The notes under the pieces were generated by a model. The model saw only the letters and a program-made list of their open reading frames with translations. It ran no database searches and was not told where the DNA came from. The position numbers were made by a program, and so were the translations under genes. This document shows positions 1 to 64,000 of a stretch of DNA of 64,000 nt, piece by piece; the first letter of the stretch is position 1; each line of letters starts with the position of its first letter. This DNA is from Desulfoscipio geothermicus DSM 3669. GTDB taxonomy: Bacteria; Bacillota; Desulfotomaculia; Desulfotomaculales; Desulfallaceae. The stretch covers positions 1 through 64,000 of the forward strand of contig NZ_FOYM01000020.1 of NCBI RefSeq assembly GCF_900115975.1. The letters are read 5' to 3'.

Positions 1-90
1 GCGGAGATCCGCAAGCTGATCGACTACTTGATCAGCAATTTACCCTCGTTTTTCAAGGAACGACTGGCTGCTTGTTACTGCGAAAGTTGA
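1..90 (+). CDS. C-terminal end of an unidentified protein
   Basis: An open frame enters from the left edge and stops with TGA at 88-90, giving 29 residues that end in CYCES. A perfect 18-bp terminator hairpin lies about 85 bases downstream, which supports a real gene end on this strand. The visible part is too short to assign a family or function. Confidence 0.5.
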   Translation, partial: AEIRKLIDYLISNLPSFFKERLAACYCES

Positions 91-174
91 GTTAGGTTCT
101 AAAAACCATTTGGACAGAAAAGCAGGTTTAATTATTTATATCAGTCAAATATATTCAAGTTAAATATATGCTGT

Positions 175-226
175 TGACAGCTTACCGTTTGCTGTACGCA
201 AACGGTAAGCTGTCATTTATTTTATT
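175..226 (+). terminator. Intrinsic terminator with 18-bp perfect stem
   Basis: The arms at 175-192 and 198-215 are perfectly complementary around a 5-base loop, and a T-rich tract follows to 226. It ends the gene entering from the left and separates it from the two-component pair. Confidence 0.85.
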
Positions 227-353
227 GCCAGATAAATCCACGTTTTTTATTTTGTTACTGCAGGAATAGTCTTTATTCTGTCGAATAGTATTTATGAAAA
301 ACTAATTTTTAGAATATTTTAACTTTTTTTAAGCAAAAGTGAGGTGGGGCCAC

Positions 354-1676
354 ATGTCCGGAAAGCAAAACCCCGCGCACCAGGTACTGCTCTGTTGGGT
401 TGCGGCATATGCGGCATCCCTGGGTATAATTTATTTCTGGCAGCCCCATCTGTGGTCGGCGGCGGGCTTACTCACCCTTTCCGGTTTAACGTCAACCCTT
501 TTTTCCATTTATAAGTTGACCCGCACCGGCCATGATAACACCGGTTATGATGAACCATTGGACCCAACGCTACACATAGCCAACCAAACGCTGCCCATTT
601 TGCGCCAGGGACTCAACGAAGAAACCGCACAAAAAACAGCCCAGATCATCCGCCGGAGTGCGGACGTGGCTGCGGTGGCCATTACAGACCGGGAGAGGGT
701 GCTGGCCTATATCGGCGCCGGCTCTGACCATCACAAGGCCGGTGGCCCCATAATGACCGTCGCAACCAAAGAAGTCATCCAGACCGGTGAAATAAAAGTA
801 GTGCGTGACGGATATGGGCTGGACTGCCCGGTGCCCAATTGCCCGCTGCAGTCGGCGGTTATCGTACCGCTACAGTGCAGGGGCGAAATAGTGGGCACGG
901 TCAAACTATACCAAACGCAGCAGGGCGCCATGCCCCACTCGGTGGTTAAACTGGCCGTAGGAGTAGCCCAGCTTCTGGGGATGCAAATGGAACTGGCCGA
1001 AGTGGACCGGCAGGCCCAACTGGTTACCAAAGCCGAACTGGATGCCCTGCAGGCCCAAATAAACCCACATTTTTTATTCAATACTCTGAATACCATTATA
1101 ATGTTCAGCCGGACCAACCCGGAAACCGCCAGGCGCCTTTTAATCAGATTGGCTTCTTTTTTCCGCCACGCCTTGAAACGGCACGGACATTTCAATACAC
1201 TAAAAGAAGAGATAGAGTATCTGAACACCTACCTGGTGCTGGAAAGGGCCAGGTTCAGAGACAAATTGCGCGTCGTGCGGGAAATTGACGAGGAACTGCT
1301 GGAATACAAGGTGCCGGTGCTGACCATTCAACCACTGGTGGAAAACGCCATCAAGCACGGTATTTTACCCAAGCCGGGGCAGGGAACCGTACAAATTACG
1401 GTAAGCCGACATGAAAACGAAATGTTGCTGGTCATCAGGGACGACGGTGTGGGAATAGACCCTGCGCTGCAATCCAAGGTGTTGACACCGGGCTTTGGTT
1501 CGGGCAACGGGGTCGGCCTGAGTAACGTGCACGAAAGATTGAAAGGGTTGTTCGGTAAAGAATACGGACTGCGCATCGTCAGCGTACCCAATGAGGGTAC
1601 ATCCATATATGTAAGAATACCATTGATGAAGAAAGAAATTACTTCGGAGAAGGAGGGGGCAGCCGGTGAAGCTTAA
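354..1676 (+). CDS. LytS/YehU-type sensor histidine kinase
   Basis: Membrane sensor kinase expected to phosphorylate the response regulator encoded next. Two hydrophobic segments (residues about 11-55) are followed by a GAF-like sensing region (about 85-205), then a His_kinase domain (PF06580 type). The phosphoacceptor motif NPHFLFN has its histidine at residue 239. The HATPase region carries the N box QPLVENAIKHG near residue 330 and the glycine boxes DDGVGID and GNGVGLSN. The ATG at 354 is preferred because GAGGTGG at 341-347 is correctly spaced for it; an in-frame GTG at 339 has no binding site. The stop overlaps the next start by 11 bases, so the pair is translationally coupled. It lacks the multi-helix 5TM-LYT sensor of classical LytS, so the ligand is unknown. 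Confidence 0.88.
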   Translation: MSGKQNPAHQVLLCWVAAYAASLGIIYFWQPHLWSAAGLLTLSGLTSTLFSIYKLTRTGHDNTGYDEPLDPTLHIANQTLPILRQGLNEETAQKTAQIIRRSADVAAVAITDRERVLAYIGAGSDHHKAGGPIMTVATKEVIQTGEIKVVRDGYGLDCPVPNCPLQSAVIVPLQCRGEIVGTVKLYQTQQGAMPHSVVKLAVGVAQLLGMQMELAEVDRQAQLVTKAELDALQAQINPHFLFNTLNTIIMFSRTNPETARRLLIRLASFFRHALKRHGHFNTLKEEIEYLNTYLVLERARFRDKLRVVREIDEELLEYKVPVLTIQPLVENAIKHGILPKPGQGTVQITVSRHENEMLLVIRDDGVGIDPALQSKVLTPGFGSGNGVGLSNVHERLKGLFGKEYGLRIVSVPNEGTSIYVRIPLMKKEITSEKEGAAGEA

Positions 1677-2439
1677 AGCGCTAATTGTTGATGATGAGTA
1701 CCCTGCCCGTCAAGAACTACGTTACCTGTTGAATAACTTTGACAATATTGAGATTGTGGGCGAAGCGGCCAACGCCCAGGAAGCCCTGGCTTTAATCAAA
1801 GCACTGGATTACCAGGTGCTGTTTCTGGACGTTTCCATGCCCGGCATGACGGGGCTGGAACTGGGCGCGGCAATACAGGAACTGCCCAAGCCGCCCCATG
1901 TCATATTCATTACCGCCTATGACGAATATGCCCTGCAGGCCTTTGAAGTCAACGCGGTGGATTACCTATTAAAACCGGTGGAGCCCGGGCGTTTAAAAAA
2001 AGCAATTGATAAAGTAATTAAAGCATATCAGGAAGTGGCTGCCGGTGCTTCGGAAAAAGAAACGCCGGAAACAGGCAAGGGTAAGCCGGATGCCGCACAG
2101 ATTAAAATAGACCGCATTCCGGCTGAAAAACAGGGGAAAACGGTGCTGGTTGCAGAATCAGACATTTTTTACGCTTTTACCGAGCAAGATTATATTTATA
2201 TCAAGACATTCAATGATAAACTTTTGACTCGCTTTACATTAAAAGATCTGACCGCCCGGCTCAATCCCCAAATGTTTTTCCGCACCCACCGCTGTTACCT
2301 GGTTAACCTGCATAAAGTTAAGGAGATCGTGCCTTTCTTTAACGGAACATATAACCTGGTAGTGGAGGATAAAGAGCAAAGCGAAGTGCCGGTCAGCCGG
2401 GCCCAGGCTAAAAAACTAAGAAAAATTCTCGGTTTTTAA
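1666..2439 (+). CDS. LytTR-family response regulator
   Basis: DNA-binding response regulator paired with the upstream kinase. The receiver domain (residues 1-120) shows the acidic pocket VDDE, the phosphorylated Asp55 in FLDVSMPG and the conserved Lys in YLLKPVEP. A short acidic linker follows, then a LytTR DNA-binding domain (about 150-255) with the typical RTHRCYLVNL segment. The start is GTG at 1666, behind a strong AGGAGGGGG site inside the kinase gene. LytTR regulators often act on neighbouring membrane or cell-wall genes, but the target is not visible here. A weak hairpin (AGCCC/GGGCT) follows the stop near 2441-2475. Confidence 0.9.
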   Translation: MKLKALIVDDEYPARQELRYLLNNFDNIEIVGEAANAQEALALIKALDYQVLFLDVSMPGMTGLELGAAIQELPKPPHVIFITAYDEYALQAFEVNAVDYLLKPVEPGRLKKAIDKVIKAYQEVAAGASEKETPETGKGKPDAAQIKIDRIPAEKQGKTVLVAESDIFYAFTEQDYIYIKTFNDKLLTRFTLKDLTARLNPQMFFRTHRCYLVNLHKVKEIVPFFNGTYNLVVEDKEQSEVPVSRAQAKKLRKILGF

Positions 2440-2537
2440 GAGCCCCTTCTTATGTGGACAGGGCTTTCTTTGTTGATTATGCATATATCCACCAGCGCAA
2501 GTTAAAAATATAAAAAACTAGCATTGGTGGGATAATA

Positions 2538-2885
2538 ATGCAGGCAGTATGGGAAATGCTCAGTGATAAAAAAATTTGGTCCCTACTGGGTAATGTTGAC
2601 CGCACAATTGACGAGGACATAGTCAGACTAATGTTTATAGAACTGTTCAGCCGGTTAAAGTCCCTGGAGGAAGAAAACCTGGCCCTGCGCATATTGTTGA
2701 CAGAAGAAGGTATTGTGGACCAGGACCTGTTCAATTCCGTACGCAAGGCGGTACGGGATTTCTTAAAAATCAAGGAAGAACAGGCGGCCCAGGAAAGTGA
2801 TTTTTTCGCCAGTTCAGGCGTGTCCTTTCCCGAGTGGGTGAATTTCAAGCTGCGGGGGGAATTTAATAATCCTTTTGATCAATGA
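2538..2885 (+). CDS. Conserved hypothetical protein, 115 aa
   Basis: Small acidic protein that I do not recognise. It has no signal peptide or membrane segment. Residues about 35-95 are rich in Glu, Leu and Lys with heptad-like spacing (SRLKSLEEENLALR), which suggests a coiled coil. The GGTGGGATAATAATG context gives an acceptable start. It is a single-gene unit closed by the terminator at 2909-2931. The coding frame is supported by the ordinary codon pattern, but the function is unknown. Confidence 0.7.
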   Translation: MQAVWEMLSDKKIWSLLGNVDRTIDEDIVRLMFIELFSRLKSLEEENLALRILLTEEGIVDQDLFNSVRKAVRDFLKIKEEQAAQESDFFASSGVSFPEWVNFKLRGEFNNPFDQ

Positions 2886-2908
2886 ACAATGCAAATTACG
2901 GTAATCTG

Positions 2909-2931
2909 AAAACCTGCCCGGCAGGTTTTTT
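2909..2931 (+). terminator. Intrinsic terminator
   Basis: A 7-bp stem (AACCTGC/GCAGGTT) with a 3-base loop is followed by a T run. It separates the 115-aa gene from acpS. Confidence 0.8.
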
Positions 2932-2994
2932 GTTTCGAGCGTGGAATTTACTTGAACAGTATTAAATATATCCCACAGAAAGAGTGGTAATTCA

Positions 2995-3378
2995 ATTGGG
3001 GTAATAGCCATCGGTACAGATATAATTGAAATTGACCGTATTAAAAAGCTGGCACAAAATCATGGAGAGCACTTCCTAAAACGAGTGTTCACGCCGGAGG
3101 AAATTGCTTTCTGCATGCACCGCCGCGACCCCTGGCCCTGCCTGGCGGCCCGGTTTGCCGCCAAGGAAGCGGTATTTAAGGCTTTGCAAACCGGAGTTAC
3201 CGCCTGGCAAGAAGTGGAGGTCCGCGGAGGCGGCGACCGGCCGGTGCAGATAGCCCTGACCGGGGCAACCCGGCAGATAGCCCGGGCCAGGGGAGTCGCC
3301 AACGTATTATTATCAATCGCCCATGACCGTGGCCGGGCAGTAGCCTTTGCCACAGCACTGGGCGGGGAGGTGAGTTAA
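2995..3378 (+). CDS. acpS: Holo-[acyl-carrier-protein] synthase
   Basis: Transfers the 4'-phosphopantetheine arm of CoA to acyl carrier protein. The family N-terminus IAIGTDIIEIDRI and the FAAKEAVFKAL motif are present; Asp9 and Glu58 are the expected magnesium ligands. At 127 aa it has the usual length. The conserved N-terminus has no ATG, GTG or TTG in frame: the frame is open back to a TGA at 2953, but the first such codon is GTG at 3085, which would delete Asp9. ATT at 2995 is therefore taken as the start; one extra G in the run at 2998-3001 would instead create a TTG start. The gene is immediately followed by nnr, an order also seen in Bacillus (acpS-nnr-alr). Confidence 0.85.
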   Translation: MGVIAIGTDIIEIDRIKKLAQNHGEHFLKRVFTPEEIAFCMHRRDPWPCLAARFAAKEAVFKALQTGVTAWQEVEVRGGGDRPVQIALTGATRQIARARGVANVLLSIAHDRGRAVAFATALGGEVS

Positions 3379-3379
3379 C

Positions 3380-4930
3380 ATGCGGCTGGTGACCGCCGGG
3401 GAAATGGGTGCTATGGACCGGAAGGCCATCGAAGATTACGGAATTCCCGGTATGATCCTGATGGAAAATGCCGGATTACGGGTCGTGGAAGTAATTAGCG
3501 GGTTGCTGAACGACCTGAACGGCAAAAAAGTAGTAGTTGTTGCCGGCAAGGGCAATAACGGCGGGGACGGTTTCGTGGTGGCACGACACCTGCATAACCG
3601 TGGCTCGGAAGTGCAGGTATTCCTGGCCGCGGAGCAAGAGCAGATCAAAGGCGACGCCCAGATAAATCTTAATATCTGGCAACGCATGGGGCAAAAAGTT
3701 TACTCACTGACTAAAAACAACAACCTCAATCTATTGCGGTTGGCCCTGATGAACGCCGATTTGGTGGTGGACGCCCTGTACGGAACGGGATTCAAGGGAG
3801 CCATACGGGAGCACATGGTGCCCGTGATCGAGGCCGTCAACGGCTGCGGAAAAGCCGTGGTGGCGGTGGATATACCGTCCGGTTTGGAAGCCGATACCGG
3901 CCGGGTATACGGGCCGTGTATATATGCCGCCCATACAATTACTTTTGCCCTGCCCAAACTGGGGCTGGTGCTGCCGGACGCACGGGAGTTCGTCGGCCAA
4001 CTGCACATAGTAGATATCTCCATACCAAGCGCTGTAACCGCCGGGGCAGAAAGCCAACGGTTTTACATAACCGACCGGCTGGTACGTGACTGGTGGCCCC
4101 GCCGCCGCGGCGGGGCACATAAGGGTAACTTCGGACGGGTGCTGGTGATTGCCGGTTCCCGGGGTATGTCCGGAGCAGCGGTGCTGGCTGCCCAGGCAGC
4201 GGCCCGGTCCGGAGCCGGCCTTGTCACCCTGGGGGTTCCCGCGGGCATACATGACATAGCCGAGGCCAAGTTGACCGAAGTAATGACTTTCCCGCTGCCG
4301 GAAAACGAAAGGGGTACATTTAGCTGCTCCGCCCTGGATGAAATACAAAAACGTGCCCGGTCGTCCGATATACTGGTACTGGGCCCGGGCCTGGGCGCAA
4401 ATAATGATACAGCCGCGCTGGTTAAGGAGTTGCTATTAAAAATAAATACTCCCTGTGTGCTGGACGCCGACGGACTCAACGTCATGGTGGGCAAAACCGA
4501 ACTATTCAAATTAGTAAAAGCGCCGCTGGTGCTTACACCCCACCCGGGGGAAATGTCCCGGCTAACCGGGAACAACACCCGACAAATCCAAGACGCCCGT
4601 CTGGAAACAGCCGCCGGGAAGGCGGCGGATTGGCAATGCATACTGGTGCTCAAGGGAGCGGGTACGGTGGTGGCCGGCCCGGACGGCACCTTGTTCATAA
4701 ATGGGACGGGCAACCCGGGCATGGCCAGCGGTGGAACAGGCGATGTTTTGGCCGGGCTAATCGGCGGCCTGATTGCCCAGGGTATGACACCCCTGCATGC
4801 CGCCGCAGCGGGTGCCTACCTACACGGCCTGGCCGGCGATGCCGCCGCCACAGAGCGGGGCATGGCCGGCTTGCTGGCCTCAGACCTTTTGGAACAGTTA
4901 CCCGATGTGCTAAAAAAATTTGAATTGTAA
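3380..4930 (+). CDS. nnr: Bifunctional NAD(P)HX epimerase/dehydratase
   Basis: Repairs hydrated NADH and NADPH. The N-terminal epimerase (YjeF_N, residues 1 to about 215) contains GKGNNGGDGFVVARHL. The C-terminal ribokinase-like ADP-dependent dehydratase (about 230-510) contains LTPHPGEMSRLTG and GTGDVLAGLIGG with the catalytic Asp. The length of 516 aa is normal for the fusion. The ATG lies one base after the acpS stop, so the two are co-transcribed. Downstream lie ald and alr remnants, matching the ancestral acpS-nnr-alr order. Confidence 0.95.
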   Translation: MRLVTAGEMGAMDRKAIEDYGIPGMILMENAGLRVVEVISGLLNDLNGKKVVVVAGKGNNGGDGFVVARHLHNRGSEVQVFLAAEQEQIKGDAQINLNIWQRMGQKVYSLTKNNNLNLLRLALMNADLVVDALYGTGFKGAIREHMVPVIEAVNGCGKAVVAVDIPSGLEADTGRVYGPCIYAAHTITFALPKLGLVLPDAREFVGQLHIVDISIPSAVTAGAESQRFYITDRLVRDWWPRRRGGAHKGNFGRVLVIAGSRGMSGAAVLAAQAAARSGAGLVTLGVPAGIHDIAEAKLTEVMTFPLPENERGTFSCSALDEIQKRARSSDILVLGPGLGANNDTAALVKELLLKINTPCVLDADGLNVMVGKTELFKLVKAPLVLTPHPGEMSRLTGNNTRQIQDARLETAAGKAADWQCILVLKGAGTVVAGPDGTLFINGTGNPGMASGGTGDVLAGLIGGLIAQGMTPLHAAAAGAYLHGLAGDAAATERGMAGLLASDLLEQLPDVLKKFEL

Positions 4931-5018
4931 CCGGTAAGCGAGAAGTTTACCAGCCTAAAGCCATATGCTTATTAAAAAAACAGATTACGAGTATTTTAAA
5001 GACAAGGGGGTATAAACT

Positions 5019-5053
5019 TTGATTATTGGTGTGCCCCGCGAAATCAAACCCCG
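5019..5053 (+). pseudogene. ald: Alanine dehydrogenase 5' fragment
   Basis: A TTG at 5019 behind an AAGGGGG site begins MIIGVPREIK, the standard N-terminus of alanine dehydrogenase. After about ten codons the similarity stops, and the reading frame runs into out-of-frame alr sequence with a stop at 5076. Only the translation start and first codons survive, so the deletion joined ald to the middle of alr. The fragment is too short to be functional. Confidence 0.65.
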
Positions 5054-5660
5054 CCGGAGGAATACCCGGCCCTACTAGCCAACGGCCCGGCCCAGACGGT
5101 TTTATAGTTTCGCCATGGCCGGGGAACTGTCCGCTACCACAGCCCGGTACGGCAAAAAAGCAATTGTGCACATAAAAGTCGATACCGGCATGGGCCGGCT
5201 TGGTTTTCCGTGCAACCGGGACGCCGTCAGGGAAATTGCCGCCGTCGCCGCCCTGCCCCACCTGGAAGTGGAGGGCATTTTTACCCATTTTGCCGCCGCA
5301 GATTGCCGGGACAAACGGTATACCAAGGAGCAATTGGTGAAATTTACCGGGCTGCTGGAGGCCCTCGACAGGGAAGGCTTAGAATTAAATTGGAAGCATG
5401 CTGCCAACAGCGCCGCCCTGATAGACCTGCCGGAAACCCATTTGAACATGGTCCGGGCCGGAATCGCCATGTACGGCATCTACCCTTCAAACGAAGTAAA
5501 TACCTATCGCGTGTCCCTGCTGCCCGCCATGACCCTTAAAGCCAGGGTATCCGCAGATGAAATTGCTGGCAAAATCGGCACCATTGCCTATGAAGTATTG
5601 TGCATGGTCAGTTCCCGTGTACCCCGTATTTATTATCAAGGGGGCAGACAACACGTTTAA
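5054..5660 (+). pseudogene. alr: Alanine racemase remnant (5' deleted, frameshifted, internally deleted)
   Basis: Recognisable alanine racemase segments: [10 protein letters not shown] upstream of the frameshift, then [26 protein letters not shown] and [15 protein letters not shown]. The N-terminal PLP-lysine region is absent. The T run at 5100-5103 has one base too many: removing one T joins both halves as [11 protein letters not shown]. After [12 protein letters not shown] the sequence jumps to [25 protein letters not shown], so most of the C-terminal domain is deleted. The rest is open from an internal ATG at 5115 but cannot encode an active racemase. Its place after nnr is the ancestral alr position, so another racemase must exist elsewhere. 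Confidence 0.85.
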
Positions 5661-6346
5661 GCGGCATGCCGGCATTCTTTAATGTCTGAACTCCCATCGC
5701 CAAAGGATAAAGCCTTCTTGGGGCAGCTGTACACGCACGAAGAACATCTTAAACAGTCGCTGTGATCCCTGGAACCGTCTTTACCAAACTCATTGGGCGC
5801 AAGCTGCATGGGGCAAGCTCTGGCGCAAAGCCCGCAGGATACGCAATTGCTGCCGGCTGTCAGCGGCTTTTTGCCCCGGGCAATCCAGTGCGCTACAGTA
5901 CCCATGGGGCAAATATGGCACCAGGTACGGGGGTGAATACCCCACCCCAACAAAATACCCACCACCGTGGTCACGGTAAGTACCCGCACCAGGGCCAGTC
6001 CCATAGCGGACAGGTTGCCCCAGTTCAGGTAAAACTGAACACCGATAACGGTAAAAATCAACAACACCATAAAGGCCCGCACTGCTTCATGTCTGAAAAA
6101 TTTAGGAATGGTTATTTTGCGGCTGATTGGCCCCAGTGCCAGATCCAGGAAAGCACCCCGGGGACACATCCAATCACACCAATTGCGCCCCCTGAAAAAG
6201 GAGAGACCGACAGCACCCAGCATGCACCCGAATAGTAAGAATCCCAGCATGGGGTAAAACCACCCACCAATTGCCACCAAAGGAAGCCCCACCCAGGTAA
6301 AGGCCTGCCGGTTTACTCTGCGCAACAAAACCCGGTTGTTTTTCAT
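5657..6346 (-). CDS. NapH/CcoG-like 4Fe-4S membrane protein
   Basis: Polytopic membrane protein with a C-terminal ferredoxin domain, probably moving electrons across or along the membrane. About four hydrophobic segments span residues 15-160. Two CxxxCP-type motifs in the membrane part ([17 protein letters not shown]) match the NapH/MauN/CcoG family. Two cluster motifs, [12 protein letters not shown] and [12 protein letters not shown], lie near the C-terminus. The ATG at 6346 has an ideal AGGAGG site; a GTG at 6364 would sit upstream of it. No partner nap or cco gene is adjacent, so the role stays open. It converges on the alr remnant and overlaps its end by four bases. Confidence 0.85.
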
Positions 6347-6388
6347 TATAATTCCTCCTGTCACTATATTTAATTATTTATATATTAT

Positions 6389-6416
6389 ATTATATTAATA
6401 TATGAAAATCAGTCAA
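6389..6416 (-). promoter_or_regulatory. Sigma-A promoter for the 4Fe-4S membrane protein
   Basis: On the minus strand TTGACT (6411-6416) is separated by 16 bases from TATAAT (6389-6394); a second overlapping TATAAT lies at 6384-6389. It diverges from the promoter at 6464-6493. Confidence 0.6.
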
Positions 6417-6463
6417 TAGCTTTTAAAAAGATTTTACTTAATAAAACACAGTCTTAATAGCTA

Positions 6464-6493
6464 TTGCTCACGCCGGCAAAAGACAGCTATAAT
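6464..6493 (+). promoter_or_regulatory. Candidate promoter for the zinc-ribbon membrane protein
   Basis: TTGCTC (6464-6469), an 18-base spacer and a perfect TATAAT (6488-6493). It predicts an untranslated leader of about 100 bases before the start at 6604. Confidence 0.5.
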
Positions 6494-6603
6494 AAAAATT
6501 GATCATGGGAACAAAATAGTTAAAGGATTAATTAAATGGCTGCAGAAGTATATATATTAAAGCAGTCTGGCATATATTTTTCATCAGAGGAGGGGGGGTA
6601 TAT

Positions 6604-6948
6604 ATGGCAAGCCCGCGGGTTAAAAACAGTTACCAGGAGGCAGCCTTGTCCTGGATACGGGTTCTGGCTTTTACAGTCGTAGTCCTTATCGTTGGTTTTT
6701 CCGCCTGGCTTACGGCGGTTGTGGCCGGCGCCACCTGGGGTCTGGCCGCTGCCATAGGAGGTTCACTGGCCGGAGTGGCCGGCTTTTTGATGCTGGCGTG
6801 CGGCTCCCTTTACGAGGTGGGGCATTTTACCTGTCCGGCATGCGGCCATTCCGACAAGGTATTGAAACAAATTGGTTACTACAATTGCTTTAACTGCGAT
6901 ACCAAGTATTATGTTTATGACAACGAAATCAAGGAACTGGGCGCATAA
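6604..6948 (+). CDS. Small membrane protein with zinc ribbon
   Basis: A 114-residue protein of unknown function. Two hydrophobic segments (about 15-38 and 45-72) are followed by a zinc-ribbon pattern CPACGHSD ... CFNCDTKY with two CxxC knuckles. The ATG has a very strong GAGGAGGGGGG site upstream. It stands alone with its own promoter candidate and a terminator at 6968-6992. The metal-binding tail would face one side of the membrane; nothing nearby points to a partner. Confidence 0.75.
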   Translation: MASPRVKNSYQEAALSWIRVLAFTVVVLIVGFSAWLTAVVAGATWGLAAAIGGSLAGVAGFLMLACGSLYEVGHFTCPACGHSDKVLKQIGYYNCFNCDTKYYVYDNEIKELGA

Positions 6949-6967
6949 TTTGCATACCATCGTGCCA

Positions 6968-6992
6968 ACCGCGGTCACGCCGCGGTATTTTT
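6968..6992 (+). terminator. Intrinsic terminator
   Basis: The 7-bp perfect stem ACCGCGG/CCGCGGT has a 5-base loop and is followed by ATTTTT. Confidence 0.85.
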
Positions 6993-7046
6993 GTGTCTTA
7001 GCCAGGGAATGTTCATATAATATATAACCGCAATACAAAAGGGGTG

Positions 7047-7409
7047 GTGGGCATTTCTTCCGTAGGTTTATTAATGCTCGGAGTGCTGGTGGGCACCCTG
7101 GCCAGTTTTACCGGGCTGGGAGGCGGCTTTTTAGTGGTGCCCCTGCTGCTGTTCATGGGCTACTCCGCCGCCAAGTCAGTGGGCACTTCATTTTTAACTA
7201 TTTTTATCATTTCCATATCCGCGCTGCTGGCACATAATAAACTGGCCAATGTAGATTACCGATTGGGCGTGCTGTTGGGGATCGGAGGCATCATTGGCGC
7301 CCAGATCGGTTCCCGACTGGTGGAACACGTCCCCGAAGCTGTATTCAACAAAATATTTGCCCTGATTCTGGTTTTTTTGGCAATACGCATGTTTCTTGCA
7401 AAGGGATAA
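7047..7409 (+). CDS. TauE/SafE-type small membrane permease (half-size)
   Basis: A 120-aa membrane protein with about four hydrophobic helices. The N-terminal pattern GxxASFTGLGGGFLVVPLLL and the later IGAQIGSRL are the repeat signature of the TauE/SafE (DUF81) anion exporter family. Full-length members have two such repeats in about 250 aa, so this is a single-repeat protein that may work as a dimer, or a truncated gene. GTG codons at 7044 and 7047 are both possible; the second is better spaced from AAAAGGGG. The substrate (sulfite, sulfonate or other) cannot be told. Confidence 0.75.
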   Translation: MGISSVGLLMLGVLVGTLASFTGLGGGFLVVPLLLFMGYSAAKSVGTSFLTIFIISISALLAHNKLANVDYRLGVLLGIGGIIGAQIGSRLVEHVPEAVFNKIFALILVFLAIRMFLAKG

Positions 7410-7413
7410 GTGG

Positions 7414-7443
7414 TTTACAAGTGTTGCAGTCCAATGTTATAAT
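7414..7443 (+). promoter_or_regulatory. Extended -10 promoter for a structured RNA
   Basis: TTTACA (7414-7419), an 18-base spacer ending in TGT, and TATAAT (7438-7443). It starts just after the TauE-like gene, with no protein gene downstream for 660 bases. Confidence 0.6.
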
Positions 7444-7449
7444 CTGTTG

Positions 7450-7574
7450 TAAATAAAATATTAAATAAGCTCGGCAGTCGAGCAGAGATGAGATTAGCTA
7501 GTTCGAGGAGAGCATAGATGAGCCGGAAAGGCAGAAGCAGCCGGTGCTCATTTGAGTGCCGGCTTTTATATTTC
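7450..7574 (+). ncRNA. Candidate small structured RNA
   Basis: From the predicted start near 7450 the transcript would form a GCTCG/CGAGC hairpin (7469-7483) and end in an 11-bp hairpin (arms 7539-7549 and 7554-7564) followed by TTTTATATTT, a credible terminator. No open frame with a binding site fills it. The 3' part can alternatively pair over a long range: 7541-7550 is perfectly complementary to 7711-7720. I cannot match it to a known RNA family by eye. Confidence 0.45.
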
Positions 7575-7784
7575 CTCCTCGCACTGCCAAAGGAGGTGCC
7601 CCGGTTACTAAAAACATTCCACTTTAAGTGTATGTTCGAAAAGGAGCACGATAGACACGAGAATTTCAAGGCGGTGAAGGCTTTGAGGAGCGGAGCGTAT
7701 ATATAATACGTGAGCACCGGAAAAGCCGAGCCAACGCAGCTGGTAAGGCACGCTATAATCAGTTCCCTTAGCGTGCGCCTTTCC

Positions 7785-7940
7785 ATAGTTTAGTCCTTAG
7801 CCCTTGCCATTTGGTCGTCGGTAGTCGGTTTTCTCGGGTATTCCTTTGGGGTCAATTTAACCCTTTGCATTACCCTTTAATACCGACTACCGACCACTGA
7901 CCACTGACGACCTATTTTAGGCAAGGATTTAGTTCTAAAG
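7785..7940. repeat. Imperfect palindrome of about 155 bases (MITE/REP-like)
   Basis: The left arm GGTCGTC-GGTAGTCGGT (7813-7829) pairs with ACCGACTACC (7882-7891) and GACGACC (7906-7912). The right arm carries 14 extra bases between them made of two copies of GACCACT (7892-7905). Outer pairing continues with CCTTGCC (7802-7808) and GGCAAGG (7920-7926). The layout suggests a small palindromic repeat element; no target duplication is evident. Confidence 0.55.
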
Positions 7941-8109
7941 TGAAATTAGACGTGGATCTCGCGCGGACTTTTCGAACAACCTCTTTAAGGACAATCGTTA
8001 AACCACGTTTCCTAAAGCGGCGCTAATTTCGCCTGAATTTACCTTGCGGAACAACAGCCCAATTGTTTTTAAAAATTGTTTAATCTATTAATTACGGGGG
8101 AGAATGATT

Positions 8110-9129
8110 ATGATTAAACATTTAATGAAGAGAAATTTACTGATCCTGACAGCCGTGCTGTTTATAGTTTTTGCCGCCTCCGGGTGCAATGGAAGCGAGC
8201 AGGCGCAGCAAGGTGAAAGCGATACCAAAGTTTACCGCGTCGGCGTTACCCAGTTCCTGGAGCACCCGGCGCTGAACTTGGACCGGCAGGGTTTTCTGGA
8301 CCAAATGAAAAAAGAAGGTTTTTTTGAGGGAGAGAACATCCAGTTTGATATTCAAAACTCCCACGGCGACCCCAACCTGGCCAAAACAATTGCCGATAAA
8401 TTTGTCGCCGACAAAGTGGACGCCATTCTCGCCATCACCACGCCCAGTTCCCAGGCCGCAGCCATGGCTACCAAGGGCAGCGATATACCCATGGTGTTTA
8501 TTGCGGTTTCCGACGCGGTGGGATCTGGACTGATTAAAACCACGGACCAGCCCACCGGCACCAACATCACCGGCGTTTACAGCGCTGACCCGGTGGAGCA
8601 GCAGATGGACCTTATTGAAGAAATGGTTTCCGGCATGCATAAATTGGGGCTTATCTATAACCCCGGTGAACCAAACTCGGTAAGCAACACCAACCGCGCG
8701 AAAGAATACGTAAAGGGCAAGGGTTGGGAAGTGGTGGAAGCACCCGTAAATAGCAGTAACGAGGTGCAGGCAGCCGCGCAGTCACTGGTGGGCCGGGTGG
8801 ATGCCGTATTCGTGCCCCAGGATAACACCGTGATCTCCGCCCTGGAGGCGCTGCTGAAAGTCTTGCAGGACAACAATATTCCGCTGTTTACAGGCGATAC
8901 CGAATCAGTAAAACGGGGGGCCATAGCCACCATCGGCAACGATGAATACGATTGCGGGCGTCAGGGCGCCACTATGTTGGCCAGGGTCTTAAGGGGCGAG
9001 AAAGCGGGAGATATAATGCCTGAGGAAATTCGCAAGCGCAGTTTAATGGTTAATAAATCAGCGGCACAAAAAATTGGCCTTGAAATTCCGCAAACCGTGC
9101 TGGACCGGGCGGATGAAGTTGTAGAATAA
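8110..9129 (+). CDS. ABC transporter substrate-binding lipoprotein (PF04392 type)
   Basis: Extracellular solute receptor of the ABC_sub_bind family, whose members are often linked to aromatic amino acid uptake. The N-terminus is a lipoprotein signal with lipobox AASGC and the lipidated Cys26. The body shows the two-lobed periplasmic-binding fold, with PMVFIAVSDAVGSGL and the hinge segment TGVYSADPVEQQMDL typical of the family. The ATG at 8110 is preferred over 8104 because GGGGGAG at 8096-8102 is spaced for it. It heads a three-gene operon with the permease and ATPase. The ligand cannot be read from the sequence. Confidence 0.88.
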   Translation: MIKHLMKRNLLILTAVLFIVFAASGCNGSEQAQQGESDTKVYRVGVTQFLEHPALNLDRQGFLDQMKKEGFFEGENIQFDIQNSHGDPNLAKTIADKFVADKVDAILAITTPSSQAAAMATKGSDIPMVFIAVSDAVGSGLIKTTDQPTGTNITGVYSADPVEQQMDLIEEMVSGMHKLGLIYNPGEPNSVSNTNRAKEYVKGKGWEVVEAPVNSSNEVQAAAQSLVGRVDAVFVPQDNTVISALEALLKVLQDNNIPLFTGDTESVKRGAIATIGNDEYDCGRQGATMLARVLRGEKAGDIMPEEIRKRSLMVNKSAAQKIGLEIPQTVLDRADEVVE

Positions 9130-9165
9130 CCACTTATTTTCTTATTTAGAAAGAAGGAGCGGCCT

Positions 9166-10149
9166 ATGGACAGCGTAATTATTAATTCTCTGCAGCAGGG
9201 GCTGATATTTGCCTTTATGGCGCTGGGAGTGCTGCTGACCTTCCGGCTTCTCGGGTTTCCCGATCTGACGGTGGAGGGTACTTTCCCCCTGGGGGCCGCG
9301 GTCACCGCGCGAGCGGTGGTTGAAGGCGTTGACCCGCTGCTGGCGGTCCTGCTGGGGGCGCTGGCCGGGGGTGCCGCGGGAGCGGCCACCGGCCTGATGC
9401 ATACCAGGCTGAAGGTCAATAACATCCTGGCCGGCATCTTGACTGCCAGCGCCATATACACGGTAATGTTGCGCACCATGGGCCGTCCCAATACGCCACT
9501 ACTGGCTTATGAAAATGTTTACGGACAGGTGCTGGGCTGGTTCGGGCTGGGTGAAACGCACCTTAGCGTCATTTTTACGCTGCTGGTATTGACCCTGGCC
9601 GTACGGGTGGTGCTGGGCTGGTTTTTGAACACGGACCTGGGGCTGGCCGTACGAGCCACGGGGAGCAACGAGCGTATGATCAGGGCACTGGGTGTGAACA
9701 CCGACAACACCAAGCTGCTGACCCTGATAATAGCCAACTTTTTGGTAGGCCTTTCCGGTGCCCTGGCCTGCCAGGCCCAGGGCTTCGCCGATGTGGGCAT
9801 GGGCATCGGAGTACTGGTGGCGGCCATAGCCTCGGCCATACTGGGGGAAACTATTTTCGGCGGCAACCGGGTGGGCCGCCTGCTGACCGGGGCGATTTTG
9901 GGCTCTATAGTTTACCGGGGGCTGTTGGCCCTTGGTCTGCGGCTGGGGTTGCCCGCCGAAGACTTCAAACTTATGACCGCCCTGCTGGTACTGCTGGTTT
10001 TGACCCTGCCCAACATGGAAATTGGCAATCGTATGGCGAAAGGGCTGCCGAAAAAAGCCCGGTTGTTCTGCCGGCAGGCCATTTTTTCACCGGGCGCTGC
10101 CGGAAAAACCGCCGGCGCAAGGAACCACGGTCGGGAGGTAGACAATTGA
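9166..10149 (+). CDS. ABC transporter permease (branched-chain/TrpY-like)
   Basis: Integral membrane subunit of the importer, with about eight hydrophobic helices. The motifs ALGVLLTFRLLGFPDLTVEGTFPLG and AVRATGSNERMIRALGVNTD match the BPD_transp_2 permeases that pair with PF04392 binding proteins. The ATG follows AAGAAGGAG. The C-terminal 35 residues are hydrophilic and basic. The stop overlaps the ATPase start (TTGA), which indicates coupled translation. Confidence 0.9.
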   Translation: MDSVIINSLQQGLIFAFMALGVLLTFRLLGFPDLTVEGTFPLGAAVTARAVVEGVDPLLAVLLGALAGGAAGAATGLMHTRLKVNNILAGILTASAIYTVMLRTMGRPNTPLLAYENVYGQVLGWFGLGETHLSVIFTLLVLTLAVRVVLGWFLNTDLGLAVRATGSNERMIRALGVNTDNTKLLTLIIANFLVGLSGALACQAQGFADVGMGIGVLVAAIASAILGETIFGGNRVGRLLTGAILGSIVYRGLLALGLRLGLPAEDFKLMTALLVLLVLTLPNMEIGNRMAKGLPKKARLFCRQAIFSPGAAGKTAGARNHGREVDN

Positions 10150-10940
10150 TTAACTTGACCGGTATTAATAAATACTTTTTTGTCAATACACCAAACGAAA
10201 TAAAAGCGCTGGATAATATAAACCTTCAGGTAAACCCTGGCGATTTTATCACCATCATCGGCAGTAACGGCGCCGGAAAATCAACCCTGTTAAAGGCTGT
10301 GGCGGGGGTAATACCGGTGGACTCCGGATGCATCGAAATAGATGGGCAAGACGTGACCAACCTCCCCGAACACAGGCGGGCCGGCGACATCGGACGCATC
10401 GACCAGGATCCCATGGCCAGCACCGCCGCCGAACTGACCATTGAAGAAAACCTGGCTATAGCCTGTCTGCGTGGGCAACGGCGCGCTTTGGCCAGGGCAG
10501 TCACCCGCCCGCGCCTGGAACGATTCCGGCAAGCCCTGCGGGATACCGGGTTGGGCCTGGAGGACCGGCTGCGGGTGCCGGTGGGCACCCTTTCCGGCGG
10601 CCAGCGGCAGGCGCTGGCCCTGGTAATGGCCACCATGACCCGACCCCGGCTGCTGCTGCTCGACGAGCATACCGCCGCCCTCGACCCCAAAGCGGCAAGC
10701 CTGGTCATGGATATAACCGAGCGTATAGTAAACAGGCATCAATTAACCACCTTAATGATCACTCACAACATGGAACAGGCGCTGCGTTTCGGCAACCGGT
10801 TGATTATGATGCATAGGGGTCGGATAATCCTGGATATCGGATCTGATGAGAAGAACAGGCTGACGGTGGCTGAACTGATCGCCAAGTTTGCCTCGTGCAG
10901 CGGTACGGTATTTGATAATGACCGGGCCTTGCTGGCGTAA
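10146..10940 (+). CDS. ABC transporter ATP-binding protein
   Basis: Energises the importer encoded by the two preceding genes. Walker A GSNGAGKST lies at residues 39-47, the signature LSGGQ near residue 153, and Walker B LLLLDEHTAALDP with His where many families have Pro. The switch His is in MITHNMEQAL. The start is TTG at 10146 overlapping the permease stop. A terminator at 10952-10982 ends the operon. Confidence 0.92.
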   Translation: MINLTGINKYFFVNTPNEIKALDNINLQVNPGDFITIIGSNGAGKSTLLKAVAGVIPVDSGCIEIDGQDVTNLPEHRRAGDIGRIDQDPMASTAAELTIEENLAIACLRGQRRALARAVTRPRLERFRQALRDTGLGLEDRLRVPVGTLSGGQRQALALVMATMTRPRLLLLDEHTAALDPKAASLVMDITERIVNRHQLTTLMITHNMEQALRFGNRLIMMHRGRIILDIGSDEKNRLTVAELIAKFASCSGTVFDNDRALLA

Positions 10941-10951
10941 TAAAACCTTGC

Positions 10952-10982
10952 AGTCATTCGTTTAACACGAGTGGCTTTTTTG
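10952..10982 (+). terminator. Intrinsic terminator of the ABC operon
   Basis: A 9-bp stem with G-T pairs (AGTCATTCG/CGAGTGGCT), a 7-base loop and a run of six T. Confidence 0.75.
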
Positions 10983-11123
10983 TAGTACCTATAATTCATT
11001 TATCCAAAATGACAATGGATACAATATAACAGATGATTTATCCTTGCGCGCATTTGCTTAACGCAATTGATTTATAGATTAAGATTCATTTATTCCGGAT
11101 AACCTGGAGGAATCAAGCTATTT

Positions 11124-11192
11124 ATGTCGAATGGTTATTTGGATTTTGGAGATGGCTTGAGTTTTAGAGAGGAGTATATGATCCATGCCTGA
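11124..11192 (+). CDS. Possible 22-codon leader ORF overlapping lysA start
   Basis: ATG at 11124 follows TGGAGGA (11105-11111) at 12-base spacing and reads 22 codons (MSNGYLDFGDGLSF...) to a TGA at 11190-11192, eight bases into lysA. The lysA binding site AGAGGAG lies inside it. It may couple translation to lysA. The peptide has no run of Lys codons that would suggest simple attenuation. Real status is uncertain. Confidence 0.35.
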   Translation: MSNGYLDFGDGLSFREEYMIHA

Positions 11193-12438
11193 AAAAGTAT
11201 TACCGTTTACAAAAGAACAACTGATGCAGATAATCGAACAGTACCCCACCCCGTTTCACATTTACGATGAGGCGGCAATCCGAAAAAACGCCCGTAATTT
11301 AGTCCAGTCGTTTGACTGGGCGCCGGGATTCAAGGAATATTTTGCGGTAAAAGCCACCCCCAATCCATATATAATGAAAATCCTGAAAGAAGAGGGGTTT
11401 GGCGCTGACTGCAGCTCTTTGCCGGAATTGATTCTGGCGGATAAAGCGGGAATACGCGGTGAAGACATCATGTTTTCTTCAAACGATACCCCGGCGGAGG
11501 AATACCAGGTGGCCAGGGAACTGGGGGCTATTATCAACCTCGATGATATCAGCCATATTGATTACCTGGAAAAGCATGCGGGGATACCGGAAGTGATTTC
11601 TTTTCGCTATAACCCCGGGCCATTACGCAAAGGCGGCAATGCCATCATCGGTAAACCGGAGGAAGCCAAATACGGACTGACCCGAGAACAGATTTTTCAA
11701 GCTTGTGAAATCATGCGGAACAAAGGCGTTGGGCGCTTTGGCCTACATACCATGGTTATTTCCAATGAGTTGGACCCCACTTACTTTATAGAAACGGCTA
11801 ACATGATGTTTGACTTAGCAGTGGAAATATATCAGAAGCTAAATATCCGCGTTGAATTTGTAAATTTGGGCGGCGGTATCGGCATACCCTACCTGCCGCA
11901 TGAAGAACCTGTAGATTTGCATTATGTAAGCCAGGGCATAAAGGATGCTTACGAAAAAAAGATTACCCCCAACGGATTGCACCCGTTGAAACTGGCCATG
12001 GAAAGCGGTCGGATGATTACGGGCCCGTATGGATACCTGGTTGCCACAGTACTGCACAAAAAAGAGATCTACAAAAACTACGTAGGGCTGGACGCCTGCA
12101 TGGCCAACTTGATGCGCCCGGGTATCTACGGTGCGTACCACCACATTACCGTGGTCGGCAAAGAAGATTGGCCACACGATCATATTTACGACGTGACCGG
12201 TTCGTTATGTGAAAACAACGATAAGTTTGCCATTGACCGAAAACTGCCTGAAATCGAAATAGGCGACATATTGGTAATACACGATACCGGGGCGCACGGT
12301 CATGCCATGGGATTCAACTATAACGGAAAGCTGCGTTCCGCCGAATTGTTGCTCAAACCCGACGGAACCGTGGAAATGATTCGGCGGGCGGAAACAATAG
12401 ATGATTATTTTGCCACGTTGGACTTTTCTAAACTGTAA
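11185..12438 (+). CDS. lysA: Diaminopimelate decarboxylase
   Basis: Makes L-lysine from meso-diaminopimelate. It is a fold-III PLP enzyme: the PLP Lys56 sits in YFAVKATPNP, the glycine-rich phosphate loop is NLGGGIGIPY, the substrate arginine/serine region is AMESGRMITG, and the C-terminal dimer-site motif is GSLCENNDKFA. At 417 aa the length fits LysA. The start has AGAGGAG at 10-base spacing. It is monocistronic with a strong terminator at 12455-12491. An ornithine-type decarboxylase is possible but less likely given the GSLCE motif. Confidence 0.88.
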   Translation: MPEKVLPFTKEQLMQIIEQYPTPFHIYDEAAIRKNARNLVQSFDWAPGFKEYFAVKATPNPYIMKILKEEGFGADCSSLPELILADKAGIRGEDIMFSSNDTPAEEYQVARELGAIINLDDISHIDYLEKHAGIPEVISFRYNPGPLRKGGNAIIGKPEEAKYGLTREQIFQACEIMRNKGVGRFGLHTMVISNELDPTYFIETANMMFDLAVEIYQKLNIRVEFVNLGGGIGIPYLPHEEPVDLHYVSQGIKDAYEKKITPNGLHPLKLAMESGRMITGPYGYLVATVLHKKEIYKNYVGLDACMANLMRPGIYGAYHHITVVGKEDWPHDHIYDVTGSLCENNDKFAIDRKLPEIEIGDILVIHDTGAHGHAMGFNYNGKLRSAELLLKPDGTVEMIRRAETIDDYFATLDFSKL

Positions 12439-12454
12439 ACCTTTCTAATTCCGA

Positions 12455-12491
12455 AAGGGCGGAAGCTATGGGTTGTAGCGTCCGCCTTTTC
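12455..12491 (+). terminator. Intrinsic terminator of lysA
   Basis: The arms AAGGGCGGA (12455-12463) and TCCGCCTTT (12481-12489) pair around a 17-base loop, followed by T. Confidence 0.75.
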
Positions 12492-12537
12492 CCCATTTTT
12501 TTACCATCCATCATAAGACTCCCGACAGGTTCCCCGG

Positions 12538-13056
12538 TCATTTGTAGCTGTTGACAATGCGCCAGGTCAACCGCGGGTTGTTATTCACCTGAATAAAATA
12601 ACAATCGGAACCGGAATCAACTTTAAATATGTAAACACCGGTAGCACTGCCGGCAATCCCGAAATTGCGGGCAACAATGGTGCTATCCACCCCCAAGGGA
12701 GCGAAGGAACGCCCCTGTGGATCTATAACCCGCATGTGTTGCCCGCCCGCCGCTGCGGTGCTCTGCAGGGCCACCCCCATAAACACCTTTCCCGGTTCCG
12801 CCACAGCTTTATTGTTATTGGTTATGTCAACCGTATCCGAAAATATTATATCACCACCGAAAATCTTGAAGGATTCCCCGCCGGCAACCACCTCCCGCCC
12901 CAGCGGCACGTACTCTGCCGGCGGTTTGACTTTTTGCATCCGGGCGTTGTCTCCGGATTGAATTGCAAACCAGTAAAGGATAAAAAAAATTCCCGGTGCG
13001 AAAATTAAAAACAAAAACCACCTGCGCTTCCCACGGTCAGCATTATTTCGAGCCAT
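12538..13056 (-). CDS. Membrane-anchored DUF4352-like protein
   Basis: A 172-aa protein with a basic N-terminus, one transmembrane helix (about residues 14-33) and an extracytoplasmic beta-rich domain. The pattern of a central 'AEPGKVFMGVALQ' strand followed by 'RVIDPQGRSFAPLG' resembles DUF4352/telokin-like domains of secreted Gram-positive proteins. The ATG at 13056 has GGGGGTGG at 5-base spacing; an open frame extends upstream but lacks a better site. It converges with lysA and stands alone. Function unknown. Confidence 0.7.
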   Translation of the reverse strand: MARNNADRGKRRWFLFLIFAPGIFFILYWFAIQSGDNARMQKVKPPAEYVPLGREVVAGGESFKIFGGDIIFSDTVDITNNNKAVAEPGKVFMGVALQSTAAAGGQHMRVIDPQGRSFAPLGVDSTIVARNFGIAGSATGVYIFKVDSGSDCYFIQVNNNPRLTWRIVNSYK

Positions 13057-13235
13057 TTTTGCCACCCCCATATCATTATTTTTCATTGCACATTCATTGT
13101 CAAATACCTTTCCGCAATCTACCGATAAATATCTGTATAATTTTTTTTCCAATCGTAAAATTTGGGAATAATATTTTTATAAAATTGTAACACTATTAAT
13201 GCTTTAGCAAGTATTTCGCCTGGAGGTGCATAAAA

Positions 13236-13424
13236 TTGCATGCAGAAGTAGATCAGGACCTTTGTATCAGTTGCGGCACATGTATTGACGTGTGCCCTGA
13301 TGTTTTTGAATGGAACGACGATGAAAAGGCTCATTCCGTCGTGGATGAGATACCACCTGAACTGGAAGACCAGGCATCAGAAGCGGCCGAAAATTGTCCC
13401 ACCGATGCCATAACTGTCAACTGA
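13236..13424 (+). CDS. Single-cluster [4Fe-4S] ferredoxin
   Basis: A 62-aa electron carrier with CISCGTCIDVCP near the N-terminus and a distal ENCPTDAI, the arrangement of monocluster ferredoxins. Three Cys of the first motif and the distal Cys bind the cluster. The start is TTG behind TGGAGGTG. It is a single-gene unit with a terminator at 13450-13490. The acidic composition is typical of soluble ferredoxins. Confidence 0.93.
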   Translation: MHAEVDQDLCISCGTCIDVCPDVFEWNDDEKAHSVVDEIPPELEDQASEAAENCPTDAITVN

Positions 13425-13449
13425 ACCGGAAACCAATACGCTTAACAGG

Positions 13450-13490
13450 GCACGGCTGAACTTTACATGGTTCGCCGTGTCTTATTTTTG
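13450..13490 (+). terminator. Intrinsic terminator of the ferredoxin gene
   Basis: A 10-bp stem with one bulge (CACGGC-GAAC with GTTC-GCCGTG) is followed by CTTATTTTT. Confidence 0.8.
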
Positions 13491-13579
13491 GTGATTATGT
13501 ATTATTAAGAAAAAGGTTTACCTCAATGGAAAAAGAATATTAATGACCGAGGGAAAACTGCTGGAAAGGGCTATTAACG

Positions 13580-15850
13580 ATGAAAAAACCGCGCATCGGA
13601 TTTATAGTTGTTTTTCTAGTTTTGCATTTATTTTTTAGCTTCCTTTTGCCGGGAAACGCCATGGGCCAGGAAAAGATTCCGCCCGTTTACGGCCTGGGCC
13701 TGCCGGAACCGAAAAGCATCAACCATGCCGCCGAACCGGGTAATGTTTATGTCATTACCGTGAACAGGTTGACCCTGCCTGACATATTTAATAACGAAGA
13801 ACTGTTTAACAGAATAATAAATAACGGCGCCGTCGGGCTGATGAGCAGCAGCGTGGAAGGGAGTAATAACCCCGACAGTAACTTTGCGTCCATTGGAGCC
13901 GGCGCGCCCATTAACGCTACGGGCAGCGGCGCGTGGGGAGTCAATGCCGGAGAATCAATCAACGGGATGCCGGCGCAGGATGTCTATCGGCAGCGCACCG
14001 GGCTTTCCGCGCCGGAAAATGCCGTGCTGCAGCTGGATATCGCCCGTCTGAAACATTTAAATCAGAATAATCGTTATTCAGCCGTCCCCGGTTACCTGGG
14101 TACGTTGTTGCAAAACAACGGCTTCGGAGTGCAAGTGCTGGGCAATGCTGATACCAAAGACAGCCGGCACAGGCACGCGGTAGGTCTGGCCATGAACCGG
14201 ACCGGAATTATACCCGAAGGGGACGTTGGCAAAGGTGCGGTTTTACAGGATAACGCATTCCCCGGAGGTATCCGCACCGATTACGCCCGACTGCTGGATT
14301 TAACGCTAACCGCCAATAACAATTCCGGATTGACGGTAGTTGAACTGGGCGACCTGGAAAGACTGGAGCGATTAGGGGCTCACCTGGAAGCAAACGTCCT
14401 GCAGGCCCAAAGAGAAGAGTCCATCAAACGGATAGCCGCTTTTATTGACGGCCTGCTGTTACGCATGGACAAACATGATTTGCTGGTGGTTGTCTCGCCC
14501 ACCCCGCGTGGTGATTATTTACCTAGTACCAATTACCTTACACCTGTGTTGATCTCCGGCAACGGTGTCGCTACCGGTATTTTAACCTCACCAACCACCA
14601 GACGGCCGGGAATTATCAAAAATACCGATCTGGCGCCCAGCATCCTTAACTATTATTCCGTTGCCATGCCACCTTTAATGTATGGACGCCCCATACAATT
14701 AATAGCGGTGGATAACCCGGTTGACAGGCTGTCCGCTTTATACGAAGAACTGGAGTTAATTTACCAGGCCCGCCCGCCGGTATTGCGTAACTATGTATTG
14801 ATTCAATTGATTCTGGTGATTTTATCCCTGGCAGCTATTTTGGCGCCCGGGCGCAATTATTTAATGCTGGTGTTAAAGCCACTGTTGCTTGCAGTAATGT
14901 CCGTACCCGTATCGCTGCTGCTGCTTCCTTTGCTGCCGCATGCTTCGCTGACCAGCCTGGTTATCGAACTGGTCGCAATCACCGCCGGCATAGTGGCAGC
15001 CCTGCATCTGTGGTTGAAACAAAGTCGGAACGAACTGGATCCCTTTATTTTAATCAGCCTGTTCACTTCGCTGTGCATAGTGGTGGATTTGCTGTTGGGG
15101 GCGCCCCTGCAGAAAAATTCACTTTTGGGTTATGACCCAATTGTGGGGGCCCGGTATTACGGAATCGGCAACGAATATATGGGTGTGCTGCTCGGGTCCA
15201 CCATTATCGGCACCACTGCCCTGTTAACCCGCCTGTCCGGCAAAACAAAAAAAATACTGTGGCCGGTGGGTATTTATTACATTACAACTTTATATATCAT
15301 CGCCGCTCCCCAACTGGGCACCAATGTCGGCGGGTCAATAGCGGGAGCGGGCTCATTCATGGTAACTTTTTTGCTGTTATGGGGCGTGCGGCTTAATTTA
15401 AAAACCTTATTAAAAACAGCGGCAACCGTGCTGTTTTTCCTGCTGACAATTTTAACTTACGATATGCTACGGCCGCTGGAGAGCCAATCACATATCGGTC
15501 GTACGGTAAACTTGATTTTACAGGGCGGCCCCGCTGAAATTTTTAATATTATAGCCCGCAAATTGAGTATGAATATCAAACTTATCAAGTACACCATCTG
15601 GAGTCGTATATTCCTGGCCAGCCTGGCCAGTTTGGCGATCCTTTTTTACAGACCGGTGGGCGTGATGCAGCAAATCAGCTGCCAGTACACTTACATGTAC
15701 AAGGGGTTCATCGGTGTGGTGACAGCCAGTGTGCTGGCCCTGATATTTAACGATTCCGGCATTGTGGCCGCCGCCACCGCCATGATCTTCGGAGCGCCTC
15801 CCTTACTTTACCTGGTGATACGCGCCCAGCGGCTGGGACACGAAAGATAA
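13580..15850 (+). CDS. Large membrane protein with N-terminal alkaline-phosphatase-superfamily-like domain
   Basis: A 756-aa protein of uncertain role. A signal peptide (residues 1-29) precedes an extracytoplasmic domain of about 370 residues. The features NNPDSNFASIGAGAP, LLVVVSPTPRGDY, LTPVLISG and NTDLAPSIL resemble the metal-binding-fold layout of alkaline phosphatase/sulfatase superfamily proteins. About ten hydrophobic helices then run from about residue 400 to 745. The start is ATG behind GGAAAGGG. I would not name a substrate; the classic nucleophile motif is not clear to me. It is monocistronic. Confidence 0.75.
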   Translation: MKKPRIGFIVVFLVLHLFFSFLLPGNAMGQEKIPPVYGLGLPEPKSINHAAEPGNVYVITVNRLTLPDIFNNEELFNRIINNGAVGLMSSSVEGSNNPDSNFASIGAGAPINATGSGAWGVNAGESINGMPAQDVYRQRTGLSAPENAVLQLDIARLKHLNQNNRYSAVPGYLGTLLQNNGFGVQVLGNADTKDSRHRHAVGLAMNRTGIIPEGDVGKGAVLQDNAFPGGIRTDYARLLDLTLTANNNSGLTVVELGDLERLERLGAHLEANVLQAQREESIKRIAAFIDGLLLRMDKHDLLVVVSPTPRGDYLPSTNYLTPVLISGNGVATGILTSPTTRRPGIIKNTDLAPSILNYYSVAMPPLMYGRPIQLIAVDNPVDRLSALYEELELIYQARPPVLRNYVLIQLILVILSLAAILAPGRNYLMLVLKPLLLAVMSVPVSLLLLPLLPHASLTSLVIELVAITAGIVAALHLWLKQSRNELDPFILISLFTSLCIVVDLLLGAPLQKNSLLGYDPIVGARYYGIGNEYMGVLLGSTIIGTTALLTRLSGKTKKILWPVGIYYITTLYIIAAPQLGTNVGGSIAGAGSFMVTFLLLWGVRLNLKTLLKTAATVLFFLLTILTYDMLRPLESQSHIGRTVNLILQGGPAEIFNIIARKLSMNIKLIKYTIWSRIFLASLASLAILFYRPVGVMQQISCQYTYMYKGFIGVVTASVLALIFNDSGIVAAATAMIFGAPPLLYLVIRAQRLGHER

Positions 15851-16015
15851 TGTCAACGGACCCTGAATTCAACCCGGGAATGCCGTAATAAACGCACCCA
15901 CATTTACCAGCAATTAACTCACAACATATCAATAAGAAATAAGGAGTAAAACGTGGGTATCATATTGAAAAATAGCACTAACCTATTGAAATCATCAACT
16001 AATCATAAAAATTTG

Positions 16016-16043
16016 TTGACAATACATGATTTTATGCTAAAAT
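16016..16043 (+). promoter_or_regulatory. Sigma-A promoter of speD
   Basis: TTGACA (16016-16021), a 16-base spacer ending in TGC (extended -10) and TAAAAT (16038-16043), about 80 bases before the speD start. Confidence 0.7.
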
Positions 16044-16121
16044 TGAGTTTGATTGGTCGGCGGCATTATTTTGCCAGGTACCGATAATACAACATAATGT
16101 TAAAGGGGGAAGATAATTAGA

Positions 16122-16502
16122 ATGAAACCTTTGGGCCGCCATGTTTTAGCTGAAATCTACGGGTGTGAATTTGATGTACTGAATGACATCGGCAAAGTGG
16201 AAAAAATCATGGTTGATGCAGCCCTTGAAGCAGGAGCCGAAGTTCGCGAGTTTGTGTTTCATAAGTTCAGCCCACAGGGAGTAAGCGGAGTGGTTGTCAT
16301 TTCAGAGTCTCATTTGGCTATCCATACCTGGCCCGAATTGGGTTACGCCGCAGTTGATGTATTTACCTGTGGTGAAAAGGTGGATCCCTGGGATGCCTGT
16401 AATTACCTGACCGAAAAATTCGGTGCCAAGCATCTCACCGCTAAAGAGACAAAACGGGGAATTCTGCCGGATATCTTACCGCAGGAAGCCGTAAATCTTT
16501 AG
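16122..16502 (+). CDS. speD: S-adenosylmethionine decarboxylase proenzyme
   Basis: Provides decarboxylated SAM for spermidine synthesis. It is a class 1B proenzyme of 126 aa. The [12 protein letters not shown] motif places self-cleavage between Glu62 and Ser63, with Ser63 becoming the pyruvoyl group. His68 and Cys83 (VFTCGE) are the processing and proton-donor residues. It has its own promoter and a strong terminator (16542-16589). No spermidine synthase gene is adjacent. Confidence 0.95.
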
Positions 16503-16541
16503 GAGGGATTTTTATTAGTACCTACTTAAGTGAGGATTAGC

Positions 16542-16589
16542 ATGACCTTGCCGTTTGGTTATAACAAACAGCAAGGTCATTGCTTTTTT
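16542..16589 (+). terminator. Intrinsic terminator of speD
   Basis: The arms 16542-16551 and 16571-16580 (ATGACCTTGC/GCAAGGTCAT) are extended by GTTTG/CAAAC after one mismatch, then TGCTTTTTT. Confidence 0.9.
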
Positions 16590-16621
16590 CAGGCAAATAA
16601 ACACTTGCGGGAGGAAATTTG

Positions 16622-16702
16622 ATGGCCGTACCGAATATATTAGTGTTTAAGGGTAAAAGGAGGTCTACTCCCGAAAATGCATTTATTCCATCATATTTGT
16701 GA
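16622..16702 (+). CDS. Possible 26-codon leader ORF ahead of the mqn cluster
   Basis: ATG at 16622 has GCGGGAGGA upstream and reads MAVPNILVFKG... to TGA at 16700-16702, overlapping the start of the next gene (16677) by 26 bases. The AAAGGAGG site of that gene is inside it. It is the first translatable item of the menaquinone transcript, but no function can be given. Confidence 0.35.
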   Translation: MAVPNILVFKGKRRSTPENAFIPSYL

Positions 16703-17447
16703 AGACCTAAAAAAAGTGCAGCTATTGATCCAAAAAAATTTCAATGTCCGGGCTGGTAATGTAAACGATTTCATCAAACAGGACTACAATTACCTGGACA
16801 TTAATCTGCGGCCCGCGCTGGTAATTATCAGCAATCGATTATTCGGCCCGGTAACCCCGCAAACAATTGCCCTGGGCGCCGTATTACAATTCATCTACAT
16901 GGCCTCCCAGGTTCATATCCGCCTTTCGGAAAGCGGTCCCGGCAAGGATAAATCGGCGGATATCCGTTCCGCGTACCAGTTTCCCGTACTGGTGGGCGAC
17001 TTTTTATACGGTAAATTTTTTACCACTTTATGCGAGGCGGGTATTGTCCGCTACCTGAGCAACCTGGCGGAACTGATCTGCGCCATTAACAAATGCGGCA
17101 TTTTAAATATCAATAACCCCGGTCTTGAGTTTGCCGACAAGCGACAGTATATCGACATAGTGCGCGGCGAGTCCGCGGAAATTTTCGCCTGCTGCGCCCG
17201 TCTGGGCGCTGACCTGGGCGGGGCCGACAGCGCTTCCCGACAGCGGATGTACGACTACGGCATTAACCTGGGCATGGCTTACGCCCTGCTGGAAAGAGGT
17301 GCTTCCCTGAATCAAATAAATAAATATTTAACCACGGCGGAATCAATCATAAAACAATTCCCCCCCAGCGATGAACAGGCCAGCCTGAAAAATTTACTTG
17401 ATCTACTGGCCAAAGAAAATATCGTCGTCCAGCGCATGGTGGGTTAA
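16677..17447 (+). CDS. Polyprenyl-synthase homolog lacking both aspartate motifs
   Basis: A 256-aa protein that aligns with trans-polyprenyl diphosphate synthases. RPALVIISNRLFG matches the RPAFCLLGGKFYN segment of the enzyme at 51588, and the GDFLYGKF motif (residues 107-114) matches GDYLLGKS. Yet the first DDxxD is replaced by HIRLSE (residues 80-85), and the position of FQITDDILD reads YALLERGAS. Both magnesium-binding motifs are thus gone, so it cannot be a normal synthase. It may be a non-catalytic regulatory partner, as in two-subunit heptaprenyl diphosphate synthases. It opens the menaquinone cluster directly ahead of the ubiD and ubiA homologs. Confidence 0.75.
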   Translation: MHLFHHICEDLKKVQLLIQKNFNVRAGNVNDFIKQDYNYLDINLRPALVIISNRLFGPVTPQTIALGAVLQFIYMASQVHIRLSESGPGKDKSADIRSAYQFPVLVGDFLYGKFFTTLCEAGIVRYLSNLAELICAINKCGILNINNPGLEFADKRQYIDIVRGESAEIFACCARLGADLGGADSASRQRMYDYGINLGMAYALLERGASLNQINKYLTTAESIIKQFPPSDEQASLKNLLDLLAKENIVVQRMVG

Positions 17448-17509
17448 AAGGTGGCTATTTTCACACTTTATGGAATTAATATTAATTTTGCAGAAAGCGG
17501 GTGTAGTTT

Positions 17510-18958
17510 TTGGCTTATCCCGATTTACAATCCTTTATACAAAAACTAGAAAAGAATAATCTCCTGCACAGAATTACCACCGAGGTTGATGCCAAGCTGG
17601 AAATTACTGAAATTACTGACCGGGTATGCAAGCAGGGTGGACCGGCCCTGTTATTCGAAAATGTAAAAGGTTATCACATGCCCGTGTTGACCAATGCATT
17701 CGGTTCTCTGGAACGGATGCAACTGGCTCTGGAAGTTGATGCGCTGGACCGGATTGGCGACGAATTGATCAATATCATTCAGCCGCCGGAACTACCCAGC
17801 ACTTTCATGGATAAATTAAAGACTTTGCCCAAGCTGGCCCAGCTGTCCTCGTTCTTACCCAAACAAGTACGTACCGGCCCTTGCAAGGAAGTCATCAACA
17901 AGGATAACCCGTCGCTGGACATGCTGCCGGTTTTGTATTGCTGGCCGGAGGACGGGGGGCCGTTTATCACGCTACCGCTGGTTTTCACCCGGGACCCGCA
18001 AACAGGCCGGCGCAATGTAGGCATGTACAGAATGCAGGTATACGACAGCCGGACCACCGGTATGCACTGGCACATTCATAAGGATGCGGCGGAACACTAC
18101 CGTAAAAAGGGCGCCAAAATGCCGGTGGCCGTCGCCCTGGGAGCCGACCCCGCCACCATCTACGCCGCCACCGCGCCCCTGCCGCACGGGGTGGATGAGA
18201 TTCTTTTCGCCGGTTTTTTACGCAAAGAGCCGGTGGAAATGGTCAAGTGCGAAACGGTGGACCTGGAAGTGCCGGCCAGGGCGGAGATAATCCTGGAAGG
18301 ATATGTGGACCCGGCGGAAACCCGGCTGGAAGGACCCTTCGGAGACCATACCGGCTATTACTCCCTGGCCGACCAGTACCCGGTATTTCACCTGACCTGC
18401 ATCACCCATCGCAAGAAACCGGTTTACCCCGCCACCATCGTCGGCCGGCCGCCCATGGAGGACGCGTATCTGGGCAAAGCCACTGAACGTATATTCTTAC
18501 CTTTAATGCGCATGCAACTGCCGGAGGTGGTGGATATGAACATGCCTCCCGAAGGCGTTTTCCACAACTGCGTAATTGTTTCCATACGCAAAAGTTATCC
18601 CGGTCAGGCCCGCAAAGTAATGTGCGCACTATGGGGCATGGGTTTGATGATGTTGGCCAAGCTGATCATCGTGGTGGACGCCGGCGTGGACGTGCAAAAT
18701 GTGTCCGAAGTCATGTGGCGTGTATTCAACAATATTGACCCGCGCCGCGACATTATGATGGTGGACGGGCCGCTGGACGCCTTAGACCACTCTTCACCAC
18801 TGCCGCACTACGGTTCCAAGATGGGCATAGACGCGACCACAAAAACCAGAGAAGAAGGACACCTGCGCGAATGGCCCGGTGACATCGTTATGAATGAGGA
18901 AATCAAGGCCCTTGTAGACAGGAAGTGGCAAAGTTATGGGATTGGCAATCGCAAATAA
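17510..18958 (+). CDS. UbiD-family decarboxylase (menaquinone pathway)
   Basis: A prenylated-FMN-dependent decarboxylase of 482 aa. In the futalosine route UbiD-family enzymes are proposed to remove the carboxyl of the prenylated dihydroxynaphthoate. Visible family features: GMHWHIHKDAAEHYRKKG, LGADPATIYAATAPLPHG, ILEGYVDPAETRLEGPFGDHTGYYSL (containing the catalytic E-x-x-x-E/D region) and the C-terminal DATTKTREEGH. The start is TTG at 17510 with a weak site. Its end overlaps the UbiA gene by 23 bases. It needs prenylated FMN from a UbiX, which is not in this window. Confidence 0.88.
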   Translation: MAYPDLQSFIQKLEKNNLLHRITTEVDAKLEITEITDRVCKQGGPALLFENVKGYHMPVLTNAFGSLERMQLALEVDALDRIGDELINIIQPPELPSTFMDKLKTLPKLAQLSSFLPKQVRTGPCKEVINKDNPSLDMLPVLYCWPEDGGPFITLPLVFTRDPQTGRRNVGMYRMQVYDSRTTGMHWHIHKDAAEHYRKKGAKMPVAVALGADPATIYAATAPLPHGVDEILFAGFLRKEPVEMVKCETVDLEVPARAEIILEGYVDPAETRLEGPFGDHTGYYSLADQYPVFHLTCITHRKKPVYPATIVGRPPMEDAYLGKATERIFLPLMRMQLPEVVDMNMPPEGVFHNCVIVSIRKSYPGQARKVMCALWGMGLMMLAKLIIVVDAGVDVQNVSEVMWRVFNNIDPRRDIMMVDGPLDALDHSSPLPHYGSKMGIDATTKTREEGHLREWPGDIVMNEEIKALVDRKWQSYGIGNRK

Positions 18959-19814
18959 AACCAAAGTGTTTCTGGAAATGATCCGGTTTGAGCATACCAT
19001 TTTTGCCCTGCCCTTTGCCTACATGGGGGCGCTGATGGTTGACAGGGCCATACCTGCCGGAAACGACCTGCTATGGATAACCCTGGCCATGGTGGGGGCC
19101 CGCACCGCCGCCATGTCTCTGAACCGGATTATTGACCGGCACATTGACGCCCAAAATCCCCGCACCGCCAACCGGGCCATTCCCCGGGGCCTGCTTTCAG
19201 TGCGGGAAGTATGGGTATATACCATTCTCTCGTTCGCTTTATTATTGTTGGCCGCTCACCAGCTTTCACCTCTGGCGTTCCGGTTGTTCCCCGTAGCCGT
19301 AGCGGCGCTGTCCTTTTATTCCTTTACCAAACGTTTCACCTGGACCTGTCACCTCTGGCTGGGACTGGCCCTGGGACTGGCACCGCTGGGCGCTTGGATA
19401 GCCATCGCCAACCATTTTGCCGCCGCGCCCGTGCTGCTGGGCACTGGCGTACTGTTCTGGGTGGCCGGTTTTGACATAATTTATGCCTGCGATGATTATC
19501 ACTTTGATAAAAAGTACGGCATTTTCTCCATCCCGGCCCGTTTCGGGATCGCCAAATCGCTGAGTATATCATCATTTTTTCATGCACTGGCGCCCCTCTT
19601 TTTACTGGCCGCAGGTCTGACCCTGCACCTGGGACTTTTCTACCTGTTGGGACTTTTAATTGCCGTGGCGCTGCTATTTTACCAGCACAGGCTGGTATCT
19701 CCGGACGACCTGAGCCGGGCAGGAGTTGCTTTTTTCAATTTAAACGGAATGCTCAGCGTGATAATGTTTTGCTTTACCTTATTGGATATTTTTTTCCCGA
19801 TACCTGTTTTATAA
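18936..19814 (+). CDS. UbiA-family prenyltransferase (MqnP-like)
   Basis: Membrane enzyme expected to attach the polyprenyl chain to 1,4-dihydroxy-6-naphthoate. It has 292 aa and eight or nine hydrophobic helices. The two Asp-rich motifs are NRIIDRHIDAQNPRT and YACDDYHFDKKYG. The position between ubiD and mqnE homologs supports the menaquinone role over heme O or ubiquinone. The start overlaps the previous gene. Confidence 0.9.
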   Translation: MGLAIANKTKVFLEMIRFEHTIFALPFAYMGALMVDRAIPAGNDLLWITLAMVGARTAAMSLNRIIDRHIDAQNPRTANRAIPRGLLSVREVWVYTILSFALLLLAAHQLSPLAFRLFPVAVAALSFYSFTKRFTWTCHLWLGLALGLAPLGAWIAIANHFAAAPVLLGTGVLFWVAGFDIIYACDDYHFDKKYGIFSIPARFGIAKSLSISSFFHALAPLFLLAAGLTLHLGLFYLLGLLIAVALLFYQHRLVSPDDLSRAGVAFFNLNGMLSVIMFCFTLLDIFFPIPVL

Positions 19815-19826
19815 GGAGAGATCACC

Positions 19827-20924
19827 ATGCATAACCACAAGGGCGAGCTGGAAAACATCGCCGCCAAAGTTGCAGCAGGGGAACGTCTCACCCGCGAAGA
19901 CGGGGTTAAGCTTTACCAATCAAACGACCTGCTGGCTATCGGGAAAATGGCCGACCTGGTCAGGAAAAGAAAAAACGGCACCAATACTTTTTTTATTGTC
20001 AACCGCCATATTAACCATACCAATGTTTGCATCAACAGGTGTAAGTTATGCGCTTTCGGCCGGGACGCGAACGCCCCGGGCGCCTATACCATGAGCCTGG
20101 ATGAAATAGAGGCCAAAGCCCGCGCTTCAGCAAACAGCGGCATTTCTGAAATTCACATCGTGGGCGGTTTGAACCCGGAATTGAAATTGGATTACTACGT
20201 GGACATGCTGCAGCGGGTGCGCCGCGTGCTGCCCGGGGTGGTCATTCAATCCTTCACGGCTGTGGAAATAGATTACCTGGCCCAGTTGCACGGCATGACG
20301 CACCACGCGGTGCTGCGTGCCCTGCAGGAGGCCGGCCTGGATTCGTTGCCCGGCGGCGGAGCGGAAATTTTCGCCCCCCGGGTGCGGGAAATCATCTGTT
20401 CGAAAAAAATTAACGGCGACAAGTGGCTGGCTGTACATAGGGCGGCCCATGAACTGGGCATGCGCACCAACGCTACCATGCTGTACGGTCACGTAGAAAC
20501 CATAGAAGAAAGGGTGGATCACCTGCTGCGCCTGCGCGAACTGCAGGATCGCACCGGCGGTTTTTTGACCTTCATCCCCCTGGCTTTTCACCCTAAAAAT
20601 ACCGCCCTGGAGCCCATGGGCCTGGCCGGCACCACCGGGTATGACGACCTGAAAACCCTGGCCGTAGCCCGCCTGCTGCTGGATAATTTCGATCACATTA
20701 AAGCTTTTTGGGTTATGGTGGGGCCCAAAATGGCCCAAGTTTCCCTTTCCTTTGGCGTAGATGACCTGGACGGCACTGTTGTGGAGGAAAAAATCGCCCA
20801 CGACGCCGGGGCCGAAACCGGTCAGTCCATGGCCAAAAGCGAGCTGGTACGCATGATCAAGAACGCCGGTTTTTGCCCCGTGCAAAGAGACACGCTGTAC
20901 AATGTAGTGGAGGAGGGGTTCTAA
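19827..20924 (+). CDS. mqnE: Aminofutalosine synthase (radical SAM)
   Basis: Adds the SAM adenosyl group to 3-(1-carboxyvinyloxy)benzoate to give aminofutalosine. The radical SAM motif CxxxCxxC is at Cys68, Cys72 and Cys75 (CINRCKLC). The family signature DSLPGGGAEIF and the C-terminal SLSFGVDDLDGT are present. The length of 365 aa is usual. The start has AAGGAG. The stop abuts mqnA without a gap. Confidence 0.95.
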   Translation: MHNHKGELENIAAKVAAGERLTREDGVKLYQSNDLLAIGKMADLVRKRKNGTNTFFIVNRHINHTNVCINRCKLCAFGRDANAPGAYTMSLDEIEAKARASANSGISEIHIVGGLNPELKLDYYVDMLQRVRRVLPGVVIQSFTAVEIDYLAQLHGMTHHAVLRALQEAGLDSLPGGGAEIFAPRVREIICSKKINGDKWLAVHRAAHELGMRTNATMLYGHVETIEERVDHLLRLRELQDRTGGFLTFIPLAFHPKNTALEPMGLAGTTGYDDLKTLAVARLLLDNFDHIKAFWVMVGPKMAQVSLSFGVDDLDGTVVEEKIAHDAGAETGQSMAKSELVRMIKNAGFCPVQRDTLYNVVEEGF

Positions 20925-21764
20925 TTGCCCGCATTACGTCTGGGTCAGGTTGACTATATTAACTGTATCCCGGTTTACCACGCCCTGGAAGAAGGTCTTT
21001 TGGTCAGTGACATTGAACTGGTCAAGGGGCCGCCAACCAAATTAAACAACATGTTCTTAAACAGTGAACTGGACATCACCCCGATATCTTCCATTGAATA
21101 CGCCAGGCACGTGGACAAATGCATCATCCTGCCCAATTTGTCCATCAGCGCCGACGGCAAGGTGGAAAGCATTCTTTTTTTCAGCCGCCTGCCGTTGACC
21201 GAACTGGAAGGTAAAACTGTTTCCGTAACCACCTCCTCGGCCACTTCGGTGGTGCTTTTGCGTATTTTGTTTGAACATTACTACCACGTGGACGTGGAAA
21301 TAGTGTCGGCGTCCCCCGACCTGGACGCCATGCTGGCCCGGGCGGACGGCGCCCTGCTAATTGGGGATGACGCCATGCAAGCCCACCGGGTAGTATTGCT
21401 GGAAAACCGGGACATCATTGTCACCGACCTGGGTGAGGCCTGGAAGCAGTTTACGGGACAGAAAATGGTTTATGCCATCTGGGTGGTCCGCACGGAACTG
21501 GCGAAAACGGCGCCGCACATCGTGGAACAGGCCAGCCATTTGCTGTACGAATCCAAGCTGATCGGCCTGGCCCACCGGGATGCGCTGGTCCAAAAAGCTC
21601 ACCGGCGTTCCGGGCTTCCTTTCGAAATTGTAGACCATTACATCGATACCATTCACCACGACTTGGACGAAGCGGAGCGCAAAGCCCTGCTGACTTATTA
21701 TGATTTTGCCTATAAAAGCGGTATTATTGAAGAACGAGTAAGACTAAACATATGGAGTGAATAA
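20925..21764 (+). CDS. mqnA: Chorismate dehydratase
   Basis: The first committed step of the futalosine pathway, dehydrating chorismate. It has the periplasmic-binding-protein fold of MqnA with the N-terminal LGQVDYINCIPVYHAL, the STEYA-like SSIEYARH and LIGDDAMQA. The length is 279 aa. The start is TTG immediately after the mqnE stop, so it depends on translational coupling. Confidence 0.93.
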   Translation: MPALRLGQVDYINCIPVYHALEEGLLVSDIELVKGPPTKLNNMFLNSELDITPISSIEYARHVDKCIILPNLSISADGKVESILFFSRLPLTELEGKTVSVTTSSATSVVLLRILFEHYYHVDVEIVSASPDLDAMLARADGALLIGDDAMQAHRVVLLENRDIIVTDLGEAWKQFTGQKMVYAIWVVRTELAKTAPHIVEQASHLLYESKLIGLAHRDALVQKAHRRSGLPFEIVDHYIDTIHHDLDEAERKALLTYYDFAYKSGIIEERVRLNIWSE

Positions 21765-21766
21765 CA

Positions 21767-22837
21767 TTGAACGCTGTATCGGTCCTGCTGGAAAAAGCCC
21801 TGGCCGGCGAGAGGCTGTCCCTGGAAGAAGGAACCGTTTTGCTGGAAGAAGCCGAACTGTTGGAACTGGGGCGTACCGCCGATCAAATCAGGCAGCGCTT
21901 GCACCCACGGGGAAGAGTCACTTATATCATTGACCGGAACATCAACTATACCAACGTCTGCACCTGCCAGTGCCGCTTTTGCGCGTTCTACCGCCGCCCG
22001 AACGACGCCGACGCTTATATTCTTAGCAAGGATGCACTGTTTCATAAAATAGAAGAAACCATCTCCGCGGGCGGCACGGAGTTGCTCATTCAGGGCGGGC
22101 TGCACCCCGATTTGCAACTCGATTTTTATATTGACATGTTGCAATCCATCAAGAAGCGGTTTGACATCCATATTCATTCCTTTTCCCCGCCGGAAATCGT
22201 CCATCTGGCCCGCCAGTCCGGGCTGTCCATTTCCGGCGTGTTAAGCCGCTTACAAGAAGCCGGCCTGGACTCGCTGCCCGGCGGCGGAGCGGAAATTTTG
22301 GTGGACCGGGTCAGGAAAAAAATAAGCCCCCGTAAAATCGGCTGGCGCCAGTGGATGGAGGTCATGGACCGGGCCCACCGCCTGGGCATGAAAACCACCG
22401 CCACTATGATGTTCGGCCACGTGGAAACCACCGCCGAGCGAGTGCTGCACATGGTCAGGGTGCGTGAGCAACAGGACGCCACCGGCGGATTTACCGCCTT
22501 TATCCCGTGGAGTTTTCAGCCCCGCAACACCGACCTGGGCGGCAGCACGGCGGGGGGCGTGGAGTATTTAAGAACACTGGCGGTAGCCCGTATCATGCTG
22601 GATAATATACCTAGCATTCAGGCTTCCTGGGTTACCCAGGGGGCCAAGATCGCCCAGGTGACCTTAAGCTTTGGCGCCAACGATTTCGGCAGCACCATGC
22701 TGGAGGAAAACGTGGTGCGGGCCGCGGGGGTTAATTACCGGGTAGCCCTGCAGGAAATTCACCGCTGCATCAAAGATGCCGGCTTTATCCCCGCCCAGCG
22801 CCGGACTGACTACACAATTATCAAGGAAATCCACTAA
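21767..22837 (+). CDS. mqnC: Cyclic dehypoxanthinyl futalosine synthase (radical SAM)
   Basis: Cyclises dehypoxanthinyl futalosine. The cluster cysteines are Cys65, Cys69 and Cys72 (CTCQCRFC), followed by AFYRRP as in MqnC. DSLPGGGAEIL and TLSFGANDFGSTMLEENV fit the family and distinguish it from MqnE. The length is 356 aa. It is the last gene of the cluster, followed by a terminator. mqnB and mqnD functions are missing here. Confidence 0.95.
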   Translation: MNAVSVLLEKALAGERLSLEEGTVLLEEAELLELGRTADQIRQRLHPRGRVTYIIDRNINYTNVCTCQCRFCAFYRRPNDADAYILSKDALFHKIEETISAGGTELLIQGGLHPDLQLDFYIDMLQSIKKRFDIHIHSFSPPEIVHLARQSGLSISGVLSRLQEAGLDSLPGGGAEILVDRVRKKISPRKIGWRQWMEVMDRAHRLGMKTTATMMFGHVETTAERVLHMVRVREQQDATGGFTAFIPWSFQPRNTDLGGSTAGGVEYLRTLAVARIMLDNIPSIQASWVTQGAKIAQVTLSFGANDFGSTMLEENVVRAAGVNYRVALQEIHRCIKDAGFIPAQRRTDYTIIKEIH

Positions 22838-22872
22838 ATCACCGCCTATTGCCGGTACGGTGATTTTTTTTA
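22838..22872 (+). terminator. Intrinsic terminator of the menaquinone cluster
   Basis: The ATCACCG/CGGTGAT stem (22838-22844, 22858-22864) is followed by eight T. Confidence 0.85.
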
Positions 22873-22962
22873 TACAACCGGTTATATTTTTATGATAAAA
22901 TTATTTTAAACAGAGTGAATATTCATTCAATAAGTTTACTGCATTTTAAAGGGGGAATACAA

Positions 22963-25113
22963 TTGGCAATAACAGACTTTCAACAGGAGTTAAGCAGTTT
23001 ATTACCAATCTTTCAACCCGCATCAATAGCCATTATCGGTGCATCCAACAACCCCGCCAAACCCAGCGGCCAACCGCTGGTTTCCCTGACCCGCTGGGGG
23101 TTTAAGGGGAAAATCTACCCGGTTAACCCCAAGTATCAAACGCTTTGCAATTTACAGTGTTACCAGTCACTGAAGGATATCCCGGGGCCGGTGGACTTGT
23201 GTATTATTGCCGTACCGGCCCGGATGACCATGCCCGCCCTGCTGGAATCTGCGGCAAAGGGTGTCAAAGGCGTGATTATATTTACTTCCGGATTCGCCGA
23301 AGTGGGACCCGATGGTGCGGAAATACAGCGGGAAATGACCCGGCTGGCCAAAGAAACGGGCATGCGCATTTGTGGCCCCAATTGTATGGGTGTTTTCAGT
23401 TCCCGCAATGCGTTGATGGCCAATTTCTCCGTGACCGACCTGCCCGACCACGTGCTGGTACCCGACTTCCTGGGCTTTATCAGCCAAAGCGGTGGCTTTG
23501 GCGTCGCCATTTACGAAATAATCAAAGAAAAGGGGATTGGCTTCAGTCATTTTGTGAGCACAGGCAACGAAGCGGACCTGGAGTTTTCCCACTATATGGG
23601 CTATATGGCGCATGATCCACATACCAGGGTAATCGGCGGCTATCTGGAAGGCATCAAGGACGGGCAAAAATTTTTACAGGCGGCCGATATGGCCCTGGAG
23701 AAAGGCAAGCCCGTAATGTTGATCAAAGCAGGCCGCTACCCGGCCTCCGCCCGGGCAGCAGCTTCACATACCGGGGCCCTGGTGGGGTCGGAAAAGGTTT
23801 ATAGCGCCGTATTTAAGCAAAAGGGCATTATCCGGGTGGAAAGCCTGGAGGAATTTCAGGTGATGCTTGCCGTGCTGGCCGCCGGTAAAATCCCCAGGGG
23901 CAAACGAGTGGCCATACTGGCCACTTCCGGCGGCAGCGGCGTAGCGCTGGCGGACAAATGCGCCCATTACGGACTGGAAGTTGTGCCCCTGCAAAAACAA
24001 ACCAGGGAGGCACTGGACGCCATACTGCCCGATTTCGCCTCCTCCGCCAATCCTGTGGACATCACCTCGGCGATTATGACCCAGCCGGGCCTGCTGGAAC
24101 AATGCGCACAAATCGTTCTCGGGGATACCGATGTAGATATGATGATAGTCAACAATTGGGCCCTGCACGGTGACCAAAGCAGACTCGAACAAATGACCCG
24201 GGTGAGCGCGCGGTGTGACAAGCCCATATTAAACCTGGTCTGGGGCCCGGAAAGGGAGGCTCTGGCCGCCATCCGTTATCTGAACGACCAGTTGGTGCCC
24301 GCGGCCAGGGAGGCTGATTTTGCCATCCGGGCGCTGACCTCGCTGGCCGAATACAACAACTTTGTTCATACCCGCCTGAACAGTGCCCTGTCAAAACCGA
24401 AGATAGCGGAAAATGCTCGGGAAAAAGCCAGTGAAATACTGGACCGTTTCCCGCCCGGGTCCCAATTGACAGAGTATACCGCCAAACAGGTACTGCGCGC
24501 TTATGGCATCCCCACTACCAGGGAGATTCTGGCCGCCACTGCGGAGGAAGCCGTGAATGCAGCCAAAACCATCGGTTACCCGGTGGTAATGAAAATAGAA
24601 TCGCCGGATATTTTACACAAAACCGACGCAGGAGGCGTATTTTTAAATATTTCCTCTGAAACCGAGGTGCGGGAAAAATTCCAGGTGCTAATGGATAATG
24701 CCCGGGCCTATAAACCCGACGCGGTAATAAACGGTGTGTTGGTTCAGGAAATGCTGCCCGGGGGCACGGAAATGATTGTCGGTATCGGCAAGGACCGGGT
24801 ATTCGGCTCCACGGTGCTGGTAGGCTTGGGCGGCATTTTTGTCGAAGCACTGGAGGATGTAGCGCTGCGGGTGGTGCCCGTAACGCCGCTGGATGCCCGG
24901 GAAATGCTGGATGAATTGAAGGGCAGGCGAATTCTTGAAGGATTGCGCGGGCAGCCGCCGGCCGACAGACAGGCCGTGCAGAATATTATGCTGCGCGTAT
25001 CCCGCCTGGCGGATGATTTCCCGCAAATTGCCGAGTTGGACATTAATCCGCTCATGGTATTTTCGGAAGGCCGGGGCGCCTGTGCAGCCGATGCGCTGAT
25101 TGTGATCGCATAA
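22963..25113 (+). CDS. ADP-forming acetate/acyl-CoA synthetase, fused alpha-beta
   Basis: Makes ATP from an acyl-CoA, or activates an acid, by the ADP-forming route. Domain order: CoA-binding Rossmann domain (IFQPASIAIIGAS), two ligase-CoA domains with the phosphorylated-His region (AASHTGAL), and a C-terminal ATP-grasp domain (PVVMKIESPDILHKTDAGGV). It has 716 aa from a TTG at 22963 that follows AAAGGGGG; an ATG at 22915 is upstream but lacks a site. It is monocistronic, with a terminator at 25129-25151. The exact acid is not predictable. Confidence 0.88.
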   Translation: MAITDFQQELSSLLPIFQPASIAIIGASNNPAKPSGQPLVSLTRWGFKGKIYPVNPKYQTLCNLQCYQSLKDIPGPVDLCIIAVPARMTMPALLESAAKGVKGVIIFTSGFAEVGPDGAEIQREMTRLAKETGMRICGPNCMGVFSSRNALMANFSVTDLPDHVLVPDFLGFISQSGGFGVAIYEIIKEKGIGFSHFVSTGNEADLEFSHYMGYMAHDPHTRVIGGYLEGIKDGQKFLQAADMALEKGKPVMLIKAGRYPASARAAASHTGALVGSEKVYSAVFKQKGIIRVESLEEFQVMLAVLAAGKIPRGKRVAILATSGGSGVALADKCAHYGLEVVPLQKQTREALDAILPDFASSANPVDITSAIMTQPGLLEQCAQIVLGDTDVDMMIVNNWALHGDQSRLEQMTRVSARCDKPILNLVWGPEREALAAIRYLNDQLVPAAREADFAIRALTSLAEYNNFVHTRLNSALSKPKIAENAREKASEILDRFPPGSQLTEYTAKQVLRAYGIPTTREILAATAEEAVNAAKTIGYPVVMKIESPDILHKTDAGGVFLNISSETEVREKFQVLMDNARAYKPDAVINGVLVQEMLPGGTEMIVGIGKDRVFGSTVLVGLGGIFVEALEDVALRVVPVTPLDAREMLDELKGRRILEGLRGQPPADRQAVQNIMLRVSRLADDFPQIAELDINPLMVFSEGRGACAADALIVIA

Positions 25114-25128
25114 TATAATATCTGCTAT

Positions 25129-25151
25129 GGCTGCCAACGGCAGCCTTTTTT
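25129..25151 (+). terminator. Intrinsic terminator
   Basis: The GGCTGCC/GGCAGCC stem has a 3-base loop and six T. Confidence 0.9.
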
Positions 25152-25218
25152 GTTTTGATTACAACGTATCGGCCATAGTAAAATAATATCCAGTAATCTA
25201 AAAAAGTAGGAGCGGCCT

Positions 25219-26532
25219 ATGTTTAACAATATAAAGCCGGGGCAATTGCTGGTTATCAGTTACGCGCTGGTTGATCTCGTGGGAACACTGTTACTTACCT
25301 TACCCTTTGCTTCCACGAACCCCGGTTCCGCAACCCTGCTGGAAGCTTGGTTTACCGCCACTTCAGCTTTGACGGTTACCGGATTGACAGTTGTCACCAC
25401 AGCCGAATACTGGACCTTTTTCGGACATGCCGTGATACTGGTATTGATGCAGATTGGCGGCCTGGGCCTTATGGTATTGGCCACCATCACCTTATCCATG
25501 CTGGGGCTGAAAATTCATCTGGGACACCGTGTCCTGATCGTCCAGGACCGAAATTATTTCAATATGTCCGGCGTGGTACGCCTGGTGCGCAGCATAGTTT
25601 TACTTACTTTGGCATTGGAAGGCGTTGGGGCGGTACTTTTTGCTTTACTCCTGCCGGATGTATGGAGCGAGGGATTGATACCGGGATTGATGTTCGTTGT
25701 CTTTCATGCTGTAAGCGCCTTTAACGGAGCAGGTTTTGACTTAACGGGACATAGCCTGGAACCTTTTCGATACAATATGGGCATTAACCTGGCAGTCATT
25801 GTTCTCGTTTTACTGGGCAGCCTAGGCTATGTAGTATTGCAGGAACTGTTTTTGGTACGCAAATGGCACAAGCTGAGTTTACACAGCCGTTTGGTTCTGC
25901 TGGTGACTGGAATTATCTCTCTGGTCGGCAGTATATTTTACTTTTTGACCGAATACAGCAATACACTGGCAAGTGTTCCATTAACCCACAAAATTGTAAC
26001 AAGTTTATTTCAGGCTGTAACGCGAACAGCCGGATTTACCACCATACCGGTGCTGGAATGGACTGAACCGTTTATTTTTCTGATGATATTGATGATGTTT
26101 GTCGGAGCCAGCCCGGGTTCAGTAGGTGGAGGAGTTAAGACGACTACTTTGGGTACAACCGTTTTGGCCATATGGTCCATTGTCCGGGGAAAAAAAGGGG
26201 TCGTCATATTTGAAAGAGAAATCGCGCCAGAAAGTGTAACCAAAGCATTTACGGTTATGGTTATAGCGGGAATGTTGGCCGCTGCCAGCACGCTGGTTTT
26301 AATGACCGTTGAACATCTTCCGTTTATGCCGATTCTGTTCGAAGTGGTTTCTGCCCTGGCCACAGTTGGTTTGTCCATGGGAGTTACCGTTAAATTATCC
26401 GCCTTTGGGCAAGTGCTAATCGGATTATTGATGTTTGTTGGACGTATCGGCGTATTAACACTGATCGTAGTTTTAACCGGTATTGACAAACGGCGCTTGC
26501 ATTACATGAAAGAGGATATTTTAATCGGATAG
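25219..26532 (+). CDS. ktrB: Potassium uptake channel subunit
   Basis: Transmembrane pore of a Ktr/Trk potassium transporter with 437 aa. Four membrane-pore-membrane repeats are visible, with filter-like segments TSALTVTGLTV, VSAFNGAGFDL, TRTAGFTTIP and SALATVGLSMG carrying the conserved glycines. The positively charged ends near GVKTTTLGT match TrkH/KtrB. The length favours KtrB over the longer TrkH. It is followed after 13 bases by its regulatory subunit. Confidence 0.93.
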   Translation: MFNNIKPGQLLVISYALVDLVGTLLLTLPFASTNPGSATLLEAWFTATSALTVTGLTVVTTAEYWTFFGHAVILVLMQIGGLGLMVLATITLSMLGLKIHLGHRVLIVQDRNYFNMSGVVRLVRSIVLLTLALEGVGAVLFALLLPDVWSEGLIPGLMFVVFHAVSAFNGAGFDLTGHSLEPFRYNMGINLAVIVLVLLGSLGYVVLQELFLVRKWHKLSLHSRLVLLVTGIISLVGSIFYFLTEYSNTLASVPLTHKIVTSLFQAVTRTAGFTTIPVLEWTEPFIFLMILMMFVGASPGSVGGGVKTTTLGTTVLAIWSIVRGKKGVVIFEREIAPESVTKAFTVMVIAGMLAAASTLVLMTVEHLPFMPILFEVVSALATVGLSMGVTVKLSAFGQVLIGLLMFVGRIGVLTLIVVLTGIDKRRLHYMKEDILIG

Positions 26533-26545
26533 GGGGTAAGAGCTA

Positions 26546-27208
26546 ATGAAGAAGTCAGTTTTGGTCATCGGGGTAGGTCGTTTTGGCCGCGGTGTAATTG
26601 AAGGGTTATACGAGCGGGGACATGATATTTTTGCCATAGATCAGAACGAAGAAGCCCTGGATGATGTGCGGGACATGATTATATCGGGGGCCATTCTGGA
26701 CGTGGGGGAAGATGACGAAGAATTGGCCAGGGTTGTGGGTGACAAAAATTTTGATGAAGCGGTGGTGGCTATGGGCGCTGATTTCGAAGGAGCATTGATC
26801 GCCACCAATATTCTTAAGGATGCCGGTGTAAATGTATCGGTAAAAGCCCCTAACCTGAGAAGAGGTAACGTACTGAAAAAAATGGGCGCCGACCGGGTGG
26901 TTTTTCCAGAACGGGATATGGGGCGCAGATTGGCCCATGTCATATCAACGGAAGCCGAAATTGAAATGCTGGAACTGCCGCAGGGATTTATCATCGAGCA
27001 ATTGGAAGTTGGACCCGGCTTTACCGGTAAAACTATAGAAAAACTCAACGCCTCAAACCGATTTGGTTTCTGGATTTTACTGGTATATAAAGACGGCGAG
27101 CCAATACAGCCCACGGCGACTACCCGGTTAAACAAGGGTGATATAATGGTTGTCTTCGGTAAAAAAACAAAACTCAATAAATTTGAAAAAGCCAATTTTA
27201 AAAAATAA
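26546..27208 (+). CDS. ktrA: Potassium uptake regulatory subunit
   Basis: Cytosolic ring subunit that gates KtrB in response to nucleotides. An N-terminal RCK/TrkA_N domain has the dinucleotide motif GVGRFGRGV and the acidic end IDQNEE. A C-terminal TrkA_C domain (about 140-215), a known c-di-AMP site in some relatives, follows. It has 220 aa. It is encoded with ktrB in one unit. Confidence 0.93.
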   Translation: MKKSVLVIGVGRFGRGVIEGLYERGHDIFAIDQNEEALDDVRDMIISGAILDVGEDDEELARVVGDKNFDEAVVAMGADFEGALIATNILKDAGVNVSVKAPNLRRGNVLKKMGADRVVFPERDMGRRLAHVISTEAEIEMLELPQGFIIEQLEVGPGFTGKTIEKLNASNRFGFWILLVYKDGEPIQPTATTRLNKGDIMVVFGKKTKLNKFEKANFKK

Positions 27209-27353
27209 AAAACTACAAGCAGAATCAATTGCCAATTAGGTTTATTACAAGCGGTCAATAGTTTTACCGGGTTATGGCACAACTACAGTCCCCTTGCGCT
27301 GTAGCGTGCTGCTGCCATATAATGTTTAAGACAGTTGAGCGGGAGGATGGAAC

Positions 27354-28796
27354 ATGTCAGATAATAACAGCACCCGATTGTTCAGATTCTTACCGGCAGT
27401 GGACGAAGTGCTTAAAGCGCCGGACGTTGAAATGCTGCTGCAATCAATGCCGCGGTCGCTGGTACTGGAAGCGGCCAGGGACACTATCGCCGGTTTGCGC
27501 AACGACCTGCAGGCAAACCGGCTACAGATTACTCCTAATGATCACGCCCGCAATTTCCTGCTGGCGCAGGCGGTGCAAGAAACCGCACGCCGGGCCAACA
27601 CCCGAAACCGCCCCAACCTGCGCCGGGTGCTCAACCTTACCGGAGTGGTGCTGCACACCAACCTGGGCCGGGCGGTCCTGGGAGAAAGCGCCCGGCAGGC
27701 CATCAACCAGGCCGCTTCAGGTTATTCCAACCTGGAACTGGACCTGCAAACCGGCAAACGGGGGTCCCGTTACGCCCCCGTGGAGGAATTGCTGACCAAA
27801 CTCAGCGGTGCCGAAGCCTCCCTTGTAGTCAACAACAACGCTGCAGCCGTGCTGCTGGCCCTGGGCACGCTGGCCAGGGGCAGGGAGGTAATAGTATCCC
27901 GGGGACAGTTGGTGGAAATAGGAGGTTCTTTCCGCATTCCCGAAGTGATGGCCCAGAGCGGTGCCCGTTTGGTGGAAGTGGGCGCCACCAATAAAACATA
28001 CGCCAGGGATTACCAAAATGCCATCACCCCGGAAACCGCATTGTTACTGCAGGTACATACCAGCAACTACCGCATTGTCGGTTTTACCAGGGAAACATCC
28101 ACAGCCGAGCTGGTTGCCATAGGCCGGGAATATCGCCTGCCGGTCATGTGCGACCTGGGCAGCGGTTCCCTGGTGGACTTCAGTGCAGCGGGAATGCCGG
28201 TGGAACCAACGGTGCAGGAAGTAGTGTGCGCCGGAGCCGATGTGGTTACCTTCTCCGGTGATAAGTTACTGGGCGGCCCCCAGGCCGGGATTATCGTCGG
28301 TAAAAAGGTTTACATAGACCGGATGAAGAAAAACCCGCTAACCCGCGCCGTACGCATCGACAAATTCACCGTGGCTGGCCTGGAAGCCACGCTACGGGAG
28401 TATCTGGCACCGCAACAGGCCTGGTTACGGGTGCCCACCCTGCAAATGCTTGCTGCCCGCCAGAAAGAACTGAAGCACCTGGCAGAAAGGCTGGTGGAAC
28501 AACTACGCGACGGTGCCGCGCAGCAGGCCCGGTTTGCTATCGTGGCGGCGCCGTCGGCGGTGGGCGGGGGCGCCATGCCTACCGCCGACCTGCCCTCATG
28601 GGCGGTGGAAGTGCTGCCGCGCACCATGACCGCGCAGCAACTGGCCGACCGACTGAGAGATGAAGAGCCCGCCGTCATCGGCAGGTTGCAGGACGAAAGG
28701 CTGCTACTGGACGTGCGTACCCTGCTGCCGGGTGAAGAAGACGCGCTGGTGGAAGTGCTGTCCAGGGCGCTTTTGGATGGAGGTGGGTCGCCATGA
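27354..28796 (+). CDS. selA: L-seryl-tRNA(Sec) selenium transferase
   Basis: Converts Ser-tRNA(Sec) to Sec-tRNA(Sec) using selenophosphate. It has 480 aa. The PLP lysine is Lys304 in SGDKLLGGPQAG. RRVLNLTGVVLHTNLGRA and the N-terminal tRNA-binding helix region fit SelA. The ATG has GCGGGAGG upstream. It overlaps selB by four bases (ATGA). Neither selD nor the tRNA lies next to it; the tRNA-Sec gene is 22 kb away at 51224. Confidence 0.95.
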   Translation: MSDNNSTRLFRFLPAVDEVLKAPDVEMLLQSMPRSLVLEAARDTIAGLRNDLQANRLQITPNDHARNFLLAQAVQETARRANTRNRPNLRRVLNLTGVVLHTNLGRAVLGESARQAINQAASGYSNLELDLQTGKRGSRYAPVEELLTKLSGAEASLVVNNNAAAVLLALGTLARGREVIVSRGQLVEIGGSFRIPEVMAQSGARLVEVGATNKTYARDYQNAITPETALLLQVHTSNYRIVGFTRETSTAELVAIGREYRLPVMCDLGSGSLVDFSAAGMPVEPTVQEVVCAGADVVTFSGDKLLGGPQAGIIVGKKVYIDRMKKNPLTRAVRIDKFTVAGLEATLREYLAPQQAWLRVPTLQMLAARQKELKHLAERLVEQLRDGAAQQARFAIVAAPSAVGGGAMPTADLPSWAVEVLPRTMTAQQLADRLRDEEPAVIGRLQDERLLLDVRTLLPGEEDALVEVLSRALLDGGGSP

Positions 28797-30712
28797 ATCA
28801 TATAATCATCGGCACCGCAGGTCACGTGGACCACGGTAAAACGGTTCTAATCCGGGCCCTGACCGGCACGGATACGGACAGGCTCAAGGAAGAGAAGGAA
28901 AGGGGCATTTCCATTGAGCTGGGCTTTGCCTACTTGCAATTGCCCAACGGCCAAACAGCCGGCATCATTGATGTGCCCGGCCATGAAAGATTTATAAAAA
29001 ATATGCTGGCCGGGGTCGGCGGCATAGATATTGTTCTGCTGGTAATAGCCGCTGATGAGGGAGTAATGCCTCAAACCAGGGAACATCTGGATATTATTCA
29101 ACTTTTGCAAATAGAAAAAGGCCTTGTGGTAATCACTAAAAAAGACCTGGTGGACCAGGAATGGCTGGAACTGGTTTATGAGGAAGTAAAAGACTTTTTG
29201 GCCGGCACTTTGCTGGAAAACGCCCCTATACTGGCCGTTTCCGCCGTTACCGGCGAAGGGATGGACTATTTGCGCGAAACTATCAGTCAACTGGCTGCCG
29301 GCACAACCCGGATAAAATATACCGGACCGCCCCGGCTACCGGTAGACCGTGTTTTTTCAGTTACCGGATTCGGTACCGTAGCCACCGGCACGCTGCTCTC
29401 CGGGCAAATTCATACCGGCGACATCCTACAAATATACCCCGGCGACGCAGTATACCGGGTGCGCAACATCCAGGTGCACGGGCACAAAGTGGATACCGCC
29501 GAACCCGGGCAGCGGGTAGCGGTGAACCTGTCGGGCGCCGAAGCGGATGACCTGAACCGCGGCGATACACTGGCGTCTCCCGGCAGCCTCCAGCCGTCAT
29601 TTCGGGTGGACGTCAAGTTAAAGCTGTTGCCTGACGTCCCCAAGCCTTTAAAGCACCGGGCCCGGGTCCGGGTTTACCTTGGAACGGCTGAAATTCTGGG
29701 TCGGGTCATACTCCTGGACCGGGAGGAACTGCAGCCCGGCGGCGATGCTTACGTGCAATTGCAGTTGGAAACCAAAGTGGCTGCGGCCCGGGGAGATCAC
29801 TTCGTCATCCGCTCGTACTCGCCAATGCGCACCATCGGGGGCGGCACGGTAATCAACCCCGCCGCCGGCAAGCACAGGCGCAACCGCCAGGAAGTTATCC
29901 AGGCCCTGGCCACGGCGGAAAAAGGTACGCCCGACGAACTACTGGAGCAATATCTGGCGACAAACAGCCGCGTATTTACCCCGGTCGAATTAGCCGCAGG
30001 GGTCGGCCTGACCGGCGAAGAAACCGCGTCCGCCCTGCGGGAATTGCTGGATGACAATCGGGCGGCGGCTATTCAAGCAGAAGGGGAGAAGGTATACCTT
30101 GCCACCCGGGTACTGGCGGAATGGGAGAAAAAAATAATACGGGCGCTGACGGAATACCATGCCAAGTACCCCCTGCGGGAAGGATACCCGAAGGAAGAAA
30201 TGCGGTCCCGCCTTTTCCCCGCCATAAACAATAAACAATTTCAAATGCTATTGAATCATTTTGCAAAGAACAAAATACTGGCCGTCCAGCCGCAAACCGT
30301 ATCGCTGCAGGGTTTCAGACCACAGCCAACGCCAACCCAGGGCAAAAAAATCAACCGGCTCGAAGAAATGTATCTGGCCAGTCCCTTCCAGCCCCCCGGG
30401 TGGCCGGAAGCCGCCAAGGAAGCGGGACTGGCGGGAGACGAATCGGAGTACTTGAGTTACTTGTTGAACCGGGGCATACTGGTAAAAATAGCCGAAGGAC
30501 TGTATTTCCACAGCCGGGCCCTGCAAAGTGCGATAGACCTTGTTAAAGGCCACCTAACCCAAAAAGGCGAACTCTCCCTGGGAGAAGTTCGGGATTTATT
30601 ACAAACCTCGCGCAAATACACGCTACCGCTTTTAGAATATCTGGACCGAGAAAAAATAACCCGCCGGGTGGGCGACATACGCGTGGCGGGCCGGGCGCTT
30701 TCATCGGGATAA
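28793..30712 (+). CDS. selB: Selenocysteine-specific elongation factor
   Basis: Delivers Sec-tRNA(Sec) to UGA codons that carry a SECIS hairpin. It has 639 aa. G1 [11 protein letters not shown], the Asp-Val-Pro-Gly G3 motif DVPGHE and G4 TKKDL form the GTPase; EF-Tu-like domains 2 and 3 follow. Four winged-helix domains occupy the C-terminal part from about residue 380 and bind SECIS RNA. The start overlaps selA. Confidence 0.95.
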
Positions 30713-30739
30713 ACCCGAAAAAAACCAACGAGGTGTGAT

Positions 30740-31888
30740 ATGCCAAGACTGGCCGACTTAATCAAAGAAGAAATAAAAACCAACGGACCCATCACCTTTG
30801 CCCGGTTTATGGAACAGGCCCTTTATCACCCCGAGCTGGGCTACTATACCTCGCCCGGGACCCAAATCGGCCGTACCGGCGATTTTTACACCGCACCCAC
30901 GGTAAGCCCGCTTTTCGGTGCCGTGCTGGCCCGACAGTTCCATGAAATGTGGCGCCTGGCCGGCTGCCCGTCCTCCTGGGCGCTGGTTGAATACGGTCCC
31001 GGCACCGGGGTGCTGGCCCGGGATATAACCAGCGCCGTTTACCGTAACCATCCTGAATTCCGGACGGCGCTGGATTACTATTTAATAGAAATTAGCCCCG
31101 CCTTGCGGAAATGCCAACAGAATGAATTGAATCATCGTGCACCCGCCGGGGCTGTATTCAAGTGGGTAAACAACCTGGCAGATATTGACCCTGCCGGTAT
31201 CGAAGGCGGTTGTGTTTTTGCCAACGAACTGGTGGACGCCTTTCCTGTGCACCTGGTGGAAATGGGCAGCACCGGCCTGCAGGAACTATACGTTAATTTA
31301 GACAGCACCGCCGGATTTACTTTTGTTGCAGGGCCCCTTTCGTCAGCAGACCTGGCAAATTATTTTGACATGCAAAATATAACCTTGGCTTCTGGCCAGA
31401 AAGCCGAAGTAAATCTGCAGGCCCGAAAATGGCTGGCGGAAGTGGCCGCCAGTCTTCGACAAGGGTTTTTATTAACCGTGGATTACGGCGCTACCACGGC
31501 GGAATTATACGTTCCACAACGTTTTAACGGCACCTTGCGCTGTTTTCACAAGCACCGGCTGGTGGAAGACCCCTTTATAAATATCGGTCGGCAGGATATC
31601 ACAGCCCACGTCAATTTCGCGGCCCTGGCTTTATGGGGCGAGCAACTGGGTCTACAAAAACTGGGCCTGGTTACCCAGCCGCAGTTTTTATTGAACCTGG
31701 GTATCCTTGACGTTTTACGGAGGCAGGAAGATTTTACTTATAACCCGGAAATAGCCAAGATTACCTCGGCCATTAAACAATTGGTCCTGCCCGGTGGGAT
31801 GGGCGGCATATTCAAGGTGCTGGCGCTGAGCAAGGGTTTTGATCCTGTGCCGAGTTTGAGCGGTTTTAAAAGAAAATTATCAGTTTAA
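30740..31888 (+). CDS. MidA/NDUFAF7-like SAM-dependent methyltransferase
   Basis: A 382-aa protein of the DUF185 family; eukaryotic NDUFAF7 methylates an arginine in a complex I subunit. The N-terminus GPITFARFMEQALYHPELGYYT is diagnostic. The SAM-binding loop EYGPGTGVLARDI, the acidic YLIEISPALR and FANELVDAFPVHLVE are present. The start has ACGAGGTG. It lies between selB and an LpdD-like gene with short gaps. The bacterial substrate is unknown. Confidence 0.85.
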   Translation: MPRLADLIKEEIKTNGPITFARFMEQALYHPELGYYTSPGTQIGRTGDFYTAPTVSPLFGAVLARQFHEMWRLAGCPSSWALVEYGPGTGVLARDITSAVYRNHPEFRTALDYYLIEISPALRKCQQNELNHRAPAGAVFKWVNNLADIDPAGIEGGCVFANELVDAFPVHLVEMGSTGLQELYVNLDSTAGFTFVAGPLSSADLANYFDMQNITLASGQKAEVNLQARKWLAEVAASLRQGFLLTVDYGATTAELYVPQRFNGTLRCFHKHRLVEDPFINIGRQDITAHVNFAALALWGEQLGLQKLGLVTQPQFLLNLGILDVLRRQEDFTYNPEIAKITSAIKQLVLPGGMGGIFKVLALSKGFDPVPSLSGFKRKLSV

Positions 31889-31912
31889 TAATAAACACCG
31901 GAGGGAAAAATA

Positions 31913-32293
31913 ATGGAAGTCAAACATTTCCACGCCGGTGAACATCCCCTGGAAGTGCACATGCTGGTCACAAAGACCGCTTCCGGCATCATCGTGCAAC
32001 TGCTGGGCGGCGACCGGCCGCACATAGGCGCCACCGTGGTTACCCACCCCAGACCCAGCCTGCTATCCGCGGAGCAGGTCAGCTGCAATTCCATTGTCAT
32101 TCCCGAACTGGGCCACAAGGAGGACGAACTGGCCAAGCCGCTGGCCGAAAAAATTGCTAAAAAAATGAACAGCCCGGTGGTACTGGTAGCGGGTATCCAC
32201 GTTGACAAGGCCGGTACCGCTGATATAGAACAGATCACCCGTCTGTGCCGTGACCTGGTGGATAATTTTCTAGCAAATTCCTCTACCGGTTAG
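31913..32293 (+). CDS. LpdD-like protein (prenylated flavin chaperone family), tentative
   Basis: A 126-aa cytosolic protein. The segment LLGGDRPHIGATVVTHPRPSL and the later VVLVAGIHVDKAGTADIEQI fit the small proteins related to LpdD, described as prenylated-flavin chaperones for UbiD-type decarboxylases. I assign this from motif memory, so it is tentative. A functional link to the UbiD homolog at 17510 is possible. The start has GGAGGG. Confidence 0.55.
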   Translation: MEVKHFHAGEHPLEVHMLVTKTASGIIVQLLGGDRPHIGATVVTHPRPSLLSAEQVSCNSIVIPELGHKEDELAKPLAEKIAKKMNSPVVLVAGIHVDKAGTADIEQITRLCRDLVDNFLANSSTG

Positions 32294-32351
32294 TATCACC
32301 GGGTAAAAATAACGTTGCTGCCGGGCAGAATAAGGTCAGGAGGTGATAATC

Positions 32352-32525
32352 TTGACATTTCCATTCAGTTCCGGCAGCAGTTCCAGTTCAAATTCAAGTT
32401 CAAGCAAATCCAAATGTCCCAAAAGCGAGTCCACTTTGACCGGCAAATCGCCCTGCGAGGAATCGCTGGAGAGTTCCAGCGCAGAAAGTGGTTGTTCCGC
32501 AGAATCTTCCACAGAAGACTTGTAA
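32352..32525 (+). CDS. Serine-rich 57-aa mini-protein
   Basis: The start is TTG at 32352, five bases after a perfect AGGAGGTGA (32338-32346). The product has about 25 Ser, several as runs (SSGSSSSSNSSSSKSK), three Cys spaced across the chain and an acidic C-terminus (ESSTEDL). It has no signal peptide or membrane segment. A strong terminator follows at once and a new promoter begins inside that terminator, so the gene has clear boundaries. I recognise no family. Low-complexity composition is the main argument against, the signals the main argument for. Confidence 0.55.
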   Translation: MTFPFSSGSSSSSNSSSSKSKCPKSESTLTGKSPCEESLESSSAESGCSAESSTEDL

Positions 32526-32532
32526 ATTTTTG

Positions 32533-32561
32533 AAACGGGGCCCAACAGCCCCGTTTATTCT
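32533..32561 (+). terminator. Intrinsic terminator of the serine-rich gene
   Basis: The 9-bp perfect stem AAACGGGGC/GCCCCGTTT has a 6-base loop and is followed by ATTCTT. Confidence 0.8.
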
Positions 32562-32589
32562 TGACATAAATATTCGAAGTACATATATA
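32561..32589 (+). promoter_or_regulatory. Sigma-A promoter of the DUF456 gene
   Basis: TTGACA (32561-32566), a 17-base spacer and TATATA (32584-32589), 35 bases before the DUF456 start. Confidence 0.75.
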
Positions 32590-32623
32590 AATTAAATAAC
32601 TCGGGAATAAAGGAGGGCTGGTG

Positions 32624-33106
32624 ATGAATACGCTGGCCATGATATTGGCCATTATCTTTTTTGTCGCCGGTATCGCCGGGTCTGTGTTACCGGTTTTACC
32701 GGGAGCCGTATTAATCTGGCTGGGCATGCTGGTTTACGGTTATTTAACCAAATTCGCCACATTAGGCCTTGTTTTTTATATCGGCCAGGCACTGGCGGTG
32801 CTCCTGGTTTATTTAACAGATTATTTAGCCGGGGCCTGGGGAGTTAAACGCTATGGCGGCTCCCGTTCCGCCATATACGGCAGCGTGATCGGCACCGTTT
32901 TAGGCCTGGTCCTGCTCGGGCCCGCCGGCATTATCTTCGGCCCCTTTGTCGGGGCCGTAGCGGGGGAACTGCTTAATAAAAAGACCCTGGACACCGCCGT
33001 ACGGTCCGGCATCGGCACCATGGTGGGCCTATTGAGCGGCAGCTTGCTGAAACTGGCTATAGAAATAATTATGATCATTTGGTTTTTCTGGGCCGTTTAC
33101 CATTAA
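32624..33106 (+). CDS. DUF456 family membrane protein
   Basis: A 160-aa protein with four or five hydrophobic helices rich in glycine. GSVLPVLPGAVLIWLGMLVYG near the N-terminus and LGPAGIIFGPFVGAVAGEL are the repeated glycine motifs of DUF456. The ATG at 32624 fits AGGAGGG at 32611-32617; a GTG three bases earlier is also open. It has its own promoter. Its stop overlaps, tail to tail, the small minus-strand gene. Function unknown. Confidence 0.85.
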   Translation: MNTLAMILAIIFFVAGIAGSVLPVLPGAVLIWLGMLVYGYLTKFATLGLVFYIGQALAVLLVYLTDYLAGAWGVKRYGGSRSAIYGSVIGTVLGLVLLGPAGIIFGPFVGAVAGELLNKKTLDTAVRSGIGTMVGLLSGSLLKLAIEIIMIIWFFWAVYH

Positions 33107-33276
33107 TCCTGTTCGTCAAACTCCTCGGCCAGCGGCCCGCCGGCCTCGTTCAGCTGAAAATCGGCCACATCTTTCTTTCTCTTCCCGGCGTCCCGTAAAA
33201 CTTCCTCGCCGATTTCCTCTGCGTCAATCCTGTTTTGTACCTGGCTGATAAAGCTGTTTCTTTTTTTTGTGTTCAC
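33103..33276 (-). pseudogene. Small charged protein gene with a frameshift at an A8 run
   Basis: Read on the minus strand, a GTG at 33274-33276 starts MNTKKKK but soon stops. Removing one A from the run of eight (33251-33258 region) gives an uninterrupted 57-aa protein, MNTKKRNSFISQVQNRI... ending GGPLAEEFDEQD. The amphipathic, acidic second half has good codon use. No in-frame start serves the main frame as written. It is either a broken gene or a slippage-dependent one. It lies between DUF456 and rnhA. Confidence 0.5.
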
Positions 33277-33320
33277 CTATTTCACCCCGGTTATATTATT
33301 TGATATCGCTTTAATAAATA

Positions 33321-33770
33321 TTACTGGGGATTATCCATAATCCGGGGCTTGTGCTTGATAGCTTCCACCGCCAGCCTGTCGCAGCGGTTGTTAAATTCGT
33401 TGTCGGCATGTCCTTTCACCCATACCCACCGCACCCGGTGCCTGTCCGACAGCTGCAAAACCCTTTCCCAGAGGTCCACATTTTTGGCGCGTTCCTTATC
33501 GTTGCGCATCCACCCGCGGGACCGCCACCTGGTTACCCAACCCTTGGTCATGGCATCCACTATATATTTACTATCGGAATATAAGGTGACCTGACAGGGC
33601 TCTTTTAAGCTCTCCAACCCCTTGATCACGGCCATCAGTTCCATGCGATTATTGGTAGTATTGTCGTACGCACCGCTTAATTCCTTTTCATGCGGGCCGT
33701 ACTTGAGAATGGTTCCGTAGCCGCCCGGCCCGGGGTTGCCGCTGCATGCCCCGTCGGTATAAATTTCCAC
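33321..33770 (-). CDS. rnhA: Ribonuclease HI
   Basis: Degrades RNA in RNA-DNA hybrids. It has 149 aa. Catalytic residues: Asp in [14 protein letters not shown], Glu in [10 protein letters not shown], Asp in [11 protein letters not shown], and the C-terminal Asp in [11 protein letters not shown]. The GTG at 33770 is the first normal start, but no binding site precedes it. Three codons further up, ATT (33777-33779) begins [10 protein letters not shown], which matches the usual MKEV- N-terminus, and AGGTGAT at 33785-33791 is perfectly spaced for it. Confidence 0.93.
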
Positions 33771-34014
33771 TTCTTTAATACCCTATCACCTGCCTTGAAA
33801 AAAGTTTTTAGAACCCTGGTAATTTTACCATGCCTGTTATATTCCGGCAATATTATATCCCATTTCACCAACATATTTTTTGTCGTATCCAGCAGGATTT
33901 TACGTTAAAACAAAGAATACGGATTAGGTATGTTTTACCTTCACAATCGCCGGAGGGGGAGGGAAGTACAGTTATATTTTTCTATCTTTCAAATTTGGAA
34001 GGAGGTAAAAGAAA

Positions 34015-35160
34015 ATGAAAAAAATTAATTTTAAAGCCGTGCTTGCTTTGACAACCGTGCTACTGGTGGCACTGCTGGCCACAGGATGCGGCGGCCAGGA
34101 AAGTAAGCAAAGTGAGCAGTCCAAGGATCAACAGGGTGAAGAGAAATTAAAAGTTGGATTTGTTTACATAGGACCGGTGGATGATGCCGGCTGGACGGCC
34201 GCGCACGAACAGGGCCGCCAGTACCTGGAGGAGCAGCTTCCTTATGTGGATGCCAGTGATTATGTGGAAAACGTACCCGAAAACCCCTCCGACGCCGAGC
34301 GGGTGATAACCCAGTTGGTGGAGCAGGGCAACAAGATTATCTTTACCACCAGTTTCGGCTATATGGATCCCACCATCAACGTAGCCAAGAAATACCCCGA
34401 CGTAACTTTCCTGCACTGCTCCGGCTACAGAACCGCTGAAAATGTAGGCGCCTATTTCGGCAGGATGTACCAGGCGCGTTATCTTTCCGGTCTGGTCGCA
34501 GGTAAAGCCACCAAAAGCAATATCATCGGCTACGTAGCCGCCTTCCCGATTCCAGAGGTAATCCGCGGCATTAACGGTTTCACCCTGGGCGTGAGAAAGG
34601 TCAACCCGGACGCCAAAGTCAAGGTGGTCTGGACCAATACCTGGATTGATGCCGCCGCCGCCAAGGATGCGGCCGTGGCGCTTCTGGACGCCGGGGCCGA
34701 CGTGATTGCCCAGCACCAGGATTCCCCCGGACCGCAGCAGGCAGCCGAGGCAGTTGGTAAGCTGGGGATCGGTTACAACAGCGATATGAGCAAAATGGCA
34801 CCCAAAGCCGTCATGACCTCGCCGGTATGGAACTGGGGTCCCTATTATGTGGATACGGTAAAGGCCATCAAGGAAGGCACCTTTGACAGCACACCCAAAT
34901 ACGGCAGCCTGACTTATTGGGGCGGCCTGGCCGAAGGCGTAGTGGGACTTGCCCCCTTCGGTCCCATGGTTTCGGAAGACACCAAACAGCTGGTTGAACA
35001 GGAAAAACAACGCATCATCGGCGGCGAATGGGATGTGTTTACCGGGCCCATCAAAGATCAGAAGGGCGAAATCAAGATTCCGGACGGTCAGAAGATGAGC
35101 GATCAAGAGTTGTTGGAAATGAACTGGTTTGTCGAAGGCGTGGAAGGTACCATCAAATAA
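34015..35160 (+). CDS. BMP-family nucleoside-type substrate-binding lipoprotein
   Basis: Receptor of a purine-nucleoside-type ABC importer. A lipoprotein signal with lipobox LLATGC precedes Cys25. The Bmp fold shows VGFVYIGPVDDAGWTAAHEQG, FTTSFGYMDPTINVAKKYPDV and the C-terminal YWGGLAEGVVGLAP. It has 381 aa and a strong GGAGG site. The neighbours (double ATPase, two permeases, xpt) support purine nucleoside or base transport. Confidence 0.9.
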   Translation: MKKINFKAVLALTTVLLVALLATGCGGQESKQSEQSKDQQGEEKLKVGFVYIGPVDDAGWTAAHEQGRQYLEEQLPYVDASDYVENVPENPSDAERVITQLVEQGNKIIFTTSFGYMDPTINVAKKYPDVTFLHCSGYRTAENVGAYFGRMYQARYLSGLVAGKATKSNIIGYVAAFPIPEVIRGINGFTLGVRKVNPDAKVKVVWTNTWIDAAAAKDAAVALLDAGADVIAQHQDSPGPQQAAEAVGKLGIGYNSDMSKMAPKAVMTSPVWNWGPYYVDTVKAIKEGTFDSTPKYGSLTYWGGLAEGVVGLAPFGPMVSEDTKQLVEQEKQRIIGGEWDVFTGPIKDQKGEIKIPDGQKMSDQELLEMNWFVEGVEGTIK

Positions 35161-35176
35161 TTTATACACAGATTAC

Positions 35177-35207
35177 CGGTTGCTGGCAGTTTCACTGCCA
35201 GCAACCG
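35177..35207 (+). other. Intercistronic 13-bp hairpin without T tract
   Basis: The arms 35177-35189 and 35195-35207 (CGGTTGCTGGCAG/CTGCCAGCAACCG) pair perfectly around TTTCA between the binding-protein and ATPase genes. No T run follows. Such hairpins commonly stabilise the upstream mRNA, raising binding protein over the transporter subunits; that role is inferred. Confidence 0.7.
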
Positions 35208-35230
35208 CTGCTAAGGGGTCAAGTTAAACC

Positions 35231-36760
35231 ATGACAAAGCCATACCTCATTGAACTTAAAAATATTACCAAAAGATTTCCCGGTGTTATAGCCAACGATA
35301 AAGTTAATTTCAATGTCAAGCAGGGTGAAATCCACGTTTTATTGGGGGAAAACGGATCGGGAAAAAGCACGCTGATGTCGGTTTTAGCCGGCCTGTACCG
35401 GCCGGATGAAGGTGAAATAATTGTCCGCGGCACCCAGATGGTTTTCCGCTCACCCGGCGACGCTATCAGCGCCGGTGTTGGAATGGTGCACCAGCATTTT
35501 AAACTGATTGATTCTTTTTCCGTGGCCGAAAACGTAATTTTGGGCGATCATAACGTGGCTCCGGTTTTAAATATGAAAGACATTGAAAACAACCTGGCGC
35601 AGCTTTCCCAGCGCTATGGATTACATATAGATCCCTCCGCCCGGGTATGGCAGCTATCAGTGGGCGAAAAACAACGGGTGGAAATAGTTAAAATGTTATA
35701 CCGCGGCTCCCGGGTACTGATTCTGGATGAACCGACCGCCGTCCTCACACCCCAGGAAACAGCGGAGCTTTTCAAAAACCTGCGGGAAATGGCCAGGTCG
35801 GGGCGGGGCGTAGTGGTAATAACGCACAAGATGCAAGAAGTGATGGAAATAGCAGACCGGGTCACCGTTTTGCGCAAAGGGAAAGCCGTGGCCACCCTGG
35901 AGAAAAAGCAAATAAACCGACGCGACTTGGCCTGGCTGATGGTGGGCCAGGACGTGGTACGGCAATACAAGAAAAAAAGCCCGCCGGGGGAACATAAAGT
36001 CCTTGAACTGCAAGGGGTCCACTGTATGAACGACCTGGGACGCCCCTGCCTGCAAAATGTCACCTTTACCGTGCACAGCGGCGAAATATTCGGTATCGCC
36101 GGCGTGGCTGGGAACGGGCAGCGGGAACTGGCCGAGGTAGTATCCGGTTTGCGCCCCGTCACCGGCGGCAGCATTTACATTAAAGGCAACGAAATAACCG
36201 GTGGCTCTCCCCGCCGGATAATCGACCACGGCGTGGCCCTGGTCCCTGAAGACCGGCTGGGTACGGGCCTGGTTCCCAACCTGGGAGCCGTGGACAACCT
36301 TATACTTAAAGATTACCGCACCGGCAAGCTGCAACGCGGCCCTTTTTTAAACCTCCGCCAGGCCCGGGAAAATACCAAGAACCTGGTTAACCGTTTCGAA
36401 ATAAAATTGAGCAGTCTTGATGCGCCGGTAAAACTCTTATCCGGCGGCAACTTGCAAAGATTGCTTTTAGCCAGGGAAATCACCGCTGAACCGCACCTGC
36501 TGGTGGCGGTATACCCGGTACGCGGGTTGGACATCAAAGCGACCGAAGCCATTCATAACCTGCTTTTGCAGCAGCGGGAAAAGGGTATGGCCATACTGCT
36601 TATTTCGGAGGACCTGGACGAAATATTTAAACTGAGCGACCGTATCGGCGTGCTCTGCAACGGGCAGATCACCGGCATTATTCCAGCGGAAATGACTGAC
36701 ATCGAGGAGGTTGGCCTATTAATGATGGGATCTGATCAAGCGGGAGAAATAGCACTATGA
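35231..36760 (+). CDS. Double-domain ABC ATPase of the nucleoside importer
   Basis: A 509-aa protein with two nucleotide-binding domains, as in NupA/RbsA-type systems. The first has Walker A GENGSGKST (39-47), signature LSVGEKQR and Walker B LILDEPTAVL. The second has the usual degenerate P-loop GVAGNGQREL and signature LSGGNLQR; its Walker B region reads VAVYPVRGLD, also typical of the family. It overlaps the next permease by four bases. Confidence 0.93.
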   Translation: MTKPYLIELKNITKRFPGVIANDKVNFNVKQGEIHVLLGENGSGKSTLMSVLAGLYRPDEGEIIVRGTQMVFRSPGDAISAGVGMVHQHFKLIDSFSVAENVILGDHNVAPVLNMKDIENNLAQLSQRYGLHIDPSARVWQLSVGEKQRVEIVKMLYRGSRVLILDEPTAVLTPQETAELFKNLREMARSGRGVVVITHKMQEVMEIADRVTVLRKGKAVATLEKKQINRRDLAWLMVGQDVVRQYKKKSPPGEHKVLELQGVHCMNDLGRPCLQNVTFTVHSGEIFGIAGVAGNGQRELAEVVSGLRPVTGGSIYIKGNEITGGSPRRIIDHGVALVPEDRLGTGLVPNLGAVDNLILKDYRTGKLQRGPFLNLRQARENTKNLVNRFEIKLSSLDAPVKLLSGGNLQRLLLAREITAEPHLLVAVYPVRGLDIKATEAIHNLLLQQREKGMAILLISEDLDEIFKLSDRIGVLCNGQITGIIPAEMTDIEEVGLLMMGSDQAGEIAL

Positions 36761-37866
36761 TTGTATACGGTACAAAATATGTCATAGAGAAAAAACTGGC
36801 ACCCTCTTCCAGTGCATACGTAGTTATTCCATTTTCTTCCATCATCCTTGCATTGCTGGTGGGCGCGGCTTTTTTGGTGCTTTCGGGACATAACTTTTTC
36901 GAGGTGTACACCGCCATGTTCCGCGGCGCTTTCGGCTCGACCTACGGGTTATCGGAAACGGTGGTTAGGACCATACCCCTTACCTTGACCAGCCTGGGGG
37001 TAGCCCTGGCCTTTCGCATGCAGCTATGGAATATCGGGGGCGAAGGTCAGCTCTACATGGGTGCGTTTGCCGCCACCTGGGTGGCCCTGACCTTTCCCGG
37101 GGGCAGCGCCTGGTGGGTCATGCCGGCCATGATTTTACTTGGTATGCTGGTAGGGGGGTTATGGGCGCTGTTGCCGGCCATTCCCCGGGCCATATGGGGT
37201 GTAAACGAAATTATCACCACCCTGATGCTAAATTATGTGGCCATATTCTGGGTGGATTTTCTTGTTTACGGACCCTGGAAGGACCCGCACGGTTTTAATT
37301 TCCCCCTAACCGCGACATTCTCTTCCGGGGCCATTTTGCCCAGCCTGGGAAACTCCCGCATCCACGCCGGCCTGTTTTTCGGGCTGATTCTGGCTGTCAT
37401 ATTTTACGTAGTCATTTACCGAACCCGCTGGGGCTACGAGATTAGAGTCACCGGGGAAAATCCCGGTGCTGCCCGGTACGCCGGAATAAACATCAAGAAA
37501 AATATTATGCTGGTTATGTTTTTCAGCGGAGCCGTTTGTGGACTGGCCGGCATGTCGGAAGTATCCGGCATTGCCCACCGCCTGCAGCACGGCCTCAGCC
37601 CGGGATACGGCTTCACGGGTATTATTATCGCCTGGTTAAGCCGGCTCAACCCATTTGTTATCGTCATAGTCACCTTCCTTTTCGGCGGTCTGCAGGTGGG
37701 CGGTTATATCGTCCAAACCAGCGGTATCCCGTCCTCCATGGTAACCATGCTGCAGGGATTATTGCTTTTCTTTGTCCTGGGGGGAGAATTGTTGACCAAT
37801 TATCAAGTTAAAAAGGTGCCGGCAAAAAAGGTTACGGCAGCTCCGGCAGGAGATGATAGCGTATGA
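36757..37866 (+). CDS. ABC permease 1 of the nucleoside importer
   Basis: A 369-aa BPD_transp_2 permease with an additional long N-terminal helix. FRMQLWNIGGEGQLYMGA and NEIITTLMLNYVA are signatures of the larger permease of nucleoside systems. The coupling-helix segment GENPGAARYAGINI is present. The start and stop overlap the adjacent genes by four bases each, so the operon is tightly coupled. Confidence 0.93.
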   Translation: MIVYGTKYVIEKKLAPSSSAYVVIPFSSIILALLVGAAFLVLSGHNFFEVYTAMFRGAFGSTYGLSETVVRTIPLTLTSLGVALAFRMQLWNIGGEGQLYMGAFAATWVALTFPGGSAWWVMPAMILLGMLVGGLWALLPAIPRAIWGVNEIITTLMLNYVAIFWVDFLVYGPWKDPHGFNFPLTATFSSGAILPSLGNSRIHAGLFFGLILAVIFYVVIYRTRWGYEIRVTGENPGAARYAGINIKKNIMLVMFFSGAVCGLAGMSEVSGIAHRLQHGLSPGYGFTGIIIAWLSRLNPFVIVIVTFLFGGLQVGGYIVQTSGIPSSMVTMLQGLLLFFVLGGELLTNYQVKKVPAKKVTAAPAGDDSV

Positions 37867-38795
37867 ACCAGGAAATTATCGTGGCCATCCTGGCCACCGC
37901 CATTACTGCGGGCACACCAATTTTATACGCGGCCCTGGGGGAAGTGCTGGCGGAGCGCGCCGGCATCTTAAACCTGGGGGTAGAGGGGATTATGTTGGTC
38001 GGCGCCGTCAGCGGATTCATATTAGCCCTGCATACCGCCAACCCCTGGACCGGTCTGGCGGTAGCCATGCTGGCCGGCGGATTGATGGCCCTGATACACG
38101 CCTTGTTGACGGTAACCCTGAAAGCCAACCAGGTAGTCAGCGGCCTGGCCCTGACCATGTTCGGCACCGGTCTCAGCGGTTACCTGGGTAAAGCTTATGT
38201 GGGCAAACCCCTGCCTGTCCCGTTCAAGGTGACTCCCATTCCCGTGCTGAGCGATATACCGGTCATCGGACCGGTTTTTTTCCAGCACGACCCTCTGGTT
38301 TACCTTAGCTATATCCTGGTTCCGGCGCTATGGTTTTTTGTCTTTCGCACCCGTGCCGGATTACACCTGCGGGCTGTGGGTGAAAACCCCGCGGCAGCTG
38401 ATTCCATGGGCATAAATGTATTCTTTATACGTTATATTTACGTTATTATCGGCGGTATGCTGGCCGGCATAGGCGGCGCCTACCTGTCCCTGCATTATGT
38501 GCCCAGCTGGATGGAAAACATGACCGCGGGCAGAGGATGGATCGCCGTTGCCCTGGTGATCTTTGCCACCTGGAACCCGGCTAATGCCCTCTGGGGGGCG
38601 TATTTCTTCGGCGGCCTGGACGCCCTCGGATTTCGCCTGCAAACCCTTAACGTCATGATTTCTCCGTATTTTTTAAAAATGTTGCCTTATATATTTACCA
38701 TAGTTGTGCTTATTTTAGTAACCAAACGCAACATAACCAACCATATAGGCGCCCCTCAGGCGCTGGGGCTGCCCTATGACCGGGAAGAAAGATAG
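37863..38795 (+). CDS. ABC permease 2 of the nucleoside importer
   Basis: A 310-aa BPD_transp_2 permease. AALGEVLAERAGILNLGVEGIMLVGA is the hallmark of the second permease. The coupling segment GENPAAADSMGINV mirrors permease 1. It has about nine helices. The start overlaps the previous stop (ATGA). xpt follows after 30 bases. Confidence 0.93.
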   Translation: MNQEIIVAILATAITAGTPILYAALGEVLAERAGILNLGVEGIMLVGAVSGFILALHTANPWTGLAVAMLAGGLMALIHALLTVTLKANQVVSGLALTMFGTGLSGYLGKAYVGKPLPVPFKVTPIPVLSDIPVIGPVFFQHDPLVYLSYILVPALWFFVFRTRAGLHLRAVGENPAAADSMGINVFFIRYIYVIIGGMLAGIGGAYLSLHYVPSWMENMTAGRGWIAVALVIFATWNPANALWGAYFFGGLDALGFRLQTLNVMISPYFLKMLPYIFTIVVLILVTKRNITNHIGAPQALGLPYDREER

Positions 38796-38825
38796 GATGA
38801 ATGATAAAGGGAGATTGGATTTATC

Positions 38826-39398
38826 ATGCAAAAATTAAAAGAAAAAATTTTAAACGAGGGAGAAGTTTTATCCGATAAGGTATTGAAAGTAGATTCCTTT
38901 TTAAACCATCAAGTTGACCCCGCATTCACCATGGAACTGGGACGGGAATTGGCCGGCCGGTTCACCGGAACCGGTATAACCAAAATATTGACCGTCGAAG
39001 CATCGGGAATAGCGGTAGCCCTGACCACCGGTCTGGCGCTGGGGGTTCCGGTGGTATTCGCCAAAAAAAATAAGGCCGCCACCCAGGCCCCCCATTCTTA
39101 CAGCAGCAATATTTTTTCTTTTACCAAGCAGGAAGCGGTGGACATTTATGTTAACAAGAAATTTATCAGTCGGGAAGATCGGGTTTTAATTGTTGATGAC
39201 TTTCTGGCCCAAGGCGAAGCGCTGCGGGGGATGGTGAATATTATCAACCAAGCGGGGGCTACCCTGGTGGGCGTGGGCATAGTGATTGAAAAGGTCTTCC
39301 AGGGGGGCGGGCAGGCGCTGCGGGAAAAGGGCATCCGCATTGAATCCCTGGCGCCCATCGCCTCCCTGGCGGGCGGTCGGGTTAGATTTATCGATTAA
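38826..39398 (+). CDS. xpt: Xanthine phosphoribosyltransferase
   Basis: Converts xanthine and PRPP to XMP. It has 190 aa. The N-terminal LKEKILNEGEVLSDKVLKVDSFLNHQVDP and the PRPP loop VLIVDDFLAQGEAL fit bacterial Xpt. It is the last gene of the nucleoside-import operon, giving salvage of the imported purine. I saw no purine riboswitch core before it or before the operon. The terminator is at 39405-39430. Confidence 0.95.
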   Translation: MQKLKEKILNEGEVLSDKVLKVDSFLNHQVDPAFTMELGRELAGRFTGTGITKILTVEASGIAVALTTGLALGVPVVFAKKNKAATQAPHSYSSNIFSFTKQEAVDIYVNKKFISREDRVLIVDDFLAQGEALRGMVNIINQAGATLVGVGIVIEKVFQGGGQALREKGIRIESLAPIASLAGGRVRFID

Positions 39399-39404
39399 AT
39401 TATT

Positions 39405-39430
39405 AACACCTTTTCGGGTGTTTTTTTCTT
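39405..39430 (+). terminator. Intrinsic terminator of the nucleoside operon
   Basis: AACACC/GGTGTT stem with TTTTCG loop and a long T run. Confidence 0.8.
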
Positions 39431-39527
39431 TTTTTGATCATAATAATTTACAATAATAATTTATAAAAGCCAGTGTAGGACAGCCATTGGCATTGACCAA
39501 CGCTCTTTTGACGCAGGAGGATGCAGC

Positions 39528-40037
39528 GTGCAAACAATTGAGATCCCCTATCGGTCATTGGTTATATTATGTGGACCGGCCGGCTGCGGCAAGTCCACCT
39601 TTGCCCGCAAGCATTTTAAAGAAACGCAAATTGTATCTTCAGACAGGTGCCGGGCCATGATCAGCGACGATGAAGAAAACATGGCGGTTTCGGGCAAGGC
39701 ATTCAAGTTATTTCACATGCTTATAGATATGCGGCTGTCCTTCAATCGGCTCACCGTCGCCGATTCCACCGCACTGACCAGACCAGCCCGAAAAAGATTA
39801 AAAAAACTGGCAAATAAACATAATTTTTACACTACCCTGGTACTTTTTAATTTTCCGCTTGAACTTTGCCTCAAGCAAAATGCATCCAGGGAAAGAACTG
39901 TTGACCCCGCTGTTATCTTAAAGCATCAAAGACAGCTAAAAAAAACAATAAATGATATCCCCAACGAAGGTTACCACCGGTCATTTATTATGGAAACCGG
40001 GGAAGTACCAGAAGCACTTGTGAATATTATTACATAG
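39528..40037 (+). CDS. P-loop kinase-like ATPase (AAA_33, polynucleotide-kinase-like)
   Basis: A 169-aa protein with P-loop GPAGCGKST (residues 16-24), followed by the SSDRCRAMISDD segment typical of polynucleotide kinase-like and zeta-toxin-related AAA_33 proteins. A lid-like basic region RPARKRLKKLANKHNF follows. GTG start at 39528 behind GCAGGAGG. The substrate is unknown; 5'-OH nucleic acid or a small molecule are both possible. It stands alone. Confidence 0.8.
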   Translation: MQTIEIPYRSLVILCGPAGCGKSTFARKHFKETQIVSSDRCRAMISDDEENMAVSGKAFKLFHMLIDMRLSFNRLTVADSTALTRPARKRLKKLANKHNFYTTLVLFNFPLELCLKQNASRERTVDPAVILKHQRQLKKTINDIPNEGYHRSFIMETGEVPEALVNIIT

Positions 40038-40136
40038 TAAATATTTTTTTAAACTATCGTTAAATTATTGAATATTTAATCAAAATATGTTTTTATATTT
40101 ATATAAGTGAAAACTTCCTTGTAAGGGGGTGGCACC

Positions 40137-40574
40137 ATGTACAATAAAATACTGGTTCCCTTGGACGGTTCCCATCGTTCCCTGGCGGCAACGGAACATG
40201 CCATTCAAATCGCGGCCAAGGTAAATGCCAATATAACCTTACTTCATGTAGCACCCAACTTAACTCCCCTGGTAGGTCCATACGGAGATCGCCTGGGGGT
40301 TGCTCAGAAAACAATTGTCAAGGAATTTGAAACCATGGGAGAAAATATTCTTAATGAAGCAATGGAAGATTTAAAAGACCGGGGTGTAACAATTAATAAA
40401 AAGTTAACCTGGGGCAACCCGGCCCAGGAAATCTGCCTGGAAGCCCGGGAAGGGAATTATGACCTGATTGTTATCGGCAGCCGTGGATTGAGTGAAATAA
40501 AGGGATATCTGATGGGCAGCGTGAGCAACCGGGTAACCCGACACGCACATTGCCCGGTATTAATTATCAGGTAA
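40137..40574 (+). CDS. Universal stress protein (UspA family)
   Basis: A 145-aa protein of the Usp family with the N-terminal KILVPLDGSHRSLAATEHA and the ATP-binding motif GSRGLSEIKGYLMGSVSNRV, so it is an ATP-binding type. The ATG follows AAGGGGGTGG. It is monocistronic with a terminator at 40636-40668. The specific stress role is not predictable. Confidence 0.93.
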   Translation: MYNKILVPLDGSHRSLAATEHAIQIAAKVNANITLLHVAPNLTPLVGPYGDRLGVAQKTIVKEFETMGENILNEAMEDLKDRGVTINKKLTWGNPAQEICLEAREGNYDLIVIGSRGLSEIKGYLMGSVSNRVTRHAHCPVLIIR

Positions 40575-40635
40575 TATTCAAGTTGTTTTTTATTATTATT
40601 TATAATAAAATAGAACAGTAATAAATTCTGTGCTT

Positions 40636-40668
40636 TTCGGCCCCCAGTGGGCCGGAATTTTATTTTTT
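40636..40668 (+). terminator. Intrinsic terminator of the Usp gene
   Basis: TTCGGCC/GGCCGGAA stem followed by TTTTATTTTTT, upstream of purSL. Confidence 0.8.
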
Positions 40669-40699
40669 CAATGCCGTTTTAACCCGGAGGTGTAATTTT

Positions 40700-43537
40700 A
40701 TGGCCGTCCAGGAAGTGCGGGTTATCAACCTGCCTCATATTACAGATGCCAGAGGGAAAAATTTACTGCAGGAAATCAAGGACACGTTGCATATCACTAC
40801 CATTAACCACATAGTAACCGCCAAGGTTTACCGATTTGAAGGCATCTCCGCCGCGGACGCCGATTTTTTGGCCCGCAACTTGCTGGCCGAAGAAGTGTTT
40901 CAACAATATAAGGTTAATGAACCTATTATTGAAAATGCCGACAAACTGGTGGAAGTTGCCTACAAACCGGGCGTGATGAACCCGGAAGCCGGCTCCATCC
41001 TGAAGGCTGCCGCCGATTTAGGCGTCAGGGGGCTGGTGGCGGCTGACTCCAGTTATGAATATGGCTTTTTCGGCTCTGTTACGGATGCCGATATGCAACT
41101 TATCCTGTCGAGGTTGTTGGTCAATGAAACGGTGGAGCGGGTAGTGCATGAAAAACCGTCCTCGCTGGTGATCCAGGGCCGGCCCGGCCGGACCGCGGTC
41201 ATTCCCATCCGGTCCATGAACGAAGCCGAGTTAATGGAACTCAGCCGGGATAACCTGTTTCTCAACCTTAAGGAAATGAAGGCCATCCAAAGATATTTTA
41301 TGGCACTGAACCGGGACCCCACCGATTGTGAAATCGAAACCCTGGCCCAAACCTGGTCGGAACACTGCGTGCATAAAACCTTTAAAGCAACTTTAATTGT
41401 GGGCGACGCAACCAAAAAGCCCTTGTTTAAACGGTTGCAGGAAGCCACTGCCGCCGCCGGGCACCCACTGGTTTTATCCGCCTTTGAAGACAATTCGGGC
41501 GTAATTGATTTCTATGAAGGAATGGCGCTGTGCGGCAAGGTGGAAACCCACAACTCACCGTCGGCCATTGAGCCCTACGGCGGGGCCATGACCGGCAGCG
41601 GCGGCGTTTTTCGCGATATCATGGGTACCGGCAAGGGAGCCAGAGTAATCGCCTCCACGGACATGTTTTGCTTTGCCCCACCGGAACTTCCTGCGTCGGA
41701 CGTGCCCCGGGGATGCCTGCACCCGCAATACCTGCTGCGCCGGGTAGTGGCCGGGGTTCGTGATTACGGGAACCGCATGGGCATTCCTACCAACAACGGC
41801 TCGGTGCACTTTCACCGGGATTTCCGGGCCAAGCCTACTATAATCGTTGGCGCCTACGGGATAATGCCCGCCCGGGACGCGCAAAAAGGGCGGCCCCAAA
41901 ACGGTGATATCGCCGTGGTTATGGGCGGCCGGACCGGCAGGGACGGCATCCACGGAGCTACCTTTTCCAGCGGTGAAATGACCGACCGTACCATTGACGT
42001 AAACGCCAGCGCCGTGCAAATAGGCCACGCCATTGAAGAAAAACGTATGAGTGACGCTCTTTTGCGGGCTCGGGACCAGAACTTGATCCGGGCTATCACA
42101 GACTGCGGCGCCGGCGGTTTCGCCTCTGCCTTTGGAGAAATGGGCCAGCAAACCGGGGTTAAAATCCACCTGGACCGGGCCCCGCTTAAGTATTCGGGGC
42201 TGGCGCCATGGGAAATATGGCTGTCCGAGAGCCAGGAAAGAATGGCCCTGGCCGTGGCCCCGGAAAACCTGGCCAGCCTGCTGCAAATTTGCCATGAACA
42301 CAATGTGGAGGCAACCGTAATCGGGCAATTCACCGATACCGGCAAACTGGAAGTATATTACCGGGAGGATATGGTATGCGAGCTGGACATGGAGTTCTTG
42401 CACCACGGTCTACCTGCGCGCACCATGACGGCCCGTAAAGAGCCGCAGCCGGTTGAGCACAAGGAACCTGATCCCCCCCGGGATTGGGAACAAGCGTGCA
42501 CCCTGGTAATGCAGCACTTGAACGTGTGTTCCAAAGAGCCCATTGTACGTATGTACGATCACGGCGTGCAGGGCTCCAGCGCGCTACCCCCGTTTGGCGG
42601 AGTCCAGGGGGACGCGCCCAACGATGCCGTGGTTGTTGCCCCTATCTTGGGTAAAAAATACGGTGCTGTTATCGCCCACGGTATGAACCCCGTGTTAAAT
42701 AAACTTGACCCTTACGCCGGCAGCATCTGGGCGGCTACAGAAGCAGTATCTAACGCTGTAGCCGTGGGCGCCAATCCCGACGAACTGGTTTTAATAGATA
42801 ACTTCATCTGGCCCTATCCTGACGAGGAATCGTTGTACGACCTGGACCGGGCCGTGGACGCCTGTGTGGATTTTGTCAGAGCCACCGGCATGCCCTTTAT
42901 TTCCGGGAAGGACAGCCTGAGCAGCACTTACCGGGGCCAGGACGGAGCAGTGATTAAAATACCGCCCGTGCTGTGTGTATCCTGTTTCGGCCGGATAGAT
43001 GACGTTACCGCCACAGTATCGGCTGATTTCAAGTGTATCGACAGCACCGTAGTCCTTGTAGGCCGGCGCGATATCGACCAGATGGGCGGCTCCACCTACT
43101 ATGATATTTACAATGCCGTTTCACCCCGGGTACCGGTTATTGATATGCGACTGTTACCCAAAACCCTTAAAACTATTTACCGGGCCTGCCGGAACGGAAA
43201 CATCAAAGCCTGCCATGATATCAGCGAAGGGGGTCTACTGGCCACGCTGGCGGAAATGTGTTTCGGCGGGGATACCGGCGCGCAAATCACCATACCCGAA
43301 ACGCAGCGGCCCGATTATTTCCTGTTTAATGAAACAGCGGGGTGTTTCCTGGTGGAAATGGATAACTCCACCGATCCCGCGCAAGTATTTGGTGATGTTC
43401 CTTACCTGGTACTGGGGCGAACCACAAACGAAAAACGAATAACTGTATGCCGGGGCCCAAACAAATTGTTTACCGTTTCCACGCATAAGCTGTTCAATGC
43501 CTGGCAAAAGCCCATGCAGGAGGTGTTCGGAGCATGA
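40700..43537 (+). CDS. purL: Phosphoribosylformylglycinamidine synthase, PurS-PurL fusion
   Basis: The ATP-dependent amidation step of purine synthesis. It has 945 aa. Residues 1 to about 165 hold two PurS-like units (RVINLPHITDARGKNLLQEI, then VEVAYKPGVMNPEAGSILKAAADLG), followed by the PurL catalytic body with QTWSEHCVHKTF, KVETHNSPSAIEPYGGA and the second AIRS-like half. The PurQ subunit is encoded next with a four-base overlap. Such PurSL fusions are known in Clostridia and relatives. The start has CCGGAGGTG. Confidence 0.92.
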   Translation: MAVQEVRVINLPHITDARGKNLLQEIKDTLHITTINHIVTAKVYRFEGISAADADFLARNLLAEEVFQQYKVNEPIIENADKLVEVAYKPGVMNPEAGSILKAAADLGVRGLVAADSSYEYGFFGSVTDADMQLILSRLLVNETVERVVHEKPSSLVIQGRPGRTAVIPIRSMNEAELMELSRDNLFLNLKEMKAIQRYFMALNRDPTDCEIETLAQTWSEHCVHKTFKATLIVGDATKKPLFKRLQEATAAAGHPLVLSAFEDNSGVIDFYEGMALCGKVETHNSPSAIEPYGGAMTGSGGVFRDIMGTGKGARVIASTDMFCFAPPELPASDVPRGCLHPQYLLRRVVAGVRDYGNRMGIPTNNGSVHFHRDFRAKPTIIVGAYGIMPARDAQKGRPQNGDIAVVMGGRTGRDGIHGATFSSGEMTDRTIDVNASAVQIGHAIEEKRMSDALLRARDQNLIRAITDCGAGGFASAFGEMGQQTGVKIHLDRAPLKYSGLAPWEIWLSESQERMALAVAPENLASLLQICHEHNVEATVIGQFTDTGKLEVYYREDMVCELDMEFLHHGLPARTMTARKEPQPVEHKEPDPPRDWEQACTLVMQHLNVCSKEPIVRMYDHGVQGSSALPPFGGVQGDAPNDAVVVAPILGKKYGAVIAHGMNPVLNKLDPYAGSIWAATEAVSNAVAVGANPDELVLIDNFIWPYPDEESLYDLDRAVDACVDFVRATGMPFISGKDSLSSTYRGQDGAVIKIPPVLCVSCFGRIDDVTATVSADFKCIDSTVVLVGRRDIDQMGGSTYYDIYNAVSPRVPVIDMRLLPKTLKTIYRACRNGNIKACHDISEGGLLATLAEMCFGGDTGAQITIPETQRPDYFLFNETAGCFLVEMDNSTDPAQVFGDVPYLVLGRTTNEKRITVCRGPNKLFTVSTHKLFNAWQKPMQEVFGA

Positions 43538-44310
43538 AGCCCCGGGTTTGTATATTGAGAACGGACGGAACAAACTGTGACCGGGAAACTTTACACGCCT
43601 TTGCCAAAGCGGGCGGTAACTGCAACCTGGTACATGTCAACCAGTTAAGAAACGGCGGAGAAAAATTGGCTGACTACCAGATAATGGCTATACCGGGTGG
43701 CTTTTCTTACGGCGACGATATTCATTCCGGCAAAGTTTTATCCGTTGAATTAGCCTCGTTTTTACAAGATCAGTTAAGGCAATTTATTGAAGACGGCAAA
43801 TTGATTATCGGTATTTGCAACGGTTTCCAAGTACTGGTCCGCACCGGATTGCTACCCCGGGGAGAACTGGGTAATATCCGGGCCACCCTGATGCAAAACG
43901 ATAGCGGGAAATTTGAATGCCGATGGGTCAACTTACGGGTGGAAAACAGCAACTGTGTATTTACCCGGGGTCTGGAAGGAACCATCTTACAGTACCAGGT
44001 GGCGCACGGTGAAGGTAAATTTTATACTAATGAACAAACGCTGCAAGAAATAGAGGGCGCCGGTCAGGTTGTTTTCAGGTATGCGGACGCCCGGGGAAAC
44101 CCCACGCAGGATTACCCGGCTAACCCCAACGGGTCCTTGCATGCCATTGCCGGCATATGCGATCAGACCGGTCGCGTGCTGGGACTGATGCCGCACCCGG
44201 AAAGGTTTGTGGAAACCCATCACCACCCGAACTGGCGGCGCATCGTTTTTTCCGAACCGCACGGCATGGCATTGTTCCGCAACGCCGTTGATTACGCGCT
44301 AAATAAATAA
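43534..44310 (+). CDS. purQ: Phosphoribosylformylglycinamidine synthase glutaminase subunit
   Basis: Supplies ammonia from glutamine to PurL. It is a class I glutamine amidotransferase of 258 aa. The nucleophile is Cys95 in GICNGFQVL; the catalytic His and Glu are in MPHPERFVE. The N-terminus VCILRTDGTNCDRET fits PurQ. The ATG overlaps the purSL stop. Confidence 0.95.
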   Translation: MKPRVCILRTDGTNCDRETLHAFAKAGGNCNLVHVNQLRNGGEKLADYQIMAIPGGFSYGDDIHSGKVLSVELASFLQDQLRQFIEDGKLIIGICNGFQVLVRTGLLPRGELGNIRATLMQNDSGKFECRWVNLRVENSNCVFTRGLEGTILQYQVAHGEGKFYTNEQTLQEIEGAGQVVFRYADARGNPTQDYPANPNGSLHAIAGICDQTGRVLGLMPHPERFVETHHHPNWRRIVFSEPHGMALFRNAVDYALNK

Positions 44311-44326
44311 AGGTAGGTAGAACATC

Positions 44327-44779
44327 ATGCTTTTTCGCAAAGCTAAAATTTCCGATATTGAAACCATTCACGAGTTTATTAATTATTACGCCGAAAAAGA
44401 TTTGATGCTGGCGCGGTCCCGCTCCTCCCTTTATGAATGTGTGCGGGAGTTTACCGTGGCCGAACTGGAGGGCCGGATTGTCGGAGTAGGCTCTCTGCAC
44501 ATTATCTGGGAAGACCTGGCGGAAATACGGGCCCTGGCAGTACACGAACAATACCAGCGGCGGCAAATCGGACGCGGGCTGGTTGACGCTTTCCTGGCAG
44601 AAGCAATTGACCTGGAAATACCCCGGGTTTTTGCCCTGACTTACCAGGCGCCCTTTTTTGTTAAGTGCGGTTTTCAGATCATTGCCAAGGAAGATCTGCC
44701 GCAAAAAGTATGGAAAGAATGCATTAATTGCCCCAAGTTCCCCAAATGTGAAGAAGTGGCCGTGATTAAAAACCTGTAA
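44327..44779 (+). CDS. GNAT acetyltransferase, ArgA-like short form
   Basis: A 150-aa GNAT protein. The acetyl-CoA loop QYQRRQIGRGLV and the C-terminal signature LPQKVWKECINCPKFPKC match the short N-acetylglutamate synthase-like proteins of Gram-positive bacteria, so a role in arginine synthesis is likely. The two CxxC-like cysteine pairs at the end may bind metal. It lies 17 bases after purQ but has no arg neighbours. Confidence 0.75.
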   Translation: MLFRKAKISDIETIHEFINYYAEKDLMLARSRSSLYECVREFTVAELEGRIVGVGSLHIIWEDLAEIRALAVHEQYQRRQIGRGLVDAFLAEAIDLEIPRVFALTYQAPFFVKCGFQIIAKEDLPQKVWKECINCPKFPKCEEVAVIKNL

Positions 44780-44881
44780 ATGTAAACATATCCGCAAAAA
44801 GAATGATTTAGCCGGGTTTTAGTATAGCAAGGGCTTTACCGGGTGATATTAAAGGAATGAAGTATAAAAGGAGGAAATGAC

Positions 44882-45634
44882 ATGCCCCAACCGGTAATGC
44901 CCCGTAGCTGGCGCGTGGAAACCAAGCCGCATAAATTCTGTCCGGGCTGCGGCCACGGGCTGGTGTTAAAGGCCCTGGGTGAAGTAATTGACGAACTGGA
45001 TATCCAGGACCGCACCGTATTCGGTTGCGACATCGGGTGCTCACTACTGTCATGGGACTTTTTCAATGTTGATACCGTGCAGACCCACCATGGTCGCACC
45101 ACCCCGGTGATAACCGGTATCAAAAGGGCCAACCCCGACCTGTTGGCTATAGCTTACATGGGCGATGGCGGCGGATACGCCATCGGTTCCCAGCATCTGG
45201 TCAACGCGGCCTCCCGCAACGAAAATATCATGGTCCTGCTGGCCAACAATACCGTTTATGCCATGACCGGCGGGCAAATGGCCCCTACAACCATGCCCGG
45301 CCAGAAAACGGAAACCAGCCCATACGGCAGAGATCCCAAACCAACGGGTTACCCCATGTTGGGACCGGAAATGGTAGCCGCCATCACCCAGGAAGGAGCA
45401 TACGTGGCCCGGGGTACCATAGCCAATCTCAGACAGCTAAAAGGTTATATCAAAAAAGCATTGCAAAATCAAATGGCCGGAAGGGGATTTTCCTTTGTGG
45501 AAGCATTGTCATCCTGCCCGACAAACTGGCGGACCAACGCGGAAGAAACTTGGAAGTTTGTTGAAAGCGACATGGTGCAACATTTCCGGGTGGGAGAAAT
45601 AAAGAACCCGGAAACAGAGAAAAAAGCCGTTTAA
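44882..45634 (+). CDS. 2-oxoacid:ferredoxin oxidoreductase beta subunit, orphan
   Basis: Thiamine-diphosphate-binding beta subunit of a 2-oxoacid oxidoreductase (KorB/VorB type), 250 aa. CPGCGHG with Cys20 and Cys23 is at the N-terminus, the TPP-magnesium motif is GDGGGYAIGSQHLVNAASRN, and NNTVYAMTGGQMAPTT follows. No alpha, gamma or ferredoxin subunit gene is adjacent on either side. A partner must be encoded elsewhere, or the gene is left from a broken operon. The start has AGGAGG. The terminator is at 45656-45679. Confidence 0.9.
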   Translation: MPQPVMPRSWRVETKPHKFCPGCGHGLVLKALGEVIDELDIQDRTVFGCDIGCSLLSWDFFNVDTVQTHHGRTTPVITGIKRANPDLLAIAYMGDGGGYAIGSQHLVNAASRNENIMVLLANNTVYAMTGGQMAPTTMPGQKTETSPYGRDPKPTGYPMLGPEMVAAITQEGAYVARGTIANLRQLKGYIKKALQNQMAGRGFSFVEALSSCPTNWRTNAEETWKFVESDMVQHFRVGEIKNPETEKKAV

Positions 45635-45655
45635 TCCTAACATACAAGCATTGAC

Positions 45656-45679
45656 ACCGCCCTGCTCCGGGCGGTTTTA
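45656..45679 (+). terminator. Intrinsic terminator
   Basis: ACCGCCC/GGGCGGT stem with a 6-base loop and TTTTA. Confidence 0.85.
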
Positions 45680-45804
45680 CGCATTCACTGGTGGTATTGT
45701 AGAGTGCAATTATTATTAGGGTACTGTTTTTTAATGGCTATAAAATCAACAAAATGGCAATACTTTTCTTGATACCAATAGCAATAATTATGGAGGTTTA
45801 GTGC

Positions 45805-46731
45805 ATGCTTAAAGACCGGTTGCATTACTTTATGCATAATCCGCCGCGTGATGACCGCACCCGATTGGCCCACGCCCTGGATTTAATGTTACCACTGTTG
45901 TTTTTTTGGTCTATAACCATCTCGGCCATCCAAATAACGCATCTGGAACAACGAACGTTGAACATATTGCTGCCTTTGATCCTGGTCTTGGAAACCGCAC
46001 TAATCGTAACTTTAAAAGTAAGAAAAAATTGTCACCTCCGTATGCACAGAAATATCTGGTTTTCCGCCCGCAAGTGCCGGGAAAGAATTAAAAACATTGA
46101 TTCCCGGCAGGATTTTGTGCTGCTGGTGAAAGATTTGCTCACCAAAACATATGCTATGAAGGAGTTAGAAACTTTTTTCATCAAGGATGAATCCAGTATT
46201 GACCTTCATGGCGAACTTGGCAAACATAAAATAGCTGTATTATGTATCAGTGCCGATAAAGATGATTTTAAAGTTTGTGACAAACAAATTAAAGAATTTT
46301 TTGAGGACATAAAACGATATCATTTTGATGTAGGCCTGGTAGTAACCACCGGGGCATTTTCGGATGATGCCCACCGGTTTGTAAGGCGCATGAAGGGGCA
46401 GAAAAAGATCCATCTTTTTGACGGTTATACTGTACTGCGCATGGCAAAACACGCCGGGCACCCTATTTTTCCGGAAGAAAAATGGCAGAAAAACAACGAA
46501 TATGCCATAACCGGCTTGGAAATGGCCCTGTCCATTAAAGAAAACATATTGACATCTAAAAAAAGAGCGCTGCTTTTTGTTTTGCTGGGGACGGCGTTTC
46601 TGGTGATTGCCGCTCTGCAAGCCGATTTTATCGGCTCCCTATACTTGATCTTTGGTGTAATCAACGTATTTATCGGTTTTTCCGGGTACTTGCTAAACAT
46701 CTTACGCAGAAATGAATTAATTTTTGATTAG
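45805..46731 (+). CDS. Membrane protein with Mrr-like restriction-endonuclease fold domain
   Basis: A 308-aa protein. Two hydrophobic segments near residues 27-72 and two near 255-300 flank a cytosolic domain of about 150 residues. Within it, DFVLLVKDLLTKTYAMKELET, the strand HKIAVLCISADKDDFKVCDKQIKEF and VGLVVTTGAFSDDAHRFV follow the Mrr/PD-(D/E)XK layout. The usual catalytic QxK is not clear (HKIAVLCISADK), so nuclease activity is doubtful. The start has TGGAGG. It lies directly before the decayed mobile region. Function unknown. Confidence 0.65.
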   Translation: MLKDRLHYFMHNPPRDDRTRLAHALDLMLPLLFFWSITISAIQITHLEQRTLNILLPLILVLETALIVTLKVRKNCHLRMHRNIWFSARKCRERIKNIDSRQDFVLLVKDLLTKTYAMKELETFFIKDESSIDLHGELGKHKIAVLCISADKDDFKVCDKQIKEFFEDIKRYHFDVGLVVTTGAFSDDAHRFVRRMKGQKKIHLFDGYTVLRMAKHAGHPIFPEEKWQKNNEYAITGLEMALSIKENILTSKKRALLFVLLGTAFLVIAALQADFIGSLYLIFGVINVFIGFSGYLLNILRRNELIFD

Positions 46732-46783
46732 CTTTAATTATTCCAACCGGGTATTATAATCCCGGATAAAATTCCAGCCACGC

Positions 46784-47098
46784 ATGCTACCCCGGGCCAC
46801 ATTTCTAAAGACATATCTATGGGGGCACATTAAAGCCAGGCTGGCCGAGGGTTACACGGTGGGTGAAATCCTGGAGGCCATCGACAACTACGCGGAAGTG
46901 GTGCACGGTGACGATTACTACTGGACCCACAAGTGGCGCCTGGACGAATTCTTGCTGCGCGGGCTTGATAAGTTCAAATCCGAGAGCGACCCCCGGACAA
47001 ACTTTTTAAAAGATAAATCCAAAGCGCCCGGGCGGGCGCAGGGAGGTGTGAGCAAATATACCGGCTATGTCAACCGGACCGTTGGCTACGATGCCTGA
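46784..47098 (+). pseudogene. Phage replication-protein C-terminal fragment
   Basis: The frame resembles the C-terminal module of phage replisome-organiser proteins: a helical IKARLAEGYTVGEILEAIDNY, then WRLDEFLLRGLDKF and a basic tail. Such proteins normally carry a DNA-binding N-terminal half, which is absent. The next fragment looks like the start of a DnaC-type loader, the usual neighbour. No good ribosome binding site precedes the ATG at 46784. Confidence 0.5.
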
Positions 47099-47162
47099 CG
47101 GCACATGCCGGAAACAGAGAAGCCGCCGGCATGGCCAGGTATTTAATCAATAATGGCCCGAC

Positions 47163-47210
47163 GTGCGCAAAGGACTACTGTTTACCGGACCGCCCGGGAC
47201 CGGCAAAACA
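47163..47210 (+). pseudogene. DnaC-like loader fragment (P-loop only)
   Basis: GTG at 47163 starts MRKGLLFTGPPGTGKT, the Walker A region of DnaC/IstB-type helicase loaders. The similarity ends right after the Walker A threonine, where restriction-enzyme sequence continues in frame. The junction marks a deletion that fused two unrelated genes. Confidence 0.55.
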
Positions 47211-48013
47211 CAAACCCGCTATTCAGTTAAATATGAAACAGAGGACCTGATTGCCCAAGCCGCCCGGGAAGTACGCAACATGCCCGCGATCGAAAGCCCG
47301 AAAATAATTGCCCAAAAGATGAGCCTGGATATCACCAAACAAGGCGTAACCGAGCGCATGCTGGCGGTGCAGGAAAGTAATGTTGCGTATGAAACCTTAC
47401 AAATACCCGATTTTAATAGGTTATATTCAGCGGGAAACCGAACTGATCCGGGGCACCATTGCCGATATTCTCATTAGGTCGGGCAGGCTGGACGATGTAA
47501 TGGTAAACCCCCAGCGGTTCCTGGAACAGACCACCCGGGCGATTCGTAAAACATTAAACGATATTATGGTTGACGGGATTAAATATGAGCGCATTGCCGG
47601 GGCCGAATACGAAATGTTTCTTTTTGAAGATCCCCGCCATGAAATCCAGGGATATATCAGCCGGATGCTTGGAAGTGAAAAAATCCATCTATGATGTCAT
47701 AGAGTTTGACTCTGAAGTGGAGGCAGATTTTGCCCGAGAATTGGATAGCCGCACTGATATTAAATTGTTTATTAAGCTGCCGCGCTGGTTTAAAGTGGAC
47801 ACGCCGCTGGGCACCTATAACCCCGACTGGGCCATAGTTAAACAGGCGGAGGGAGAGGATGAAAAACTATATTTGGTGAGCGAAACCAAATCTACCACCG
47901 ATCCAACCAAGCTGCGCGACAGCGAGTGGGACAAGATCAGATGCGGCAAGGCCCATTTTAAAGTGTTGCCGGATGTACAGTTTAAACATGTCAAGGTTGC
48001 TTCCGAAGTTTAA
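47211..48013 (+). pseudogene. Type III restriction enzyme (Res) C-terminal remnant, frameshifted
   Basis: Three consecutive frames carry adjoining pieces of a Res subunit C-terminal half: IIAQKMSLDITKQGVTERML and QIPD; then IGYIQRETELIRGTIADILI and DGIKYERIAGAEYEMFLFED; then KSIYDVIEFDSEVEADFARE, LPRWFKVDTPLGTYNPDW and LYLVSETKSTTDP (nuclease region) ending at 48013. Frame changes lie near 47412-47415 (one extra T in a T4 run) and near 47668 (one extra T). No mod gene is present. It cannot give an active enzyme. Confidence 0.75.
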
Positions 48014-48020
48014 TTTAAAG

Positions 48021-48245
48021 GTGGAGGCCTTGCTTGAGCTGTTGGCCCGGCTGATGAAGCCGCACGATACCCCGGCGAAAAATATACTGGGCCACCGGGA
48101 AGTCCTGGGGGCGAATACTCTATGCCCTGGTAAATATTTTCCACTGGCGGAGGTGCGGGACCGCCTGGCCCAAACAGTCTTGCAAGATAGCACGGGTGAT
48201 GGCGAGCGCGTCCGGGCCAAACTGTACTACAAGATAGCGCGGTGA
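48021..48245 (+). pseudogene. N-acetylmuramoyl-L-alanine amidase (phage endolysin) C-terminal remnant
   Basis: The segment NILGHREVLGANTLCPGKYF followed by PLAEVRDRL is the C-terminal end of the amidase_2/PGRP domain, including the zinc-ligand His and Cys. The N-terminal half with the other ligands is missing. It follows the Res remnant by a few bases in a different frame. It supports a phage origin for part of this region. Confidence 0.65.
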
Positions 48246-48324
48246 TGAGCAAAAACACGAATTCTGCTAATAAAGGGAAAAAACAGAAGGAATATTCTTT
48301 CGCATGTATCATTCCAAAATCCTA

Positions 48325-49125
48325 CTAAGTATTAGCGACCCATTTTTCATAATGATTGGATAAGAATAATTGCAAATAATCCTTAAAATTAATTTCCATC
48401 AGCTCTTTTGAGCTTGTCCATTCAAAATACCTGATGTTTTCGATAAATGAATGAAAGATCTTGTTTTTCAATAACTGAATAACCAAATTATTTTTACTAT
48501 TTACAGACTTTGATTTATCATCAGGTTGATTTTTGATTATCGTACGAATAATCCCAATTAACAAATCGGTTAATTCGACACCAATTTCCACGCCTTTAGG
48601 AACAAGTTTACTATTCTCAACGATGTAATGCTCTCCCCTGTAAAGTGATTGAGTATTCAGTTGTTCCTTGACAACATCATGAAGCCGGAGAACTTCATAT
48701 TCGCTTGAATGTTCAATAAAGATATCGGTCTTGATATAAACATTTTTCCCATAGCCTCGAAGAAGTCCGTAAATAATTCTTTCCGGGAACTTGGTATAAA
48801 TCATCCGCTCAACCGTTTTACTGTCGAATTCTTTACGACCGGTAAGAACTGAATAATCATAATTAATGACGTTTAACTTGGTCATACCACAATACTTGTT
48901 AAAAATTTCTATAACACCGGTGATATCTTCTCTTTTTTTGGCATCTCCGGCATAGGACTTCCAATGAAGCTTTAGTTTATTATCCCTCAATTGTTGAGAA
49001 TATGATTCCAGGTCTGGAGAATTATAAATAATAGCCGGGATTACAAGTCCAGCCATTAAATTTGGTTTTTCCGAACCTTTACCACTTTCATCAAAAAACA
49101 CTTTGATCGATTGCTCTCTTTGCAT
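48325..49125 (-). CDS. DUF3800 domain protein
   Basis: A 266-aa protein. The N-terminal VFFDESGKGSEKPNLMAGLVIP has the Asp-Glu-Ser-Gly motif (Asp12, Glu13) that defines DUF3800, a family with a predicted RNase H-like fold often found on mobile and defence-type islands. Acidic residues that could complete a metal site lie in INYDYS and ELTDLLIGIIRT. It is intact, AT-rich relative to the core genome, and sits among decayed mobile pieces. A consensus promoter and structured RNA start 31 bases upstream in the opposite direction. Confidence 0.8.
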   Translation of the reverse strand: MQREQSIKVFFDESGKGSEKPNLMAGLVIPAIIYNSPDLESYSQQLRDNKLKLHWKSYAGDAKKREDITGVIEIFNKYCGMTKLNVINYDYSVLTGRKEFDSKTVERMIYTKFPERIIYGLLRGYGKNVYIKTDIFIEHSSEYEVLRLHDVVKEQLNTQSLYRGEHYIVENSKLVPKGVEIGVELTDLLIGIIRTIIKNQPDDKSKSVNSKNNLVIQLLKNKIFHSFIENIRYFEWTSSKELMEINFKDYLQLFLSNHYEKWVANT

Positions 49126-49155
49126 GATAAAACCTCATTTCTCTAATAATCAAGA

Positions 49156-49184
49156 TTGACAAATTGTGTTCGATTAGATACTAT
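49156..49184 (+). promoter_or_regulatory. Consensus sigma-A promoter of the DUF3800-linked RNA
   Basis: TTGACA (49156-49161), a 17-base spacer and TACTAT (49179-49184). It predicts a start near 49191, exactly before the first hairpin. Confidence 0.75.
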
Positions 49185-49190
49185 AACAGT

Positions 49191-49313
49191 GTAATATTTG
49201 TTCTCATTCTTGTGAGTGCGAGCAAATATTGAGACTGATAAGTTCGTTCTCGTGAACGCGCTAATATCAGTCCTCAAAACTACCAAACTTCTTTGGTAGT
49301 TTTTTATTTTTTT
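49191..49313 (+). ncRNA. Small structured RNA divergent from the DUF3800 gene
   Basis: About 120 bases form three stacked hairpins. A: AATATTTG (49193-49200) with CAAATATT (49223-49230), with inner CTCA/TGAG. B: TTGAG-ACTGATA (49229-49240) with TATCAGT-C-CTCAA (49265-49277), with inner GTTC/GAAC. C: a 12-bp perfect stem (49276-49287 with 49292-49303), CTTC loop and T-rich tail, an ideal terminator. The apical parts of A and B are similar (TTCTTGTGAGTGCGAG and TTCTCGTGAACGCGC), as in a two-copy repeat. No open frame with a start fits inside. Hairpins A and B overlap by two bases. Confidence 0.7.
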
Positions 49314-49314
49314 A

Positions 49315-49696
49315 CTAATTCTCTAAAAACTCCTCCTTTTGTTCATTCTCTTCATTGGTTTCATCCACATTTTCCTTATCTATTTCTTCTAAAACCTTTT
49401 CGATTCTTCCATATTCCAAAAAATTCTTTTACTCTTTGCTTAAAAAATCCTGCATCTACCTGACCTAAGTCTTCAACCAACTCAGAAATTGCCTCCCACT
49501 TGGCTGGGCCATCGATTTGAAGTTCGTGATTTAAAGCAAGGTCAATAATTTGTTTCTTTTCATATTTAAGCGGGATATTAAATAATTTATGATCTTCGAT
49601 GTAGAGCTTACTCACCCCATAATTAGATAAATGCTGCAACGGGTAATAAAAGCAGTTACTAAACCATTGTCCCTTTTGGATAGAATAAAAATCCAT
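49315..49696 (-). pseudogene. AT-rich gene with single frameshift at an A6 run
   Basis: From ATG at 49696 the minus strand reads MDFYSIQKGQWFSNCFYYPL... for 106 aa to a stop at 49376. Removing one base from the A6 run at 49418-49423 restores a longer frame to 49315 with the acidic tail KVLEEIDKENVDETNEENEQKEEF. The protein would have about 126 aa. I do not recognise it. Its low GC content equals that of the DUF3800 gene and contrasts with the GC-rich DNA that begins near 49740, so this is a boundary of inserted DNA. Confidence 0.5.
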
Positions 49697-49739
49697 TGGG
49701 TATTCCCATTACGAATAGGGACTTTCCTTTTGATTTTTT

Positions 49740-50036
49740 TTGCTTGGAAGAATTGAGGGTGGTCGGTTCGACCGGGCGCTGGTGGGTCTATATGCCGGCT
49801 GGCAGTGGGGGTGCACGGTGCGCCGCGCGGAGCGGGTTGAAGGGTTGGTGCACTATAGCGATAAGCGGTACCGGGTGATTGAGCAGCGGGGCGCCCGCTG
49901 CACAGCGCGGTGCAGCTGCGACGATGCGGTGGCACGTGGGGTGCTCTGCAAGCACATCGCCTTTGTGGCTATGGCGGAGCTGGCCGCGGCTGTGGCGGCA
50001 CGCAGTGCATACCGGCAGCTGCCGGGGCTGGACTGA
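49740..50036 (+). pseudogene. SWIM zinc-finger protein fragment
   Basis: A 98-codon frame containing a SWIM signature: CSCDDAVARGVLCKHIAFVAM, i.e. CxC followed by CxH at the expected distance. SWIM domains are usually the N-terminal part of SNF2-type helicases or stand-alone proteins of larger size; nothing similar follows. No binding site precedes the ATG. Base composition is much more GC-rich than the DNA to the left. Confidence 0.5.
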
Positions 50037-50830
50037 TGCCTGGCTCTTTTTTTGGTCGCGCCGGTATCCCGTCCCCCTTCTACCGGGGCGCAGTTGCGCC
50101 CCGGGTCGGATGGGATGACGCAGCTGCGCTTGTACAACACTCGGAGCCGCTCAAGCATTACGCAACATTTGCTGGTACTACTTTATCTGGGTTGCGGCAC
50201 CGCTGCTGCGGCTGCCAACGCGCACACCTGGCTTTTCCCCGGGCATACCACAGCCCGAGCCGTCGTGTGCCTGGCTGGGCGGTAGTGCTCACCTGATCCC
50301 CTTTACGGCCCGGCGCACATTGGAGCGAGGCCATAAACAGCGGAAAATTACCACCCCGCTCCGAAGTACGCCTTACCCGGGTGGTTGTAACCGCGGGCCT
50401 GGTGGTAGACGAATCCGGCAAACCCCCTGCTGCCGGGCAAAGTGTGGCCGGCACTTACCGGTTATACTTACGGGTCATTGCCGGCCGCACCTTGCCAGGA
50501 AGAAACATGGGTGGCGGGCCGATGCGTGCATGTCGGCCACACACCAGGCCGACTTTTCCTGAATGGCTTTCGGGTCCGGCCCGGAGTGTGGCCGGCTTCG
50601 CCCGCAGCCGTATCCGCGCGATAGTGGTATCGTCCCGCACACCCGCCCAGCGTACAGGCTTGCGTGCGCGCAGGGTTTTATTACCACCGGGTGGGCGTCG
50701 TTGCCGCCCCAGGGACGGGGGCCGCAGTTGCGGCCCCACGCGCGTTACCGCGCACGCCCTTCCGCCGGGCTGCGGAAGCTTATTGAACAAAATGACTTGC
50801 TCTCACAACAAAATTAAAACCATGTAATTT
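50037..50830. other. GC-rich gene-free island with AGTT-loop hairpins
   Basis: About 790 bases, clearly richer in G and C than the flanks, with no frame that looks like protein. Two hairpins share the same AGTT loop: CCGGGGCGC/GCGCCCCGG at 50083-50104 and GGGGCCGC/GCGGCCCC at 50718-50737. A third GC-rich pairing (GGGCG/CGCCC) lies near 50694-50710. The open frames across it have arginine-rich compositions typical of noncoding GC-rich DNA. Confidence 0.5.
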
Positions 50831-51185
50831 TTGAACTAAGCCTGCTACTCATCGGTGATAGCAATACTACCGAGTCTGCCATACTGACCAATAAATAATT
50901 CCGGGCTGGGGATTTCGCCCGCCTATATATGAATTATTTACCGCTTGCAGTTAAAGTATATTGAACAAATCATTAACACAAAAGAAAAACGCAGGCTTCA
51001 AAGGCGATTAAAAGAGCTTCAATTTTTACAGTTCTGGCACTTAAATTTAATGATAGAACCCCCAACTGAGTATGACAACAATCTTGTATTTTTGTAAAGC
51101 GGAGAGAGTATGCTTATAGAAGGAACTGGTGCAATAAAAATAAAATGTGGGATAAAATGTGGGATGAATCGTTATCTCACCATAA
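50831..51185. other. AT-rich spacer with an unidentified 50-codon open frame
   Basis: No recognisable gene. A frame from TTG at 50945 to TAA at 51097 encodes 50 residues with a strongly basic helix (KEKRRLQRRLKELQ), but it has no ribosome binding site and may be a gene remnant. The right end reaches the tRNA-Sec terminator. Confidence 0.4.
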
Positions 51186-51213
51186 ACAAAAAAGCCTCCG
51201 AACCCCGGAGGCC
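51186..51213 (-). terminator. Intrinsic terminator of the tRNA-Sec gene
   Basis: On the minus strand GCCTCCG/CGGAGGC arms (51194-51200 and 51206-51212) are followed by seven T, starting 11 bases after the tRNA 3' end. Confidence 0.85.
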
Positions 51214-51223
51214 TTGTCATTAC

Positions 51224-51321
51224 TGGCGGGAGTGTGTGAGAATCGAACTCACCAGGGACGGGATCGCCGCCCCACGACTGGTTTTGAAGACCAGGAGGGC
51301 CACCAGGCCCCATCCACCCCC
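51224..51321 (-). tRNA. selC: tRNA-Sec (anticodon TCA)
   Basis: A 98-base tRNA with the special features of bacterial tRNA-Sec: an 8-bp-type acceptor stem ending GCCA, a 6-bp D stem (GGGGCC/GGCCCT), anticodon arm CTGGT-CTTCAAA-ACCAG with anticodon TCA, a long variable arm, and T arm GTGAG-TTCGATT-CTCAC followed by the 8-base acceptor strand. CCA is encoded. The last acceptor pair (G-A) is mismatched. It reads UGA as selenocysteine together with SelA and SelB encoded at 27354-30712. Promoter and terminator flank it, so it is a complete single-gene unit. Confidence 0.93.
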
Positions 51322-51349
51322 ACTGGTATGCATTTTTGCGACATTGTTT

Positions 51350-51378
51350 ATTATAGCAAATCAGAGTTAAATAAACAA
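51350..51378 (-). promoter_or_regulatory. Promoter of the tRNA-Sec gene
   Basis: On the minus strand TTGTTT (51373-51378), a 17-base spacer ending in TGC (extended -10) and TATAAT (51350-51355). The tRNA 5' end is 29 bases further on. Confidence 0.75.
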
Positions 51379-51587
51379 GTTGCGTGTATACATTCCATTG
51401 ATTTTCAACGCAAAATATAATAATCTATTATAGTGGATTTGTGAAGCGTTTTATACTACCATTTAAGCACAAGCAGGGAATATTCAGTGGGGAAGGAAAA
51501 TTGCCCGGCCCCGTCGAAAGTTTAGGAGTGTGCGGACAGCAAGTTTGATTAAAAAAAGCTATCTTTCACAATAAGTGGGTGGAATAA

Positions 51588-52553
51588 ATGATGCTGAATT
51601 TTTTCGACGAGATTAAAAATGAATTACGTATTGTGGAAGATGAACTTAAGTTGGCTGTCCGTTCTTCCGACCCGTTATTGACCGAAACTTCCACTCATTT
51701 GATAAATGCGGGTGGAAAACGATTGCGACCCGCATTTTGCTTACTGGGTGGTAAGTTTTATAATTTTAACCTGGACAAGTTAATCCCACTGGCCGTGGCG
51801 CTGGAATTGATTCACATGGCCACCCTGGTACACGATGATGTGGTTGACTCATCCCTCACCAGAAGGGGGATACCTACCGTTAAAGCGAAGTGGGGAAATA
51901 GGATCTCCACGCATATCGGTGATTACTTGCTGGGTAAATCGTTAATTCTAATATCCCGGTATGAAAATCCCCTCATTCCCAAAGTGCTGGCCGATACCAG
52001 CGTAAAGATGTGTGAAGGGGAAATAATACAAATTACGACTTCGTATAATACCGATCAAACCATCCGGGATTATTTCTATAGAATTAACAGGAAAACAGCT
52101 TTATTAATTTCCGCCTCCTGTCAGTTAGGTGCGGTGGCCTGTGGAGCCCCCGCACCCCTGCATCAATCCCTACGGCGTTTTGGTCATCATATCGGCATGG
52201 CCTTTCAAATTACCGATGATATTCTGGACATGACGGCGGAACAGATTAAACTGGGCAAACCGGTGGGCGGTGATTTGCAGCAGGGTATCATTACCTTACC
52301 GACCATTTATGCCCTGCAACACAGCAGTGAGCGCCAAAAACTGCATGAACTTATCACCAAGCCCAACAAAGCCGAGGAAGAAATAAACGAAGCCATTGCG
52401 CTGATAACCGCATGCGGGGGAATTGATTATTCAGCTGAAATGGCCCGCAAATACATTGTAAAGGCAAAAAAAGAGCTGAGCCGGTTGCCTGATGTTCCGG
52501 TCAAAAAAACCATGCAGATCATTGCCGATTTTATTGCCATCAGGAAATTTTAA
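51588..52553 (+). CDS. hepT: Polyprenyl diphosphate synthase (HepT-like catalytic subunit)
   Basis: Makes the long prenyl chain for menaquinone. It has 321 aa. The first Asp-rich motif is DDVVD (residues 83-87), the second is DDILD in FQITDDILD near residue 212, and GGKRLRPAF is the substrate-binding region. The absence of a large residue before the first motif fits a long-chain product. ATG at 51588 with GGTGG upstream. It heads the heme operon, 16 bases before the next gene. A catalytically dead homolog at 16677 may be its partner. Confidence 0.9.
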   Translation: MMLNFFDEIKNELRIVEDELKLAVRSSDPLLTETSTHLINAGGKRLRPAFCLLGGKFYNFNLDKLIPLAVALELIHMATLVHDDVVDSSLTRRGIPTVKAKWGNRISTHIGDYLLGKSLILISRYENPLIPKVLADTSVKMCEGEIIQITTSYNTDQTIRDYFYRINRKTALLISASCQLGAVACGAPAPLHQSLRRFGHHIGMAFQITDDILDMTAEQIKLGKPVGGDLQQGIITLPTIYALQHSSERQKLHELITKPNKAEEEINEAIALITACGGIDYSAEMARKYIVKAKKELSRLPDVPVKKTMQIIADFIAIRKF

Positions 52554-52569
52554 AACCGGAGATGATAGG

Positions 52570-53214
52570 TTGGAATTTTATCCTGTATTTTTGAACCTCC
52601 AAGGGAAAAAGTGCCTGGTGGTGGGCGGCGGTCGGGTAGCGGAACGTAAAGTCAGGGCCCTGGTCCGCTGCGGCGCGCATGTGTATGTAGTCAGCCCCGT
52701 GTTAACCGCGGGGTTGCAGGAAATGCTCGATCACGGGCAAATCATTTACCGGCGGGGTTTTTATCAAACCGCCGACCTGGATGGCGTTTTCCTGGTAATC
52801 AGCGCCACGGATAATGAAGAGGTGAATAATGTCGTAGCCGTCGATTGCGCTGGTCGCAACATCCTGGTCAATGTGGTGGACGATCCACCCCGGTGCAATT
52901 TTTTTGTCCCCTCCGTGGTACACAGGGGTGCGTTGCAACTTGCCATTTCCACCGGCGGCAAAAGCCCGCACCTGGCTAAAACATTGCGCCAAAGTTTGGA
53001 AAAAGAATTCGGGCCCCAGTTTGCAGAATTTGTTGATTTTCTGGGTAACGTGCGTGCTGAGGTGTTGGACAGGGTTACAGACCCTTCCCGGAGAAAACAA
53101 ATTTTAAAAAATCTGACGGATGAAACCACGCTTGCACTGGTTAAGCAGGGAGATATAGAGAAGGCAAAGGAGCGGGTAAAAAATGTCTATCATATCCATC
53201 GGCGTCAACCATAA
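52570..53214 (+). CDS. Precorrin-2 dehydrogenase / sirohydrochlorin ferrochelatase
   Basis: Oxidises precorrin-2 to sirohydrochlorin (CysG N-terminal/Met8p type, 214 aa) and may insert iron. The NAD-binding motif [12 protein letters not shown] lies at the N-terminus; the catalytic region is [22 protein letters not shown], followed by [13 protein letters not shown]. The start is TTG at 52570, after GGAG; an upstream in-frame ATG lies inside hepT and is unlikely. It overlaps hemA by 32 bases. It supplies siroheme, the starting compound of the ahb route. Confidence 0.9.
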
Positions 53215-54511
53215 AACTGCTCCGGTAGAAATCCGGGAACGGCTGTCATTTTCGGATAATTCTTTACAGGAATCTTATTTCAGGCTGCTTGACAACCCGG
53301 CGATTTTAGGCTGTGTCATTCTTTCTACTTGTAACCGCACCGAAATTTACGCCCACGTAGCGGACATAGAAAAAGGTATTGAAACTATTCGCTGTTTTTT
53401 GCAGCAAAAATCCGGCGTGGATTACACACTGATCAAAAAATATACCTATGCCTACAGGAAAAACAAAGCTTCCCAGCACCTTTTCCGAGTGGCGGCCGGA
53501 TTGGATTCCATGCTGCTGGGCGAAACCCAGATTCTGGGCCAGGTGCGAACCGCCTATCAGTTAGCCCACAAGTACGCCGCCACCGATAAAGTGATCAATA
53601 CTTTGTTTAATAAAGCCATTTCCGCTGGCAAGCGGGTGCGCACCGAAACGGGCATTGATCACCATGCCGTTTCCATCAGCTATGCCGCAGTGGAATTGGC
53701 CAGGCAGGTTTTCAGCGACCTTACGGGCAGGTCGGTGCTGGTAATCGGGGCCGGCAAAATGAGCGAACTTACCGCCAAACACCTGGTGGCCAACGGCGTA
53801 TCGGGGGTTATTGTTTCCAACCGCTCCTATGACCGGGCTGAATGCCTGGCCCGCCAGTTCGGCGGCCGGGCCGTAAAATTTGATGAACTTTATTGCCACC
53901 TTCATTCGGCTGATATTGTAATCAGCTGTACCGCCGCGTCCCACTACGTGGTGCATGCCGCCCAGGTGCAAGAAGTGCTAAATAAAAACCCGGATAAGAA
54001 AATAATGATGATTGATATTGCCGTGCCGCGGGATATTGAACCCGACGTGCGGGATTTACCAGGCGTAACGCTTTATGACATAGACGCGTTGCAAAACGTG
54101 GTGGACAACAATCTCATGGAACGCAAACGCGCGGCCATTCTGGCCGAAGCCATTATCGATCAAGAAGTAGATGAGTTTGCCAAATGGCAGGGTATGCAAT
54201 TTGTCATTCCCACGGTAGCGGCCCTGAAGCAACGCGGTGAAGAAATCAAGCAGAAGGAACTGATTCGGGCGTACAACCGATTGGGCGATCTGTCCGAGCG
54301 GGAACGCAAGGTGATTGGATCTCTGGCCAATTCCATTGTTAATCAATTGCTACACACCCCCATAACCCAACTTAAGACGTATGCCTTGACTGACCAGGGA
54401 CCACTTTACACCGAGACCATCAATAAATTGTTCCGCCTGGAGGAAATGATGCAAGATGCAAATGACTCCGGGCGGATGGAAATGCCAGCCAAAGCATCAA
54501 GCCGGCGCTAA
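53183..54511 (+). CDS. hemA: Glutamyl-tRNA reductase
   Basis: The first step of C5 tetrapyrrole synthesis, reducing Glu-tRNA to glutamate semialdehyde. It has 442 aa. [13 protein letters not shown] is at the N-terminus, with catalytic Cys50 in LSTCNRTE. The NADPH motif is [15 protein letters not shown], and a C-terminal dimerisation helix region follows. ATG at 53183 within the preceding gene. An intrinsic terminator-like hairpin follows the stop, before hemC. Confidence 0.96.
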
Positions 54512-54521
54512 AAACGCTTTG

Positions 54522-54566
54522 ATTTCGGGTGGGGCAAGGCATATGAGCCACACCCGAAATTTTTAA
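54522..54566 (+). terminator. Terminator-like hairpin between hemA and hemC
   Basis: ATTTCGGGTG (54522-54531) pairs perfectly with CACCCGAAAT (54551-54560), with a further GGC/GCC above it and a T run after. It sits inside the heme gene series and could give partial termination. Confidence 0.75.
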
Positions 54567-54631
54567 CAGGAATATGGGCATCCTTTGCCTGAGAGCTATA
54601 AAATAATGCCGAACTATATGCGGAGGCCGAT

Positions 54632-55573
54632 ATGCTAAACAATATAACACTGGGTTCCCGGGATAGCGTTCTGGCCATGTGGCAGGCCGAATGGGTGGCC
54701 GGGGGACTGCGTCGGGCCCATCCCGACCTGAACTTTCACGTTACCGCCATGAAAACCAAGGGTGATAACATTTTAGATGTAGCGCTGGCCAAGATCGGCG
54801 ATAAGGGTCTTTTCACCAAGGAGTTGGAAGTTGCGCTGCTGGAAGGTAAAATCAACCTGGCCGTACATAGCATGAAAGATTTGCCTACGCAATTACCGGA
54901 TGGCCTGACCATTGGAGCCGTTTGCAGCAGGGAATACCCGGGGGACGTTTTAATCGCCAAGAATAACAAAACCTTGCAGGAATTGAGACCGGGCGCCCGC
55001 ATCGGCACCAGCAGTTTGCGGCGCCGTGCCCAGTTGTTACATTACCGGCCGGACCTGCAAATGGTTGATATACGCGGTAACTTGCCCACGCGGCTGCGCA
55101 AGTTCAGGGAAATGGACCTTGACGGAATTATCCTGGCTTATGCCGGTGTCAAGCGCATGGGCTACGAAAATCTGCTTTCTCAAATGATTCCTTTTGAAAT
55201 ATGCCTGCCGGCGGTGGGACAGGGTTCCATCGGTATCGAAATACGCAGTGATGATGATGCTACCCGGGCTATTATATCGCCCCTCGATCACCGGGAATCC
55301 AGGTTGGCCATCGAAGCGGAAAGAGCCTTTATGAAAAGACTGGAAGGCGGTTGCCAGGTGCCTATCGGCGCTTACGCCCGGGTGGAAAGCAACCGGCTGT
55401 CGCTGGAAGGCACGGTGGCGGATCTGCACGGGAAAAACGCCATCCGCCGCAGCATTTCCGGCCCGGCGGAAAACGCCGGGCAATTGGGCAATCAGCTCGC
55501 CGAAATTTTGATAGAAATGGGCGCGGACAAAATTCTGCAGCAAGCAAGACAGGAGTTTGGAATTCATGAATAA
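54632..55573 (+). CDS. hemC: Hydroxymethylbilane synthase
   Basis: Polymerises four porphobilinogen units. It has 313 aa. The dipyrromethane cofactor is attached to Cys241 in GGCQVPIGAY. Conserved GTSSLRRRAQL and VDIRGNLPTRLRK are present. ATG with GCGGAGG upstream. It overlaps the cobA-hemD gene by eight bases. Confidence 0.96.
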   Translation: MLNNITLGSRDSVLAMWQAEWVAGGLRRAHPDLNFHVTAMKTKGDNILDVALAKIGDKGLFTKELEVALLEGKINLAVHSMKDLPTQLPDGLTIGAVCSREYPGDVLIAKNNKTLQELRPGARIGTSSLRRRAQLLHYRPDLQMVDIRGNLPTRLRKFREMDLDGIILAYAGVKRMGYENLLSQMIPFEICLPAVGQGSIGIEIRSDDDATRAIISPLDHRESRLAIEAERAFMKRLEGGCQVPIGAYARVESNRLSLEGTVADLHGKNAIRRSISGPAENAGQLGNQLAEILIEMGADKILQQARQEFGIHE

Positions 55574-57104
55574 CAACAAGGGAACCGTATATCTCATAGG
55601 CGCCGGGCCGGGAGACCCGGGGCTGATTACAGTAAAGGGCCTGGAATGCATAAAAGAAGCGGACGTAATCGTTTATGACCGCTTGGCCGGCCCTCGATTG
55701 CTGGAACAGCGCCGCCCGGACGCCGAATGCATTTTTGTGGGTAAACAACCCGACCGGCACACCCTGACACAGGATGAAATAAATAAATTGTTGGTGGAAA
55801 AAGCATTGCGGGGCCTTACCGTTGCCCGGCTCAAGGGGGGGGATCCTTTCGTTTTCGGTCGCGGGGGCGAAGAAGCCGAAGAACTGGCCCGGCACGGTAT
55901 ACCTTTTGAAATCATCCCCGGTATAACCTCCGCCATAGCCGTACCGGCCTACGCCGGGATACCGGTGACCCACAGGGATTTCACTTCTTCTCTGGCGATT
56001 ATTACCGGCAATGAGGACCCCCTGAAGCAAACCTCTAATATTAACTGGTCGCAAATCGCCACCGGCGCCGGGACGTTGATATTTCTCATGGGTATGAGCA
56101 ATTTGCCCGCGATAGCACAAAAACTAATAGAGCACGGCCGCTCCCCCCAAACGCCGGTAGCACTTATCAGGTGGGGCACCCGGCCGGAACAAAAAACCCT
56201 GGTGGGCAATTTGCACAACATTACCGTACTGGCGGTGGAAAAAAATTTTAAAAACCCGTCCATCATTATTGTGGGGGAAGTGGTCAAGCTGCGTGAAAGG
56301 CTGCGCTGGTTTGAAAACAAGCCGCTGTTCGGCAAAAGAATACTGGTGACCCGTTCCCGCGAGCAGGCCAGCGCGCTTTCCCGCTCCATTGAACGGCTGG
56401 GCGGCGAGCCGGTGGAATTTCCCACCATTTCCATAACCGAACCGGCAGATTACGCCCCCCTGGACCGGACTATCGGTAATCTTCCCTTATATAAATGGAT
56501 TATTTTTACCAGTATTAACGGGGTCAGGGCATTTTTCAACCGCATGCGTTATTTAAACGGCGATATACGCGACTTGAAAGGGATCAAGCTATGCGCCATC
56601 GGACCACAAACTGCCAAAACTTTACAGGCCATGGCCCTGCAAGTTGATTATATCCCTGCGGAATACCGGGCTGAAGCCATTGTGGCCGGATTGCGGGATA
56701 GCATTAAAGCCGGCGATCGGGTGCTGTTGCCCCGCGCTGACATTGCCAGACAACTACTGCCCGAGGCATTGTCCGAACTGGGCGCGGTGGTTGATGAAGT
56801 AACGGCATACCGCACGATAGCCGGTTCCGGCAACGCGCCCGTAATCCGGGAAATGCTGGCCGGCGGCGAAATTGATATTATCACCTTTACCAGTTCATCC
56901 ACCGTGCGTAATTTTGTAAACCTGCTGGGCGCCGGCGGCGACCCGAAAGGTCTGCTGGGTCAGGCCCGGGTGGCCTGCATTGGCCCCATCACAGCCCGAA
57001 CCGCCGGTGAACTGGGTTTGCCGGTGGACATAACGGCACAGGAATATACCATTGCCGGGCTGTTAAAGGCCATTTTGGATTATTATCGGCCGGCTGATCG
57101 GTAA
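55566..57104 (+). CDS. Uroporphyrinogen-III C-methyltransferase / uroporphyrinogen-III synthase fusion
   Basis: Closes hydroxymethylbilane to uroporphyrinogen III (HemD) and methylates it to precorrin-2 (CobA/SUMT). It has 512 aa. The SUMT domain (about 1-245) shows YLIGAGPGDPGLITVKG, VARLKGGDPFVFGRGGEE and the GITSAIAVPAYAGIPVTHR motif. The HemD domain (about 255-510) has ILVTRSREQASALS and ITFTSSSTVRNFV. The ATG at 55566 is spaced from AGGAG; a TTG nine bases earlier is not. Such fusions are common in Clostridia and send flux straight to siroheme. Confidence 0.94.
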   Translation: MNNNKGTVYLIGAGPGDPGLITVKGLECIKEADVIVYDRLAGPRLLEQRRPDAECIFVGKQPDRHTLTQDEINKLLVEKALRGLTVARLKGGDPFVFGRGGEEAEELARHGIPFEIIPGITSAIAVPAYAGIPVTHRDFTSSLAIITGNEDPLKQTSNINWSQIATGAGTLIFLMGMSNLPAIAQKLIEHGRSPQTPVALIRWGTRPEQKTLVGNLHNITVLAVEKNFKNPSIIIVGEVVKLRERLRWFENKPLFGKRILVTRSREQASALSRSIERLGGEPVEFPTISITEPADYAPLDRTIGNLPLYKWIIFTSINGVRAFFNRMRYLNGDIRDLKGIKLCAIGPQTAKTLQAMALQVDYIPAEYRAEAIVAGLRDSIKAGDRVLLPRADIARQLLPEALSELGAVVDEVTAYRTIAGSGNAPVIREMLAGGEIDIITFTSSSTVRNFVNLLGAGGDPKGLLGQARVACIGPITARTAGELGLPVDITAQEYTIAGLLKAILDYYRPADR

Positions 57105-57200
57105 ACACCTATTTTTTTAACATGGATAGTTGGGTATAAAACATGCGGGGTTAGTAGTCCCCGACTAAGCGAACTTTTTCTAAGTATAAAGGAGAAAAAA

Positions 57201-58379
57201 ATGATCAGCGTCAGCAGATTGATTTGCGGGGCCAAATACTACGGTGATTCGCTGCGTTATCAAAATGATTCAGGCTGCCAGCGCAACGGGACCACGGCTG
57301 GGATGGGCCCCGTAGTTGTCTGGAACATGACCCGTACCTGTAACTTGAGATGCCTGCACTGCTACGCCAGCGCCGAGGACCGCGCCTTTGCCAATGAACT
57401 GAACACAGCGGAAGCGAAACAGTTTATAGACGACCTGACAGCATACAAGGTGCCGGTGCTGCTTTTTTCCGGTGGCGAACCGCTGCTGAGGCAGGACTTT
57501 TTTACTCTGGCCGAATACACCCGCAGCAGGGGTATCCGGGCCACCATTTCCACCAACGGAACGCTGATTACCAATGAGGTAGCCCGGCACATCAAGAAAA
57601 TCGGCATCAGTTACGTGGGGATAAGCCTGGATGGCATCGGCGCCGACAACGACCGGTTCCGGGGCCGCAAAGGAGCCTTTGACGCCGCATTGAACGGTAT
57701 TCGCGCTTGCCGGGACGCCGGGCAGCGGGTGGGATTGCGCTTTACCATCAACCGTCACAATTATCGTCAGTTGCCGGATATTTTTAAACTAATCGAAGAA
57801 GAAGACATCCCGAGGATATGTTTTTATCACCTGGTCTATAGCGGGCGGGGCAGCAAAATGCGCGATGAAGATATCAGCCACGCCGAAACGCGCCAAGCCA
57901 TGGATTTGATTATGCAAAAGACCAAGGATTTCCACCGCCGCGGTCTGGACAAGGAAATTCTCACGGTGGATAATCATGCTGACGGTGTATATATCTATCT
58001 TTTTTTAAAACGTACAGATTCCGCCAGGGCGGAGCGGGCCGGGCAATTGCTGGCCATGAACGGCGGCAACCGTTCGGGCGTGGCCATCGGTGCCGTGGAC
58101 TGGTCAGGCAACGTGCATCCCGACCAATTTACCCGCAATATTATCCTGGGCAATGTGCGGGAGCAAAAATTCGCTACCATCTGGGAAAACAACAGTAACC
58201 CGCTGATGCTGGGTCTCAAGAACCGCAAGCCTTTGCTTAAAGGCCGTTGTTCAACCTGCCGGTGGCTGGATATGTGCAACGGTAATTTCAGGGCGCGGGC
58301 AGAAGCGGTATACGGCGATTTCTGGGCGCCTGACCCGGCTTGCTACCTGACCGACGAAGAAATTGGTTTGCCGAAGTAG
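57201..58379 (+). CDS. ahbC: 12,18-didecarboxysiroheme deacetylase (radical SAM)
   Basis: Removes acetate side chains from didecarboxysiroheme to give Fe-coproporphyrin III. It has 392 aa. The radical SAM cysteines are Cys47, Cys51 and Cys54 (CNLRCLHC), with FSGGEPLLR; a SPASM-like C-terminal region shows GRCSTCRWLDMCNGNFRARA. The extended N-terminus ISVSRLICGAKYYGDSLRY is typical of AhbC/NirJ1. The start has AAGGAG. Assignment to AhbC rather than AhbD rests on that N-terminus and the gene order. Confidence 0.85.
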   Translation: MISVSRLICGAKYYGDSLRYQNDSGCQRNGTTAGMGPVVVWNMTRTCNLRCLHCYASAEDRAFANELNTAEAKQFIDDLTAYKVPVLLFSGGEPLLRQDFFTLAEYTRSRGIRATISTNGTLITNEVARHIKKIGISYVGISLDGIGADNDRFRGRKGAFDAALNGIRACRDAGQRVGLRFTINRHNYRQLPDIFKLIEEEDIPRICFYHLVYSGRGSKMRDEDISHAETRQAMDLIMQKTKDFHRRGLDKEILTVDNHADGVYIYLFLKRTDSARAERAGQLLAMNGGNRSGVAIGAVDWSGNVHPDQFTRNIILGNVREQKFATIWENNSNPLMLGLKNRKPLLKGRCSTCRWLDMCNGNFRARAEAVYGDFWAPDPACYLTDEEIGLPK

Positions 58380-58444
58380 GGAAAAAGTTACATTCGCTAG
58401 GCATTAGATGGTTTTATAACGATTAACTTTGGGGAGGTGCCCAC

Positions 58445-59422
58445 ATGTATTACCCTGTTATACGCCCCCGCCGCCTGCGCTTGAGCGACAATATGCGCCG
58501 GCTGGTCAGGGAAAACCACCTACAGGTGGATAATTTGATTTACCCGCTTTTTGTCACCGGTGGTCGAAACATAAAAACACCCGTGGCGGCCATGCCGGGC
58601 GTATACAACTTATCCATTGATTTGCTGCTGGAAGAAGTTGCAGCAGTTCAGACACTGGGCATACCTGGCATTTTGTTATTCGGCATTCCCGATTATAAGG
58701 ACGCCACCGGAACCGGTGCCTATGACGAAAACGGCATTATACAAAAGGCCGCCCGGACGATCAAGGATAAATACCCCGATATCCTGATCATTACCGATGT
58801 TTGTCTCTGCGAATATACCGACCACGGCCATTGCGGCATTGTGCAGGACGGCGACGTGGTAAATGACGCAACCCTGGAACTGCTGGCCCGCACAGCTGTT
58901 TCACATGCCCGCAGCGGCGCGGACATAGTGGCCCCTTCGGACATGATGGACGGCCGGGTACAGGCTATTCGCAAAGCACTGGACAGCGAAGGTTTCACCA
59001 ATATTCCCATCATGTCCTACGGTATCAAATACGCCTCGGCTTTTTACGGACCTTTCCGGGAGGCCGCGGGATCGGCCCCGCAATTCGGCGACCGCAAAAC
59101 CTACCAGATGGACCCGCCCAACGCCAGGGAGGCCTTGCGGGAGGCCGAGCAGGACATTGCCGAGGGAGCGGACATTATCATCGTCAAACCCGCCATGGCC
59201 TATATGGACGTTATCGCGGCGGTACGGGAGAAATTCGCGACCCCCGTGGCTGCGTACAACGTCAGCGGCGAGTATTCCATGATCAAAGCTGCCGCCCACA
59301 TGGGCTGGATTGACGAGGCAAAAACCGCTATGGAGCTGCTAACCGGCATGAAACGGGCGGGCGCGGATATTATTATCACTTATCACGCTCCAGACGCGGC
59401 TCGCTGGATCAATAGCGTTTAA
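58445..59422 (+). CDS. hemB: Porphobilinogen synthase
   Basis: Condenses two 5-aminolevulinate molecules. It has 325 aa. The Schiff-base lysines are in SYGIKYAS and VKPAMAYM. The zinc cysteines are in [14 protein letters not shown], so it is a zinc-dependent form. [17 protein letters not shown] at the N-terminus fits. ATG follows GGGAGGTG. It lies between the two radical SAM genes. Confidence 0.97.
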
Positions 59423-59449
59423 TTCCAGAACATTACCGGGAGGAAATAC

Positions 59450-60442
59450 ATGCTGGTATCGTGGAACACCACCAACGCCTGCAACCTATTCTGTAAGCAT
59501 TGCTACAGGGAGTCCGGGGTCAGGGCGGCTGAAGAACTCAACACCGCCGAAGGATTTAAATTAATTGACGAGATTGCCCGGGCGGGTTTCAAAATAATGA
59601 TTTTCAGCGGCGGCGAGCCATTGATGAGGGACGACATTTATGAACTTATACAATATGCCGCTCGCAGCGGAATGAGGCCGGTGCTGGGCTCCAACGGCAC
59701 CTTGATCACCCCCGGAGTTGCCGCCGATTTAAAAGGAGCCGGAGCCATGGCTGTGGGTATTAGCCTGGACAGCACCGACCCGGCCAAACACGATACTTTC
59801 CGCTCATCAACCGGAGCCTGGCAGGCCGCGGTGGACGGCATGCAGGCCTGCCGCGAAGCCGGGCTGCCGTTTCAGGTGCATACTACTGTGCTGGAGTGGA
59901 ACAACGAAGAGATTGAAGACTTGACGGACTTATCCGTTGACATGGGAGCCCGGGGACACCACATATTTTTCATGGTACCCGCCGGCCGGGCAGTAAACAT
60001 TGAAGCAGAAACTCTGCGCGCGGAACAATATGAGCAGCTTCTGCAACGGATCATCACCAAGCAAGGCCGGGTGGACATCGAATTAAAACCCACCTGCGCT
60101 CCCCAGTTCATGCGCATTGCCCGGCAAATGGGGGTGAACATGCGCTTCAGCCGCGGCTGCCTGGCGGGAACTTCCTACTGCATCATCAGCCCGCGCGGCG
60201 ACGTGCAACCTTGTGCTTACCTGAACATCCCCCTGGGCAATGTACGACAAACCCCGTTTGATAAAATATGGCGGGAAAATGACGTTCTGCAAAGGTTGCG
60301 CACCCTGGATTACAGCGGGGGGTGCGGCACCTGTGCCTTTAAAAAAATCTGCGGAGGATGCCGGGCCAGGGCTTATTTTTACCACGGTGACTACATGGCC
60401 GAAGAACCCTGGTGTCTTTACCATGGAAGAAAGGGATTTTAG
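59450..60442 (+). CDS. ahbD: Fe-coproporphyrin III decarboxylase, heme b synthase (radical SAM)
   Basis: Oxidatively decarboxylates two propionates of Fe-coproporphyrin III, giving heme b. It has 330 aa. Cys11, Cys15 and Cys18 (CNLFCKHC) start very close to the N-terminus, as in AhbD/NirJ2. FSGGEPLMRDD follows, then PTCAPQFMRIA, and a SPASM-type tail with CGTCAFKKICGGCRARA. The start has GGGAGG. The position next to ahbA and ahbB supports this call over a general radical SAM protein. Confidence 0.87.
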   Translation: MLVSWNTTNACNLFCKHCYRESGVRAAEELNTAEGFKLIDEIARAGFKIMIFSGGEPLMRDDIYELIQYAARSGMRPVLGSNGTLITPGVAADLKGAGAMAVGISLDSTDPAKHDTFRSSTGAWQAAVDGMQACREAGLPFQVHTTVLEWNNEEIEDLTDLSVDMGARGHHIFFMVPAGRAVNIEAETLRAEQYEQLLQRIITKQGRVDIELKPTCAPQFMRIARQMGVNMRFSRGCLAGTSYCIISPRGDVQPCAYLNIPLGNVRQTPFDKIWRENDVLQRLRTLDYSGGCGTCAFKKICGGCRARAYFYHGDYMAEEPWCLYHGRKGF

Positions 60443-60445
60443 CCA

Positions 60446-60919
60446 ATGAGCCTCGACCAAACGGACAAAAAAATACTGCAAATCATCCAGTCGGACTTTC
60501 CGCTGACATCCCGGCCTTTTGCGGCCATTGCCGAATCCTTGGGGATAACCGAAGATGAAGTGCTGGAAAGAATCGGCCGGATGCAGCAAAGCGGGGTCAT
60601 CAGGCGTCTGGGCGGGCTGTTTGATTCACGAAAAATTGGCTATACCGGAACTTTGTGCGCCATGCGGGTACCGCAGGATCATCTTTCCCGGGTGGCGGAA
60701 ATTGTTAATGCCTATCCAGGCGTCACCCACAACTATATTCGCAGCCATGAGTACAATATGTGGTTCACGTTGCTGGCGGAATCTGAAGCCCGCATTAACT
60801 CCATAATTAAAGAAATTAAAACCAAAACCGGCATTACAGATGTTTTAAACCTGCCGGCCGTGAATATTTTCAAAATACGGGTCAATTTTAACCTTTCCGA
60901 GGTGCAAAATGCTGACTGA
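60446..60919 (+). CDS. ahbA: Siroheme decarboxylase subunit alpha (Lrp/AsnC type)
   Basis: With AhbB it decarboxylates siroheme to 12,18-didecarboxysiroheme. It has 157 aa, with a winged-helix N-terminus (about 1-60) and an AsnC-like ligand domain. The motif GVIRRLGGLFDSRKIGYTG is typical of AhbA and includes residues that contact siroheme. It may also sense heme or siroheme and regulate transcription, as suggested for some relatives. It overlaps ahbB by 11 bases. Confidence 0.92.
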   Translation: MSLDQTDKKILQIIQSDFPLTSRPFAAIAESLGITEDEVLERIGRMQQSGVIRRLGGLFDSRKIGYTGTLCAMRVPQDHLSRVAEIVNAYPGVTHNYIRSHEYNMWFTLLAESEARINSIIKEIKTKTGITDVLNLPAVNIFKIRVNFNLSEVQNAD

Positions 60920-61379
60920 TCTGGAAAAGCAAATTGTCATCGAATTGCAGAACGGCCTGCCCCTGGTGCCAAGGCCCTACCAGGAAATAGCTGAACGGTT
61001 GGGCCTGGCGGAGAGCGAATTGATAATTAAAATTAAAGAAATGACAGAGCGGGGGATCATTCGCCGCTTCGGGGCGGCCGTACGCCACCAAGATCTGGGC
61101 TTTACTGCCAACGCCATGGTAGTGTGGGACGTGCCGGAAGAACAGGCGCCGACCGCCGGCAGGCTGTTGGCCGGCTTTGCCGAAGTGACGCACTGCTACC
61201 AGCGTACCAGGCGCCCCGGTTGGCCTTATACCATTTTCACCGTTATCCACGGGCAAACCAGGGAAGAATGTGAACGAATTGCGGGCCGCATGGCCAAAAA
61301 AACGGGCTTTACTAATTACAGGCTGTTATTCAGTACCAGCGAATTGAAAAAAAGTACGATGAAGTATTTTTCAGATTAA
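60909..61379 (+). CDS. ahbB: Siroheme decarboxylase subunit beta (Lrp/AsnC type)
   Basis: Partner of AhbA, 156 aa with the same fold. RGIIRRFGAAVRHQDLGFTANAM matches the AhbB version, and FAEVTHCYQRTRRPGWPYTIF carries the active-site-region residues. It lies in the order ahbA-ahbB-hemL. The start overlaps the ahbA end, so equal synthesis is expected. Confidence 0.92.
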   Translation: MLTDLEKQIVIELQNGLPLVPRPYQEIAERLGLAESELIIKIKEMTERGIIRRFGAAVRHQDLGFTANAMVVWDVPEEQAPTAGRLLAGFAEVTHCYQRTRRPGWPYTIFTVIHGQTREECERIAGRMAKKTGFTNYRLLFSTSELKKSTMKYFSD

Positions 61380-61401
61380 ATATTACAGGCGGTGATTAAA
61401 G

Positions 61402-62697
61402 ATGCATAATGGTTTTACCAAATCCGCTTCCTTGTACGGGGAAGCCTCCCGTTTTATTCCGGGCGGGGTGAACAGTCCGGTGCGGGCCTTCAAATCAGTG
61501 GGAGCCACCCCGGTCTTTATCAAAAATGGGGACGGGGCCGTTATTACCGACGTGGACGGGAATACATACATTGATTACGTTGGTTCATGGGGACCGCTGA
61601 TTCTTGGCCACAGACATCCCGCGGTAGTACAAGCCCTTGAGAAATGTTTAAGAACAATGGGCACCAGTTTCGGCGCCCCCACTGAACTGGAAACCGAATT
61701 AGCCCGTCTGATCGTGGAAGCCCTGCCCGCCATGGACATGGTCAGGTTGGTAAATTCGGGCACCGAGGCCACCATGAGCGCCATCAGGTTGGCCCGCGGC
61801 TATACCGGTCGACACAAGGTGGTTAAATTTGCCGGGTGTTATCACGGGCACGCCGACTTTTTATTAATTAAGGCCGGTTCCGGTGCCTTGACCCTGGGGG
61901 TTCCCACCAGTCCTGGCGTGCCGCCCAGTACAGCTGAACATACCATTACCGCTCCCTTTAACGACCTGACTACCCTAAAAGAAATTTTCAACCAGATAGG
62001 TGAGGAAATCGCGGCCGTCATTGTCGAACCGGTGCCGGGAAACATGGGGGTAGTTCCCCCCGCGCCGGGCTTCCTGGCCGGCCTGCGGGACCTGACCAGG
62101 GAATACGAAACTGTTTTGATATTTGACGAGGTAATGACGGGATTCAGGGTAACCTACGGCGGCGCCCAAGTTCTTTACGATATCGAACCCGACCTCACCT
62201 GCCTGGGCAAAGTAATTGGCGGCGGGTTGCCGGTGGGCGCCTACGGCGGGAAAAAGGAAATTATGGCGCAAGTTTCCCCCGCGGGACCGGTTTACCAGGC
62301 CGGTACCTTATCGGGCAACCCCCTGGCGGTAACGGCCGGGATAGCCACCCTACAGGAGTTGAAGCAACCGGGGATTTACGATGAACTGGAAGCTAAGTCC
62401 GCCCGGCTGGACGCCGGCCTTAAAGAAGCCGCCGCTGCGGCGGACCTGGAATTAACCTTTAACCGCGTCGGCTCCATGCTGTGCATGTTCTTCACCGGTG
62501 AACCTGTAACCGACTTCGATTCGGCATGCCGGTCCGATACGGAACAATTCGCGCGTTATTTTAAGGCCATGCTGGAAAAAGGGATATATTTGGCACCCTC
62601 GCAATTTGAAGCGGCTTTTATGTCTCTGACGCATACGACGGAACAAATCGACCGGACCATCGAGGCCGCACACGCGTCGTTAAAAGAAATACGATGA
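61402..62697 (+). CDS. hemL: Glutamate-1-semialdehyde 2,1-aminomutase
   Basis: Converts glutamate semialdehyde to 5-aminolevulinate. It has 431 aa. The PLP lysine is Lys270 in [38 protein letters not shown] and [17 protein letters not shown] are conserved. It overlaps the next ATPase gene by four bases, which ties the iron exporter to the heme operon. Confidence 0.97.
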
Positions 62698-63374
62698 AAT
62701 ACTTAATTGAACTGCAAAACTTATCCTTCCAAACGGGCGGCGCCGGGCCCGCTATTACCGTTTCCGCCGGTCTGCCCGCCGGGTCCGTCCTATTTATCTC
62801 CGGTCCGTCAGGAGTGGGGAAGACAACTTTGTTGCGCACCATTAGCAGGTTGCACGGCAGCATTTCCGGCGAAGTATACCTGGACGGTCAATCATGGGCC
62901 AGTTATTCCGTTTTTCAGTGGCGGCGGCTGGTCCACTATTTTCCCCAAAAACCGGTCCTGTTCAGCGGGACCGTCCGGGACAACCTGACAATTCCATTTA
63001 CCGTCGCCCGGGTCAGCAAAGATGTTGTCCTCAACCATGACCGGGCGAAACGTTTGCTGACCCTACTACTGCCCGGAAAATCTCCGGAGCAGGATGCGTC
63101 AACTTTATCCGGTGGTGAATCGTCAAGGTTGGCGTTGATAAGAGCGCTATTGATAGAACCTGCAGTTTTACTGCTGGATGAACCCACCGCGCACCTGGAC
63201 CGCAAAACCGGCACTTTAGTTTTACAGGCTCTCGCCGGCTGGCTGAATGAGCAGCCCCGGCGGGGAATTATCATGGTTTCGCACGGCAATGACGCCGCCC
63301 AACTGGTGGAAATGGGCGCGTCCACCGACATTTTAAACTTGGGCGGACGGGGGAAAGGGGCTTGGGATAAGTGA
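62694..63374 (+). CDS. fetA: ABC ATPase, FetA/YbbL-like iron exporter subunit
   Basis: A 226-aa ATPase. Walker [10 protein letters not shown] (37-45), signature LSGGESSRL, Walker [33 protein letters not shown] is the Q-loop region of the YbbL/FetA group. The product pairs with the FetB-like permease that overlaps its end. FetAB of E. coli exports iron, so a role in iron balance during heme synthesis is plausible. Confidence 0.85.
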
Positions 63375-64000
63375 ACGGTAATGAAATTATCCCCATTTCC
63401 AATTTTCAACTGGCATTAAGCGTAATATTGGTGCTCCTGGCGGGGTCGGTATCCGCGCTGCTCCGGCTGGGACTGTTAAAGTCCCTGTTGTGGGGAACCG
63501 TCAGAACCTTTGTGCAATTATTTTTAATCGGCTACGCGTTAACATACATATTTAATCTGAACAGCCCCCCGGTAATTTTTGCGATTATATTGATCATGTG
63601 CGCCATCGCCACCCACGCCGCCACCCGGCGCTCATCCAACGTACCTGATTACCCGAAGGCAATAGGTTTTTTATCTTTAACCGCAAGCACCTTCCTGGTT
63701 GGTGGTATCGTTGTAGGTCTGATTATCACTCCTGAGCCCTGGTATTCTGCAAGGACCGTAGTGCCCATTTTCGGCATGATTTTAGGTAACTCCATGAACG
63801 GCATCGCCCTGTCGCTGGATCGGCTTTACAGCGAAACAAGGTCCCACATTGCCGAAATTGAATCGCTGCTCTCCTTTGGGGCCACTCCCTGGGAAGCCAT
63901 GCGGGAAAGAATCAAAGAAGCGCTGCGGGCGGGAATGACCCCGACGATAAATTCGTTAATGGTGGTCGGCCTGGTGAGTTTGCCGGGTATGATGACCGGT
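63371..64000 (+). CDS. fetB: FetB/YbbM-like permease (cut by window end)
   Basis: Begins with GTG at 63371, overlapping the fetA stop, and is open for 210 codons to the window edge. The product is very hydrophobic. VRTFVQLFLIGYALTYIF, VVPIFGMILGNSMNGIALSLDRL and SLLSFGATPWEA are signatures of the UPF0014/FetB family. The remaining 50 or so residues lie beyond the window. Confidence 0.85.
   Translation, partial: MNGNEIIPISNFQLALSVILVLLAGSVSALLRLGLLKSLLWGTVRTFVQLFLIGYALTYIFNLNSPPVIFAIILIMCAIATHAATRRSSNVPDYPKAIGFLSLTASTFLVGGIVVGLIITPEPWYSARTVVPIFGMILGNSMNGIALSLDRLYSETRSHIAEIESLLSFGATPWEAMRERIKEALRAGMTPTINSLMVVGLVSLPGMMTG

Follow-up and report, generated by a model that had tools for sequence, protein, structure and literature searches.

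The module described here lies at positions 48325-49313 of the window, by which we mean the whole 64,000-nucleotide stretch of Desulfoscipio geothermicus DNA that was analysed. Its protein-coding part is an open reading frame on the minus strand (48325-49125, ATG start) for a DUF3800-like protein of 266 aa beginning MQREQSIKVFFDESGK, as the preliminary description of this DNA had stated, and a GAGG at 49133-49136, 7 nt upstream of the start on the same strand, is the probable ribosome-binding site. A sigma-70-type promoter, TTGACA-17-TACTAT, is directed away from the gene (49156-49184, plus strand) and agrees with the consensus at 10 of 12 positions; it had been recognised before, with a distance of 31 bases to the DUF3800 start codon that we count as 30 nt. 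It is followed on the plus strand by hairpin A (49193-49230), hairpin B (49231-49275) and an intrinsic terminator found by a terminator scan (49276-49312), a 12-bp hairpin with its stem and T-run at 49276-49303. These are the three stacked hairpins, the last a 12-bp stem with a T tail, that had been read from the sequence earlier, with coordinates correct to within one base, and the region 49186-49312 folds at -49.3 kcal/mol compared with -20.7 ± 3.1 kcal/mol for shuffled sequences (z -9.2, 0 of 200 shuffles). Hairpins A and B are both defined by fold and covariation, B being a second copy of the unit on a different basal stem. That their apical parts are alike, as in a repeated RNA unit, had already been proposed and is supported by a single covariance model (R1), which matches A with 39.3 bits and B with 24.0 bits and, over the 3.65-Mb genome, finds only these two hairpins at E<1. 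ORFs of 22-56 aa also occur within the RNA, but their starts are weak and nothing supports them as genes, and they were rejected. The terminator stem ACUACC..GGUAGU is common to the window and its closest relatives, loci L014-L016, L018, L019, L021 and L044, and this conservation across relatives exceeds what a terminator requires.

A possible promoter of the DUF3800 gene itself, ATGAGA-16-TATAGT with a TG element (49180-49207, minus strand, 9 of 12 pattern matches), overlaps the -10 element of the RNA promoter and hairpin A. Across the loci studied, gene-side promoters are not clearly conserved, and we regard the candidate in the window as weak because such promoters barely outscore shuffled sequences. 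We examined whether a neighbouring frame of 106 aa (49376-49696, minus strand) forms a third component and decided against it, since it is a fragment of a helix-turn-helix protein (BLASTP 73% over 80 aa to the nearest relative, in L098, which at full length has 309 aa and carries HTH_36) and probably lies outside the module. Upstream of the module are fragments of a type III restriction endonuclease in different frames (47163-47694) and an Mrr-like endonuclease gene (45805-46731); of the phage and restriction remnants mentioned in the preliminary description, the latter are thus present and phage remnants within the window were not confirmed. A selenocysteine tRNA is found at 51228-51321 on the minus strand (Rfam, 71 bits).

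The assignment of the protein to DUF3800 is marginal by Pfam alone (PF12686, 18.9 bits, E 0.0026, with a gathering cut-off of 21 bits) and is supported by its homologues, 26 of 38 of which match PF12686 at E≤0.001, and by the predicted fold. An AlphaFold model built with 38 homologues has a pLDDT of 95.4 and a pTM of 0.93, and its best fold match in the PDB is RNase HII 1eke (Z 11.9, rmsd 4.2, 172 residues aligned), well above unrelated structures in the same comparison; human RNase H2 is matched with Z 11.0. The modelled fold is RNase HII-like, which makes the earlier suggestion of an RNase H-like protein more exact, and the protein is a predicted RNase HII-like nuclease. All 49 homologues examined keep D12 and E13 in strand 1 and D187 in a late helix, and all have E or D at position 138, where strand 4 ends (E138 in the window). 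Judged from alignment and model, these four residues are arranged as would be expected for a metal site of the RNase HII type and are a candidate active site. The FFDESGK of the window protein resembles the DEAGRG motif of RNase HII. RNase HII/RNase H2 is the nearest solved fold, yet identity is about 12%, and the DUF3800 protein differs further in having extra helical segments and in being almost always RNA-paired and in being mobile. An RNase H fold with a catalytic rearrangement has been seen earlier in DUF3800 (PMC10910872). Searches against NCBIfam and PADLOC gave no match to the window protein, and neither phage records nor PDB sequences contained a homologue of it.

Homologues were recruited by protein alone from plasmids, from one genome for each of about 85,000 species and from viral contigs, and the divergent upstream strand of the recruited loci was then folded. 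Nearly every locus has two tandem hairpins with apical parts that are alike within the locus and different between loci, and the basal stems of the twins differ everywhere. In an automated test of 68 loci, 76.5% had adjacent hairpins with a similarity of at least 12 on the divergent strand; for dinucleotide shuffles the figure was 1.5%, and for control regions downstream it was 4.6%. For 50 pairs the mean A/B similarity within a locus was 16.3 against 6.65 ± 0.39 after permutation (0 of 2000); these units were listed by hand from the folds, which could favour similarity, and the automated test on 68 loci repeats the result. The likeness is moderate in the subgroup of the window (10 in the window, 5-6 in L014 and L015) because the upper stems have drifted and the core has stayed. 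Two loci found later, L098 (protein 89% identical, same order) and L099, are consistent with this arrangement. The window belongs to group I, with FFDESGK and about 266 aa, in which RNA similarity correlates with protein similarity (Mantel rho 0.49, p 0.001). Group II, with YFDESNK and about 320 aa, comprises Paenibacillus and Bacillus relatives and has a different hairpin core, CUUUCYCCGCU...AGRGCUGG, which likewise occurs twice.

In an alignment of 22 units the structure is paired in 78.5% of cells, and covariation scores 0.502, compared with 0.219 for shuffled alignments (0 of 500) and no more than 0.194 for slid structures. Within the lower stem, each of the three pairs closest to the core (columns 12-14 with 35-37) has 9-13 changes on both sides, and no more than five cells are broken in any of them. 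Around the upper stem the bases U, C ... G, C, G are invariant, giving a U.C mismatch between conserved C-G pairs; in hairpin A of the window they are U49204, C49205, G49218, C49219 and G49220. Conservation of the hairpins at other DUF3800 loci, on which the preliminary description had made its case depend, is thus found, and covariation of the stems is present in both repeated hairpins. The RNA promoter is conserved as well, with a score of at least 9.5 in 90% of 50 loci compared with 20% of shuffles, and stands at a fixed distance before hairpin A, 5-9 nt in most relatives of the window and 20-28 nt in the second large group. Inspection of sequences in group I also revealed an AGUA facing a GAAA across an internal loop in hairpin B of L016-L022, L024 and L034, which we take to resemble the bulged-G motif of the sarcin-ricin loop.

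The distribution of the module is patchy and mobile. The 15 relatives sampled in the same family all lack the protein; one further genome of the order has it, and within the phylum it occurs in 7 of 398 genomes. Immediate neighbours across the loci have no common family except integrases and recombinases, and the recurrent settings are integrases, recombinases, prophage lysis modules and plasmids. Some modules stand behind prophage holin/amidase genes, some plasmid modules stand beside restriction or CRISPR genes, and those of L018, L019 and L047 are near tmRNA, a usual integration site of genomic islands. The mobile or defence-type setting proposed from the window is supported.

Such mobile settings would suit hairpins that function at the DNA level, for instance as binding sites for proteins by which the mobile element recombines or replicates, and that the nuclease treats as DNA; RNase H-fold enzymes include recombinases, and hairpins adjoin nuclease genes in IS200/IS605-type elements. 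The hairpins, however, favour one strand: in 100 of them the divergent strand has 147 G-U pairs and its complement 32, which is why we take the divergent strand to be the functional RNA strand; folding is also more stable on that strand for 70 of 99 hairpins (p 4.6e-5). The conserved promoter and the terminator indicate the same strand as the G-U pairs, and the hairpins are on one side of the gene only, so that we consider a role as DNA very improbable. It is even harder to believe that the RNA is an independent regulatory small RNA merely adjoining the gene, a reading for which nothing specific speaks, as the pairing recurs over families, plasmids and prophages with no other common neighbour and the similarity of the RNA follows that of the protein.

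Our data show that the RNA family is real, is absent from Rfam 15, and is tied to an RNase HII-like DUF3800 protein in a conserved divergent architecture. A search of Rfam 15 with the window RNA gave no family match, all DUF3800 models included, and the same was found for the RNA region of 45 related loci; a match to one of the named DUF3800 RNA motifs, which the preliminary description had raised, was not found. Matches at a permissive threshold (snoR83 with E 1.3 and similar) are chance only. RF02970, tried as a DUF3800 RNA, proved to be an unrelated family, and the search with RF02968 was uninformative because it gave no match in 199 genomes nor in controls. The association of structured RNA with DUF3800 is already known and is cited in PMC10910872. 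The Rfam DUF3800 motifs are, like the window RNA, structured RNAs that adjoin a DUF3800 gene. Gene order was compared for two of these families, DUF3800-I (RF02969) and DUF3800-VII (RF02967). In both, the RNA is on the strand of the gene, just upstream of it with a terminator between in DUF3800-I (L084) and just downstream in DUF3800-VII (L090-L092), whereas the window RNA is divergent and, unlike either, consists of two copies of one hairpin. The module is a fresh variant of this known but unexplained association. The genome of the window has a second, unrelated DUF3800 gene (G000:C75:13610-15987; L096 2611-4988), which is interrupted by an inserted segment carrying a transposase-like ORF; a DUF3800-VII RNA follows on the same strand (Rfam, 69 bits).

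In the literature searched we found no tested function of a DUF3800 protein or RNA. By analogy, the nearest tested system is AbiF with RCd22, a small RNA with two hairpin motifs that binds and neutralises the AbiF nuclease (PMC12373285). Shared with the abiF motif (RF03085) are an RNA of about 120 nt, two hairpin copies, a terminator, an adjoining nuclease gene and an occasional place in prophage lysis modules. AbiF is a HEPN protein, however, whereas the window protein is RNase HII-like, and the AbiF RNA is co-transcribed, upstream of its gene and matched by RF03085, in contrast to the divergent RNA of the window, where neither RF03085 nor an Abi_2/AbiF model of Pfam or PADLOC gave a match. 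In type III toxin-antitoxin systems, one operon generally encodes both a nuclease and the repeated units of a small RNA (PMC5086642). The window module shares with ToxIN, CptIN and TenpIN a repeated RNA unit, an endoribonuclease-type protein, mobile DNA and an RNA similarity that tracks protein similarity; repeated RNA units adjoin the protein gene, as is characteristic of type III, with a similarity within loci beyond that of permutation. In type III the tandem repeats are pseudoknotted (PMC5086642), compared with two hairpins here, in which no pseudoknot was noticed, and the RNA lies upstream in a single operon with a terminator before the toxin, compared with divergent transcription units and a terminator directed away from the gene. 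No ToxN, CptN or TenpN-type toxin was matched in Pfam or PADLOC, and the fold differs, being RNase HII-like. We therefore propose a module that would work in a type III-like manner and lies outside the current definition.

The most likely reading, which we hold with moderate confidence from sequence and analogy, is a type III-like toxin-antitoxin pair in which an RNase HII-like toxin would be held by the two-hairpin RNA. A protein-RNA pair of toxin-antitoxin-like or defence type had been suggested in the preliminary description. The self-contained module would then consist of an RNase HII-like endoribonuclease and a divergent RNA of two protein-binding hairpins and a terminator. The strong promoter would drive synthesis of the RNA, in which every hairpin most likely engages a single molecule of the cognate nuclease and renders it inactive. 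If RNA synthesis halted, by loss of the mobile element or because a phage has taken over transcription, the less stable RNA would decay and the freed nuclease could cut cellular or phage RNA. Transcription, binding, inhibition, toxicity and trigger are what we infer here from evidence at the sequence level.

The manner in which the modules decay bears on this. The RNA is kept beside about nine DUF3800 ORFs that are broken by a stop or frameshift (L016, L034, L035, L044, L045, L050, L070, L102 and L105), and an intact ORF without twin hairpins is found in the Niallia lineage only (L007, L040 and L041). An RNA that outlasts the nuclease ORF, as also in the orphan of L108 described below, is what an antidote RNA predicts. 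Errors of sequencing or assembly may account for some of the breaks, and RNAs persisting beside broken ORFs may simply not have decayed yet. The same asymmetry would be unexpected if the RNA were a mere activating cofactor or sensor, in a ribonucleoprotein nuclease that is inactive without RNA and recognises phage nucleic acid or another signal of an intruder. The RNase H-like fold and defence-type settings are in line with such a complex, and DUF3800 domains also occur beside Cas12 (PMC10910872). There is no single-stranded guide, however, both units being closed hairpins in an RNA that ends in a terminator, and we consider this reading rather unlikely. A purely regulatory role appears less likely still; here the RNA would serve both as substrate and as autoregulator, its hairpins being processed by the nuclease they accompany, with feedback through the overlapping divergent promoters. 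In its favour the -10 elements of both promoters overlap in the window, and processing of the RNA by its toxin is also known from type III systems (PMC5086642). The RNA, however, runs away from the gene and so is no leader, conservation of the gene-side promoter is no better than chance, and a patchy, mobile distribution would be unusual for a housekeeping regulator.

Should the module be a toxin-antitoxin pair, as we favour, the RNA-antitoxin systems would gain a toxin with an RNase HII fold and a gene order that is divergent. The module is compact and recognisable, with a defined RNA unit, strand, promoter and candidate active site and with natural broken and orphan variants, so that the role of DUF3800 becomes directly testable. 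One orphan at L108 (1400-1640; G352:C1:1239680) has the promoter and both hairpins, is nearly identical to Heliorestis L023 and adjoins a phage integrase. There is no DUF3800 gene within 1.5 kb of it, and that genome has a group II module about 13 kb from the orphan RNA but no protein of group I. It is tempting to speculate, and we do so tentatively, that there is a superfamily of RNase HII-fold toxin modules with locus-specific twin hairpins, in which the pairs would be mutually specific, as each locus has its own version of the twin hairpin, and solitary RNAs such as that of L108 would be anti-addiction antidotes against incoming elements. Two genome matches with a single hairpin, L109 and L110, were rejected as twin-hairpin RNAs because they resemble terminators or leaders. 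A suggestive case is L107 (1500-1580, genome G091), where two tandem window-like hairpins ending in a T-run stand, on the reverse strand relative to the locus and with no DUF3800 gene, beside a Phd/PIN type II toxin-antitoxin pair.
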